Virus record (IMG/VR): IMGVR_UViG_3300035016_000034
Span: 1 to 42,626 of that record
DNA: 42,626 nt
DNA from: a virus
Reading direction: 5' to 3' (one strand)
The notes under the pieces are model-generated. The model saw nothing but the letters and a program-made list of their open reading frames with translations, did not search any database and was not told where the DNA came from. The position numbers and the translations under genes are program-made. How positions within the stretch are numbered: the first letter of the stretch is position 1; each line of letters begins with the position of its first letter. Positions 1 to 42,626 of the stretch are shown here, piece after piece.

Positions 1-378
1 TTAGAATACGGATTCTGGGCAGCCCATCATATGCAGTGTGTTCTTGACCATCTTGCCGAGCACAGGGTCATCGTACTTCTCGGCCACGTTGGCGCTGTTG
101 CTCTCGACTTGATAGGCGAACCGATGGAACTGAGTATACCCGCCAGCACTATTGCGGGCGTTCACCCACCCGCAGATGGAGGGCTTGTAGACCTCATTGC
201 GCAGGGTCAGACCCTTATATTGAGCCGAGGTTGGATCGAGGAAATCCGCACTGACAGCATGATGCATACTTTCGAAGGTGGCAGGACCGTCCACAGGCCA
301 AGTTCCATCTAGCACCTCGGCCCCATGTATCGAGACAATGGACAGCAAAAAGTATGTCGCGGCGATCCTTGCTCTCAT
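1..378 (-). CDS. small secreted protein coupled to the repressor
   Basis: A complete 125-residue protein. The N-terminus (residues about 1-20, two Arg then a hydrophobic stretch ending near HGA-E) looks like a Sec signal peptide, so the mature protein is probably periplasmic. The mature part contains a DPTSAQYKGL segment and an ICGWVNARNSAGGY segment. This pattern recurs in small uncharacterised secreted proteins of Proteobacteria and their mobile elements, and its function is not known to me. Two cysteines (in SICGW and MMGCPE) could form a disulfide. The gene starts 6 bp after the repressor stop. Its Shine-Dalgarno GGAG lies in the last repressor codon and stop, so it should be co-expressed with the repressor during lysogeny. 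A lysogenic-conversion or superinfection-exclusion role is inference from that position only. Confidence 0.75.
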   Translation of the reverse strand: MRARIAATYFLLSIVSIHGAEVLDGTWPVDGPATFESMHHAVSADFLDPTSAQYKGLTLRNEVYKPSICGWVNARNSAGGYTQFHRFAYQVESNSANVAEKYDDPVLGKMVKNTLHMMGCPESVF

Positions 379-384
379 ATTCGT

Positions 385-1050
385 CTACTCCAAAAAATGA
401 CTGTACCAGCGCACACGATAGAATTCGGGCTCGGGCGTTTCACGCTTGTCGATCTGCTCGGGCGGGTAGGCCGGGTTTTCGCTGGCCAAGGTGATCGAGC
501 CGCGCAGAAGCATAACAAACTTCACCTGCACCCGATCCGGTCGGACCACCACGTAGAGCTTGCCGCTGACTGGGCGGCTCCTTCGCTTGTTCACCAAGAT
601 AGGATCGCCCGAATATAGCACCGGCTCTTGGCTGTCCCCGCTAACCTCCAGAACCGACACATCACCAGGTTTTATTCGGTGGCGCCGGAGCCAGTCTACG
701 CCAAAAGGCATCGGTGCCGTCGAGGCGGCCACCTCCGAGTGACCGCCAACGCCAGCACTAACCCGCAGGTCGAAGCGATCTATCAGTGCGACAGCCTCAT
801 CCGCGGTTAACGCGGTACTCTCCTCGCGGGTCTCTGATGGCAGCTCTGCCCCCGTTATCAACCAATTCAGGTCCACCCCGGTTCGCTCCCTCAAACGTGC
901 GAGGAAGTCTGCCTTAGGGGTGCGTACGTTCCTTTCGTAGTTGCCAACGGTGGTGTCGCTTTCACCGATCCGCTTGGCAAACTGCAGGGTCGACTCCCCC
1001 GAATGCAAGCTTTCCAGTCTCTTTCCGAGCGTATCGAGATCGTTAGCCAT
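385..1050 (-). CDS. LexA/CI-type phage repressor (HTH + S24 peptidase)
   Basis: Residues 1-65 form an XRE-type helix-turn-helix (FAKRIGESDTTVGNYERN region). Residues 95-221 form a peptidase S24 domain. A VSAGVG segment offers an Ala99-Gly100 cleavage site. SGDSQEP places the nucleophile at Ser140 (the usual SGDSMEP has Met where this has Gln), and VQVKF gives general base Lys177. The Ser-Lys spacing of 37 equals that of LexA (S119/K156). I chose the ATG at 1050, which has AAAG six bases upstream. A longer frame to 1209 would run through the operator and into the divergent gene. The protein probably represses the rightward early promoter and autoregulates. The intact Ser-Lys pair suggests RecA/SOS-induced self-cleavage, unlike the classical Mu c repressor. 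The next gene downstream is translationally coupled. Confidence 0.93.
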   Translation of the reverse strand: MANDLDTLGKRLESLHSGESTLQFAKRIGESDTTVGNYERNVRTPKADFLARLRERTGVDLNWLITGAELPSETREESTALTADEAVALIDRFDLRVSAGVGGHSEVAASTAPMPFGVDWLRRHRIKPGDVSVLEVSGDSQEPVLYSGDPILVNKRRSRPVSGKLYVVVRPDRVQVKFVMLLRGSITLASENPAYPPEQIDKRETPEPEFYRVRWYSHFLE

Positions 1051-1062
1051 TGCCATCTTTGC

Positions 1063-1109
1063 ACGCACGAATGAGCGAGTTCTCGTTGCCAGTTCGCTCA
1101 AACGTGCGT
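1063..1109. promoter_or_regulatory. operator-like inverted repeat in the immunity region
   Basis: Arms ACGCACGAATGAGCGA (1063-1078) and TCGCTCAAACGTGCGT (1094-1109) are inverted repeats matching at 14 of 16 positions, with a 15-nt centre. They lie between the divergent repressor and Ner genes and cover the -35 and spacer of the putative early promoter. This is the expected place for repressor and/or Ner operators. Which protein binds is inference. Confidence 0.7.
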
Positions 1110-1114
1110 ATTCT
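1086..1114 (+). promoter_or_regulatory. putative early promoter Pe
   Basis: TTGCCA (1086-1091), a 17-bp spacer and TATTCT (1109-1114) form a good sigma-70-type promoter reading right toward ner. The second arm of the inverted repeat covers the spacer, so bound repressor would occlude RNA polymerase. If this promoter is right, the Ner start must lie after about 1120, consistent with GTG at 1194. Confidence 0.6.
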
Positions 1115-1193
1115 CCACTTCGACAAACCAAACCGCACCAACGCGGCGATTCGGCTGGCGGGCCAGATCGTCGCGACATTCGAAGAGGGCCCC

Positions 1194-1499
1194 GTGACGA
1201 GCACAGCACCCGAGACCTGGGATCGGCATGGAATCCTGGCGGCGATCAAACGCCGCTACGGGTCCCTGACCGGCCTGGCTGAACGCTACAAGACCGACAA
1301 ACGGCACCTGTCAGTGGCCCTGCATCGGCCCTACCCCAAGGCGGAGCAGGTCATTGCGAGGGCGCTGGCGGTGCCGGCCCGCGAACTCTGGCCCGACCGT
1401 TTCGACGCGGCCGGCCATCGCAAGCGCCGCCAGAAAGCGGCGCGGCCCGCGCAGAGTCAATCCAAAAATTCGACCAGTCAAACGGAGGCGCTGCGATGA
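1194..1499 (+). CDS. ner: Ner-like early regulator (winged HTH)
   Basis: A 101-residue protein with the Ner/Nlp pattern: TWDRHGILAAIKRRYGSLTGLAERY near the N-terminus, then HLSVALHRPYPKAEQVIARAL and VPARELWPDRF. Family members bind DNA and shut down the early and repressor promoters after induction. I chose GTG at 1194 because GAAGAGGG precedes it at good spacing and upstream starts fall inside the promoter. The C-terminal tail is basic and low-complexity (RKRRQKAARPAQ). It overlaps the next gene by ATGA, so it heads the early operon. Confidence 0.88.
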   Translation: MTSTAPETWDRHGILAAIKRRYGSLTGLAERYKTDKRHLSVALHRPYPKAEQVIARALAVPARELWPDRFDAAGHRKRRQKAARPAQSQSKNSTSQTEALR

Positions 1500-1666
1500 C
1501 ACGGCTTTTTTCCCTGTTTCGCGGGCCTGCGCCTTGTTGGCAGGAGCGGCATGGCCGCTTGATGGTCAGGGTCCACTGTTTCACTCTGGCCGACAATCTC
1601 ATCGTCTGCGCGGCGGGCATCATCGTGCTCGCCGCGTGCATTGCCGTCCTGGCGGTGATGCCATGA
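1496..1666 (+). CDS. small single-pass membrane protein
   Basis: A 56-residue frame that starts at ATG overlapping the ner stop and ends at a TGA overlapping the next ATG. Residues about 33-55 (LADNLIVCAAGIIVLAACIA) form one hydrophobic segment, so it is a likely inner-membrane protein. It contains Cys14, Cys28, Cys38 and Cys48. Overlaps at both ends argue that it is real. I do not recognise the family. Confidence 0.6.
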   Translation: MTRLFSLFRGPAPCWQERHGRLMVRVHCFTLADNLIVCAAGIIVLAACIAVLAVMP

Positions 1667-1926
1667 CGAATTCGTTCCCGATCGCCTTTAAGAGACAACC
1701 GTCGGGCAAGGCGCTCCTGCGCCTCCGCTATCTGCTGGGCGGTCGAATAGCGGCCATGGATGCTGCCCTAGGCTTGTCAGATGAAGAGGCCCAGACGCTG
1801 GGTCGGGACGTGTTGTTCGATTTGATCGAACACCTATGCGTCGATGACGACGACTTCCTAGTCGCCGCCGCTCAAATTGCCATTTCTCGACTGGATTTCT
1901 CGCAGGTGCGCAATGGCAGCGCCTGA
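1663..1926 (+). CDS. hypothetical early protein
   Basis: An 87-residue acidic helical protein (LGLSDEEAQTLGRDVLFDLIEHLCVDDDDFLVAAAQIAI). The start ATG overlaps the previous stop. The last 69 bp overlap, tail to tail, the antisense gene that ends at 1858. No family recognised. Confidence 0.6.
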   Translation: MTNSFPIAFKRQPSGKALLRLRYLLGGRIAAMDAALGLSDEEAQTLGRDVLFDLIEHLCVDDDDFLVAAAQIAISRLDFSQVRNGSA

Positions 1927-2133
1927 AGAGAGTTCCTGCAGGCCGGGATCGGCGAGCTTTGGCTTTTCTTCCAGAAAAGCGATGAGGTTCGACACCGTTG
2001 CTTCCTGTCCAGATGCAAGGATTTCGGCGGTCGCATATCCAAGGGCGTACGCCCAGAGGAAATCCGACCCACGCTGTCCGGCGTTCACAAGGTTGCGCAT
2101 GCGGGCCGCAGCCGCTTCCAACTTGTCACTCAT
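1858..2133 (-). CDS. antisense hypothetical protein within the early region
   Basis: A 91-residue protein starting MSDKLEAAAARMRNLVNAGQ, followed by SDFLWAYALGYATAEILASG. It is preceded on the minus strand by GAGGAG about 9 bases before the ATG, a strong ribosome site. The protein composition is normal, whereas the opposite-strand frame (1877-2242) reads like a shadow. It lies against the direction of the early operon and overlaps the end of the preceding gene by 69 bp. I do not recognise a family. It might be expressed in the lysogen, or its transcript might be antisense to the early messenger. Confidence 0.65.
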   Translation of the reverse strand: MSDKLEAAAARMRNLVNAGQRGSDFLWAYALGYATAEILASGQEATVSNLIAFLEEKPKLADPGLQELSSGAAIAHLREIQSRNGNLSGGD

Positions 2134-2231
2134 CTCAATCGTCTCCTCGTGCGTCTCTCGCGGGGTGATGAAGGCTTCGGCGTGCGTTGCGAGCGCCGCC
2201 GAGGCCGCCCTTCTCCTAACACGAGTCCAAT

Positions 2232-3101
2232 ATGACCACTAAGCCTGCCTCCATCGCGGCGGAGCCGCTCCCCCTTGCCCAGCAGCTGGTGCCGCTCGAG
2301 CTGATCGACGTACCAGCGAACCGCCTGCGCCAGCCCGATCCGGACTGGGTGCATGTGCTCGGAAAGTCCATGGCCGAGCGGGGGCAGCTGCAGCCCGTTC
2401 GCATCGCCGAGGCAGCGGGCGGGCGATATGAGCTGATCTTCGGACATGCGCGCCTGCTGGCGGCGGCCGAAATCGGCTGGGACCGGATCGACGCCGTCAT
2501 TGTTCCTGCAGATCATCCTGCAGCGCAGCATCGGCGGCTCGATGAGCTGTTCGAGAACATCGTGCGGCACGATCTCAACGCCCTGAACCGCGCGGTCGCC
2601 CTTGGCGAGGTCAAAGCGATCCATGAAACGCTGTATCCCGACGCAAAACGCGGCGGTGACCATAAGAAAAAACAACAACTTAAGTCCCAAAACGAAATCT
2701 TTTCGTTTTCGCAGTCCGCCGCGGAACGGACCGGGCTCAGCCAGCGTGCCATCCAGATCGCCGTCAGCATCGTTGAAGGCCTGGCCGCTGATAGCCTGGC
2801 GCGATTGCGCGGCACGGGCCTGGCTTCGAACCAGTCACAACTCGTCGCGCTGGCGGCGATCACGCAGGCACAGCAGGCGGCCGTGCTGGACATCCTGATA
2901 GCTGCCAAGCCCAAGGCCGCCAATGTGGCCGATGCGCTGGTGCTGGCGCAGGGTGGCAAGCTGGCGACGCCGGCAGAGAGGGCATTCCGCTCCCTCAATG
3001 ACGGTCTGACCCGCGTCGGGCCCAAGCATCGCGCCGCGATTTACGACCGCTTCGAGGGGGAGATCAAAGGCCATGCCCGGGCGCGGGGCTGGTTCAAGTG
3101 A
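2232..3101 (+). CDS. ParB-like nuclease/partition-domain protein
   Basis: A 289-residue protein with an N-terminal ParB/Srx-like domain: VPANRLRQPDPDWVHVLGKSMAERGQLQPVRI, then YELIFGHARLLAAAEIGW, then a LFENIVRHDLNALNRAVALGEV segment. The region around residues 145-185 (QSAAERTGLSQRAIQIAV) resembles the ParB HTH domain. ParB-like genes just upstream of the transposase occur in other alphaproteobacterial Mu-like phages such as RcapMu. Its role there is not established; it may help target or hold DNA rather than partition plasmids. No ParA partner is in the window. It overlaps the transposase GTG by four bases (GTGA), so the two are coupled. Confidence 0.85.
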   Translation: MTTKPASIAAEPLPLAQQLVPLELIDVPANRLRQPDPDWVHVLGKSMAERGQLQPVRIAEAAGGRYELIFGHARLLAAAEIGWDRIDAVIVPADHPAAQHRRLDELFENIVRHDLNALNRAVALGEVKAIHETLYPDAKRGGDHKKKQQLKSQNEIFSFSQSAAERTGLSQRAIQIAVSIVEGLAADSLARLRGTGLASNQSQLVALAAITQAQQAAVLDILIAAKPKAANVADALVLAQGGKLATPAERAFRSLNDGLTRVGPKHRAAIYDRFEGEIKGHARARGWFK

Positions 3102-5299
3102 AGGTATGGTTCACCCACGCCGAAGCCGCCGCACTCGGGGTCAGTGGCCTGCCGGACACGCGGCGAGGCATAGCGGCTCTGGCCGATCGCGAAGGTTGGG
3201 ACAGCTACGCCGCGTTGGCTCGACCGCGACCAGGGCGAGAGGGCGGCGGTGGTTGGGAGTACCATTTCGAGCTGTGGCCGATGTGGTCGCGGCTCGACTA
3301 TGTCGCCCGCCATATCAGCGTCGAGCCGGCAGACCAGGTGCCGCCGATCGTCGAGGATGACGCTCTGACCGCCAATGGGCGGAAAGAGCGCGATGCTCGG
3401 CTGGCGATCGTGGCGGTGGCAGAGCGTTTTGCCCAAGGCTCTGGCCTGACGGTGATGGCGGCGGATGCCTATTTCGCCGAGCTGTTCAACGCCGGAAAAA
3501 TACCCCTTGAAGACTGGGTCCGCGAGACGGTCCGCAAGGTCAGCGGGCGCAATATTGCCCGCTGGCGCAGCAAGGCCCGCGACGGCGGCTCCCGCCTGGG
3601 CTTCGATCGCGCTCTCAGCCGACAAGACACCTCGATACTCGCTACTGCCGAGGGTGGCGCAGTGCGACACTTCATCCTGGCGCTGATCGCGAAGAATCCA
3701 GCCTTCTCGGCAGACGATATCCGGACCACCACGATCGCGCGGTTCTGCTCTGATATCGCCAATCCCGAACTCGCCGACGCCAACGGCGTGCTGGCGCCGG
3801 TGCCCAAGCTGCGCGCCTTCCAGCGCACGTTGGGAATATGGAAAGAGCGGTATCGCAACGAGTTGCTGCGGATTTCCGATCCGGACGGCTATCGCTCCAA
3901 GGCCGAGTTCGTCCTGACCGCCACGACCAGGGCGGATCGGCTCAACGAAGTCTGGCAGATCGACGCCTCGCCGCTGGACGCCATCACCACCACCCGCAAC
4001 AAGCGCCCCACCATCTACTCGTGCGTCGACATCTACTCGCGGCGGATGCTGATCCTGCTGACCGACACGCCGCGCGCGCATGCCGTAGGGCTGCTTCTGC
4101 GCAAGGCCATTCTGGCCTGGGGCGTTCCCGAGCAGATCAAGACCGACAACGGTAGCGACTTCAAGGCGCACTACATCCGGCGCCTGCTGGAGCGTAGCCT
4201 CAAGATCAAGATACTGCCGACCAAGGCTTACGACGCCCGCGCCAAGGGCGTGGTGGAGCGGTCGATCGGCACATTCCAGCATCAGTTGGTCAAGCGCATC
4301 CCCGGCTTTGTGGGCCATAACCCGGCAGACCGGAAGGTGCTTGAAAACCGCAAGGCCTTCAGCGCTCGGCACAATCTCGACGACGCGCACATGTTCGGCG
4401 CCGAAATGACCGACCTGCAGGTGGCCGAGCTCTGCGACCATTGGGCGGAGGTGGACTACGCGCATCGGCCTCATAGCGGCAAGACCATGCGTGGCCGGAC
4501 GCCGTTCGAGGTGGCTGCCGGATATCAGGGTGAGGTCCGCCGTATCGAGAACGTCGCTGCGCTCGACCTGCTGCTAGCTCCAGTTGTCGGCAAGACTGGC
4601 GATGATGGTCGGCGCAAGGTCGGCCACGAGGGCATCGCGGTCAACAAGGTGCACTACCACCTCGGCACGCTGCTCGTCGGGGACGTGGTGTTTTGCCGGC
4701 AGGACCCAATCGATCTCGGGCGTATCTATGTCTTCAAAGAGGACGAAGAGACCTTCCTTGGCGTCGCCGAAAACTGGGAATTGCTCGGCCTCGACCCGGC
4801 GGAGAATGCTGCCCGCATCCGTGCGCTGCAGAAGGCCGTCAGCGACAAGACCGTGGTGCCGGTCCGCAAGATGATGCGCAGCATCGGCCCGCTCGACGTG
4901 GCCAATGCTCAGCGCGCCAAGGCTGACGCCGGCAAGGGCAACCTGGTCGCTTTCCCGCAACCCCACGCCAAATATGAGACCGCGGCCCTCAAGGCGGCAC
5001 TCGATGCTGTAACGCCCGAGGTCCCGCGGCAGGCCGACGCCCGCACGAGGGCTGAGCAACAGCGGCTCTTCGGTATTGCGGCCACGGCCAAGGCGGATGC
5101 GACCAACGTAGCAAGGCTGCCTGAGACCCCAGAGCAGCGCTATCGCCGTGCCGTCGCCATCAAGGACCGGCTCGACGCCGGTGACGCCGGCGTGCCGGCC
5201 AAGGATGCCCACTGGGTGGGACGCTACATGGAAAGTTCCGAGTTCAAGGGCCTGGCGAAGATCCGCGCGGTGCGCGGCGAGCAGGCGCAGGAGCTCTGA
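3098..5299 (+). CDS. MuA-type DDE transposase
   Basis: A 733-residue strand-transfer enzyme that cuts the phage ends and joins them to target DNA during integration and replicative transposition. The N-terminus (MKVWFTHAEAAAL, then GLPDTRRGIAALADREGW) matches the MuA N-terminal DNA-binding domain. The catalytic core has IDASP with Asp289, KTDNGSDF with Asp350 and GVVERSIGTF with Glu387, an RNase H-fold DDE triad. The C-terminal third (about 480-733) includes a Mu-transposase beta-barrel-like region and an Ala/Lys-rich tail probably contacting MuB. The start is GTG overlapping the upstream stop. Size is slightly above MuA (663 residues). Confidence 0.96.
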   Translation: MKVWFTHAEAAALGVSGLPDTRRGIAALADREGWDSYAALARPRPGREGGGGWEYHFELWPMWSRLDYVARHISVEPADQVPPIVEDDALTANGRKERDARLAIVAVAERFAQGSGLTVMAADAYFAELFNAGKIPLEDWVRETVRKVSGRNIARWRSKARDGGSRLGFDRALSRQDTSILATAEGGAVRHFILALIAKNPAFSADDIRTTTIARFCSDIANPELADANGVLAPVPKLRAFQRTLGIWKERYRNELLRISDPDGYRSKAEFVLTATTRADRLNEVWQIDASPLDAITTTRNKRPTIYSCVDIYSRRMLILLTDTPRAHAVGLLLRKAILAWGVPEQIKTDNGSDFKAHYIRRLLERSLKIKILPTKAYDARAKGVVERSIGTFQHQLVKRIPGFVGHNPADRKVLENRKAFSARHNLDDAHMFGAEMTDLQVAELCDHWAEVDYAHRPHSGKTMRGRTPFEVAAGYQGEVRRIENVAALDLLLAPVVGKTGDDGRRKVGHEGIAVNKVHYHLGTLLVGDVVFCRQDPIDLGRIYVFKEDEETFLGVAENWELLGLDPAENAARIRALQKAVSDKTVVPVRKMMRSIGPLDVANAQRAKADAGKGNLVAFPQPHAKYETAALKAALDAVTPEVPRQADARTRAEQQRLFGIAATAKADATNVARLPETPEQRYRRAVAIKDRLDAGDAGVPAKDAHWVGRYMESSEFKGLAKIRAVRGEQAQEL

Positions 5300-5304
5300 A
5301 AAAG

Positions 5305-5349
5305 AAAGGCCCGGGTGCAACCGGACCTTTCACAAGACGACGTTTTTTT
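5305..5349 (+). terminator. weak hairpin between A and B
   Basis: AAAGG-C-CCGG (5305-5314) can pair with CCGG-A-CCTTT (5321-5330) around a six-base loop, with one internal mismatch. Seven T residues follow at 5343-5349, but 12 bases away, further than in a standard intrinsic terminator. It could attenuate transcription or stabilise mRNA ends between A and B. Weak call. Confidence 0.3.
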
Positions 5350-5378
5350 GAGGCCAACGACGACGTGAAGGAAACTAG

Positions 5379-6134
5379 ATGAACAAGCATATGTCCGTCA
5401 ATCTGTACCGCGACCCGATCGCGCCGACCCGAAATGTGGCTGCGTTTTCGGTGATGCTGCAGCGGCTCAGCGACATGCCGATAACCCGTGACCGGATGGG
5501 CGCATTCTCCGGCGACCCGGGGCTCGGCAAGACCAAGAGCGCCGCCTATGCCGCCACCACCTATCGCACCCGCTATGTCACCTGCGGGCTGCTGACCACG
5601 GCACGCTCGCTGATCTCCGATATTCTGATGGACCTGGGCGAACACGAGGTGCGCGGCACCAATATCGACCTGCTGAACCGGGCGATTTTCCTGCTCGCCC
5701 ACGATCCGCAGCGGCCGCTGATCATCGACGAGGCCCACTACGTTGCTCAGCGCCGCTTCGTCGACGTGCTGCGCCAGATCCACGATGCGGCGCGCGTGCC
5801 GGTGGTGCTGATCGGCGAGAAATCCCTGATGCGACGGCTGGAGGCCTTCCCCATGGTACGCAGCCGGATCGGCCGCGTCGTGGCCGAGGCGATGCCATGT
5901 GACCTCGACGACCTGCAGCTGATGACGCGCGAGCACTTCCCGGACCTGGCCATTGCCGATGACCTGGCGGACGCCGTGCTGGCTGAAACCGGCGGCAACG
6001 CCCGGGCCATCGTCAGTCTACTCGACGATATCAACGAGCGCGCTGCCATTCTCGGCCGCGATGATCTTGATCTGAGCGGCTTCGGTGGAATCGAGACGCT
6101 CCGGGCAGCGCACGCCCAGGCGGGGGCGGTCTGA
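5379..6134 (+). CDS. MuB-type AAA+ ATPase, target-DNA activator
   Basis: A 251-residue ATPase with Walker A GDPGLGKT (45-52) and Walker B LIIDEAH (114-120), followed by an LRQIHDAARVPVVLIGE sensor region. MuB proteins bind target DNA as ATP-dependent filaments, deliver it to the transpososome and confer target immunity. The protein is shorter than MuB (312) and lacks an obvious N-terminal HTH, as in TniB-like ATPases. The ATG at 5379 has AAGGA seven bases upstream. Its stop overlaps the next start (TGATG). Confidence 0.93.
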   Translation: MNKHMSVNLYRDPIAPTRNVAAFSVMLQRLSDMPITRDRMGAFSGDPGLGKTKSAAYAATTYRTRYVTCGLLTTARSLISDILMDLGEHEVRGTNIDLLNRAIFLLAHDPQRPLIIDEAHYVAQRRFVDVLRQIHDAARVPVVLIGEKSLMRRLEAFPMVRSRIGRVVAEAMPCDLDDLQLMTREHFPDLAIADDLADAVLAETGGNARAIVSLLDDINERAAILGRDDLDLSGFGGIETLRAAHAQAGAV

Positions 6135-6739
6135 TGCCCAAGCCCGTGCGTTTCCTCACCACCACAGTGCAGCTGCCGGTCGGTGATGCCGGCATCTGGC
6201 GGGTCATTCTTGATCTCGATCGCGAAGTCGGCACCTGGGCGGTCGCCGACATCGATGGCCGCTGCAACATGGACAGCCGCACCATAAGGGACTTCGTCAA
6301 GCGGCTGATGGCGGGCGGCAAGATCGAGCGGGCTGGCGAACGCCCGCCTGCGCCGCCGTCCAACCGGCCGGCGCTGCTCTATCGGTTGCTGGCCAGGTCG
6401 CTGGAAGCGCCCCGGCTGCGCCGCGACGGCACTGAATGCCCCGAGCCCGCCATCGAGAAGATGTGGCGGGTGATGAAGATGATGAAGGCCTTCACCGTTC
6501 CCGATGTGGCCGAGGCGGCGCAGGTCACCGTCACCACCGCCGACCGATACCTGCGCCATCTGGCGGCGGTGAAGGGTGGCCCGCTTAAGGCAACGCCCGG
6601 CCGCCCGCTGCGCCGGCAGTACGTGCTGGTGCAGAACCTGGGCGCCCATGCGCCGAAGATCCTGCGCGGGCATCAGGTCTACGATCCCAATTGCCGCCAG
6701 TTGCTTGGCGACATGAAGGTCGAAGAGGTGGCGTTGTGA
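6134..6739 (+). CDS. winged-helix early protein
   Basis: A 201-residue protein with two helix-turn-helix-like stretches: residues about 38-70 (DIDGRCNMDSRTIRDFVKRLMAGGKI) and 118-145 (FTVPDVAEAAQVTVTTADRYLRHLAAV). This suggests tandem winged helices. Similar proteins lie after MuB in many Mu-like phages, without an assigned function. It overlaps both neighbours by a few bases and so belongs to the early operon. A regulatory or replication-accessory role is inference. Confidence 0.75.
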   Translation: MPKPVRFLTTTVQLPVGDAGIWRVILDLDREVGTWAVADIDGRCNMDSRTIRDFVKRLMAGGKIERAGERPPAPPSNRPALLYRLLARSLEAPRLRRDGTECPEPAIEKMWRVMKMMKAFTVPDVAEAAQVTVTTADRYLRHLAAVKGGPLKATPGRPLRRQYVLVQNLGAHAPKILRGHQVYDPNCRQLLGDMKVEEVAL

Positions 6740-7158
6740 AGCCCGGTCCGCGCCTGGGCGCACTGCAGCAAGGCCGCAGTTACGCCGAAAAAGCCGCCGA
6801 CGCCTGGGGCGAGTTGCCGGACTGGGTGGCTGAACTTGCCACTCATGCCGACCAGCACGGGGCGAAGGCCTCTGCTCTCGCCATCGGATATTCGGGCAGC
6901 GCCGTGTCGATGGTTCTGAACAAGGGATCAAGCTTCGACAAGCTGGATCTCGGCCGCTTCGAGCAGGCGGTGCGCGGGGGTCTGATGGGGCTCACCGTCA
7001 CCTGCCTGGCTCAGGGCGATATCGGCCGCGACGTATGCCTCTCCAACCAGAGACTGCCGTTCTCCGCCCATCGCCGCGAGCGGGTGGTGCTTTACCACGC
7101 CTGCCGCTCCGGCTGCCCCCACTTCCTCCAGAAAGGAAATTCCAATGGCACTGAATAG
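6736..7158 (+). CDS. HTH protein typical of Mu-like phages
   Basis: A 140-residue protein starting at GTG 6736 (GTGA overlap with the previous stop, AGAGG upstream). DQHGAKASALAIGYSGSAVSMVLN is an XRE-like helix-turn-helix. FEQAVRGGLMGLTVTCLAQGDIGRDVCL and YHACRSGCPHF give a cysteine-bearing C-terminal part that could hold metal. This layout recurs in early regions of transposable phages. It probably binds DNA; target unknown. Confidence 0.75.
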   Translation: MKPGPRLGALQQGRSYAEKAADAWGELPDWVAELATHADQHGAKASALAIGYSGSAVSMVLNKGSSFDKLDLGRFEQAVRGGLMGLTVTCLAQGDIGRDVCLSNQRLPFSAHRRERVVLYHACRSGCPHFLQKGNSNGTE

Positions 7159-7414
7159 TCAGCCTGCCAGCCGCCGCATCCTGTCGGCCAAGCGGATGAT
7201 CCGCGATGCCCGCCTGGGCCACCCGATGACCGTCGGGCAGATGGAGCGCCTGGAAACGGTGCTCGCCGACGCCGCGGCCGATGTGGAGCGTATGGAACTC
7301 GCCTCGGGCGAAGCGTCCGTGGTCAGCCAGCTCAAGGCCGCCGGCAACAACCCGGCGGTGCTGCGGGCCGTGCTGCAGCAGGTCGGCGCCCGCAAGGCGG
7401 TGCGTCATGGCTGA
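7145..7414 (+). CDS. hypothetical early protein
   Basis: An 89-residue helical, Ala/Arg-rich protein. AAGGAAA precedes the ATG. It overlaps the previous gene by 14 bp and the next by 8 bp. No domain recognised. Confidence 0.7.
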   Translation: MALNSQPASRRILSAKRMIRDARLGHPMTVGQMERLETVLADAAADVERMELASGEASVVSQLKAAGNNPAVLRAVLQQVGARKAVRHG

Positions 7415-7904
7415 CCCGCTGACCAACGAGCAGATCGCCACTGAGATTGGCGCGATCGAGGCGGACCTGTCGGTCATCCTGCAGTTCATGCGCCAGCTGG
7501 CGGATCAGCGATACGTCGTCGAGCCCGAAGGTATGGAAGTCATCGAAGGCATGGTGTTTGCCACCAGCCTGCGCGTCTCCCGGCTCGGCCAGGCGGTTAC
7601 TGCCCGGCTCAAGGAATTGCTGGACGTGGCCAAGGCCGCCGAACGCTTCGTCGAGGCGACTGAAGAGGACGCCGCCGAAATCCACGAGATGACCATCCTG
7701 TTGCGGCGCGCGGCGACCTTCCTGCACTCCCCCAAGGATCGCAAGGAAGCGGACGATGCCCTCCGGATGATGCGGCAAGGTCTGGGTGCCATCGAACAGC
7801 GCACCATTGCCATGGGGGCCGAGACGCCAAGTCCTGACAACGTTGTGCACCTTTTTGCCCAGCGTGCGCCGGCGCCGATCGCGCCGGAAGGCGGTGCGGC
7901 ATGA
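7407..7904 (+). CDS. hypothetical helical early protein
   Basis: A 165-residue acidic, mostly helical protein (SVILQFMRQLADQRYVV, then AERFVEATEEDAAEIHEM). I chose the ATG at 7407 within a longer open frame because the previous gene ends at 7414. The C-terminus is Pro/Ala-rich (AQRAPAPIAPEGG). No family recognised; probably a coiled-coil accessory protein of the early operon. Confidence 0.7.
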   Translation: MADPLTNEQIATEIGAIEADLSVILQFMRQLADQRYVVEPEGMEVIEGMVFATSLRVSRLGQAVTARLKELLDVAKAAERFVEATEEDAAEIHEMTILLRRAATFLHSPKDRKEADDALRMMRQGLGAIEQRTIAMGAETPSPDNVVHLFAQRAPAPIAPEGGAA

Positions 7905-8371
7905 CCGACCCGGACCTGATCGACCTGAACGCCACCGTCGCGCTTGCCGAAGCCGTCATCATCGATCCGCGCAAGAAGTTCACGATGTCGGCCGACAGCA
8001 TCATGGCGATGTGCCATTGCCTCGTTGCCCTGGCCGATGAACCGGGCGTTGCCGGCACCGACTGCGCCATCGATGGCGCCGACGAGCGCCGTTGCCGCGT
8101 CTGCGGCTGCACCCAAAACAATGCCTGCTGGGCCGATCCGGTCGGCGCCTGCTGGTGGGCTGAGCCCGACCTCTGCAGTCATTGCCAGCCGACCACCAAT
8201 GCCAGGCTGGCGGCCGCGATCGCCAGCTTCATCAAGGCACATGAACACGACCAAGAGCTCCGCGCCAACTGGGCGGAAGAGAGCGGCCTGAACAAGCTCG
8301 AAGCCCGCATCGCCCAGGAGCAGGCATTCACCACCCTCAAAAGCATCTTTGAAACGGAGTTTCCTCAATGA
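7901..8371 (+). CDS. cysteine-rich (putative zinc-binding) early protein
   Basis: A 156-residue protein with a compact cluster at residues 65-95: CRVCGC, C76, C84 in GACWW, and CSHC. That is enough ligands for one or two zinc sites. The cluster CRVCGCTQNNAC...ACWW...CSHC recurs in phage and plasmid proteins of unknown function. Flanking parts are helical. Four-base ATGA overlaps on both sides put it firmly in the early operon. Confidence 0.75.
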   Translation: MTDPDLIDLNATVALAEAVIIDPRKKFTMSADSIMAMCHCLVALADEPGVAGTDCAIDGADERRCRVCGCTQNNACWADPVGACWWAEPDLCSHCQPTTNARLAAAIASFIKAHEHDQELRANWAEESGLNKLEARIAQEQAFTTLKSIFETEFPQ

Positions 8372-9033
8372 CCCATCAATCCGCTTTCCAGCCAGCGCCG
8401 GTCCCCTCCGGCGTCGTCGAAATGAACGGCAAAGAATACATGCCCGATGCCCGCGGTGCGCTCGTCCCGGTCTCCCTGGTGAAGCCGGCCGACAAGCTGC
8501 AGGACGATCAGGTGCGCAAGATCATGGGCTTCGCCATAGGCCTGTCCGAGCAGGTGGCGCGCTTCAAGGCCCACACGATGGCTGACCTTGCCAGCCTCGA
8601 TGCTCTGCTCGAGCAGGAGCATGGGCTGGTCAAGCGCGGCAACAAGGGCAAGGGCAACCGGACCTACATGACCGTCGACGGGCTGTTCAAGGTCACCGTC
8701 CAGGTGGCCGACTACATCGACTTCGGCCCGCAATTGCAGATCGCCAAGAGCCTGCTTGATGAATGCCTGACCGAATGGGCGGCAGACAGCCGGCCCGAAA
8801 TCCAGGCGATCATCGCCCGGGCCTTCAACACCGACAAGGAAGGCCAGGTCAACCGCACCGAAATCTTCATGCTGCTGCGCCTCGACATCGAGGACGCGCG
8901 CTGGAAGCGGGCGATGAAAGCCATCCAGGACGCCATGCGCGTCGTCGGCCGCAAAGAGTACGTGCGGTTTGGCATGCGCCCGTCGCCCGAGGCTGACTGG
9001 TCGTCGGTCACCATAGACCTAGCACAGGCGTAG
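8368..9033 (+). CDS. DUF3164 family protein
   Basis: A 221-residue protein that I recognise as DUF3164, a conserved early protein of Mu-like phages. Its features are an N-terminal EMNGKEYMPDARGALVP segment, KRGNKGKGNRTYMTVDGLFKV, a VADYIDFGPQLQIAK segment, and RPEIQAIIARAFNTDKEGQVN. Its molecular role is not known. CGGAG precedes the ATG, which overlaps the previous stop. Confidence 0.88.
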   Translation: MTHQSAFQPAPVPSGVVEMNGKEYMPDARGALVPVSLVKPADKLQDDQVRKIMGFAIGLSEQVARFKAHTMADLASLDALLEQEHGLVKRGNKGKGNRTYMTVDGLFKVTVQVADYIDFGPQLQIAKSLLDECLTEWAADSRPEIQAIIARAFNTDKEGQVNRTEIFMLLRLDIEDARWKRAMKAIQDAMRVVGRKEYVRFGMRPSPEADWSSVTIDLAQA

Positions 9034-9043
9034 GGGGCGGCCG

Positions 9044-9283
9044 ATGCACATGGATATTCAGGACGACGGGGATGATGGCGACCTCGTTGCGCTGATCGCG
9101 CAGGCAACGGACCAGCTGGCATTCGCTGGGCCACAGGCGAGGGCGACCGTCCGCTTCGCCGTCGACGACCAGTGGTTCAGCTGCACCCTGCAGATGATTG
9201 ACTGCCCCGGCCATGTTGCCAGTGAGAGCGATCCCCGCGTCTGCAAGCATTGCAGCACCCACATCGATGAGCTGCGGCCATGA
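9044..9283 (+). CDS. small Cys/His protein
   Basis: A 79-residue acidic protein with DCPGH and a C-terminal VCKHCSTHIDE motif that could bind one zinc. GGGGG precedes the ATG at good distance. Its stop overlaps the next start. Function unknown. Confidence 0.7.
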   Translation: MHMDIQDDGDDGDLVALIAQATDQLAFAGPQARATVRFAVDDQWFSCTLQMIDCPGHVASESDPRVCKHCSTHIDELRP

Positions 9284-9549
9284 ACGTCCAGCACGTCACC
9301 CTGGAAGACCGAGGCCAGGACTTCCTCTGGTGGGAGATCGACATGGAGACGGGCCGCATCGTCGGATGCGGCCCGTTTCAGGCGGGCATCTGGGCAGGCG
9401 GACGCTGCTCAGTCGACGTCGCGACCGTCAGGGTGGGGCAGCGGCCCACCTTCCACGGCCCGGCGACGGAACCTGAGGGGCGGACGCTCAACTACGAGAT
9501 CGTCGCCATCAAGCCTGCGGAAACCGGGGGGGGTGGCCTCTATGAGTGA
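9280..9549 (+). CDS. hypothetical early protein
   Basis: An 89-residue protein with DFLWWEIDMETGRIVGCGPFQAGIW, a beta-rich segment. The start overlaps the upstream stop (ATGA). No family name recognised. Confidence 0.7.
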   Translation: MNVQHVTLEDRGQDFLWWEIDMETGRIVGCGPFQAGIWAGGRCSVDVATVRVGQRPTFHGPATEPEGRTLNYEIVAIKPAETGGGGLYE

Positions 9550-9588
9550 TCCTGTCACGCAATCCAGTAGCCCGGCCGGCGCACCGCT

Positions 9589-9876
9589 ATGAAGCGCCGG
9601 CCCATCACAACCGGCATCGCGCTGCCCATCATCTGGGGTCTGACCCAGGGTCGGTCTCTGGCCGAAGTAGCGAGAGGGCTGATGCTCCGTGAGCGGACAG
9701 TCGTAGAGGCCGTTGAGCAGCATGGGCCGGACTGGTTGGCTGCGCGGGTGCGGCATGTCTGGCACGGCAGCGCGCCGCTCGACCAGCATCTCGCCACGCG
9801 CGACTGGGGTTATCGGAACTGGGCCCGGGCGCGCGAGGCCGCCGGTACCATCCTGGATGACCTCGGGGAGATGTGA
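9589..9876 (+). CDS. small HTH-like early protein
   Basis: A 95-residue protein with GLTQGRSLAEVARGLMLRERTVVEAVEQHG, a helix-turn-helix-like segment of the RNA polymerase sigma/MarR recognition type. DNA binding is likely; target unknown. The ATG is preceded by a 40-bp spacer holding only a 16-codon frame. Its stop overlaps the next ATG (TGATG). Confidence 0.7.
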   Translation: MKRRPITTGIALPIIWGLTQGRSLAEVARGLMLRERTVVEAVEQHGPDWLAARVRHVWHGSAPLDQHLATRDWGYRNWARAREAAGTILDDLGEM

Positions 9877-10058
9877 TGAGCGAACGCGATCTGGTCGTCA
9901 CCATCAGCGGCTCAGTCACCAGGGACCCGACCAGTCGGCCGGTCACCGTGAGCTGGCGTGTGACGGCCGGGCCGCACGAGACGGCCGAGGAAATAGGCAA
10001 GGCCATCACCGAGGCCTGCCGCCAACTGAATTCAGCCCTCAAGGAGGCAGTGAAGTGA
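9876..10058 (+). CDS. small hypothetical early protein
   Basis: A 60-residue protein, beta strands followed by a helix (VVTISGSVTRDPTSRPVTVSW, then EIGKAITEACRQLNSAL). GGGGAG precedes the ATG. Its stop overlaps the GTG of gemA. Unknown function. Confidence 0.65.
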   Translation: MSERDLVVTISGSVTRDPTSRPVTVSWRVTAGPHETAEEIGKAITEACRQLNSALKEAVK

Positions 10059-10627
10059 GCACAACGGTACAGTCGATCCGCGCCATTCAGGCGATGAAGC
10101 GCGAACTGGGGCTCGATGAGCCTGACTACCGTGCGATGCTGGAACGGGTGACCGGCCAGAACTCGCTGCGGGCCATGAACGGCGGTCAGCTCGGCCGCGT
10201 CATCGAGGACATGAAAAGCAAGGGCGCCGGCGGCAAGAAGAAGCTGGACGGTCCCTATGGCGGCAAGCTGCAGGCGTTGTGGATCTCGGGGTGGAACCTG
10301 GGCGTGGTCCGCAATGCCTCCAATGAGGCCCTGCTGGGGTTCGTCAAGGGCCAGACCGGCATCGATCACACCCGCTTCCTCCGCAATCCGGCCGACGCCC
10401 GTAAGGCCGTGGAGGCCCTCAAGGGCTGGCTGACGCGCGAGGCGGGCGTGGACTGGTCTGCCTTCGATGACCCGCAGGACTGCGTGCTGCAGGCGCAGTG
10501 CCGGCTGCTGAGGCTTTCGTCCGCCGACATGGGCTATAACGGTGGCGAGGCGACCACTGCGCTAGCCAAGGTATCGCTGATGAAGGTGCTGGGCGACCGC
10601 ATCCGTGACCAGAAGGCGGGTGCGTGA
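10055..10627 (+). CDS. gemA: GemA-like regulatory protein (Mu gp16)
   Basis: A 190-residue protein from GTG 10055. RAIQAMKRELGLDEPDYRAML, followed by GKLQALWISGWNLGVVRN and an IDHTRFLRNPADARKAVEALKGWL segment, are hallmarks of the GemA/DUF1018 family. Mu GemA affects host gene expression and supercoiling-dependent processes and is co-transcribed with mor. Here too it sits a few genes before the Mor-like activator. The gene overlaps its upstream neighbour by GTGA. Confidence 0.9.
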   Translation: MSTTVQSIRAIQAMKRELGLDEPDYRAMLERVTGQNSLRAMNGGQLGRVIEDMKSKGAGGKKKLDGPYGGKLQALWISGWNLGVVRNASNEALLGFVKGQTGIDHTRFLRNPADARKAVEALKGWLTREAGVDWSAFDDPQDCVLQAQCRLLRLSSADMGYNGGEATTALAKVSLMKVLGDRIRDQKAGA

Positions 10628-10968
10628 TGGCCTGTAAGCCCACCCTTGGATTTGCCACGCGCACAGAGGCGGTCTTGGCCCTTCGTGCGGCCGGCCGCAC
10701 CACTCGCCAGATAGCCGACCAGCTGGGGATCGAGCCGAAAACCGTCAGTGCGCTGGAGGTGTCGGCGGTCCGGGCCATCAAGCGGCTGCGCGATCCAAGC
10801 GCCTTGGACGGCCGCCTGGCGCTCCTGCCGGCTGACATCCTCAGCCAGATGCGTCGAGCGGCCTCCAAGCGTGGCATGGCGCCGCACGAGCTGGCGGTTC
10901 GCATTGTCCGGGTGGTGGTGACCGGCGACCTGATAGACGCCGTGCTCGACGACGAGGTCGCTGGGTGA
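10627..10968 (+). CDS. LuxR/sigma-type HTH protein
   Basis: A 113-residue protein. Residues about 12-50 (EAVLALRAAGRTTRQIADQLGIEPKTVSALEVSAVRAI) form a recognition helix of the sigma-4/LuxR type. The C-terminal helix region (MAPHELAVRIVRVVVTGDLID) may dimerise. It lies between gemA and the Mor-like gene and so may adjust the early-to-late switch; this is inference. Confidence 0.7.
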   Translation: MACKPTLGFATRTEAVLALRAAGRTTRQIADQLGIEPKTVSALEVSAVRAIKRLRDPSALDGRLALLPADILSQMRRAASKRGMAPHELAVRIVRVVVTGDLIDAVLDDEVAG

Positions 10969-10970
10969 TC

Positions 10971-11174
10971 ATGGCGCGCGCACCGGCGTCGGCACCGTTG
11001 CTAGACTGGCCTCGGCTCTCCGAGCTGGCCAGCCTCGGTGCGCGCCGGCGCGAGGTGCTTGCTGAGCTCGAGAAGGTGCGGCCGCGATCGGAGCGCTTCT
11101 TCGTGTTGCGGGCACGGTTGCGCGACCTGACAGAACAGCAGTTGCGGCTAGGGATGGGCAGCGGCAATGAATGA
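10971..11174 (+). CDS. small hypothetical protein
   Basis: A 67-residue basic helical protein (RRREVLAELEKVRPRSERFFVLRARLRDLTEQQLRLG), probably a short coiled coil. The ATG at 10971 or the in-frame GTG at 10965 could start it. It overlaps the Mor-like gene by 8 bp. No family recognised. Confidence 0.6.
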   Translation: MARAPASAPLLDWPRLSELASLGARRREVLAELEKVRPRSERFFVLRARLRDLTEQQLRLGMGSGNE

Positions 11175-11568
11175 GCTGCCCGCCGTCATGGCCGAGATCG
11201 CCGAGGTTGCCGGACTGGACGCCGCCTGGGCGCTTGCCCAGGCAAAGGGTGGCCAGCAGGTGTTCATCCCGGCAAAGGTCCGGCCGGATCACTGGCTGAG
11301 CAAGCTCGTGGGTTTTGACGCGGCGCAGAAAATCTGCCAGCACTTCAGTGTCGGCGGCCGCGGGGACGATATTCTGATCCCGATGGCTTCGACGGCTCGA
11401 CGGAACCAGGCGCTGCAGCGGGCGTTAGCCCAAGGGCTAAAGGTCAACCAGGCGGCAGCAGCTGCGGGCGTCCACCGCCGCACGGTACTGCGGCACCGGA
11501 AGCGGGAGAAGGGCGCCAAGGCGTCGGCTGCTTCCAAAAGGAACAAGGCGCAGGGCGACCTGTTCTGA
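11167..11568 (+). CDS. Mor/C-family late transcription activator
   Basis: A 133-residue protein of the Mu Mor/C family. The N-terminal dimerisation part has LPAVMAEIAEVAGLDAAWALAQAKGGQQVFIP. The C-terminal helix-turn-helix is at NQAAAAAGVHRRTVLRHRKRE. Mu has two such proteins, Mor for the middle promoter and C for the late promoters. Only one is seen here, in the place of C directly before the late region. The palindrome at 11573-11594 starts five bases after its stop and recurs at 22744, which makes this protein the best candidate to bind both. Confidence 0.88.
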   Translation: MNELPAVMAEIAEVAGLDAAWALAQAKGGQQVFIPAKVRPDHWLSKLVGFDAAQKICQHFSVGGRGDDILIPMASTARRNQALQRALAQGLKVNQAAAAAGVHRRTVLRHRKREKGAKASAASKRNKAQGDLF

Positions 11569-11572
11569 TCTA

Positions 11573-11594
11573 GCCGGTGACAGTGTCACCTGCA
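11573..11594 (+). promoter_or_regulatory. late-promoter activator site, copy 1 (Plys position)
   Basis: Palindrome GGTGACA-G-TGTCACC (11576-11590) with flanks that extend the symmetry with one mismatch. All 22 bp are identical to 22744-22765. It lies 65 bp before the endolysin start, where Mu has Plys. Mor/C proteins bind dyad elements near -35. I see no clear -10 hexamer, as expected for an activator-dependent promoter. Confidence 0.75.
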
Positions 11595-11655
11595 CTCCCG
11601 ATGGCGACGCAAGGCATGGTGAAGGCAGCATTACTGCTGATCCGGGGCCTGTTGC

Positions 11656-12588
11656 ATGTCCATCATCAAGACGATCTCCGACCAGGGCGATGCGGCCCTG
11701 GTCAGCGAAGAAGGCGACGTGCTGCGCGCCTATCGCTGCCCCGCCGGGGTGTGGACGATCGGCACTGGCCTCACCGCCGCCTCCGGGGTCGTGAAGCCAA
11801 AACGAGGCATGGTCATCACCCGTGAGGAAAGCCGCCAGCTGCGCCGCCTGGCTCTGGCCCGCAACTATGAGCCGCGGGTGGTAAAGGCGCTGCCGACCGA
11901 CAAGCAGCATGTGTTCGATGGTGCGGTCATGTTCGACTTCAACACCGGCGCCATCAACCGCGCCAGTTGGGTCGGCCTGTTCCTCCAGGGCGCAAAACAG
12001 AAGGCTATGCAGTCGTTCCTGTCCTGGACCAAGGGCGGCGGCAAGACGCTGCCCGGGCTGGTTAAGCGCCGGCGCCGTGAGTGGGCCATCATCGAGTTCG
12101 CCAACTATGGCACCGACGCTCCGGCTTCGTCGCTTTCCGCCTTCATCGACCACTGGCACGAATTCAAGGAGCTGGGCTTTGATCCTGCTGTCGGCGCCGT
12201 GGCGACCGTTACCGCTTTCCAGCGCAAGCATGGCCTCACTGTTGACGGCCTGATCGGCCCCGCCACTCGCGCTGCGCTGGAACGCATCCTGGCCGCCAAG
12301 CGGGCAAACAAGGGCGCCGCTGCCGGCGCAACGGCTGGCGGTGCTGCCGGTGGTGGTAGCGAGCTGGCGGTGAACACCCCTGCGGGCGCCCCCAGCGTGC
12401 CGGCCGACGCGGTCAATCTCGACACGATGCTGTGGATCGGCGGCGGCATCGCCGTGGGGGCGCTCGTCGTCTACGGCGCCTCGCTGGCATGGCGCTATCG
12501 CGGGCCGCTGTTCGCCTGGCTGCCGGAACCGGTCAAAGACTGGTTTGAGCACCAGGGCGTCGTCCTCGGCCGTCGCGTCCGCACCTGA
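11656..12588 (+). CDS. endolysin: GH24 lysozyme + peptidoglycan-binding + C-terminal TM
   Basis: A 310-residue lysis enzyme. Residues 15-160 are a GH24 (T4-type) muramidase with Glu19 and Thr34 in the catalytic pattern EGDVLRAYRCPAGVWTIGTG. Cys28 sits where T4 lysozyme has Asp20. Residues about 172-214 are a PG_binding_1 domain (VTAFQRKHGLTVDGLIGPATRAAL). A Gly/Ala-rich linker leads to one transmembrane helix (257-281) and a short basic tail. No N-terminal export signal is seen, so the C-terminal helix may anchor it to the inner membrane until the holin acts. First gene behind the late activator site. Confidence 0.9.
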   Translation: MSIIKTISDQGDAALVSEEGDVLRAYRCPAGVWTIGTGLTAASGVVKPKRGMVITREESRQLRRLALARNYEPRVVKALPTDKQHVFDGAVMFDFNTGAINRASWVGLFLQGAKQKAMQSFLSWTKGGGKTLPGLVKRRRREWAIIEFANYGTDAPASSLSAFIDHWHEFKELGFDPAVGAVATVTAFQRKHGLTVDGLIGPATRAALERILAAKRANKGAAAGATAGGAAGGGSELAVNTPAGAPSVPADAVNLDTMLWIGGGIAVGALVVYGASLAWRYRGPLFAWLPEPVKDWFEHQGVVLGRRVRT

Positions 12589-12617
12589 TTTCACCCGTGT
12601 TAAAAGGCCCTCAAACC

Positions 12618-13157
12618 GTGGCATCACTCGATCTTTCCGGCGTCCTGACCCAGGCTGGCGCGCCTTTCCTCAGGCAGATCATCGAGGGCGTCCTGCCGCC
12701 GCCGTTCAATGAGTTGGGCGGCGTGGCGATGGAGGTGCTGGCCGATCGGCTCGGTGTCGACGTCGACCAGGTGCCGGCGGGCAAGGTGCCCGAGGCCATC
12801 GTCACCCGCTACGAGGCCAATCCTGGTGTCGCTGGTGCTATCATCAAAGAACTGGAGTCCGATCCGGCCGTGATCCTCGCCGGCGTCGAGCAGCAGAAAG
12901 AAACCAACACCCTGCTGCTGGCCGAAATGAAGGAGCCGCTCTGGACCTGGGCGTGGCGGCCCCTGGGCATGTATGGGCTGGGGTTCCTCTGGATCTGGAA
13001 CATCGTCATTCTGCATTTGCTCAATGCAGTTTTGAAGTGGGCGCTGCCGCCCACGGACCTGTGGCTGCTGCTCCAGCTGTCCGGCCTCTACATGACGCTC
13101 TACATGGGCGGGCACACCCTCAAGGACTTCATCGCCAAGAAGTGGGGCACTGCCTGA
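12618..13157 (+). CDS. GTA-type 3TM holin
   Basis: A 179-residue protein with an amphipathic N-terminal domain and hydrophobic segments in its last third. [20 protein letters not shown] leads to [15 protein letters not shown] and [19 protein letters not shown]. This matches the GTA_holin_3TM pattern (PF11351) found in alphaproteobacterial phages and gene-transfer agents. It should form the membrane lesion that lets the endolysin reach the wall. GTG 12618 has AAAAGG ten bases upstream; an in-frame GTG at 12597 is an alternative. Follows the endolysin. Confidence 0.85.
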
Positions 13158-13420
13158 TGGCCGTTGAGGACAGTGTTTCGCAGGATCAGCTGCGCGCCTT
13201 CATCGAACGCATTGAGCGGATGGAGGAAGAGAAGGCGGCGATAGCGGCCGACATCACCGAGATCTACGCCGAGGCCAAGGGCAACGGCTTCGACACCAAG
13301 ATTCTCCGCAAGATCGTGGCCGTGCGCAAGCAGGACGCCAACGAGCGCATGGAACAGGATGCGTTGATGGAATTGTACATGAGCGCGCTCGGCATGGTCG
13401 CTGCGCCGGCCGAGGACTGA
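13157..13420 (+). CDS. GapR-like DNA-binding protein (DUF2312)
   Basis: An 87-residue protein with the GapR/DUF2312 signature: [20 protein letters not shown], then [21 protein letters not shown], then [22 protein letters not shown]. Host GapR is an alphaproteobacterial nucleoid protein that binds overtwisted DNA ahead of polymerases and supports topoisomerases. A phage copy could help highly transcribed late DNA or packaging, or compete with host GapR; this is inference. ATG 13157 overlaps the holin stop. Placed among lysis and packaging genes. Confidence 0.92.
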
Positions 13421-13422
13421 GT

Positions 13423-13836
13423 ATGGACGTCGTTGTTGTCAAAGACCTGGTGATCGGCGCGGCCGCCATCATCGCGGCCGGCCTGACCATCTGGAACTTC
13501 TTCCAGTCTCCCAGCAAGAAAAACGAGGGCGAGATCAGGTCTCTTCGGGACGAAAACGAAAGCAAGGCCCGCTCCCTCCGCGAGGAGATCGCCGCACTGC
13601 GCAAGGAATCGGCCGCCGAGCTGAAATCGGTGGACGACAAGGTCGACGCCATTGGCGGACGTCTCGGCACTCTCGAGGTCATGGTGCGGCACATGCCCGA
13701 CAAGGACAGCCAGCACCGCCTCGAGGTGAGCCTTACCGAACTCAAGGGGCAGATGGGCAACCTGGTGGAGAGGCTCGCTCCCATCGACAACCTGTCCCGC
13801 CGTTTGCAGGAAGTGCTGCTGGAGAAGGCCTCGTGA
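13423..13836 (+). CDS. DUF2730 family protein (Mu gp25-like)
   Basis: A 137-residue protein with one N-terminal membrane helix (DLVIGAAAIIAAGLTIWNFF, about 7-27) followed by a long coiled coil (SLRDENESKARSLREEIAAL, then ELKSVDDKVDAIGGRLGTLEVMV). This is the layout of DUF2730/Mu gp25, found between lysis and terminase genes. Exact function unknown; a lysis-accessory role is possible. Confidence 0.85.
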   Translation: MDVVVVKDLVIGAAAIIAAGLTIWNFFQSPSKKNEGEIRSLRDENESKARSLREEIAALRKESAAELKSVDDKVDAIGGRLGTLEVMVRHMPDKDSQHRLEVSLTELKGQMGNLVERLAPIDNLSRRLQEVLLEKAS

Positions 13837-14150
13837 ACCACGGAATTCAGAACCGCGAAGCCCGCCTGGTCATCCTCCGCTTCCTGGCGGACGAGGTGAA
13901 CAGGACCCTCACGTCATCGACCCTGACCACGATGATGAACGAGATGTTCCTGTTCAACAAGGAGCGCGCCTGGGTGGAGCAGGAACTGGCCTATCTCGCC
14001 GAGATGGGCGCGGTGAAGTTGACCCCGGCCGGCACCGTGAAGGTGGCGCGGCTGCTGCCGCATGGCGCCCGCCACTTGAGCTGGGGCGTCATCATTCCCG
14101 AGGTCAAGCGGAGCTCCGAGCCGATCATGCTGCCCGAAATCGAGGGCTGA
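13833..14150 (+). CDS. Mu gp26-like small protein
   Basis: A 105-residue protein from GTG 13833 (GTGA overlap). REARLVILRFLADEVNRTLTSSTL and WVEQELAYLAEMGAVKL resemble a winged-helix fold, with the conserved order seen in Mu gp26/VpaChn25-type proteins just before the small terminase. Function unknown; possibly DNA recognition for packaging. Confidence 0.8.
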   Translation: MNHGIQNREARLVILRFLADEVNRTLTSSTLTTMMNEMFLFNKERAWVEQELAYLAEMGAVKLTPAGTVKVARLLPHGARHLSWGVIIPEVKRSSEPIMLPEIEG

Positions 14151-14152
14151 CC

Positions 14153-14725
14153 ATGGCGGCCAAGGGGCGCGGACGCCTGTCCTCGATCGACATGCTGCAG
14201 GCGGAAGCCGCCGATGACGTGCTCTGGGCCAACCAGGAGCTCTACGCGCGGCAGCGGCCGATCGCGGACATCTTCGCCGAGTTCAATGAGCGGCTGGTGG
14301 CCAAGGGCATCGAGCCGATAAAGCGTACCGCCTTCTATGACCGCAGCTTCAAAATTGCGGCGGCGCAAACCCGCATGCGCGAAGCTCGCGAAATGTTCGC
14401 AGGGCTGGCGAGCGAGTTCACGGCCGACAATGTCGACGAGAACACGGTCATCCTCGGCGAGTATCTCAAGACCTTGATCCAGGAACTGATCGACGACAGC
14501 GCCGGTGCCAAGAAGCCCAAGGACGCGATGGAGCTGGCGAGAGCCTACCAGGCCACGGTCATGGCGCAGAAGATCAGCACCGATCGCCGCCTCAAGCTGC
14601 AGGCCGAGCTGGCCCAGAAGACCGAGGAGGCCGTGCGCGAGGTGGGCAAGGCCCAGGGCTGGAGCACCGACACGGTCGACGCCGCCCTGTCAAAAATCCT
14701 CGGCGTGGAGATCAGGCGGAAATGA
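14153..14725 (+). CDS. terminase small subunit (DUF3486, Mu gp27)
   Basis: A 190-residue protein with the DUF3486 pattern: GRGRLSSIDMLQAEAADDVLWANQEL, then IADIFAEFNERLVAKGIEPIKRTAFYDRSFK. The N-terminal part probably recognises phage DNA and the rest is helical and oligomeric. In Mu-like phages this subunit starts headful packaging near the left end and hands DNA to the large subunit. Two small cysteine-rich genes separate it from the large subunit here. Confidence 0.9.
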   Translation: MAAKGRGRLSSIDMLQAEAADDVLWANQELYARQRPIADIFAEFNERLVAKGIEPIKRTAFYDRSFKIAAAQTRMREAREMFAGLASEFTADNVDENTVILGEYLKTLIQELIDDSAGAKKPKDAMELARAYQATVMAQKISTDRRLKLQAELAQKTEEAVREVGKAQGWSTDTVDAALSKILGVEIRRK

Positions 14726-14994
14726 ACGTCGTCTCCTGCCGCTGCTGTAATCCCGGCTGCACCGCCATGGTGCGGCTGACGCCATTCGCGACCGTGAGTG
14801 GCTTCGTTGACCTGACCGAGGGCTTGTGTCGGGAGTGCCTGGAGCGTGCGGCGCCGGATCGTCGGGCCCTATTCGTCGCTGCGCGGCTGGAGCTTCGGCT
14901 CTGCCCTGGCCTGGCGCAGATCGTGATGTTCGTCCGCGCCTGGGACGCGGTGAAGATGTCGGTGGGTGAGCGGTCGGTCCGGAGGGCGGCATGA
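14722..14994 (+). CDS. cysteine-rich small protein between terminase genes
   Basis: A 90-residue protein with CRCCNPGC near the N-terminus and LCRECLE near residue 40, making one plausible zinc site. It overlaps the small terminase stop and the next start by ATGA. Function unknown; its position suggests a packaging accessory. Confidence 0.75.
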   Translation: MNVVSCRCCNPGCTAMVRLTPFATVSGFVDLTEGLCRECLERAAPDRRALFVAARLELRLCPGLAQIVMFVRAWDAVKMSVGERSVRRAA

Positions 14995-15203
14995 TAGAGC
15001 CCGAAATTCGCGTGAAAATCAGCATGCCGGCCAGGGCGAAATGCACCGATCCGGAACTCACCTGCGACCGCTGTGCCGGAGTGGGGCTTGAAATCAAGCG
15101 CACCTATCGGCGCAAGAGCGGAGCCATCTCCAAGGTCGTTTATGTCATGGACCGCGACTGCGTTGCCTGCGATGGCACTGGCTTTAGGCCGGGACTGCTA
15201 TGA
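14991..15203 (+). CDS. DnaJ-type zinc-ribbon-like small protein
   Basis: A 70-residue protein with CDRCAGVG and CVACDGTGF, two CxxCxGxG-like motifs about 28 residues apart, as in DnaJ zinc centres. It overlaps the large terminase start. Function unknown. Confidence 0.75.
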   Translation: MIEPEIRVKISMPARAKCTDPELTCDRCAGVGLEIKRTYRRKSGAISKVVYVMDRDCVACDGTGFRPGLL

Positions 15204-16906
15204 GCGAGCTGTGGACCCGCGAGCAGTGGGCAGAGCTTCGTCGCAAGGCCAAGCCGGTCGCGGATACCGCCCTGGAAAGGGCTATGGCAGTCGTTGGCGA
15301 GCAAAGCCCGCTCGTTGCCTTCCTGCCGTACCAGGCGAGGACGATCTCGCTCCTCGAGGAGATCGGTACCCAGGTCCTGGTGGTAGAGAAATCCCGTCGA
15401 ATCGGCCTGACCTGGGGGCTGGCGGCCTATGCCGTGCTGCGTGCTGCGCGCGCCCGATCGGCGCGGGGCATGGACGTCCACTACATCTCCTACGCCCAGG
15501 CGATGACCCGCGACTTCATCAGCGATTGCGCCGACTGGGCGCGGGCCTTTGGCCATGCGGCCGGCGAGGTCGAGGAATACCTCTGGCCGGACGGCAAGGA
15601 CGAGTCCGGCGCCGACCGCTTCATCCAGGCGTTCCGCATCACCTTTGCCTCCGGCTTCGAGATCAATGGTCTCAGCTCGGCGCCGCGCTCGCTGCGCGGC
15701 AAGCAGGGTTGCGTCATCATCGACGAGGCGGCCTTCGTCGATGACCTGGGCGAGCTGCTCAAGGCGGCCATGGCGCTGCTGATGTGGGGCGGCCAAGTCA
15801 TCGTCTGCAGCACGCACAATGGCGCCGAGAACGAATTCAACATCCTGGTCCAGGACGTGCTCGGTGGCCGCAAACCATACGAGCACCTGCATATCGATCT
15901 CGACGAGGCGCTGATCGATGGCCTCTATGAGCGCATCTGCCTGCGCCAGGGGATCGACTGGTCGCCTGAAGCCGAGGCGCAGTGGCGCCAGGACCTGATC
16001 GCTTCCTATGCCGACGACGCCGACGAGGAGCTCTACTGCATTCCCTCGATGGGATCGGGCTCCTGGCTCACCGGGCCGCTGATTGAAGCCTGCATGACAG
16101 TGGAAGCGCCCGTCATTCGGCTGGAGCTGCCAACCAACTACCTGCAGCTCGACGAGTTCGACCAGCAGGCACTGATGGCAGATACCGAGGACAAGCTGCA
16201 GGAGGCGCTGGATGCGCTCGACCTGGAGCTGCTCTACTCGTTCGGCTTCGACTTTGCGCGCGTGGCCGATCTGTCGGTCGGCCTGCTGCTGGCCATCGAT
16301 TCGGTGCTGAAGCGGGTTTCTGCGCTCACCCTCGAAATGCGCAACGTTCCCGGTGATGAGCAGAAGCGTCTGGTGCGGATGATCCTCCTGCATCTGCGCG
16401 GCCGGCTGGTCGGCGCCGCCTTCGATGCCACCGGCATGGGTTGGACAGTGGCCGAGGACATGGGCCGCGAGTTCGGCCTGCGCAGCAACGACAACGAGGC
16501 CGGGCTGATCTGGGCCATCAAGTTCACCGAGGACTGGTACCGGGTGAACATGCCGCCGCTCAAGGTCGCATTCGAGGACCGCGCGATCGCGCTCTCCAAG
16601 GACGTGGAGCACCTATCCGACCTGCGCTCGGTCAAGGTGATCCGCGGCGTCCCGCGCGTTCCGGTGCTGCGCAAGGGCACCGAAGGCAAGAAGCGCCATG
16701 GTGACTTCGCGATCGCCGCGGCGCTGGCCTATTTCGCCAGCCGCATGCAGTGGGCGGAATACAGCTACCAGGCCGTGCAGCGGCGACCGGGTCGTTTTGA
16801 TGAGCGCGCCGGCGGCGTGCCGATCGGCCTGACCGGTTCGGTGTTCGAGGGCACGCCGCAGACGTTCCGCATGTCCTCACTCCGCAACAGACGAGGAATT
16901 CTCTGA
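15200..16906 (+). CDS. terminase large subunit (Mu gp28)
   Basis: A 568-residue packaging motor. The ATPase part has a degenerate Walker A, EKSRRIGLTW (63-72), and Walker B CVIIDEAAF with Asp175 and Glu176. ICSTHNG-like coupling motif: VIVCSTHNGAENE. The nuclease part starts with FGFDFARVADLS (Asp351), the first acidic residue of an RNase H-like fold. The arrangement SRRIGLTW and a nuclease beginning GFDFAR is typical of Mu-type terminases. It acts at the portal, cuts host-linked DNA by the headful mechanism and fills the capsid. Overlaps both neighbours. Confidence 0.95.
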   Translation: MSELWTREQWAELRRKAKPVADTALERAMAVVGEQSPLVAFLPYQARTISLLEEIGTQVLVVEKSRRIGLTWGLAAYAVLRAARARSARGMDVHYISYAQAMTRDFISDCADWARAFGHAAGEVEEYLWPDGKDESGADRFIQAFRITFASGFEINGLSSAPRSLRGKQGCVIIDEAAFVDDLGELLKAAMALLMWGGQVIVCSTHNGAENEFNILVQDVLGGRKPYEHLHIDLDEALIDGLYERICLRQGIDWSPEAEAQWRQDLIASYADDADEELYCIPSMGSGSWLTGPLIEACMTVEAPVIRLELPTNYLQLDEFDQQALMADTEDKLQEALDALDLELLYSFGFDFARVADLSVGLLLAIDSVLKRVSALTLEMRNVPGDEQKRLVRMILLHLRGRLVGAAFDATGMGWTVAEDMGREFGLRSNDNEAGLIWAIKFTEDWYRVNMPPLKVAFEDRAIALSKDVEHLSDLRSVKVIRGVPRVPVLRKGTEGKKRHGDFAIAAALAYFASRMQWAEYSYQAVQRRPGRFDERAGGVPIGLTGSVFEGTPQTFRMSSLRNRRGIL

Positions 16907-18507
16907 TGGGCCTTCTAGACATCTTTTCGCGGCCCCAGCAGGCCTTTGCCCGCGTCGAGCCGGCGGTGACCAAGCCCTCCGAAAAAGAGCAGGCCGGCCC
17001 GTTGGCGACCAGCTTCGCCCGCAACCCACGCGGTGGCCACCCGGCCGCCGGCCTCACTCCAGAGGCCCTGGCCGTGATCCTGCGTTCGTCGATCGATGGC
17101 TCGCCCAGGCGGTATCTTGAACTGGCCGAGGATATGGAGGAGCGCTTCATCCAGTACAGCTCGGTGCTGTCCTCGCGAAAGCGCGCGGTGCGGCGGCTGG
17201 AGATATCGGTGAAGGCCGCCGGCAATGACGCGGCCGACCTGGCCGAGGCCGAGCTGGTGCGTGAAGTGGTTGGCTCGGCCGCTTTCAGGTCGGTGCTGAT
17301 CCACCTGCTCGATGCGATCGGCAAGAGCTACTCGGCCGTGGAAATGATCTGGGACACGCGGCAGAAGCCCTGGAAGCCGGTCAAGTTCAAGCACCGCGAT
17401 CCCCGCTTCTTCGAGGCGCCTGAGGCCGACCCCGAGCATCTGATGCTGCTCAATGACCATGGGCGCGAAGAGCTCTGGCCGTACAACTGGATCGTCCATA
17501 GGGCAAAGGCCAAATCCGGCCTGACCATCCGTGGCGGATTGGCGCGGCCGGCGGCGTGGCTCTACCTGTTCCAGGCATTCAACATCAAGGACTGGGCAAT
17601 CTTCGCCGAGGCCTATGGCCAGCCGCTGCGCGTCGGCAAGTTCAACCCGGGGGCCAGCGACCTGGACAAGTCGGTGCTCCTCGAGGCGGTGCACAACATC
17701 GGCGCCGACTATGCCGCGATCATCCCCCAGGCCATGGCGATCGAGTTCGTCAAGGCCGAGATCACCGGGTCAACCGACCTTTATGAGCGCCGTGCCGACT
17801 GGCTCGATCGGCAGTGTTCCAAGCTGGTGCTGGGGCAGACCGGCACCACGGACAGCCAGTCGGGCAGCGGTTATGCCCAGGCGAAGGTGCATGACGATGT
17901 TCGTGAAGACATTGTCGACGCCGATGCCGAGGAGCTCGCCGCCACGCTGAACGAGCAGCTCGTGCCGGCGCTGATCAATTTTAACTTCGCCCGGGTCCGC
18001 AAGGACTATCCCGAGATCGTCATCGGCCGTCCGGAGGAGGAGGACGTTGACACCATGGTCAAGGTCGCCAAGGCATTCGGGCTCAGTGTGAAGAAGGACG
18101 AGGCCTACGGGCTCTCCGGCTTCTCGATCCCCGAGGCGACCGACGAGGTCATCGACCTTTCGGCGCAGCGGGCCGCGCCCGCCCCCGAGGATGGCCAGGA
18201 AGAAGGCAATCCGCCGCCCAAACCGGGCAAGCCCACCAAGGCCGCGCTTCAGGCGGGGCAGGATGCCATCGCCGCGGCCGTGGAGGATCAGCTGGCGGCC
18301 GAGGGTTGGCAGCCCCTGGTGGCGCCGGTGGTAAAGGGGCTGGCCGAGGAGATCGCGGAGGCCACCAGCCCCGATGAGGTGAAGCGCATCCTGCAGCGCC
18401 GGGCATCCACCCTTAGCGTGGGCGAGCTGACCGATGCCCTGGCGCGTCTCAGCTTCGGTGCCCGCCTCGCCGGTGAAGTTGACGAGGATCTGCGCGATGG
18501 CCGCTGA
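16906..18507 (+). CDS. portal protein (DUF935, Mu gp29)
   Basis: A 533-residue portal protein. DMEERFIQYSSVLSSRKRAV, DAIGKSYSAVEMIWD, RHRDPRFF-like KHRDPRFFEAP, and IVHRAKAKSGLTIRGGLARPAAW, then WAIFAEAYGQPLRVGKF are DUF935 hallmarks. It forms the dodecameric channel for DNA entry and the connector for the tail. The C-terminal third is Ala/Pro-rich. Start overlaps the terminase stop (TGATG) and the end overlaps gpF by 11 bp. Confidence 0.95.
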   Translation: MGLLDIFSRPQQAFARVEPAVTKPSEKEQAGPLATSFARNPRGGHPAAGLTPEALAVILRSSIDGSPRRYLELAEDMEERFIQYSSVLSSRKRAVRRLEISVKAAGNDAADLAEAELVREVVGSAAFRSVLIHLLDAIGKSYSAVEMIWDTRQKPWKPVKFKHRDPRFFEAPEADPEHLMLLNDHGREELWPYNWIVHRAKAKSGLTIRGGLARPAAWLYLFQAFNIKDWAIFAEAYGQPLRVGKFNPGASDLDKSVLLEAVHNIGADYAAIIPQAMAIEFVKAEITGSTDLYERRADWLDRQCSKLVLGQTGTTDSQSGSGYAQAKVHDDVREDIVDADAEELAATLNEQLVPALINFNFARVRKDYPEIVIGRPEEEDVDTMVKVAKAFGLSVKKDEAYGLSGFSIPEATDEVIDLSAQRAAPAPEDGQEEGNPPPKPGKPTKAALQAGQDAIAAAVEDQLAAEGWQPLVAPVVKGLAEEIAEATSPDEVKRILQRRASTLSVGELTDALARLSFGARLAGEVDEDLRDGR

Positions 18508-19285
18508 GATCAACGGCGTCTCGCCCAGGGCCGCCATCGATGCGCTGATCACGCGGGGCAAGGCGCTGCATCCGACCTTTGCCTGGCAGGAGGTCTATGC
18601 CGACATCCACGGCACCATGTTCACCGTGGCCAAGTCGGCCGGCTTCGATGTGCTTGAAGACATCTTCAATGCCCTTTTAGCCGCCCTCGAGGAGGGCAAG
18701 ACCTATCGCCAGTTCGCGGCCGAGCTCACGCCGCTGCTGCAGGCCAAGGGCTGGTGGGGCCGCCAGATCGCCACCAACCCGGTCACAGGCCTGCCCGAGG
18801 TTGCCCAGCTCGGCTCGCCGCGCCGGCTGCGGCTGATCTTCGATGCCAATATGCGGGTGAGCTATGCGGCGGGCCACTGGGCGAGCTTTGAGCGCAACAA
18901 GGCGGCTCGGCCGTTCCTCCGCTATGTCCACCTGGTCGGCCAGGAGAACCCGCGCCTGCACCACCAGGCCTGGCACAATGTCTGCCTGCCGGTCGACCAT
19001 CCCTGGTGGAACACCCATGCCTGCCCCAATGGCTGGAACTGCCACTGCACCATCCAGAGCCTGTCGCAGCGCGACGTGGATCGCTGGGATGGCCCGCTGC
19101 CGCTGCGCCTTGTGCCGCCGGCGGAGGATCTGCGGGAATGGACCAACAGCGTCACGGGAGAGGTGCGCTGGATCGACCGTGGCATTGACCCGGGCTGGGA
19201 TCACAACCCCGGCAAGGCCGGCTGGGGGCCGACGCTGCAGCGCCTGGCCGAGCGGCCTGACCCTCTCAACATTCGCGGCACATAA
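18497..19285 (+). CDS. gpF-like minor head protein (Mu gp30)
   Basis: A 262-residue protein with the phage Mu F domain: RRLRLIFDANMRVSYAAGHWASF, then VHLVGQENPRLHHQAWHN, then HPWWNTHACPNGWNCHCTI with a conserved Cys/His cluster. It is needed for early capsid assembly near the portal. ATG 18497 was chosen because it overlaps the portal end. In Mu the order is F-G-I; here a cassette of about 3.5 kb separates F from the protease, and the G-like gene is placed later (27923). Confidence 0.92.
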   Translation: MAAEINGVSPRAAIDALITRGKALHPTFAWQEVYADIHGTMFTVAKSAGFDVLEDIFNALLAALEEGKTYRQFAAELTPLLQAKGWWGRQIATNPVTGLPEVAQLGSPRRLRLIFDANMRVSYAAGHWASFERNKAARPFLRYVHLVGQENPRLHHQAWHNVCLPVDHPWWNTHACPNGWNCHCTIQSLSQRDVDRWDGPLPLRLVPPAEDLREWTNSVTGEVRWIDRGIDPGWDHNPGKAGWGPTLQRLAERPDPLNIRGT

Positions 19286-19294
19286 GGAGCTCGC

Positions 19295-19558
19295 ATGGCA
19301 CTCAATCTCTTCACCACCGGCGATACGATCGACGAGGAGTCGGGCGAGTTCACCGTCGTTGCCGGCACGCCGGCCGGGCTCTGCCTCAAGGGTGCGAGCA
19401 ACGATGCCCGGGTGGTCGTGCTCAAGAAGGACGATGCTGACGCCTTCCAGCCCACCAGCATGCAGCTCACCAACGCCAGCCCCGATGGCATGCTCGTCTC
19501 GCCAGGCACCTATAAGCTGCGGCGCGAGGGCGGCACCTGCGGGGTGTTCCGTGATTAG
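19295..19558 (+). CDS. small hypothetical protein
   Basis: An 87-residue beta-rich protein (FTVVAGTPAGLCLKGASNDARVVVLKK, then SPGTYKLRREGG). AAGGAG precedes the ATG by about six bases. It could be a small virion-surface or cement protein, but no family is recognised. First gene after gpF. Confidence 0.65.
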   Translation: MALNLFTTGDTIDEESGEFTVVAGTPAGLCLKGASNDARVVVLKKDDADAFQPTSMQLTNASPDGMLVSPGTYKLRREGGTCGVFRD

Positions 19559-19700
19559 GTCCGGCCTGCTGCCCAGCCTGGTGCCAGCCATGCCGGCGCG
19601 GGAGGTGTCGAGTCTCGTGGCGAGTGGGGGGGTGCTTGCCCTCATTTTCAGGGGGCAACCACTGACCATCAACAACCAAACCCTCAATCTAGGAGCCTAA
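19551..19700 (+). CDS. possible small protein
   Basis: A 49-residue frame from GTG 19551 (8-bp overlap with the previous gene) to TAA. It bridges exactly to the next gene and shows ordinary composition (MPAREVSSLVASGGVLALIF). No obvious ribosome site beyond coupling; tentative. Confidence 0.4.
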   Translation: MIRSGLLPSLVPAMPAREVSSLVASGGVLALIFRGQPLTINNQTLNLGA

Positions 19701-19701
19701 G

Positions 19702-21225
19702 ATGGGGATCAACATTGAAGCTCCTGGTTCTTATGCTGGAAGCCTTGCTTCCGTTCTGCGCTCACTAACGCTCGGCGAAGGTCTTCTTCGCCCTGTGATA
19801 TCGGCTGGAAAGTTGGTTGTTGGCTTCGGAACCGGCATCTGGCTAAACCCATCGGCCGCACCGATTGCCGAGGGCCACACGGGGTATGATGCCAGTGGGG
19901 ACGTCACCGGCGTCGTGTCCCGGACAGGACAGCCGGAAATGCTGGTATGGGAACCAGCCAGCGACGCGGTTCTCGAAATCAACTTGGGCAATGTGGCCAC
20001 GGCGGCTTCCAAGCTGCGCACTGCTGCCCTTGGTGGAAATTTTGGGCTTTGGGTGCATGTCGCATCACAGCCTGGATACGAGCCGTCAGGGAGCCTGAAG
20101 GGCAGCATCGCCATCACGTTGACGACCGACACCGGGACCGGCTCGAACGCTAACGCCCTAACAGTCAGCTACAACATCAATCAAGTTCGCGAAGGCTGGA
20201 ACTTCCTGAAGTTTGTCCAGCGAAATCCAGCAGCCTACGTCGCCGGGTCAGGCGAGACAGAGTATCACCCTTTCGGGGTGGCTGCTGGGAGCTTCGGAAC
20301 AGGGGGGGCGTCAGATATTCTGAATTCACCCATCACAGGTCTGAAAATTGGAGTTTCCAATTTCGGCGGCGCAACTTTGACCTTCGACAGCTTCGTCACT
20401 GGGATATCGTCGGGCGCACAGATCGTTCTTGGCTGTGACGCAGGCGGCGCTGACTTGGTCGATGACGCTCTGCCGCTGTTCCAGTCCTATGGCTGGACCG
20501 GGTACACAGCCGTTCCCGCTCGAATATGGGATGGGACGGAGAGCAGGATCATGCCGGACCTCACGGTCCCGAGCCTCTCGCGTATCCAAGAGACCTATGC
20601 TGCTGGTTGGGAGAACATCAACCATACGACAAACCATCTTCCTGGCGCCATAACGTCACCAAAGATGGCCGAGCTAACTTCGGCAGGTGAGATCGCATAC
20701 GAGCTTGAGCATGTTAAGGGTTTGTATGCAGCAAAAGGGCTGGCGCGGGGCGTGGAGTTCTACGCCTCTCCGCAGTCCTCCAGTTCCCGACTGACAGAGA
20801 AAGTGATTGCTGGGCTAGACTTCATTGCTCAGCGTCATGCTCGCAAGCCCAACGTCAGTGTGACCCCGTGGGGCGTTGACAACCTCCACCACCTTGGAAG
20901 TTCGGACATTGGAAGCGCAGCCGCAGCCGGTGTGTCTAGCGTGACTTCTGGCGTCGCAAGTTCGGTAGTCGGGTGGCAGGTGTTCTCCAAGATCAAACGT
21001 ATGGTTGATGTGATCGAGGCATACGGGGACACTTGGTTCCCGTTTTGGCACGGCATCACGCATCTTGGTGACAGCGGATCGGGTGAAGACCTGACCGGGG
21101 ACAACCTGCTGATGACATACAGCGCCTTTCAAATGACGCTCGACTACATCGCTGAACGCGAGGCAGCAGGCGGTTTGCGGGTCCGCGACGGCTTCACCGG
21201 CTGGTATTACGGAGTTGGTCGATGA
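19702..21225 (+). CDS. polysaccharide-deacetylase-like (CE4 fold) protein
   Basis: A 507-residue protein. Residues 1-230 are beta-rich and Gly-rich, like a fibre or carbohydrate-binding domain. From about 240 a NodB/CE4 pattern appears: GCDAGGADLVDDALPLFQSYG aligns with the TFDDG motif (Asp246; the following metal Asp is Ala247), and NHTTNH gives His308 and His312 of the H(S/T)xxH metal motif. CE4 enzymes remove acetyl groups from surface glycans, so this may modify or bind host polysaccharide as a virion decoration. The missing second Asp makes activity uncertain. GC and codon use are visibly lower than in the flanking head genes, suggesting acquisition. Confidence 0.7.
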   Translation: MGINIEAPGSYAGSLASVLRSLTLGEGLLRPVISAGKLVVGFGTGIWLNPSAAPIAEGHTGYDASGDVTGVVSRTGQPEMLVWEPASDAVLEINLGNVATAASKLRTAALGGNFGLWVHVASQPGYEPSGSLKGSIAITLTTDTGTGSNANALTVSYNINQVREGWNFLKFVQRNPAAYVAGSGETEYHPFGVAAGSFGTGGASDILNSPITGLKIGVSNFGGATLTFDSFVTGISSGAQIVLGCDAGGADLVDDALPLFQSYGWTGYTAVPARIWDGTESRIMPDLTVPSLSRIQETYAAGWENINHTTNHLPGAITSPKMAELTSAGEIAYELEHVKGLYAAKGLARGVEFYASPQSSSSRLTEKVIAGLDFIAQRHARKPNVSVTPWGVDNLHHLGSSDIGSAAAAGVSSVTSGVASSVVGWQVFSKIKRMVDVIEAYGDTWFPFWHGITHLGDSGSGEDLTGDNLLMTYSAFQMTLDYIAEREAAGGLRVRDGFTGWYYGVGR

Positions 21226-21419
21226 CCCTGAGTGAGATGGATTGGAACGACAGTTGCTGCGCTGACAGTCCCAAGTGGGCAGAAGTGGAGGTGCCGAGCG
21301 GTTGGCTGCGGATCAAAAAGCGGTCGGCTGGCTATGCGGTGACGAAATTCGGCGCTGACAAGAAGTTGGTTGCTGCTGAAACAGAGATCAGTGAAGCCGA
21401 CTTGCAGGCACTCTTATAA
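21222..21419 (+). CDS. small protein coupled to the deacetylase-like gene
   Basis: A 65-residue protein (MTLSEMDWNDSCCADSPKWAEVEVP, then a KKRSAGYAVTKFGADKKLV segment), overlapping the previous stop by ATGA. Base composition resembles the deacetylase-like gene, so the pair probably arrived together. Could be a chaperone or partner; unknown. Confidence 0.65.
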   Translation: MTLSEMDWNDSCCADSPKWAEVEVPSGWLRIKKRSAGYAVTKFGADKKLVAAETEISEADLQALL

Positions 21420-21479
21420 CCCCCTCCCCCTCCCCCACGCCCTCACATCGATTGTGGGGGTGCTGCCTGACAAAAAGAA

Positions 21480-21512
21480 CCCCAGCCGAGAGGACGATTC
21501 GGCTGGGGTTTT
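21480..21512. terminator. bidirectional intrinsic terminator
   Basis: CCCCAGCCGA (21480-21489) pairs with TCGGCTGGGG (21499-21508) around a nine-base loop. TTTT follows on the plus strand, and on the other side AAAAAG (21472-21477) gives a T-run on the minus strand. It separates the rightward cassette from the leftward recombinase and should end both transcripts. Confidence 0.88.
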
Positions 21513-21587
21513 CGACTTTGGAGTATCGGTCGGCAACCCGATGCAGCATCAATTCCAATGCTGGCCTTCGGTTCCGCTACGGGCTGA

Positions 21588-22439
21588 TCACATATAGTCG
21601 TAGCGCCGCTTGTTGATGCTCTCGGCCACCTCGCGGCCGGCGTCGTGCGGCTGGACATAGGTTTCAAGGAACACGCTCGACGACTTCCATCGGCCAGCGG
21701 CCATAGCGGTCTTGATGTCGTGGCGCTTGAGGGCATTGGTGGCGAAGCTGTAGCGGCCGACCGAGTGGGGCGGCCGATAGGGAATGCCCGCGCGCTCGCA
21801 GACCGCCCGCATCCGCTCCGCGACGGAATAGCGGGAGGTGTAGCTGAAGACGTGGTCGTCATCGCCATAGGTCAGGTTGTGCAGCCGGAACATCAGCTCA
21901 TCCGTCAGGTAGGCATTCTGCATCACGTCGGTCTTGGTCTTGACCAGGAGCGCGATCCGGCGCCGCAGGTCGACGTGGCGCCCTCTGAGGTTCACCGCCT
22001 CGCTGACCCGCGCCGCCGTGTGGTTCATGAACACGACGATGCCGCTGAGGTGGAAGAGCCGGTCGCCGTCGCTCTGGTTGAGGAAGGCCGTCAGCCAGGA
22101 GCCGTCGACGGGAGAGTGCTTGGTCGATCGGGGGTGACGGAACATCCTGATCCGCATCGGCCCGCACCAGCCGAGCTCGTGCGCATGGTAGAGCACTGCC
22201 CTGGCCGGGCTGATGGCATGGCGGTTGCGCGTGGACGGCATGTGGTCCGGATAAAGGTCGAGCGCCATCTGCCGGATCTCGGCCGGAACGATGGTGTCGA
22301 CGGTCCGATCGGCGAAGTAGGCGGTAATCCTGGGCAGGTAGTGGCCCTGGCCGCCCTGGCGGACATAGCTCTGGGCCGCAGCCTCGAACGTGCGCGCATT
22401 GCGCGGAATCGCAAATAGTGGTGTGACAGCGTCAGCCAT
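21588..22439 (-). CDS. tyrosine recombinase (phage integrase family)
   Basis: A 283-residue protein. The SAM-like N-terminal core-binding region is followed by a catalytic domain with TAARVSEAVNL (Arg144), KTKT (Lys167/169), PHSVGRYSFAT (His225, Arg229), AAGRW (Trp251) and FLETYV with nucleophile Tyr261. All key residues are present, so it should be active. ATG 22439 has GAGGGAG seven bases upstream, better than the in-frame ATG at 22454. It is antisense to the late operon and unexpected in a transposing phage; no second end or attachment core is recognisable. It may serve cassette mobility, invert or resolve DNA, or be a relic of recombination with another phage. Confidence 0.88.
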   Translation of the reverse strand: MADAVTPLFAIPRNARTFEAAAQSYVRQGGQGHYLPRITAYFADRTVDTIVPAEIRQMALDLYPDHMPSTRNRHAISPARAVLYHAHELGWCGPMRIRMFRHPRSTKHSPVDGSWLTAFLNQSDGDRLFHLSGIVVFMNHTAARVSEAVNLRGRHVDLRRRIALLVKTKTDVMQNAYLTDELMFRLHNLTYGDDDHVFSYTSRYSVAERMRAVCERAGIPYRPPHSVGRYSFATNALKRHDIKTAMAAGRWKSSSVFLETYVQPHDAGREVAESINKRRYDYM

Positions 22440-22743
22440 CCTGAACTCCCTCATAGTTCGGTTGGTTAGAGCGCACCGTGACCTGGCCGGGTCCGGTGCG
22501 TTCGCATTTGTAGGCTAGTTGAAGGGTCGTCGCGGCGTGAAGCTAGGAACACGCTTAACAGCGCCGCCCAGCAGCGGGGCCGCAGGCTCGACTGGCACTG
22601 TGGGGGCTGGAAACGGCCCAGGCCGCTCCCTGAGCGTCCCAGCCGCTTCAAATTCGCTTCAAAAGGTGGTTGGAGAGCGCCGGGGGAACTGAGTGCGGTG
22701 GGGACCATTTGTGGCCCGGTGGCCGGTCCACCCCGTCGTGATC
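22440..22743. other. non-coding leader between recombinase and second late promoter
   Basis: No convincing gene. It holds an inverted repeat CGCACCG (22472-22478)/CGGTGCG (22494-22500) upstream of the recombinase start, which may be an operator or part of a recombination site. Frames on either strand here look like shadows. Confidence 0.5.
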
Positions 22744-22765
22744 GCCGGTGACAGTGTCACCTGCA
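22744..22765 (+). promoter_or_regulatory. late-promoter activator site, copy 2 (PI position)
   Basis: All 22 bp are identical to 11573-11594, containing the palindrome GGTGACA-G-TGTCACC (22747-22761), 33 bp before the protease ATG. This is where Mu has late promoter PI, upstream of gene I. It would restart head-gene transcription past the terminator and antisense recombinase. Confidence 0.75.
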
Positions 22766-22798
22766 ACAGCCCGTGGCGAATGAGCCACCTTCGCTGTC

Positions 22799-23947
22799 AT
22801 GAACGACCGCGTCAACATCTTCAATCTTCCGATCGCTGCAGCCGCCGAAAAAGGCGCTGCAGATGGCGGCTGGATCAAGCTCATTCCCGAGGGCACCTTC
22901 CGCCTGCGGGATGGGCGCGGCCCCTTCACGGTCACCGGCCAGGCTGCGCTGCAGCAGATCGTCGACCGCACCCGGGCCCATCTCGGCGCGACCGAGCTGA
23001 TGATCGACTTCGATCACCAGGGCGCTGAACTCTTCCTCGGCCAGACGGTCGGCGCCCGCGCCGAGGCTGCCGGCTGGATCGTCGAGCTGCAGGCGCGTCC
23101 GGATGGCCTCTACGGCCGCCCGGAGTGGACCGACGAAGCTGCGGCCAAGATTGCCGCCCGCCAGTACCGCTACATCTCCCCGTTCTTCCTGCCGACCAAG
23201 TCGGGCGGGATCGACAAGCTACTGAACGTCGCCCTGGTCAACATGCCGGCGCTCGACCTGTCCGCCGTGGCGGCAGCCTTCTCCAAAATCTCCGAACCCA
23301 AGGATGACTCCATGAATGCCATCGCCAAGGCCCTGGGCCTTGCTGAGACCGCCAGCGCTGAAGCGATCCTGGCCGCGCTCAATGAACGCAACGGCAAGAT
23401 CGCCGTCGCCGCCGGCCTCAAGGCCGACGCTGCCTTCGACGCCGTCCTTGCAGCCGTGACCGGAGTTGCCGGCGCTGTCGGGAAGATCGCTGTCGCAGCG
23501 GGCCTCAAGGCCGATACGGCTCCCGACGCGGTGATCACCGCCGTCACGGCCGCCACCAAGAGCGATGCCGTTCCGGCCGCCATGTACACCCAGCTTTCGG
23601 GCGAGGTGGAGACGCTCAAGGCAACGATCATCGAGCGCGACGTCGGCGACGCGGTCAAGGCTGCCATCGAGGCCGGCAAGGTCTCGCCCGCCCAGGAAGA
23701 ATGGGCCAAGGGCTATGCCCGCAATGATCTGCCCGGCTTCAAGGCCTTCGTCCAGGGCGCCGCCGTCCTGACCAAGGTGCAGCTCGGCGACCAGGCCGAG
23801 GTCGTGGACAGCCAGGAGCTGGCCCCTGCTGCCGTCGCCGCCCGCGCTGTCGCCTACCAGGGCCAGCAGGAGAAGGCTGGCATCTACGTCTCGACCATCG
23901 ACGCGGTCGCCCACGTCAAGGCCGAGATGGCCAAGGCCAAGAAGTAA
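22799..23947 (+). CDS. prohead protease/scaffold (Mu gpI-like)
   Basis: A 382-residue protein. The N-terminal protease region has WIKLIPEGTFRLRDGRGPFTV, LMIDFDHQGAEL (candidate catalytic His) and RQYRYISPFF with NMPALD, as in Mu gpI. The C-terminal half is helical and Ala-rich and works as scaffold. It processes itself and capsid proteins inside the prohead. A nested start (23312) can give the scaffold alone, and a 29-residue tandem repeat lies in the scaffold part. First gene after the second late activator site. Confidence 0.92.
   Translation: MNDRVNIFNLPIAAAAEKGAADGGWIKLIPEGTFRLRDGRGPFTVTGQAALQQIVDRTRAHLGATELMIDFDHQGAELFLGQTVGARAEAAGWIVELQARPDGLYGRPEWTDEAAAKIAARQYRYISPFFLPTKSGGIDKLLNVALVNMPALDLSAVAAAFSKISEPKDDSMNAIAKALGLAETASAEAILAALNERNGKIAVAAGLKADAAFDAVLAAVTGVAGAVGKIAVAAGLKADTAPDAVITAVTAATKSDAVPAAMYTQLSGEVETLKATIIERDVGDAVKAAIEAGKVSPAQEEWAKGYARNDLPGFKAFVQGAAVLTKVQLGDQAEVVDSQELAPAAVAARAVAYQGQQEKAGIYVSTIDAVAHVKAEMAKAKK
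23312..23947 (+). CDS. nested scaffold protein (Mu gpZ-like)
   Basis: An internal ATG in the protease frame (Met172) preceded by AAGGA seven bases upstream, the best ribosome site within the gene. It would give a 211-residue protein equal to the scaffold half, exactly as in Mu, where Z is read from inside I. The start falls directly after the protease domain. Confidence 0.7.
   Translation: MNAIAKALGLAETASAEAILAALNERNGKIAVAAGLKADAAFDAVLAAVTGVAGAVGKIAVAAGLKADTAPDAVITAVTAATKSDAVPAAMYTQLSGEVETLKATIIERDVGDAVKAAIEAGKVSPAQEEWAKGYARNDLPGFKAFVQGAAVLTKVQLGDQAEVVDSQELAPAAVAARAVAYQGQQEKAGIYVSTIDAVAHVKAEMAKAKK
23393..23566 (+). repeat. tandem 87-bp (29-residue) repeat in the scaffold
   Basis: Two units, 23393-23479 and 23480-23566, both begin GKIAVAAGLKAD and share a DAV-AVT tail. 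The DNA has drifted at third positions, so this is an older duplication kept in frame. Confidence 0.8.
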
Positions 23948-23959
23948 CCAGGAGCTGAC

Positions 23960-24346
23960 ATGACCTCGTCCATCTACGCCAAGGGCTTCCGGGCCACCGC
24001 CGCCGCGATCGCCGGCTATCTGATCGTAAAGGCATCCGCCGCCAACGGCACTGTCGAGATCGCCGGCGCCAACACCGATCTGCTGATCGGCGTGGCCGAC
24101 AGCCTGGGCGTCGAAGCCAGCGGCATTGCCGATATCTCGCTTGTCGGCCAGGGCGAGGTCCTGCTCGGCGGCACCGTCGCCTTCGGAGATCCGCTCACGG
24201 CTGATGCCAACGCTGCCGCCATCAAGGCCCTGCCGGCCAACAGCACGCAGGTGCGCATCATCGGCTTCGCCCATGCCGCCGGCGTCGCCGGCGACATCAT
24301 CCCCTATCACATCGCCCCGGGCTGCCTGTCCAAGGCGTCGGCTTAA
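23960..24346 (+). CDS. capsid decoration-like protein (DUF2190-like)
   Basis: A 128-residue beta-rich protein (YLIVKASAANGTVEIAGAN, then LLIGVADSLGVEASG, then GEVLLGGTVAFGDPLTADANAAAI). This pattern of beta strands with GDPLTAD is that of head decoration or cement proteins of the DUF2190 type. Location between scaffold and major capsid agrees. Confidence 0.8.
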   Translation: MTSSIYAKGFRATAAAIAGYLIVKASAANGTVEIAGANTDLLIGVADSLGVEASGIADISLVGQGEVLLGGTVAFGDPLTADANAAAIKALPANSTQVRIIGFAHAAGVAGDIIPYHIAPGCLSKASA

Positions 24347-24361
24347 CGAGGACCCGCTTCC

Positions 24362-25333
24362 ATGACCACTCGTCCGTTCAATGTCGATCCGACGCTGACC
24401 GCCATCTCCATCGCCTACCGCAATCCGGCTCTCCACCTGATTGGAACGCGCGTCCTGCCGCCGCTCCAGGTGATGCAGGAGACCTTCAAGTATTCGACCT
24501 TCCCGATCGCCGAGGCCTTCAGCGTTCCCAATACCGCCGTCGGCCGCCGCAGCCGCCCGCCGGTGCTGGAGTTCACGGGCGACGAGGCAACCGCGGCCGT
24601 TGCCGACTACGGCATCGACTCGGACATTCCCTATACCGATATCGACGCGGCCTCCGCTGCTCGCACCGCCGGCCTGTCGACCTTCGATCCCGAGACCCTG
24701 GCGTCCGCCCAGCTCACCAATCTGATCCAGCTCGACCGCGAAGTGCGTGTTGCGGCCGTCGTTCAGAATGCCGCCAACTATTCGGCTGGCCGCAAGGTGA
24801 CCCTGGCCGGCAACGATCAGTTCTCTGCGTTCGCCACGTCCGACCCCTACGGCGTCATCGACAATGGCATCCAGTCGACCCTGGTCTACCAGCCCAACAC
24901 CCACGCCATGGGTAAGGTGGTGTGGAATAAGCTCAAGCGTCACCCCAAGCTGATCAAGGCGGTCAAGGGCGCGCTGACCGAGGACGGCGCCATCAGCCGG
25001 CGCCAGTACTGCGACCTGTTCGAGATCGAGGAAGACCGTCTGCTGATCGGCGAAGGCCTCATCAACACGGCCAAGAAGGGCCAGGCAGTCTCGCTCGCCG
25101 GTGTCTGGGGCAAGAATATCGCGCTGCTCTACATCGACCCATCCAAGGGCACGGCCGACGATCCGACCATCACCTGGGGCTTCACGGCCGAGTTCGGTCA
25201 GCGCATCGCCGGCACCGGCGAAGATCCACATATCGGCGTGCGCGGCGGCAAGTTCATCCGCGTCGGCGAGCGGGTCAAGGAGCTCGTTGTCGCTCCGGAC
25301 GTCGGCTACCTCGTCACGGACGCCGTCGCCTAA
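24362..25333 (+). CDS. major capsid protein
   Basis: A 323-residue HK97-fold-like protein at the usual place after protease and decoration genes. Segments include NPALHLIGTRVLPPLQVMQETFKY, SDIPYTDIDAA, AQLTNLIQLDREVRVAAVVQN and LLIGEGLINTAKKGQAVSLAGVWGKNIALLY. It resembles capsid proteins of B3-like and BcepNazgul-like phages rather than Mu gpT. A strong hairpin terminator follows 28 bp after the stop, which may raise the abundance of this transcript. Confidence 0.88.
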   Translation: MTTRPFNVDPTLTAISIAYRNPALHLIGTRVLPPLQVMQETFKYSTFPIAEAFSVPNTAVGRRSRPPVLEFTGDEATAAVADYGIDSDIPYTDIDAASAARTAGLSTFDPETLASAQLTNLIQLDREVRVAAVVQNAANYSAGRKVTLAGNDQFSAFATSDPYGVIDNGIQSTLVYQPNTHAMGKVVWNKLKRHPKLIKAVKGALTEDGAISRRQYCDLFEIEEDRLLIGEGLINTAKKGQAVSLAGVWGKNIALLYIDPSKGTADDPTITWGFTAEFGQRIAGTGEDPHIGVRGGKFIRVGERVKELVVAPDVGYLVTDAVA

Positions 25334-25361
25334 TTCCACGCGGGGCAGGTCACCCGCCCCA

Positions 25362-25391
25362 CCCGCCGGCATAACCCTGCCGGCGGGTCTT
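25362..25391 (+). terminator. hairpin terminator after the capsid gene
   Basis: CCCGCCGGCA (25362-25371) pairs with TGCCGGCGGG (25378-25387) around a six-base loop, followed by TCTT. The stem is strong but the T-run is poor, so it may be partial and let some late transcription through. Confidence 0.65.
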
Positions 25392-25419
25392 GGAGAAGGA
25401 GCCAGGTGGCTCTTTCTGT

Positions 25420-25430
25420 AAGACCCGAAA
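25420..25430 (+). repeat. leader repeat AAGACCCGAAA, copy 1
   Basis: An 11-bp sequence found again at 25904-25914. Each copy follows a terminator hairpin and a second small stem (GAGCC/GGCTC at 25399-25412 here) and precedes GGAC and a start codon within 15 bases. Confidence 0.6.
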
Positions 25431-25445
25431 CCTAAGGACACTTGC

Positions 25446-25772
25446 ATGAAGCTCATGAGATTGATCGGCGTCTCCGTTGCCGCTGCTCTCCTCTTCGCCT
25501 TCCCGGCCGCCGCGGCCGTTTCCCCTGCCTATGATCTCGTGGCGCCGATCCTGACGCCCGACCAGGTCATTGACGATTGCGTGGTTTCTCTCGGCCTCGA
25601 GGACACGATCCTGTTCGTCGAGGCAACGCAGGATTGCGATCCGACCATGGCAGACCTGACCGGGCTGTGCCTGGCGCCGGCAACCGATCCACTGCCGGCC
25701 CGCATTGCCGCCGTGCTGGCACCCGCCCTCGACATCAGCTGCACCGCAACGCGCCCGAGCCCGCCTGGCTAG
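25446..25772 (+). CDS. small secreted protein bracketed by terminators
   Basis: A 108-residue protein with a clear signal peptide (LIGVSVAAALLFAFPAAAAV, about 5-24). The mature part has four Cys (DDCVV, QDCDP, GLCLA, ISCTA), suggesting disulfides in the periplasm. It lies between capsid and head-tail genes and has no known virion role. Terminator hairpins flank it on both sides and its leader is duplicated before the next gene. This is the structure of a moron. Function unknown; a superinfection-exclusion or envelope role is inference. Confidence 0.75.
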   Translation: MKLMRLIGVSVAAALLFAFPAAAAVSPAYDLVAPILTPDQVIDDCVVSLGLEDTILFVEATQDCDPTMADLTGLCLAPATDPLPARIAAVLAPALDISCTATRPSPPG

Positions 25773-25836
25773 AGCCCGGCGCTCCTGACCCCGTCGCGGC
25801 TCGGCGATCCCTCCCGACCCCAGCCGCGCTTACTTT

Positions 25837-25876
25837 CCGCCGCTCCCATTCTCCTCCCTTGGAGCGGCGGGTTTTT
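25837..25876 (+). terminator. intrinsic terminator after the secreted-protein gene
   Basis: CCGCCGCTCC (25837-25846) pairs with GGAGCGGCGG (25861-25870) around a 14-base loop, followed by G and TTTTT (25872-25876). A classic Rho-independent terminator inside the late operon. Confidence 0.85.
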
Positions 25877-25903
25877 CGAGAGGGCTGGTGTCAGCCCTGC
25901 CGC

Positions 25904-25914
25904 AAGACCCGAAA
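25904..25914 (+). repeat. leader repeat AAGACCCGAAA, copy 2
   Basis: Identical to 25420-25430, again after a terminator and a small stem (AGGGCTG 25881-25887/CAGCCCT 25892-25898), and 12 bases before the next ATG. It also forms part of the ribosome site (GAAAGGA). Confidence 0.6.
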
Positions 25915-25926
25915 GGACCGCGTCAC

Positions 25927-26928
25927 ATGGACGATCTAACCAAGATCCACGGCATCGGCGCCGCGACGGCCGAAAAGCTGGTTGCCGCCGGGATCGACAG
26001 CTTTGCCAAGCTGGCCGCGACGACGACGCATGAGATCGACATGGCGATCGACGGCGGCCGTCCCTCCGCCTGGCCTGCCTGGATCGCCGCTGCTGCCAAG
26101 CTGGTCCCGCCGTCCCCTGATCGTGAATTGACGGACGAGGAGCTTCGCGCCCTGGTCACTGCCTGGGACGATGTGCGGGCCGAGCTGCAGGCGGCAGGCA
26201 ATGCCGTCAGTCAGCTGCAGGCGGAGTATGACGCGATCGACGCCGGTGCCGTGCCGGCGGAGTTGGCGGAACGACTGGTCGCCGCCCGGGACGTCGTGAA
26301 GGCGGTTGAGGCCAAGATCGAGGCTCTCGCGCCGCTGCCTGAGGGACTGCGCCTCCCCGGTGCGGAAGAGGCTTCAGAAATACCAGCGGGCCCGCAGGAC
26401 GGCGGGCAGGCTCAGCCGGGAGACGATACCCCGGCGCCTGTCCTCACCGGCCAAGGCCCCGGAGGGGACACCGACAAGGATGCGGCCCCCGAAGCCGGCG
26501 CGGTTGCGGGCGCGCCGGAAACCCATACCACCAGCGCGAGCGATGTGGACGGTGAGGCCGGCGATATGGCCGGCCTCACACAGGCCGATATCGACCGCAT
26601 GGTTGCTCTGGAAGTTGTCCGGGTCGGCGAGTCGGTACGCGCTGCCGCCAAGCTCGATCCTGCAGCCGCCCTGGCACACCTGGCTGAAGAACGCCGGCGC
26701 GCCCAGCTCATGATCTCCATGGCGGGGCTGATCAGCGCCGAGCTGGCGGCGATCGAGCTCGAGCTGACCCGCACGGAAACCGTCTGGCCGCTGACCGTCA
26801 TCCGCATCGATGGCGCCGAGCAGCCGATCGGCGAGCCGCTCCTGGTCGACCCCAATACCTTTGTCGCGCTGACCAAGTCGGGCGCCGCCGCCGATCATCC
26901 TCCTGAAGCGGTAGCGCCGGCCGAGTAG
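25927..26928 (+). CDS. helix-hairpin-helix domain protein of the head module
   Basis: A 333-residue protein. Residues 3-35 (LTKIHGIGAATAEKLVAAGIDSFAKLA) are a helix-hairpin-helix DNA-binding motif, followed by a coiled region, a long Pro/Gly/Asp-rich linker (about 150-210) and a C-terminal domain (LTQADIDRMVALEVVRVGESVRAAAKL, then ending in a VWPLTVIRIDG strand). ATG 25927 follows AAAGGA. Comparable HhH proteins occur after capsid genes in Mu-like siphophages; a role at the head-tail connector or on packaged DNA is inference. Confidence 0.75.
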   Translation: MDDLTKIHGIGAATAEKLVAAGIDSFAKLAATTTHEIDMAIDGGRPSAWPAWIAAAAKLVPPSPDRELTDEELRALVTAWDDVRAELQAAGNAVSQLQAEYDAIDAGAVPAELAERLVAARDVVKAVEAKIEALAPLPEGLRLPGAEEASEIPAGPQDGGQAQPGDDTPAPVLTGQGPGGDTDKDAAPEAGAVAGAPETHTTSASDVDGEAGDMAGLTQADIDRMVALEVVRVGESVRAAAKLDPAAALAHLAEERRRAQLMISMAGLISAELAAIELELTRTETVWPLTVIRIDGAEQPIGEPLLVDPNTFVALTKSGAAADHPPEAVAPAE

Positions 26929-26940
26929 GAGCCCACCAGT

Positions 26941-27060
26941 TTGCCGGCGCCGGTACTCGACACACCGCCCTCGGCAGAAACCCCCGGTGCCAGGCTGACG
27001 CTCCTGGCGCCGACACCACCCTCAGACAAAAGGATCACGCCCTTTGATTCCGGACCTTAG
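26941..27060 (+). CDS. possible Pro-rich micro-protein
   Basis: A 39-residue frame from TTG 26941, with AGGAG nine bases upstream, to TAG. It reads as a Pro/Thr-rich peptide (PAPVLDTPPSAETPG, then TLLAPTPPSDKRITP). It fills the otherwise empty 115-bp gap and overlaps the next gene. Tentative. Confidence 0.4.
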   Translation: MPAPVLDTPPSAETPGARLTLLAPTPPSDKRITPFDSGP

Positions 27061-27253
27061 CCCGCTCTTGTGGATGGTTGTTTTCGCAATAGCCGTCATC
27101 CTCCTCGCCGTCGCGACTGCCCCGGCGCTGCTGCTGGTCCTGTTGTCCGCCCTCGGCGTCGAGCTCAACATCTGGCTATGGGGTGCCGCCGGCGCCTGGC
27201 TGCTGTTTGTGCTGATGCTGTCGCTGCGGTGGTGGTGGAAGGGAATGCGATGA
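27044..27253 (+). CDS. small two-helix membrane protein
   Basis: A 69-residue protein from TTG 27044 (AAAAGGA nine bases upstream) with two hydrophobic segments, about 8-34 and 41-62, ending in a basic RWWWKGMR. An inner-membrane protein in a head module is unusual; it might be a second holin or antiholin. It overlaps the next start (ATGA). Confidence 0.6.
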   Translation: MIPDLSPLLWMVVFAIAVILLAVATAPALLLVLLSALGVELNIWLWGAAGAWLLFVLMLSLRWWWKGMR

Positions 27254-27483
27254 TCGCGCGCTTCATCCGACGCATCTTCCGCCTCCAGCCGTACGGCTAC
27301 ACGCTCCGCAAGGCAGACGGCGGTATCGATGGTGGTATCCGCGGCGACCTGGTCCCCGCTGGCACGCTGGTCATTGTCGATCGTGGCCGCCGCTTCGTGC
27401 GCACGGGCCAAACCGATAGCAGCGGCTTCGAGATCTACGCCGAAGGCCACAAGACCTTCGAATATGTCAGCGCGGGCGGCTAG
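27250..27483 (+). CDS. small hypothetical head-module protein
   Basis: A 77-residue protein, basic at the start (MIARFIRRIFRLQPYGYTLRK) then beta-rich (GTLVIVDRGRRFVRTG). ATG 27250 overlaps the previous stop. No family recognised. Confidence 0.65.
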   Translation: MIARFIRRIFRLQPYGYTLRKADGGIDGGIRGDLVPAGTLVIVDRGRRFVRTGQTDSSGFEIYAEGHKTFEYVSAGG

Positions 27484-27488
27484 GCATC

Positions 27489-27923
27489 ATGACCTATTGC
27501 ACTCAGCAGGACCTGGTCGACCGCTTCGGCGCCACGAAGCTGGTCCAGCTCACCGATCGCGTGAACAAGCCGGCCACCACGATCAACGAGGTAACGGTGA
27601 CCGAGCGCATCGCGGACGCGGTGTCGCTGATCAATTCCTACCTGGCGAAAAAGTACCAGCTGCCGCTGACCGTCGACCTGCCCCCCGTGCTCAAGACCTA
27701 TGCGATCGATATCGCCTGGTTCCTGCTGCATGGCGACGCGGCCGGGAAGGATCACCCGGCTCGCATGGCATTCAACGATGCCAAGGCCTGGCTCAAGTCT
27801 GTCTCCCAGGGCGAAGTGGTCATCGAGGGCGCTGGCGAGATCATCGCTCCGGCCGGCGGTGGTCAGATCAAGACCAGCGGCCCGAGCCGCATCTTCACCC
27901 GCGATCGCATGGCGGGTTTCTGA
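27489..27923 (+). CDS. head-tail connector (DUF1320, Mu gp36)
   Basis: A 144-residue protein with the DUF1320 pattern: MTYCTQQDLVDRFG, then ERIADAVSLINSYLAKKY, then LKTYAIDIAWFLLHG and FNDAKAWLKSVSQGEV. These act as adaptor/connector proteins below the portal. Stop overlaps the next ATG. Confidence 0.92.
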   Translation: MTYCTQQDLVDRFGATKLVQLTDRVNKPATTINEVTVTERIADAVSLINSYLAKKYQLPLTVDLPPVLKTYAIDIAWFLLHGDAAGKDHPARMAFNDAKAWLKSVSQGEVVIEGAGEIIAPAGGGQIKTSGPSRIFTRDRMAGF

Positions 27924-28498
27924 TGGCTGGTGTTTCCCACAACCTCGGCAGCAATGGCGCCCTGGAAGCGCTCGATCGGCTGGAGCGCGCTGCTGACAAT
28001 CCAGCTGGCGCCTACCATCGCCTGGGCGGGCACTTCATCACCTCAACCCGACGCAACTTTGAGCGGGAGACCGCGCCGGACGGCAGCAAATGGGCTCCAT
28101 TGTCACCGCGCTATGCCGCCTCGCGGGTTGGCCGCAACCGGCGCCGCGGCTTCGACCATATCCTCAACCTGATTGGGAGGCTGCAGGATTCGGTCAACTA
28201 CAATGTCCTGCTGGACGGGGTGGAGTGGGGCAGCAACCTGGACTATGCGCGTCCCCACCAGCTCGGCGCCACGATCAACATGCCGGCGCGCAGTGGCACG
28301 GTGAACATCAAGAACATTCGCCGCAAGGGCAACCGCTTCGTCCGCCTCGGCACCCAGGGCGGCGAGAGCCGCATCACCGCCATCCGCGGCCACAGCGTTC
28401 GCATCCCGGCGCGGCCGTTCCTGGGCATCAGCGACTACGACCGGGCTGAAGTACCGGCGATCATCGAGGACTACCTGCGCGAAGAGGCCGGCCAGTGA
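27923..28498 (+). CDS. virion morphogenesis protein (gpG/gpS family)
   Basis: A 191-residue protein: AYHRLGGHFITSTRRNFERETAPDGSKWAPLSPRYA, then LNLIGRLQDSVNYNVLLDGVEWGSNLDYARPHQLG and RPFLGISDYD. This is the phage virion morphogenesis family (Mu G, P2 S), which completes the tail end at the head-tail joint. In Mu it follows F; here it has moved beside gp36/gp37. Confidence 0.92.
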   Translation: MAGVSHNLGSNGALEALDRLERAADNPAGAYHRLGGHFITSTRRNFERETAPDGSKWAPLSPRYAASRVGRNRRRGFDHILNLIGRLQDSVNYNVLLDGVEWGSNLDYARPHQLGATINMPARSGTVNIKNIRRKGNRFVRLGTQGGESRITAIRGHSVRIPARPFLGISDYDRAEVPAIIEDYLREEAGQ

Positions 28499-28926
28499 GT
28501 ACGATCCCGGAGGTCAAGGCCCGCCTGCTATCGAGCGCCACGCCATTCTCCGCCGCCCTGGGCGCGACCTCGCTCGCCCAGGTCAAGGACCGGCCCAGCG
28601 TCACCCTGCCATGCGTCTATGCCTTCTTTGCCGAGGAGGAGACGGCGGACAATGCCCGCGCCACCGGCAATGTCCATCAGCGCAGCGAGCGCGATCTTGT
28701 GCTGGTCTATGTGATCGAGCATGCCGGCGACGCCGATGGCGCCGATGTGGCCGATCCTCTCGAGGAGATCAAGACCTTCGGCCGTGGCCGGCTCATCGGC
28801 TTCAAGCCCTCCGACATGGTCGACCCGATCACCCACATTCGCGGCGCCGTCATCGAGGTTGCCGATGGCGTCGTCTGGTACGCCGACACCTTTTCCGCGC
28901 CGATCTACCTAAAGGAGACCACCTGA
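28495..28926 (+). CDS. tail terminator-like protein (DUF1834, Mu gp37)
   Basis: A 143-residue protein from GTG 28495. RPSVTLPCVYAFFAEEE, RSERDLVLVYVIEHA and DMVDPITHIRGAVIEV fit the gp37/DUF1834 family that caps the tail at the head side. Overlaps both neighbours. Confidence 0.88.
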   Translation: MSTIPEVKARLLSSATPFSAALGATSLAQVKDRPSVTLPCVYAFFAEEETADNARATGNVHQRSERDLVLVYVIEHAGDADGADVADPLEEIKTFGRGRLIGFKPSDMVDPITHIRGAVIEVADGVVWYADTFSAPIYLKETT

Positions 28927-29072
28927 TGGCCAAGGCCAAGTCAACGCCGGCGCCCGATCGCCGCATCATGCCCGCGAAGGGCGGCAGCTCGATCCGCGAC
29001 AAGGCGACCGGCGAGCTGCGCCCTAACATCCCTGCAGAACCAGCGGCAGAGCCCGCCAAGGAAGGCAACTAG
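28926..29072 (+). CDS. small Lys/Pro-rich protein
   Basis: A 48-residue protein (MAKAKSTPAPDRRIMPAKGG, then a PAEPAAEPAKEGN tail). The ATG overlaps the stop of gp37. Similar short basic proteins sit between gp37 and the tube or sheath gene in Mu-like phages (gp38 position). Function unknown. Confidence 0.65.
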   Translation: MAKAKSTPAPDRRIMPAKGGSSIRDKATGELRPNIPAEPAAEPAKEGN

Positions 29073-29075
29073 ACC

Positions 29076-30014
29076 ATGGCTGAGAGTACAGCTCGCTTTG
29101 TCCGCAACTTGGCCGCCCTGGCCAAGATCGAGGCCGACTATTCCACCGACGCCGTCCCCACCGGGCTGCTCAATGCGATGCAGTTCAACGACGTGACCGT
29201 CGACCCGATGGCAGGTGGCGAAGTTTCGCGCGACCTCCTGCTGCCCTATATGGGCCATCAGGGCGTGATCCTGACCGGCACGCACGGGACGCTACGCGGA
29301 TCGGTAGAGCTGGCCGGCGCCGGCGCCGCCGGTGATGTGCCCGCCTTTGGCGCCCTGCTCCGCATGTGCGGCATGGCCGAGACCATCACCGCCGATACCG
29401 ACGTTCAGTACAATCCCATCTCGACCGGGTTCGAAGCGGGGACCATCTACTACAACCTGGATGGGGTCCGGCACATCCTGCTGGGCTGCCGCGGCACGCT
29501 CACCCTGTCGCTGGTCCCTTCCCAGATCCCGCGCGTTACCTACGACTTCAAGGGTCTGTCCGGCACCATTTCCGACTCGCCACTGCCCACGATCGATCTC
29601 GATGCGTTCATCGATCCGGTTCCGGTGAACAAGGCCAACACCACGATGAGCCTGCATGGCTGGTCGGCCATTGCCGAGAGCCTGAGCCTGGACCTGGCGG
29701 CCACCGTGGAGCCGCGTTTCCTCATCGGCGAGGAAAGCATCAAGATCACCGATCGGCGGACCACGGCGACTTCCGTGGTGCAGGCCGCGTCCCTCGCCAC
29801 TAAGGATTGGTTCGCCATCGCCAAGGCTCACACCAAGGGCGTCCTCGCGGTCCAGCACGGCACAGTAGCGGGCAACATCGTCGAGATCGACGCCGCGGGC
29901 GTTCAGATCGGCCGCGTCACCCAGGGCGCCACACAGGGCATCGCCAATTATTCGCTGCCGCTGATGCTCACCCCGGTGTCCGGCAATGACGAGTTCGTCC
30001 TGACCTTCCGGTAA
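29076..30014 (+). CDS. major tail tube protein
   Basis: A 312-residue beta-rich protein (LLPYMGHQGVILTGTHGTLRGSVELAGAG, then FGALLRMCGMAETIT, then GVRHILLGCRGTLTLSLVPSQIPRVTYDFKG). This fits tail tube proteins of siphovirus-type transposable phages. It stands where Mu has its sheath gene, and no sheath is present, so the tail is non-contractile. It is followed by the chaperone pair and tape measure. Confidence 0.85.
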   Translation: MAESTARFVRNLAALAKIEADYSTDAVPTGLLNAMQFNDVTVDPMAGGEVSRDLLLPYMGHQGVILTGTHGTLRGSVELAGAGAAGDVPAFGALLRMCGMAETITADTDVQYNPISTGFEAGTIYYNLDGVRHILLGCRGTLTLSLVPSQIPRVTYDFKGLSGTISDSPLPTIDLDAFIDPVPVNKANTTMSLHGWSAIAESLSLDLAATVEPRFLIGEESIKITDRRTTATSVVQAASLATKDWFAIAKAHTKGVLAVQHGTVAGNIVEIDAAGVQIGRVTQGATQGIANYSLPLMLTPVSGNDEFVLTFR

Positions 30015-30052
30015 CCAGCTCTTGAAGCCCTCTTAAACAAGGCGTCACACGT

Positions 30053-30427
30053 ATGAAATTCGTTCTTACCCGAGAGCACCACTATCCCTGGCCAGTGACC
30101 GTCACGCTTCCTGACCCGGCGCAGCCAGGCAACGTCATTGAGCAGAAGTTCAACATGACCTTCCGCGCTCTTCCCCTCGATGAAGCCGAGGCTCTGGATG
30201 CTGAGATCGCTGCCCTGCCCACGGAGCAGGCGGCAGCGCGCCAGCACGACCTGCTGCTCAAGGTTGCTCAGGGCTGGGATGACCAGGTGGTGGATGACGA
30301 GGGCAAAGCCGTCCCCTTTTCGGGGGAGACCCTGCAGCTGGCCATGCAGCACTCCTGGTTCCGTATCGGGGTCTATAGCGCCTACCGCCGCTCCCTGCAG
30401 GGCCGGGCGGCCGAACAGGGAAACTAA
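30053..30427 (+). CDS. tail assembly chaperone G (zero-frame product)
   Basis: A 124-residue acidic protein (FNMTFRALPLDEAEALDAEIAAL, then VAQGWDDQVVDDEGKAVPF). It is the short partner of the lambda G/GT-type chaperone pair that coats the tape measure before tube polymerisation. It ends in CAG-GGA-AAC-TAA, where GGGAAAC forms a slippery heptamer. A minor fraction of ribosomes should shift -1 into the T frame, giving a 247-residue fusion ending at 30795. Confidence 0.88.
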   Translation: MKFVLTREHHYPWPVTVTLPDPAQPGNVIEQKFNMTFRALPLDEAEALDAEIAALPTEQAAARQHDLLLKVAQGWDDQVVDDEGKAVPFSGETLQLAMQHSWFRIGVYSAYRRSLQGRAAEQGN

Positions 30428-30462
30428 GGGCTGCAGCGCGCGCCTGGGTCCTCGCGCTGCAG
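30418..30462 (+). promoter_or_regulatory. programmed -1 ribosomal frameshift signal
   Basis: Slippery heptamer GGGAAAC (30418-30424, read G-GGA-AAC in frame 0), a six-base spacer, and a perfect 10-bp GC-rich hairpin CTGCAGCGCG (30431-30440)/CGCGCTGCAG (30453-30462) with a 12-base loop. All three elements of a standard -1 frameshift site, located where tail phages place it. Confidence 0.93.
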
Positions 30463-30795
30463 GGCCGAACGGACCCGACGAAGCCGGCGCCGATCGACGT
30501 TGCCGGGTTCGCCGCCTTCGGCCTCACGGTCAAACCGAGAAAGCAGAACGAAGACGTGTTCGAGGTCTGGGACATCAATGCCGCTTCGCTGGACCTCTTC
30601 CTGGGGGTCCAGAGCCAGTGGCGCGTCATAGCCGCGGGCATGTCGGGGGTGCTGGTGTGGCTCGGCCTGGACTACCAGGGCGTTGACGTCTTCATGCAGC
30701 GGACCAGGATCGAAGATCCGGACGGTCATCTGTTCAGCGACCTGCTGGCCATGGAGAATGCCGCCATGGCCGCCTTTGCCGAGGTGGCTCGCTGA
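30424..30795 (+). CDS. tail assembly chaperone T extension (frame -1)
   Basis: The -1 frame stays open from the slip site for 123 codons: TKPAPIDVAGFAAFGL-type Pro/Ala-rich link, then VFEVWDINAASLDLFLGVQSQWRVI and LVWLGLDYQGVDVFMQR. This is the domain that binds the tape measure in GT proteins. A GTG at 30556 exists but lies mid-domain with no good ribosome site, so frameshifting is the likely route. Stop overlaps the tape measure ATG. Confidence 0.88.
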   Translation, partial: LRAAARAWVLALQGRTDPTKPAPIDVAGFAAFGLTVKPRKQNEDVFEVWDINAASLDLFLGVQSQWRVIAAGMSGVLVWLGLDYQGVDVFMQRTRIEDPDGHLFSDLLAMENAAMAAFAEVAR

Positions 30796-33377
30796 TGGCC
30801 AGCCCATTCGTCATTTCCGCCAAGTTCACCCTCGATGGCGCCGGCGTTGCCTCAACCGCCGGCGAAATCCGCGGCCAATTCCAGTCCATCGAGAGTGCCG
30901 TTACCGCGACAGCCGCTTCCATGCAGCGGATGGCCGACCAGCGGCAGCGGCTCTCCGCCATGAGTGCCGCCGGCATCAATTCGGCATTGGGCGTGCGCGA
31001 CGACTTCGGGACGGAACGGCGCGCTGCTGACATAGCCGCCTATGGCCAGGCGCTCGACGAAATGCGGGCGCGGTACAATCCGCTGTTCGCGGCCGAACAG
31101 CGCCATGAGGCGAACCTCGCCGGCATCCGGCGCGCGCAACAGCTGGGCGCTATCAGCAGCCGGGAGGCTGCAACTGCCATTCGTCTAGAGGGGGCCGCCT
31201 ACGGCCAGGCCGTCGCCCAGATCAACAGCAATACCGAGGCGGTGCAGCGCAACGCGGCAATGCGCGCTGGCAGCGCCGGCGGCGCAAACGGTCAGTTTGC
31301 CACCGCCAACATCGCCGCCCAGTTCCAGGACATCGCCGTCACCTCGGCCATGGGCATGTCGCCATTGCAGATCGCGCTGCAGCAAGGCACTCAGATATCG
31401 GCGGCCTTCGGCAACATGGGCGCCGCCGGCGCCGTGCGGACGCTTGGCGCAGCCTTTTTGTCGATCATCAGCCCGGTGTCGCTGGTGACCATCGGCCTGG
31501 TCGCCGGCGGTGCTGCGGCCATCCAGTATTTCTCCGGGCTGGGTCAAGGTGCGCAGGATGCCGACGAAAGGCTCGACGAGCACCTGGAGCGAATCGAGCA
31601 GATCGCACGGGGTTATGACCAGGCGATCGACGCTGCCGAGGATTACATCGAACGCAGTCAGCGGGCACCGGAAGCTTCCGTTGCAGCCAATCTTGGCGCC
31701 GATCGCACCGACGCTCTCAAAGAGGTGGACGAAGCGCTCGCGGCAATCGCGAACAAAAACGACGAGATCGCCACCGACTTCATGTCCTGGCAGTCGAATC
31801 GGATGATCCACGCCGACCTCATAGAGACGATGCAGGAGCTCGGCGACCTTGGCATCACTGCGCACAGTACGCAGGGGGAGATCGACGCGCTCCACACAGG
31901 TTTGACCAACCTCTCCAGGGACAACAGTGCTCCGCAGCAGGCGCGAGAATATGCCAACGATCTGCTAGCGCTGATGGAGCAGTTGAAACTGGCGCAAATT
32001 GAAGTGGAGTCGCTCGGAGCATCGCTCGACGCTCTCCCTTCTAACATTGCGGTGAAACTGGACCTCCAAATGGAGGGGTTCAACACAGCTCGTGGCAAGT
32101 TGCTGGATCTGATGCCGGACTTCAGGACTTCCTTCGATCGCGCCCGCGACCAAGCGGCAGAGTACTACGCACAGGAGCGTGGCGACGCCACTGATGCAGT
32201 CCTACGGACACAGGCCGCGATGGACTATCAGGCTGTCCTGGCCGGCATCGACAGACAGGAAGCCGAGACGGAAGCCAAAAGGACAGCTCGGTCTGCAAAA
32301 GAGGTCAGCGCCTATGACCGCCAGATCGAGGCCATCCGCGAGCGCACCGCGCAGCAGGAGATGGAGACCAATGTCATCGGTCTGGGCACCTATGCCAGCG
32401 AGCGCGCGCGGATGGTGCTGGAGCTGGAGAACGCGGCTCGCAAGGACGCGATCGGCCTGACACCGAAGCGCGTTGCCGCCATTCAGCAGGAAGCCAGCGC
32501 CTACGCCCTGGCCGCCGCCCAGCACGAGGCGCTCCTGGAGAAGCAGCAGGCGGACCAGGAGCGGTACGATTTCTACAAAGGGACGTTCCGCTCGTTCGCG
32601 GCCGACATCAAATCCGGGGTCGAGGAAGGTGCTGAGGCCATCGGGTCGCTTCATGACGATCTGATGGACAAGATCGGTAAGAATTCCGGCGCCGGCGTCT
32701 TCAAAGCGGCCGTTGAGGATCTGCAGGACAGCATAAGCGCCGGGTCGCCAGCCTTCGATGAGTTCGAACAGCAGGTCGACGCGATTGCAGCCTCCAATCC
32801 GGCGCTGGCCAGCGTGGCGGCCGAGCTCAAGAGAATTTCGGACGATGCCAGGCAGGCAGCCGATGGCTGGAACATCTTCGGTGAGGCCGGCGCCAATGCC
32901 CTTGATCGCATCGCCGATCGCGCCCTCGGCATGATGGCCGATGGCATCTTTGACATGCTCTTCGGCGCGGTGATGGGCGGCATCACGGGCGGCTTTGGCG
33001 GTGGGATGGGCAGCGGCCTGGGTGGGGTCAGCAGCATCACCGGAAGCGGCGGCGGCTTCTTCCCCGGTTTCGATCAGGGCGGCTGGACGGGGGGCGTCCG
33101 CGGACAGGTGCGTGGTGCCGTTCACGGTGAAGAGTTCGTGGTGCGTGCCGGGCCGGCCGCGCAACACCGCCAACTGCTCGAGACGATCAATGCCGGCGGT
33201 TCACCGAACGGGGCAGGACCGGTGGTCAACAACTACAACACGATCAACGCCCAGGGTTCGCGCATGTCGCGGGCCGAGTTCGAGGCCATCCTCGATGCCC
33301 GCGATCGGCGTCAGGCGGCCGGCGCACCGACGATGATGGCCGACGCCCGTCATCGGGCCGTCCGAGGGTCCGACTAA
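30795..33377 (+). CDS. tail tape measure protein
   Basis: An 860-residue protein with long helical stretches, a hydrophobic segment about 214-245 (VSLVTIGLVAGGAAAIQYF), an Ala/Gln/Glu-rich middle and a Gly-rich region near 715-755. It ends with FVVRAGPAAQHRQLLE. These are usual tape measure features; the length sets tail length, at about 1.5 Angstrom per residue some 130 nm. It follows the G/GT pair directly. Confidence 0.93.
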   Translation: MASPFVISAKFTLDGAGVASTAGEIRGQFQSIESAVTATAASMQRMADQRQRLSAMSAAGINSALGVRDDFGTERRAADIAAYGQALDEMRARYNPLFAAEQRHEANLAGIRRAQQLGAISSREAATAIRLEGAAYGQAVAQINSNTEAVQRNAAMRAGSAGGANGQFATANIAAQFQDIAVTSAMGMSPLQIALQQGTQISAAFGNMGAAGAVRTLGAAFLSIISPVSLVTIGLVAGGAAAIQYFSGLGQGAQDADERLDEHLERIEQIARGYDQAIDAAEDYIERSQRAPEASVAANLGADRTDALKEVDEALAAIANKNDEIATDFMSWQSNRMIHADLIETMQELGDLGITAHSTQGEIDALHTGLTNLSRDNSAPQQAREYANDLLALMEQLKLAQIEVESLGASLDALPSNIAVKLDLQMEGFNTARGKLLDLMPDFRTSFDRARDQAAEYYAQERGDATDAVLRTQAAMDYQAVLAGIDRQEAETEAKRTARSAKEVSAYDRQIEAIRERTAQQEMETNVIGLGTYASERARMVLELENAARKDAIGLTPKRVAAIQQEASAYALAAAQHEALLEKQQADQERYDFYKGTFRSFAADIKSGVEEGAEAIGSLHDDLMDKIGKNSGAGVFKAAVEDLQDSISAGSPAFDEFEQQVDAIAASNPALASVAAELKRISDDARQAADGWNIFGEAGANALDRIADRALGMMADGIFDMLFGAVMGGITGGFGGGMGSGLGGVSSITGSGGGFFPGFDQGGWTGGVRGQVRGAVHGEEFVVRAGPAAQHRQLLETINAGGSPNGAGPVVNNYNTINAQGSRMSRAEFEAILDARDRRQAAGAPTMMADARHRAVRGSD

Positions 33378-33988
33378 TGGCCCTGATACTTCCCGCTGCC
33401 CTCGGCGTTGTCCGCCTGGTTCCGGCCTCGGGCATCGCCTCACAGCGATCGCGCGGCGGTCTGCTGCTCACCCAACGCGTTGTCGAGCCGGGCTGGCGCG
33501 GTCGATTCGCCACCGACTTTCTCGAACAGGCGGAGCACCAGGACCTCGCGGCTTTCGTGGTGGACGTGGTCGATCGCAACGAGCGCATCGACTTCGTCCA
33601 CCCGCGCTATGCCCGGCCGCGAGCCTACCTGGGCGGCGTTTGGCCGTTGGCCACCGATCCTCAGCTGGTATCGGTCACCCATGGTCGCGAAATCGTGGTG
33701 CAAGGCCTTGAGGTTGGCATGCAGCTGCTTCGCGGCGATCGGCTGACCATCATGCAGGGCGAGCTGCGCTGCTACCGCGCCATCCAGGCCGACCTGGTGG
33801 TGTCCAGTTCCATCTCCCAGGCACTGCCGATCTCGCCTCGCGTCCCGGTCGGCCTGTTCGCCGCCGCTGCCCTGGTGCGGTTCGTTGATCCCGCAGTTCG
33901 CCTGGCCATCGTGCCCGACAGCTATGACATTGAGGAGAGTGCCAGGCCGGGTCCGATCTCGTTCGAAGTCGAGGAGGCGCTGATATGA
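33377..33988 (+). CDS. distal tail protein (hypothetical)
   Basis: A 203-residue beta-rich protein (RGGLLLTQRVVEPGWRGRF, then FVHPRYARPRAYLGGVWPLATDP). Located straight after the tape measure, where distal tail proteins lie. Family not recognised with confidence. Confidence 0.7.
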   Translation: MALILPAALGVVRLVPASGIASQRSRGGLLLTQRVVEPGWRGRFATDFLEQAEHQDLAAFVVDVVDRNERIDFVHPRYARPRAYLGGVWPLATDPQLVSVTHGREIVVQGLEVGMQLLRGDRLTIMQGELRCYRAIQADLVVSSSISQALPISPRVPVGLFAAAALVRFVDPAVRLAIVPDSYDIEESARPGPISFEVEEALI

Positions 33989-34614
33989 AGATGTTCGACG
34001 CCACCACCCAGGCCCGCTTTGCCAAGGGCGAGGAGGACTACCGCGACGCGCTGACCATGATCTTCGATAGCGCCGTCATCAGCGTCTTCGTTGGCGCCGG
34101 CAGCTTCACCTGGTCGGATGCGACCATTGGCGACCAGACTTTCTACGGCCTGGCCGGCCTGATCTCGATCGAAGTCCCACCACGCCGCCTTGGCAATGAA
34201 GCCATGCCCATCACGGTGCGCTTTGCCGAGCGCTGGATGCCTGCAGGGTCCGACGTGCCGGTCAACGTCTTCGATGACGGCGTGCGCCAGAGCATCGATG
34301 AAGAGCCATGGCAGGGTCGCGAAGTCATCGTTTCCCGCTTCTGGCTCGATGCCAATGGCGTGCCGATCTACCGCGAGCAGATCGACCGGCGCATCATCGA
34401 TGCCTTCCCGACCGAAGAGGATGCTGCCGGCAACCCCGTGCGGGTGATGATCCTCGAGCGCGAGGATATCGTTCAGCGCGACATCGAGGGCAAGACCGTC
34501 AACTCGGAGCTGCAAAAGCTGCTCGATCCCGCTGACCGCTCCTGCGAGCATATTGCCACCACAGCCCGCCAACAGATCAATTTCGGGGCCCTGGCCGAGC
34601 AGGTGGCGAAGTGA
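33985..34614 (+). CDS. tail tip hub-like protein
   Basis: A 209-residue protein (YRDALTMIFDSAVISVFVGAGSFTW, then ITVRFAERWMPAGSDVPVNVFD and REVIVSRFWLDANGVPIYRE, ending in CEHIATTARQQINFG). It has the flavour of DUF2163/GTA gp13-like tail hub proteins. Overlaps both neighbours by ATGA/GTGA. Confidence 0.65.
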   Translation: MKMFDATTQARFAKGEEDYRDALTMIFDSAVISVFVGAGSFTWSDATIGDQTFYGLAGLISIEVPPRRLGNEAMPITVRFAERWMPAGSDVPVNVFDDGVRQSIDEEPWQGREVIVSRFWLDANGVPIYREQIDRRIIDAFPTEEDAAGNPVRVMILEREDIVQRDIEGKTVNSELQKLLDPADRSCEHIATTARQQINFGALAEQVAK

Positions 34615-35072
34615 GCGCGATGTGGGCGGCCAAGCCGGTACCGGCTCGCATTCCTGGCTGGGAGCGCGCTGCGCGACCTGTGCTTGAGGCCCATATGGCG
34701 CAGCCCATCACCTGGGGCGTTTCCGACTGCCTGTCAGTCCCTGCCGACCTCTGCAGGGCGATGACGCGCGTGACGATCCTGCCGATGCATCTGCGCCGGT
34801 ACCGAACCGAACTGGGCGCTTACAAGCTGCTCGCCAAGCTGGGTTTCGCCGATGTTGAAGAGGCCTTAAAGGCCGCTTTTCCGGAAACTGCCATCGCCAT
34901 GGCTCGCCGCTTCGACGCCGGTGTCGTCGAACGCCGTGACAGTGCCGGCCGTCCGGTGCTGGCCACCGTTATAGTCATCGAGGGCGGCCAGGCGATCGGG
35001 CGCGACCTGGACGGCGTTGTGCTGGTCCCGGTGCTGTCCCTGCGGTCCACCTTTGCGATCGGAGCGCGCTGA
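34611..35072 (+). CDS. cell-wall peptidase-like tail protein (DUF6950-like)
   Basis: A 153-residue protein from GTG 34611. PITWGVSDCLSVPADLCRAMT aligns with the catalytic Cys region of NlpC/P60-like tail peptidases (the WG-x-DC motif), and the gene sits in the position of GTA gp14/lambda K. No clear catalytic His motif can be named, so activity is unproven. It may help DNA pass the cell wall. Confidence 0.7.
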   Translation: MSAMWAAKPVPARIPGWERAARPVLEAHMAQPITWGVSDCLSVPADLCRAMTRVTILPMHLRRYRTELGAYKLLAKLGFADVEEALKAAFPETAIAMARRFDAGVVERRDSAGRPVLATVIVIEGGQAIGRDLDGVVLVPVLSLRSTFAIGAR

Positions 35073-37525
35073 TGCCTCCCGTCGCAGCTGCTCTCCCAGG
35101 CATCCTTCTCAATGCCGCCATGGGCATTGGTGCATCGGTGCTGGTCAACGCGCTGCGGCCGCAGAAGGCCGTGCAGCAGAGCCAGCAGCAGTCCTCGCGT
35201 GGCCTGAAGTTCGAGATGTCAGTGGGAGAGGCGACCGCTCTCTCGGCCATCTGGGGCCTCGGCCGAACGGCCGGACAGCTGACCTTCGCCCAGGAGTATG
35301 GTGACAACAACACCTGGATGAAGCTCAAGTTCGACTGCGGCCGGGGCTGGTACGATGGGCTGGACGGCGTCATCGCTGATGAGAAGCGCCTGACGCTGAC
35401 CGGCTCCAACGACGATCTGCACGGCTTCGTTGCGGAGGAGTATCGAGACGCCAGCGGCAACCCCCGCGCCTGGTTCAAATACTATGACGGCCGCCCTGGC
35501 CAGGCCGCCGATGCTGGCCTGGTGGCTGCAGCGCCAACGCGCTGGGGCGCGACGCACACGTCGACGGCCACGCCCTATGTGATCGTCACTCTCAACTACC
35601 ATGCCGACCTGTTCCCAAATAACAGCCTGCCGCGCTTCGGCTTCATCTGGCGCGGCCTGCGGCTCTACGACTGGCGCCAGGATGGGACGATGCCTGGCGG
35701 CCTTGGCGACCAGCGCTGGGAGGACCAGGCCACGTGGCCCTGGTCGGAAAACCCTGCCGTCATCGCCTGGAATTTCCGCCGCGGCTACTGGCGCAATGGC
35801 GTCAAACTCTTCGGCATGGGCTTCTCGCGATACGCCAACGACCTCGACTACTTCACGGCCGCCGCCAACCTGGCCGACGAAGACATGTACTTTGCCGAGA
35901 CTGGCGCCACGCTCGCCCGCTACGCCTTCGGCCGCGAGATCTCCGACGACGAAGAGCACCTGTCCGTCCTGCGCCAGCTCGAGGAGAGTTGGTGTGGCTC
36001 GAGCTTCGATCGGGGCGGCGCCTATGCGCCAGTGCCGGCAGCCCAACGCACCTCGGTGCTGACGCTAACGGATGCCGACCTGGTGGAAGGCCAACCTGTC
36101 CTTGCGGACAAGTGGGGCAAGGTCAGCAGCAAGAAGACGCAGATCCACGGCACCTTCGGCTCGGTGTCGGAACTGTTCGTGCCGACGCCGTTCGGTACCC
36201 GCATCAACGTCGCCCTGGAGAGCCTAACCCGCGGCCCGAGGACAGACGCCCTGGATCAGCCCTACGAGCATCGCATCGAGCGGGCGCAGAGCCGGGCCGA
36301 GATCACGCTGCGCCGGCACAATTTCGGCGCGACCCGGAAGGAGACATTCACGGCCGTCGCCAATGTCCTGGAACCCGGCGACGTCTTCACACGCGACTGC
36401 AGTTGGGGGGCAACCCTGATGATGGTGGACGCGATCGAGCCCGACCCCGATGGTCCAGGTCGCACCATCACTGCCATTGCCTGGTCCAACTCGATCGTTC
36501 CGGACGCCGATGAGGGCTTCCTCGATCTGCCGGCCGATACCGGCGTCGGCCCGGTACCGGCGGCCCGGACATTGATGGTGCCGGGCCTGAACGTCGCTCA
36601 GTACCAGCGCGTGACTGCGGGCAATGAAGAGCCTTTCGCCCGCGCTGACTGGACCCAGATCACAGACCCCCTATGCGATCGCGTGATCATCAAGGTTTGG
36701 CCAGACGGCGAGGACGAGGCGAGCACGGCGCAGTATTTCGATGCGAGCGCGCAGCTGCAGACGGCTCTGATCTTTGGACCACTCAAGCCCCAGACCACTT
36801 ACCGCCGGATAGGGCTGCTGAGCCGCAAGGATGGCCGACAGACCTATCCGACCACCGAGGGCACTTTCACGACCGGAGCGTTCGTTGCAGCCGTGACCGT
36901 GGCCGACGACAGCGTGGCCATCAGCAAGCTCGTGCAGGAAGTGCGCAATAGGTTGGACGTGGTCATCGGCGAGCTGCCGGAGCGCATGGCTCAGATCGAG
37001 GCCGAAGTGGCCCAACAGGCCTCAGCAGGGTTCACAGAGAGCACCACCAACAAGAAGCGCACCAGTCTTTTGAAGGCGCGGGTGGGCAAAGCCCTTGCGG
37101 CCGTGATCCGCGAGGAAACTGCGCGTGTCGAGGCCGATGCTGCGATGGCTTCTGCTCTCGACCAGGTGCTCGTCCAGGTGGATGACCTTTTCGCGGCCGG
37201 CCTGGTCAAGCTGGATGGCCGTGTCTCCGGAGGCGGCGCCGAGGCGACTGTCGCGGTCATGGTCCGCGTGGGTGATGAGGATGACTTCATCGACAGCGGT
37301 CTTTTCGTCAAGGCGACCAAGGTCGGCGACACCACCACCACAGAAATCCTGCTCCAGGCGCAGAACCTCTACATCACGGATGGCGTCAACGTCGCCAACG
37401 CCTTCCGATTCGATCCTGGTACCGGCGAGTTGGTGCTCAAGTCCCTCCGCTTCGAGGAACTGCGCAGCCTCGACGGCACCTCCAACGTCCAGGACGGCAC
37501 CACGGGGGATTTCAGCTTTGGGTAG
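35072..37525 (+). CDS. tail tip / host specificity protein (gpJ-like)
   Basis: An 817-residue protein. The N-terminus has a short hydrophobic region (ALPGILLNAAMGIGASVLVNAL), followed by a beta-rich hub (AIWGLGRTAGQLTFAQEYGD, then PRFGFIWRGLRLYDWRQDG). There is a fibronectin-like middle (about 500-600) and a C-terminal region of DUF1983/gpJ type (LVQEVRNRLDVVIGELPERMAQIEAEVAQ, ending in a VANAFRFDPGTGELVLKSLRFE strand). It should form the tail tip and contact the receptor or carry fibres. Confidence 0.85.
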   Translation: MPPVAAALPGILLNAAMGIGASVLVNALRPQKAVQQSQQQSSRGLKFEMSVGEATALSAIWGLGRTAGQLTFAQEYGDNNTWMKLKFDCGRGWYDGLDGVIADEKRLTLTGSNDDLHGFVAEEYRDASGNPRAWFKYYDGRPGQAADAGLVAAAPTRWGATHTSTATPYVIVTLNYHADLFPNNSLPRFGFIWRGLRLYDWRQDGTMPGGLGDQRWEDQATWPWSENPAVIAWNFRRGYWRNGVKLFGMGFSRYANDLDYFTAAANLADEDMYFAETGATLARYAFGREISDDEEHLSVLRQLEESWCGSSFDRGGAYAPVPAAQRTSVLTLTDADLVEGQPVLADKWGKVSSKKTQIHGTFGSVSELFVPTPFGTRINVALESLTRGPRTDALDQPYEHRIERAQSRAEITLRRHNFGATRKETFTAVANVLEPGDVFTRDCSWGATLMMVDAIEPDPDGPGRTITAIAWSNSIVPDADEGFLDLPADTGVGPVPAARTLMVPGLNVAQYQRVTAGNEEPFARADWTQITDPLCDRVIIKVWPDGEDEASTAQYFDASAQLQTALIFGPLKPQTTYRRIGLLSRKDGRQTYPTTEGTFTTGAFVAAVTVADDSVAISKLVQEVRNRLDVVIGELPERMAQIEAEVAQQASAGFTESTTNKKRTSLLKARVGKALAAVIREETARVEADAAMASALDQVLVQVDDLFAAGLVKLDGRVSGGGAEATVAVMVRVGDEDDFIDSGLFVKATKVGDTTTTEILLQAQNLYITDGVNVANAFRFDPGTGELVLKSLRFEELRSLDGTSNVQDGTTGDFSFG

Positions 37526-38282
37526 GAAGGTCTTTCGCGGCATCGGAGATGTGGCTGCCTGCTTCGAGGAGCCCAACACACTCGGGTCGGAGCTGGACAT
37601 CGATGCTCCGCGCAACACTCCGATGAAGGACCCGATCAACCACCTGAGCGCGATCACCTGGCACTCGGCTTTCGACCAGTTCGAGCTGGCTGTCGGTCCG
37701 ACCGACGTGGTCATCGGCCACACCAGTCTTGCCCCGCTTTCGACTGTCTTGGGCATCGGCTCTCTGAGCTACGTTGTCCATGGCGATCGGCGCGAAACGG
37801 ACATCCTGCTGGTCAATCACAATCAGGGTTACAAGCCTCGCGCCAAGGTCACCATCGGGGGTCGGGTGATCAGCGCCGGCCAGATGATCCAGGACTCGAC
37901 CCAGTACCGCCGCACCATCTCCGTCTTCTCCACCACCACCGGGGTCTACCTGCGCGAAACTGCCTACTCCTCCGACGTGGAGCTGCCAGCACACAACCAG
38001 AGCTACCGCGTCTATGTCTTCCGGCAGGCCCAGCCCACGCCGGGAGTGCCGTTGTTCAGCAAGAGTGGCGGCGTCATGACCCTGGCGCGCGGCATGGTTC
38101 GCTCGGACGGGAAATACCTCCGCCGCACTGGTGCCGGTGATGAGGAATTTTCCCTGGACAGTGGCCCGACGCTCGACGTGAGCAACGGGCATAAGCGCGT
38201 GGCCAACGGCGGCGTCCTCACTACCGAGACTGGCTACAACGGCAGCATGGCGGCCCCTGCCTATGTCCAGGTGGGGCTCTAG
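37518..38282 (+). CDS. tail-tip associated protein
   Basis: A 254-residue beta-rich protein (FDQFELAVGPTDVVIGHTSLAPL, then SGGVMTLARGMVRSDGKYLRRTG). The likely start is TTG 37518, which has GGGGGA about seven bases upstream and overlaps the previous stop; a later GTG at 37548 is possible. Function unknown, probably virion surface. Confidence 0.65.
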   Translation: MGRKVFRGIGDVAACFEEPNTLGSELDIDAPRNTPMKDPINHLSAITWHSAFDQFELAVGPTDVVIGHTSLAPLSTVLGIGSLSYVVHGDRRETDILLVNHNQGYKPRAKVTIGGRVISAGQMIQDSTQYRRTISVFSTTTGVYLRETAYSSDVELPAHNQSYRVYVFRQAQPTPGVPLFSKSGGVMTLARGMVRSDGKYLRRTGAGDEEFSLDSGPTLDVSNGHKRVANGGVLTTETGYNGSMAAPAYVQVGL

Positions 38283-38284
38283 TG

Positions 38285-39031
38285 ATGCCCGTATTTCGAA
38301 GTGCCGGTGAAGTCTACCAGACCGAGGGCAGCAGGATCGTGTGGTCCACAACGCGCGCGCCGGCCTTGCTCGTACCTGGATCAGTGACCACCCTGACGAA
38401 CTTCGACATCTCGTTCCCGCACCCGGCAATGGACAGTGCCTACGCACTCGACGTGACAATTGATCCAACGTTCGGAACGACCTTAACCAACTGTGCGACC
38501 TGGGCGAGCATGGTTCCCGGCGAATGGGACAGTGGTCTATCCGGCCCGATAGCGCTGCTGCCGGCGGGCGTGAACCATTTTGAAATAGAGGTGGAACTCA
38601 GCCGCGTAGTGGAGCCCTCTAGCTACGCTGGAAAGTCATTTCCGAAGTCGATCGCGGAAGGGCAGCGGACTTGGCTCAACGGCGGTGCCTGCGAGCTGGA
38701 GCGGGCGGGGCCGCTGATCCGCATTTTCCGCTTCGAGCGGTCGGGCAACGGCATCTACCTGCGGCGCAAGCAGTCCATAAAGGACGCCGGGAACCTCGGC
38801 ATATGGGCGCCTGGAAACTCGCAGTACACGGGCGCAGGTGGCTACCAGGAGGGGTGGACTTACACGTCCGATCCGCGGGCCTGGCCTGCCCACCTCATCG
38901 AGACGCGGTCTGGCGGCAACGTGAACAAGCGTCGAGGCGAGGCCAATGCCTGCTCAATCGTCGACAACTCCAACTACGCATCCACCTGGCGCGGGACGGT
39001 GATCATCACGCCCGGTCACATTAAACCCTGA
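38285..39031 (+). CDS. tail-associated hypothetical protein
   Basis: A 248-residue beta-rich protein with ALDVTIDPTFGTTLTNCATW and a segment rich in Gly/Tyr/Trp (GIWAPGNSQYTGAGGYQEGWTY). GTG 38282 is an in-frame alternative. No family recognised; location among fibre genes suggests a receptor-binding part. Confidence 0.65.
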   Translation: MPVFRSAGEVYQTEGSRIVWSTTRAPALLVPGSVTTLTNFDISFPHPAMDSAYALDVTIDPTFGTTLTNCATWASMVPGEWDSGLSGPIALLPAGVNHFEIEVELSRVVEPSSYAGKSFPKSIAEGQRTWLNGGACELERAGPLIRIFRFERSGNGIYLRRKQSIKDAGNLGIWAPGNSQYTGAGGYQEGWTYTSDPRAWPAHLIETRSGGNVNKRRGEANACSIVDNSNYASTWRGTVIITPGHIKP

Positions 39032-39040
39032 GGCTTTGAA

Positions 39041-40804
39041 ATGGTCCTGCCCCTCACCGGCACAGTTGCCGTCACTAATGGCTTGGATGAGTTCACCTGG
39101 ACCGGCACGCCGCTGACCCCGCTCAACTGCGTGGCCGGCGCCGCGATCGTCGTCAATGGCCTGGGCTACTTCGTCAAGGAGCGAACGGACACCACGCAGG
39201 GCAAGTTCACGCGGGTCTATGGTGAGGCGACCGATGCCAGCCGGCCGGCCGAGATCGAGCAGATTTCCCCGGACCAGGTGGCGACGGCAACGCTCAACAA
39301 GCGCGCGTCGGACCTTTTTGCGGAACTATCGATCCTGACACCAAACTGGGATGCGCAGGTTGCTGATCTGGCCTCGCGAGCGGAGTACGACGACGAGTGG
39401 ATGTCGGAAAGCGGTCGCCCCTTCGCTGTCCTGGTTTCCAATATCGGCGACGGCAGGGCGGCGATCTACTCCAAAGTTTCGGCTACCTCAGCCGACTGGA
39501 GTGACCCCGCATTCTTCTCTGGCCCTGTCGGTCCCTTGCCTGATGTCGAGGTCGGCTCAACAACAACGCTTGAGCCGGGCAGTCCAGCCACCGTCGCGGC
39601 CACGCCGACCGCTGGCGGTGTTTCGCTGTCGTTCGGTCTCCCGGCAGGGCGCGGCGCCAAGTATGCGCCGGGCGGGTACGACCCTGAAGCCGCATATCCT
39701 CTCGATCAGGCCGTGCTCGACAACGGATCAACCTGGATTGCTTTGCAGGCTGTCCCTCCCGGAAACGCGCCGCCTGTTTTGCCTATCACCAGCAGTGCCT
39801 ATTGGGGGCTGTTGGCACGCAAGGGTACCGATGGCACAGGCACAGGCGACGTGGTCGGCCCGGCGGCTTCCGTGGCTAACCGGATCGCGCTGTTCGATGG
39901 CACCACAGGAAAGCTGCTCAAGGATAGCGGGTCATCCATAGCTGACCTGTCTCCTGAGGGGCTTAGTGGGTTCCGCAACAAGATCATCAACGGGAACTTT
40001 GACATTTGGCAGCGCGGAACGAGCACAGCGAGCGGCGGCTATCTAGCCGACCGTTGGAGTGCCGCCGATACAAATCAAGATAGAGCGGCGTTCGCACCTG
40101 GGCATGATGTTCCCGGGGAGCCTGAATTCTACGGGTCATACGAGGGGCACGCGTCCGGAATCCCCCGCATTATCCAGAAAATCGAAGGCGTGAGAACACT
40201 CGCCGGGAAGAAGGCAACGCTCACCTTCTATGCCAAGACCGATACGGGAACCGCCGACTTCACCAGAAGGCTGTCACAGATTTTCGGCTCCGGCGGCAGC
40301 GCGGATGTTGTCTTGTCTCTGGCGGGCACCCTGACGACCGCGTGGCAGAAATTCACTATGGTGGTCGACCTCCCCAGCCTTGCCGGCAAAACCATTGGTG
40401 CCAACAATGTTCTCGAGCTCAAGGTCGAATGGGCGCTCAACCAGTCGCTTCACATCGCCCACGTATCTCTCGTCGAAGGTGATGCCACTGCCGAAGCCGA
40501 TCCGTTCTCGCCGCGCCACATCCAGCAGGAGTTGGCGCTGTGTCAGCGGTATTATCGTCTAGTTCGCACAGGCGTATCTACAATGGCTGCTGCCGCCAAT
40601 GAGCTTTACGGGGATACTATTCAGATTGACCCGCCAATGAGAGTGACCCCAACAATCTCGTTTAAGACAGCGCTCCAAAACGTTAATGTCTTTTCGTACA
40701 CACGTGATCTCATAACCGCCGAGGGGTATCGCGCCTACATTACGTCTACTGCTGCTGGATTTGCATCCTTGCATACTATTGACCAGTTGGATGCGGAGCT
40801 CTGA
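39041..40804 (+). CDS. tail fibre protein
   Basis: A 587-residue protein. N-terminal beta domain (about 1-75), a carbohydrate-module-like central segment (KYAPGGYDPEAAYPLDQAVLDNGSTWIALQ), then RNKIINGNFDIWQRGTS followed by YLADRW. The last motif marks jelly-roll carbohydrate-binding domains at the tips of many phage fibres. The final 250 bp are less GC-rich than the rest, consistent with tip exchange. It determines host binding together with the gpJ-like protein. Confidence 0.85.
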   Translation: MVLPLTGTVAVTNGLDEFTWTGTPLTPLNCVAGAAIVVNGLGYFVKERTDTTQGKFTRVYGEATDASRPAEIEQISPDQVATATLNKRASDLFAELSILTPNWDAQVADLASRAEYDDEWMSESGRPFAVLVSNIGDGRAAIYSKVSATSADWSDPAFFSGPVGPLPDVEVGSTTTLEPGSPATVAATPTAGGVSLSFGLPAGRGAKYAPGGYDPEAAYPLDQAVLDNGSTWIALQAVPPGNAPPVLPITSSAYWGLLARKGTDGTGTGDVVGPAASVANRIALFDGTTGKLLKDSGSSIADLSPEGLSGFRNKIINGNFDIWQRGTSTASGGYLADRWSAADTNQDRAAFAPGHDVPGEPEFYGSYEGHASGIPRIIQKIEGVRTLAGKKATLTFYAKTDTGTADFTRRLSQIFGSGGSADVVLSLAGTLTTAWQKFTMVVDLPSLAGKTIGANNVLELKVEWALNQSLHIAHVSLVEGDATAEADPFSPRHIQQELALCQRYYRLVRTGVSTMAAAANELYGDTIQIDPPMRVTPTISFKTALQNVNVFSYTRDLITAEGYRAYITSTAAGFASLHTIDQLDAEL

Positions 40805-41192
40805 TGATGGAAATCCACGGCCACACTGCCTCCGACTGCGTCGATGTCACCATCGAAGGCGTCCGCATGCTGTGCCAAACGAACCTGCCAACCGCCACCG
40901 CCAGATGATCGCGGAGTGGGAGGCGGAGGGGAATGTCATCCCACCCTACGTTCCACCTGAACCACCACCTGCGACCTACAGGCTCTTCAAGTCCGTGTTC
41001 ATCAGCCGGCTGACCGAGCAGGAGGCGGTGGCCATGGAGGCGGTGCTCGCGGCGGCCGACGCGAAGCTGCGCCTGATGTTCAACTCGGTGGAATACTTCG
41101 TCAGCGACGACCCGCTCTTCGCCACCCTGCATACGGCAGTAGCCGCGGCGCTCGGTGAGGCCAGGGCCGACGAACTGCTGACGGCGCAGTAG
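40804..41192 (+). pseudogene. frameshifted fibre-associated gene
   Basis: Frame 1 reads MMEIHGHTASDCVDVTIEGVRM (40804-40869), then runs out of frame to a TGA at 40906. The -1 frame continues from 40872 with VPNEPANRHRQMIAEWEAEG and on to 41190. Joined, they make one smooth protein of about 130 residues, so one base seems lost near 40870. No slippery heptamer is present. Either a real mutation, a sequencing error, or two coupled products. Confidence 0.6.
40905..41192 (+). CDS. fibre/tail-assembly protein, C-terminal part
   Basis: A 95-residue product can be made from ATG 40905, which overlaps the frame 1 stop by ATGA: EWEAEGNVIPPYVPPEPPPATYRLFKSVFISRLTEQEAVAM, then a LMFNSVEYFVSDDPLFATLHTAVA segment. 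Such proteins follow fibre genes in alphaproteobacterial phages and may act as fibre-assembly chaperones. Coupled translation could rescue this half. Confidence 0.6.
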   Translation: MIAEWEAEGNVIPPYVPPEPPPATYRLFKSVFISRLTEQEAVAMEAVLAAADAKLRLMFNSVEYFVSDDPLFATLHTAVAAALGEARADELLTAQ

Positions 41193-41209
41193 GACCCGGC
41201 GACGGGCGG

Positions 41210-41231
41210 CCGAGGTGCAGCAACACCTCGG
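41210..41231. terminator. hairpin after the fibre-associated gene
   Basis: CCGAGGTG (41210-41217) pairs with CACCTCGG (41224-41231) around CAGCAA. There is no T-run, so it may be an mRNA-stabilising stem or a Rho-dependent end. It lies in the 115-bp gap before the methyltransferase. Confidence 0.4.
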
Positions 41232-41307
41232 ACTGGGGCACAGGATTGGCGTCCAACCCCAAAGTAGTACGAGCGACCACTTCAACCCGCCACCCTCCGG
41301 AGAGGGC

Positions 41308-42162
41308 ATGGCGAGTGAAACAGATCGCGAGAAAGACAACGTGCAAGAATTCAATCAAATGCGACCGGTTGAACCAACTAGGACGCCGGCCGGCTACATC
41401 GGTGGCAAGCGGAACCTCGCCAGGCTTGTCACGGCGCTGATCGAGGCAACGCCGCATCAGACCTATGCTGAAGCATTCGTCGGCATGGGCGGCATCTTCC
41501 TCAAGCGCCGGACAGCGCCTCCAGCCGAGGTCATCAACGACTATTCGGGCGATGTGGCTACCTTCTTCCGCATCCTGCAGCGGCACTACACGCCCTTCAT
41601 GGAGATGCTCCGCTACCAGGTGACCAGCCGCCGCGAGTTTGAGCGACTGAGGGCCTGCGATCCAGCTACGCTAACTGATCTGGAACGTGCAGCACGCTTC
41701 CTATACCTCCAGCGCCTGGCGTTTGGTGGCAAGGTCGCCGGCCGCAACTTCGGGGTCAGCGCCGGCATGTCGGCCCGCTTCAACGTGACCAAGCTGGCGC
41801 CCATGCTCGAGGACGTTCACGAGCGTCTCGCGGGCGTGGTGATCGAGCAGCTGCGCTGGCAGGATTTCATCACCCGGTACGACCGGCCGGGGACGCTGTT
41901 CTATCTGGACCCGCCGTACTGGGGCTGCGAGGGTGACTATGGCAAGGCCATGTTCAGCCGAGGCGAGTTTGAGGAGATGGCAACCCGTTTAAGGGACCTC
42001 AAGGGCCGCTTCGTCATGTCCATAAATGACGTTCCGGAGATCCGCGGGCTGTTCACTGGCTTCGACCTGCAGGGGGTAGAATTGACCTATACAGTCGCGG
42101 GTGGAAGGAATGCGGTGCCAGCCAGGGAGCTGGTCATCACCTCTGGAGCCGGTCCCGAATGA
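41308..42162 (+). CDS. D12-class DNA adenine methyltransferase
   Basis: A 284-residue N6-adenine methyltransferase with YIGGKR (30-35), the AdoMet motif AFVGMGG (56-62), IND at 76 and catalytic DPPY (201-204), in the order of the Dam/M.DpnII (alpha, D12) group. ATG 41308 follows GGAGAGGG; a later Met (41359) lacks a ribosome site. Its place at the right end matches that of the Mu modification gene mom, and it probably protects phage DNA from host restriction. Recognition sequence cannot be read from the protein. Confidence 0.93.
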   Translation: MASETDREKDNVQEFNQMRPVEPTRTPAGYIGGKRNLARLVTALIEATPHQTYAEAFVGMGGIFLKRRTAPPAEVINDYSGDVATFFRILQRHYTPFMEMLRYQVTSRREFERLRACDPATLTDLERAARFLYLQRLAFGGKVAGRNFGVSAGMSARFNVTKLAPMLEDVHERLAGVVIEQLRWQDFITRYDRPGTLFYLDPPYWGCEGDYGKAMFSRGEFEEMATRLRDLKGRFVMSINDVPEIRGLFTGFDLQGVELTYTVAGGRNAVPARELVITSGAGPE

Positions 42163-42626
42163 GCGACACGTCGAATATCGAGACCTTCAACACCCTCGTC
42201 GGCTTGATCTTTGGGCAGCTTTACGAGGCGTTCCCGGTTCCAGTAGGGCTCAATACAGATGAGATTGCCCAGACCCTCGGGGTGCAGGGCTACACCGTCC
42301 GTGAGATATTGACCGGCCGAGATATCGTAGCAGAGTGGGGCGAGCTTATGGACGGGAGCGCGTTCTGGAGCTTCTACAGCTCTGCACTATCATGGCTCTG
42401 TGAGGAAGGGCTAATCCGCCAAGTGGAGCCATATGAGTACGTGCTGACCTCGGCCGCACTTACGGCACTGAATGCTAGGCCCGACGCGCTCAAGGAGCCG
42501 CTCGGCCGGCGATTGGCTGGGGCAGCAGGTAGCGCTGCATCAGAGGCGGGACGAGCCGCCATAGGAGAAGTCGTCGGTCAGGTTATCGGAGGCGTCTTCA
42601 AGGTCATTTTAAGCAGCTCGAACTAG
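42159..42626 (+). CDS. protein with winged-helix-like N-terminus and glycine-zipper tail
   Basis: A 155-residue protein coupled (ATGA) to the methyltransferase. Residues about 10-105 look like a helical/winged-helix domain (LNTDEIAQTLGVQGYTVREIL, then SALSWLCEEGLIRQVEPYEYVLTSAAL). Residues 116-152 (GRRLAGAAGSAASEAGRAAIG, then EVVGQVIGGVFKVIL) form an amphipathic Gly-zipper-like helix able to insert in membranes. No family recognised. Last gene of the window; it could be a lysogen-expressed exclusion or anti-phage factor, which is inference. Confidence 0.7.
   Translation: MSDTSNIETFNTLVGLIFGQLYEAFPVPVGLNTDEIAQTLGVQGYTVREILTGRDIVAEWGELMDGSAFWSFYSSALSWLCEEGLIRQVEPYEYVLTSAALTALNARPDALKEPLGRRLAGAAGSAASEAGRAAIGEVVGQVIGGVFKVILSSSN

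Follow-up and report, generated by a model that had tools for sequence, protein, structure and literature searches.

A probable passenger tyrosine recombinase of a Mu-like phage shares its leader with homing-type endonuclease genes

Tyrosine recombinases built from a core-binding and a catalytic domain alone, such as Brujita Int, XerA/XerH and Cre, are classed as simple tyrosine recombinases, and phages can be integrated by such simple enzymes (PMC8138268). The shufflon recombinase Rci, for its part, is a phage-type integrase minus the arm domain (PMC8138268). Homing endonuclease genes of T4-like phages, including I-TevI, SegB and MobE, have been described, as individual cases, with hairpins that sequester the ribosome-binding site (PMC2988022). 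The gene presented here, a short tyrosine recombinase of a Mu-like phage, has points of comparison with each of these systems.

The recombinase and its genomic setting

The window, meaning the whole stretch of 42,626 nucleotides that was analysed, is the 42.6-kb virus record IMGVR_UViG_3300035016_000034. It has a Mu-like layout, with repressor, ParB-like, MuA and MuB genes followed by those for terminase, portal, gpF, protease and capsid. The initial annotation had pointed out that the phage already possesses MuA and MuB, and this is confirmed: a MuA-like DDE transposase lies at 3098–5299 (+ strand; phrog_310, E 1.6e-89) and a MuB-like ATPase at 5379–6134 (+ strand; phrog_296, E 1.1e-39). The phage also encodes Mu gpF and Mu protease I. 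The gpF-like minor head protein (18434–19285, + strand; PF04233, phrog_220) and the I-like head protease (22799–23947, + strand; PF10123, phrog_328) form the left and right borders of a cargo hotspot at 19286–22798. The same locus is a hotspot in related Mu-like phages, whose gpF-protease intervals measure between about 0.2 kb (L144) and 5.8 kb and differ in cargo; relatives are mostly alphaproteobacterial.

In the window, the hotspot holds open reading frames of 87, 49, 507 and 65 aa on the + strand and the recombinase gene, int, on the − strand. The 507-aa frame has no match in Pfam, PHROGs or PDB. A terminator-like inverted repeat (21478–21510; 12-bp perfect arms, 9-nt loop, A/T tracts on both sides) separates int from the convergent cargo gene. 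This region had been called a cassette, a term that suits the 19.7–21.6 kb segment, where GC falls to 57–60%, but not int, which has the phage's own 65% GC. Among the related Mu-like phages compared, none carries int at the gpF-protease hotspot, and a contig 96% identical to the window (L162) stops short of it. The arrangement is known from one viral record, and a metagenomic misassembly at the hotspot may be considered; a second Mu-like fragment, L042, speaks against this: its short int sits next to an SGNH-hydrolase-like gene in the interval from portal to gpF.

Other contents of the gpF-protease region were recorded in passing. A Mu-like prophage (L163) carries Cas13a there (15343–19020; PADLOC E 3e-251) together with a seven-repeat CRISPR array (19036–19480), and L171 has a PD-Lambda-5_A-like protein adjoining a Dam-like methylase (14347–16549). 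Another Mu-like phage, L160, encodes a Ku protein (PF02735) and an HMCES/YedK-like protein (14076–14909 and 15409–16116), while L143 has a ParA-like gene and two further frames (14568–16495) in an interval that is nearly empty in its relative L144. Separately, a small open reading frame with an enzyme-like protein of about 430–510 aa recurs near short recombinases at five loci: the window (19295–21225), L042 (459–2505), L028 (7616–10505), L005 (4860–6580) and L074 (about 1.1–2.9 kb upstream of int).

The longest reading frame of int spans 21588–22454 (− strand, 288 aa), in which 22439 is the second ATG. Because conservation of the leader described below points to 22439, we take this as the true start, giving a protein of 283 aa (21588–22439, − strand), in exact agreement with the residue numbering of the initial annotation. 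Pfam finds Phage_integrase (PF00589; 37 bits, cut-off 27) as the only domain, and no HNH or GIY-YIG nuclease domain. The catalytic residues that had been claimed, R144, H225, R229, W251 and Y261, are all present, and a lysine not listed before, K169, completes the active site. All six are invariant across 42 homologs, including the unusual H-x3-R spacing. The R-K-H-R-(H/W)-Y active site in an integrase catalytic domain thus places the protein in the tyrosine recombinase superfamily, and its homologs, far from being always alone and inactive, are widespread and catalytically conserved. The window recombinase is most likely active, although no target site for it came to light.

An AlphaFold2 model (pLDDT 91.7) places helices at residues 18–88 and the catalytic domain at 113–283, with nothing more N-terminal. 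Its best fold match in the PDB is XerA; other good matches are Tn1549 Int, lambda Int, XerH, IntI, Cre and Brujita Int (5vfz), and SroF structures are also among the matches; integron IntI appears solely in this comparison of folds. As modelled, the enzyme consists only of core-binding and catalytic domains and would therefore count as a simple, arm-less tyrosine recombinase.

A short clade beside long-form integrases

Homologs were gathered from phage records, IMG/VR and bacterial genomes, and a tree was built by a quick search in which long-branch placements are uncertain. It splits a long form (about 345 aa), which has an N-terminal arm-binding region, from a short form (about 270–300 aa) that is set apart by a branch of support 100. 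The arm-binding domain of the long clade is absent from the window enzyme. By motif scan, int is followed at a short distance by a tRNA 3' end in 16 of 27 long-form rows, one of them that of Rhizobium phage phiU with its annotated integration core, and in 0 of 37 short-form rows, although a later alignment revealed tRNA-like 3' ends that the scan had missed in two short-form members of clade C, L061 and L063. The one in L061 may instead serve an adjacent 389-aa integrase. We propose that the short clade arose from, or beside, tRNA-targeting phage integrases.

Among contigs of at least 30 kb, a second tyrosine integrase is encoded by 13 of 24 from the short clade and by 1 of 14 from the long clade (p=0.005). 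Since over half of the carrier phages have another integrase, the short recombinases are best regarded as accessory; many members have no such companion, and some may therefore integrate their phage. The nearest relatives of the window enzyme, L027 and L028 (64–66% identity), lie directly after a 409-aa integrase gene and point in the same direction. The T4-like Caulobacter phage Cr30 also carries a short recombinase.

A structured leader shared with endonuclease genes

The start of int is preceded by a conserved promoter-plus-leader element (22434–22516, − strand) that extends from a −10 box to AUGGCU. It matches covariance model R1 with 74 bits (E 1.4e-14), a score to be read with the window leader being itself a training sequence; the model was built in part from the recombinase leaders of the window, L052, L081, L094 and L111. 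In gene sense, the element comprises a −10 box TAYAAA, CGAA, hairpin 1, CUCUAACCA, hairpin 2 at the Shine-Dalgarno region and AUGGCU. The putative −10 box of the window is TACAAA (22507–22512, − strand), its TAYAAA pattern being conserved in leader alignment A3.

Hairpin 1 (22472–22500, − strand; CGCACCG-GACC / GGTC-A-CGGTGCG) shows compensatory changes. Its outer stem is the inverted repeat 22472–22478/22494–22500 that had been noticed before as a possible site of the enzyme. The repeat is real, far from chance and longer than first described, with 11 pairs and one unpaired base on one side. As an attP or crossover site it was rejected: the arms covary and the repeat precedes endonuclease genes too, as a hairpin of their common leader. 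The conserved linker CUCUAACCA (22463–22471, − strand) leads to hairpin 2 (22443–22459, − strand; GAACU-AUGAGGG-AGUUC), which holds the Shine-Dalgarno region in its loop and 3' arm and whose stem varies with compensation (GAAC/GTTC, ACCT/AGGT, ACAC/GTGT, GATC/GATC). In several leaders, the predicted fold pairs CCA of CUCUAACCA with UGG of AUGGCU; such pairing would hide the start codon and would explain the near-universal Met-Ala start.

The 71-nt window leader folds at −30.7 kcal/mol (z −3.5). The covariation score was reached by 0 of 500 shuffles, in the first alignment and in the model-fitted one, and the signal is lost when partners are slid by 1–3 columns. As stem sequence had played a part in selecting these sets, a second scan relied on CUCUAACCA, GGAG and ATGGC alone; 24 among the 81 matches listed have a stem of at least 6 bp ending exactly at CUCUAACCA, whereas swapping arms between sequences gives a mean of 4 and a maximum of 10. 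Among the matches listed, most genes behind this stem-blind set encode HNH_3, HNH, HNH_5, AP2/NUMOD3, endonuclease VII-like or GIY-YIG proteins.

The element was first seen when the sequence 5' of the window int proved conserved in L052 and, unexpectedly, ahead of an HNH gene in L076. When IMG/VR was scanned for the pattern, 49 stretches matched, about five of them by chance and several as duplicates. Most of the remainder stand 20–25 nt ahead of an HNH endonuclease gene, and five, the window's included, precede a recombinase of the window enzyme's family. Among loci fetched by protein homology alone, the covariance model places the leader directly 5' of int in seven (window, L052, L019, L023, L058, L072 and L075), so that with L081, L094 and L111 ten short recombinases carry it. 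In dozens of viral contigs it fronts free-standing HNH or GIY-YIG endonuclease genes, and in Sulfitobacter phage phiGT1 and Rhizobium phage RHph_N3_2 the model likewise detects it ahead of HNH genes. By sharing the leader of these genes, the window int resembles a homing-type free-standing gene. BLASTN of the leaders against named phages gave no match, the leaders being too short and variable for this program. In 289 bacterial genomes, under strict filters and within one class, the leader was found at the seed genome alone, which fits a phage-borne element.

Leader presence requires five changes on the recombinase tree. Between the window and L052, the leader is identical at 66 of 73 positions and the first 24 coding bases at 21, while the remainder of the gene is 63% identical; the body of the window int is closer to that of L027 (69%), which has no leader. 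Gene exchange behind the leader may account for this pattern, which a stronger constraint on leader and start fits equally well. Rfam has no match to the window leader at E<=10 and none above cut-off in 11 other leader loci; two weak antisense overlaps were the only hits. Judged against the open-licence literature, we see about an even chance that the leader is a previously undescribed structured RNA that serves DNA-processing genes of phages as a portable module for expression, gating translation by concealing the Shine-Dalgarno region and start codon, and behind which different mobile genes swap.

Some further observations concern leaders and their genes. In phiGT1 (L290, 1122–1318), the leader implies a start of the HNH gene phiGT1_12 117 nt upstream of the annotated one. 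A family of about 95 aa with cysteines (NSKDxCxSCIYFxxxxNDFxGxCRR) stands behind the leader in L178, L207, L245 and L259. L188 has a sub-threshold match to int-alpA RNA (5937–6003; 32.7 bits, cut-off 35.8). A different hairpin lies just 5' of the start in the clade-B recombinases of L041, L074, L042, L050, L059 and L070, for example CCTCGTTTCACCAACGAGG before AAAAATGCACAC.

Interpretation and comparison with known systems

The explanation that we favour, with reasonable though not high confidence, is that this intact two-domain recombinase is passenger cargo with its own promoter and a gated leader, in a phage that leaves integration to MuA/MuB. The arm-less gene would be carried in the gpF-protease hotspot and transcribed alone from a sigma70-type promoter, and its mRNA leader would fold into the two hairpins, the second holding the Shine-Dalgarno region. 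With this region held in hairpin 2 and the start codon predicted to be paired as well, gating of translation is probable; the presence of the same leader before HNH and GIY-YIG genes in many phages suggests, in turn, that expression of int resembles that of a homing-type selfish gene. The enzyme would probably recombine at short Xer-, Cre- or Brujita-like sites, in both directions and with no need of arm sites. As MuA and MuB are also present, it is probably not the integration enzyme of this phage.

The main rival, which is possible yet clearly less probable, holds that a chunk of a lambda-like phage, namely a tail-end enzyme gene with a convergent int, moved in and that int is temporary and functionless there. 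The implied order of surface-enzyme gene, terminator and opposing int is found in Cr30, where int adjoins a 506-aa gene; the SGNH-hydrolase gene next to int in L042 and the many B-clade phages with int between tail-enzyme and lysis genes point the same way. Set against this are the intact catalytic residues and leader, the latter so similar in L052, the differing GC of int and the enzyme gene, and the same kind of gene in L042, another Mu-like phage. Recombinases may also work as a pair, as XerC and XerD do, and a short enzyme normally coupled to a large integrase could have been orphaned here. Large and short genes are indeed adjacent and co-directional in the closest relatives, and they would also be neighbours across the record ends of L061 and the Nostoc phage, should these records be circularly permuted, but most short recombinases do not adjoin a second integrase and the window has none, so we give this reading little weight. 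Least credible of all is reuse of the fold as a DNA-binding regulator. SroF, a repressor of the SPbeta group, has a recombinase fold and appears among the fold matches, but in the window family every one of the six catalytic residues is invariant.

Phage integration by the window int is unlikely. An alternative arm-less, Brujita-like integration route finds some encouragement in the fold resemblance to 5vfz and in the 11 of 24 short-clade contigs with no second tyrosine integrase; it remains improbable, given MuA/MuB, the absence of a tRNA 3'-end attP within 800 bp on either side of int (T-loop motif scan), the lack of any block conserved across clade B downstream of int and the frequent mid-genome position of int. 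A phiU-type version of the alternative integration suggested initially lacks support on two counts, since both the arm-binding domain and the tRNA 3'-end attP are absent; ARAGORN finds no tRNA gene in the window. A likeness to a tRNA D-arm at 22456–22475 was rejected as an attB/attP core, because this segment belongs to the leader (CUCUAACC) and is not followed by a T-arm. The inversion or exchange of the cassette that had also been raised at the outset is not supported, nor is its excision, as no flanking direct or inverted repeats beyond chance were found; direct repeats bounding a cassette were likewise at chance level. That int shuffles or inverts the neighbouring surface-enzyme gene in the manner of Rci is accordingly very unlikely, even though int repeatedly stands beside variable surface enzymes and the 507-aa gene contains a 14-bp perfect inverted repeat (20615–20628/20998–21011). 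That repeat, tried as a shufflon, is equalled in 10 of 200 shuffles and its flipping introduces stop codons; there are no other candidate repeats, and inverted sites flanking a switchable segment were not found near int.

Read as independently expressed mobile cargo, the gene offers an explanation for spare tyrosine recombinases in a DDE-transposing phage, a T4-like phage and phages with a normal integrase, and the common leader provides a handle for finding and testing such cargo genes. Should the leader gate translation, selfish genes of phages would have in it a common means of control, for which gating structures have so far been mainly individual cases of the T4 group (PMC2988022).

Compared with described enzymes, the window recombinase is 54% identical to the integrase of Rhizobium phage phiU (AB004561, a record itself 5'-truncated), with shared catalytic motifs including H-x3-R; long-clade members, however, combine an arm-binding region at the N-terminus with a tRNA 3'-end attP about 100–145 bp downstream, and the window has neither. 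The 'integrase' of Cr30 (49% identity) is a short form as well, lone and beside a convergent gene, but Cr30 lacks a window-type leader and is T4-like, whereas the window phage is Mu-like. Brujita Int, XerA/XerH and Cre share the two-domain composition and the fold, at an identity of just 12–19%. Because the short clade is akin to arm-domain integrases, its members have probably lost the arm domain secondarily, a loss shared with Rci, which likewise comes from an integrase lineage; unlike Rci, the window gene has no inverted-repeat array nearby. A parallel in expression comes from I-TevI, SegB and MobE, autonomous genes with RNA structure at the ribosome-binding site and, for some, a promoter of their own, as would be the case here. 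Those structures have been described one at a time, whereas the leader described here forms one conserved family that spans many phages and also precedes a recombinase.
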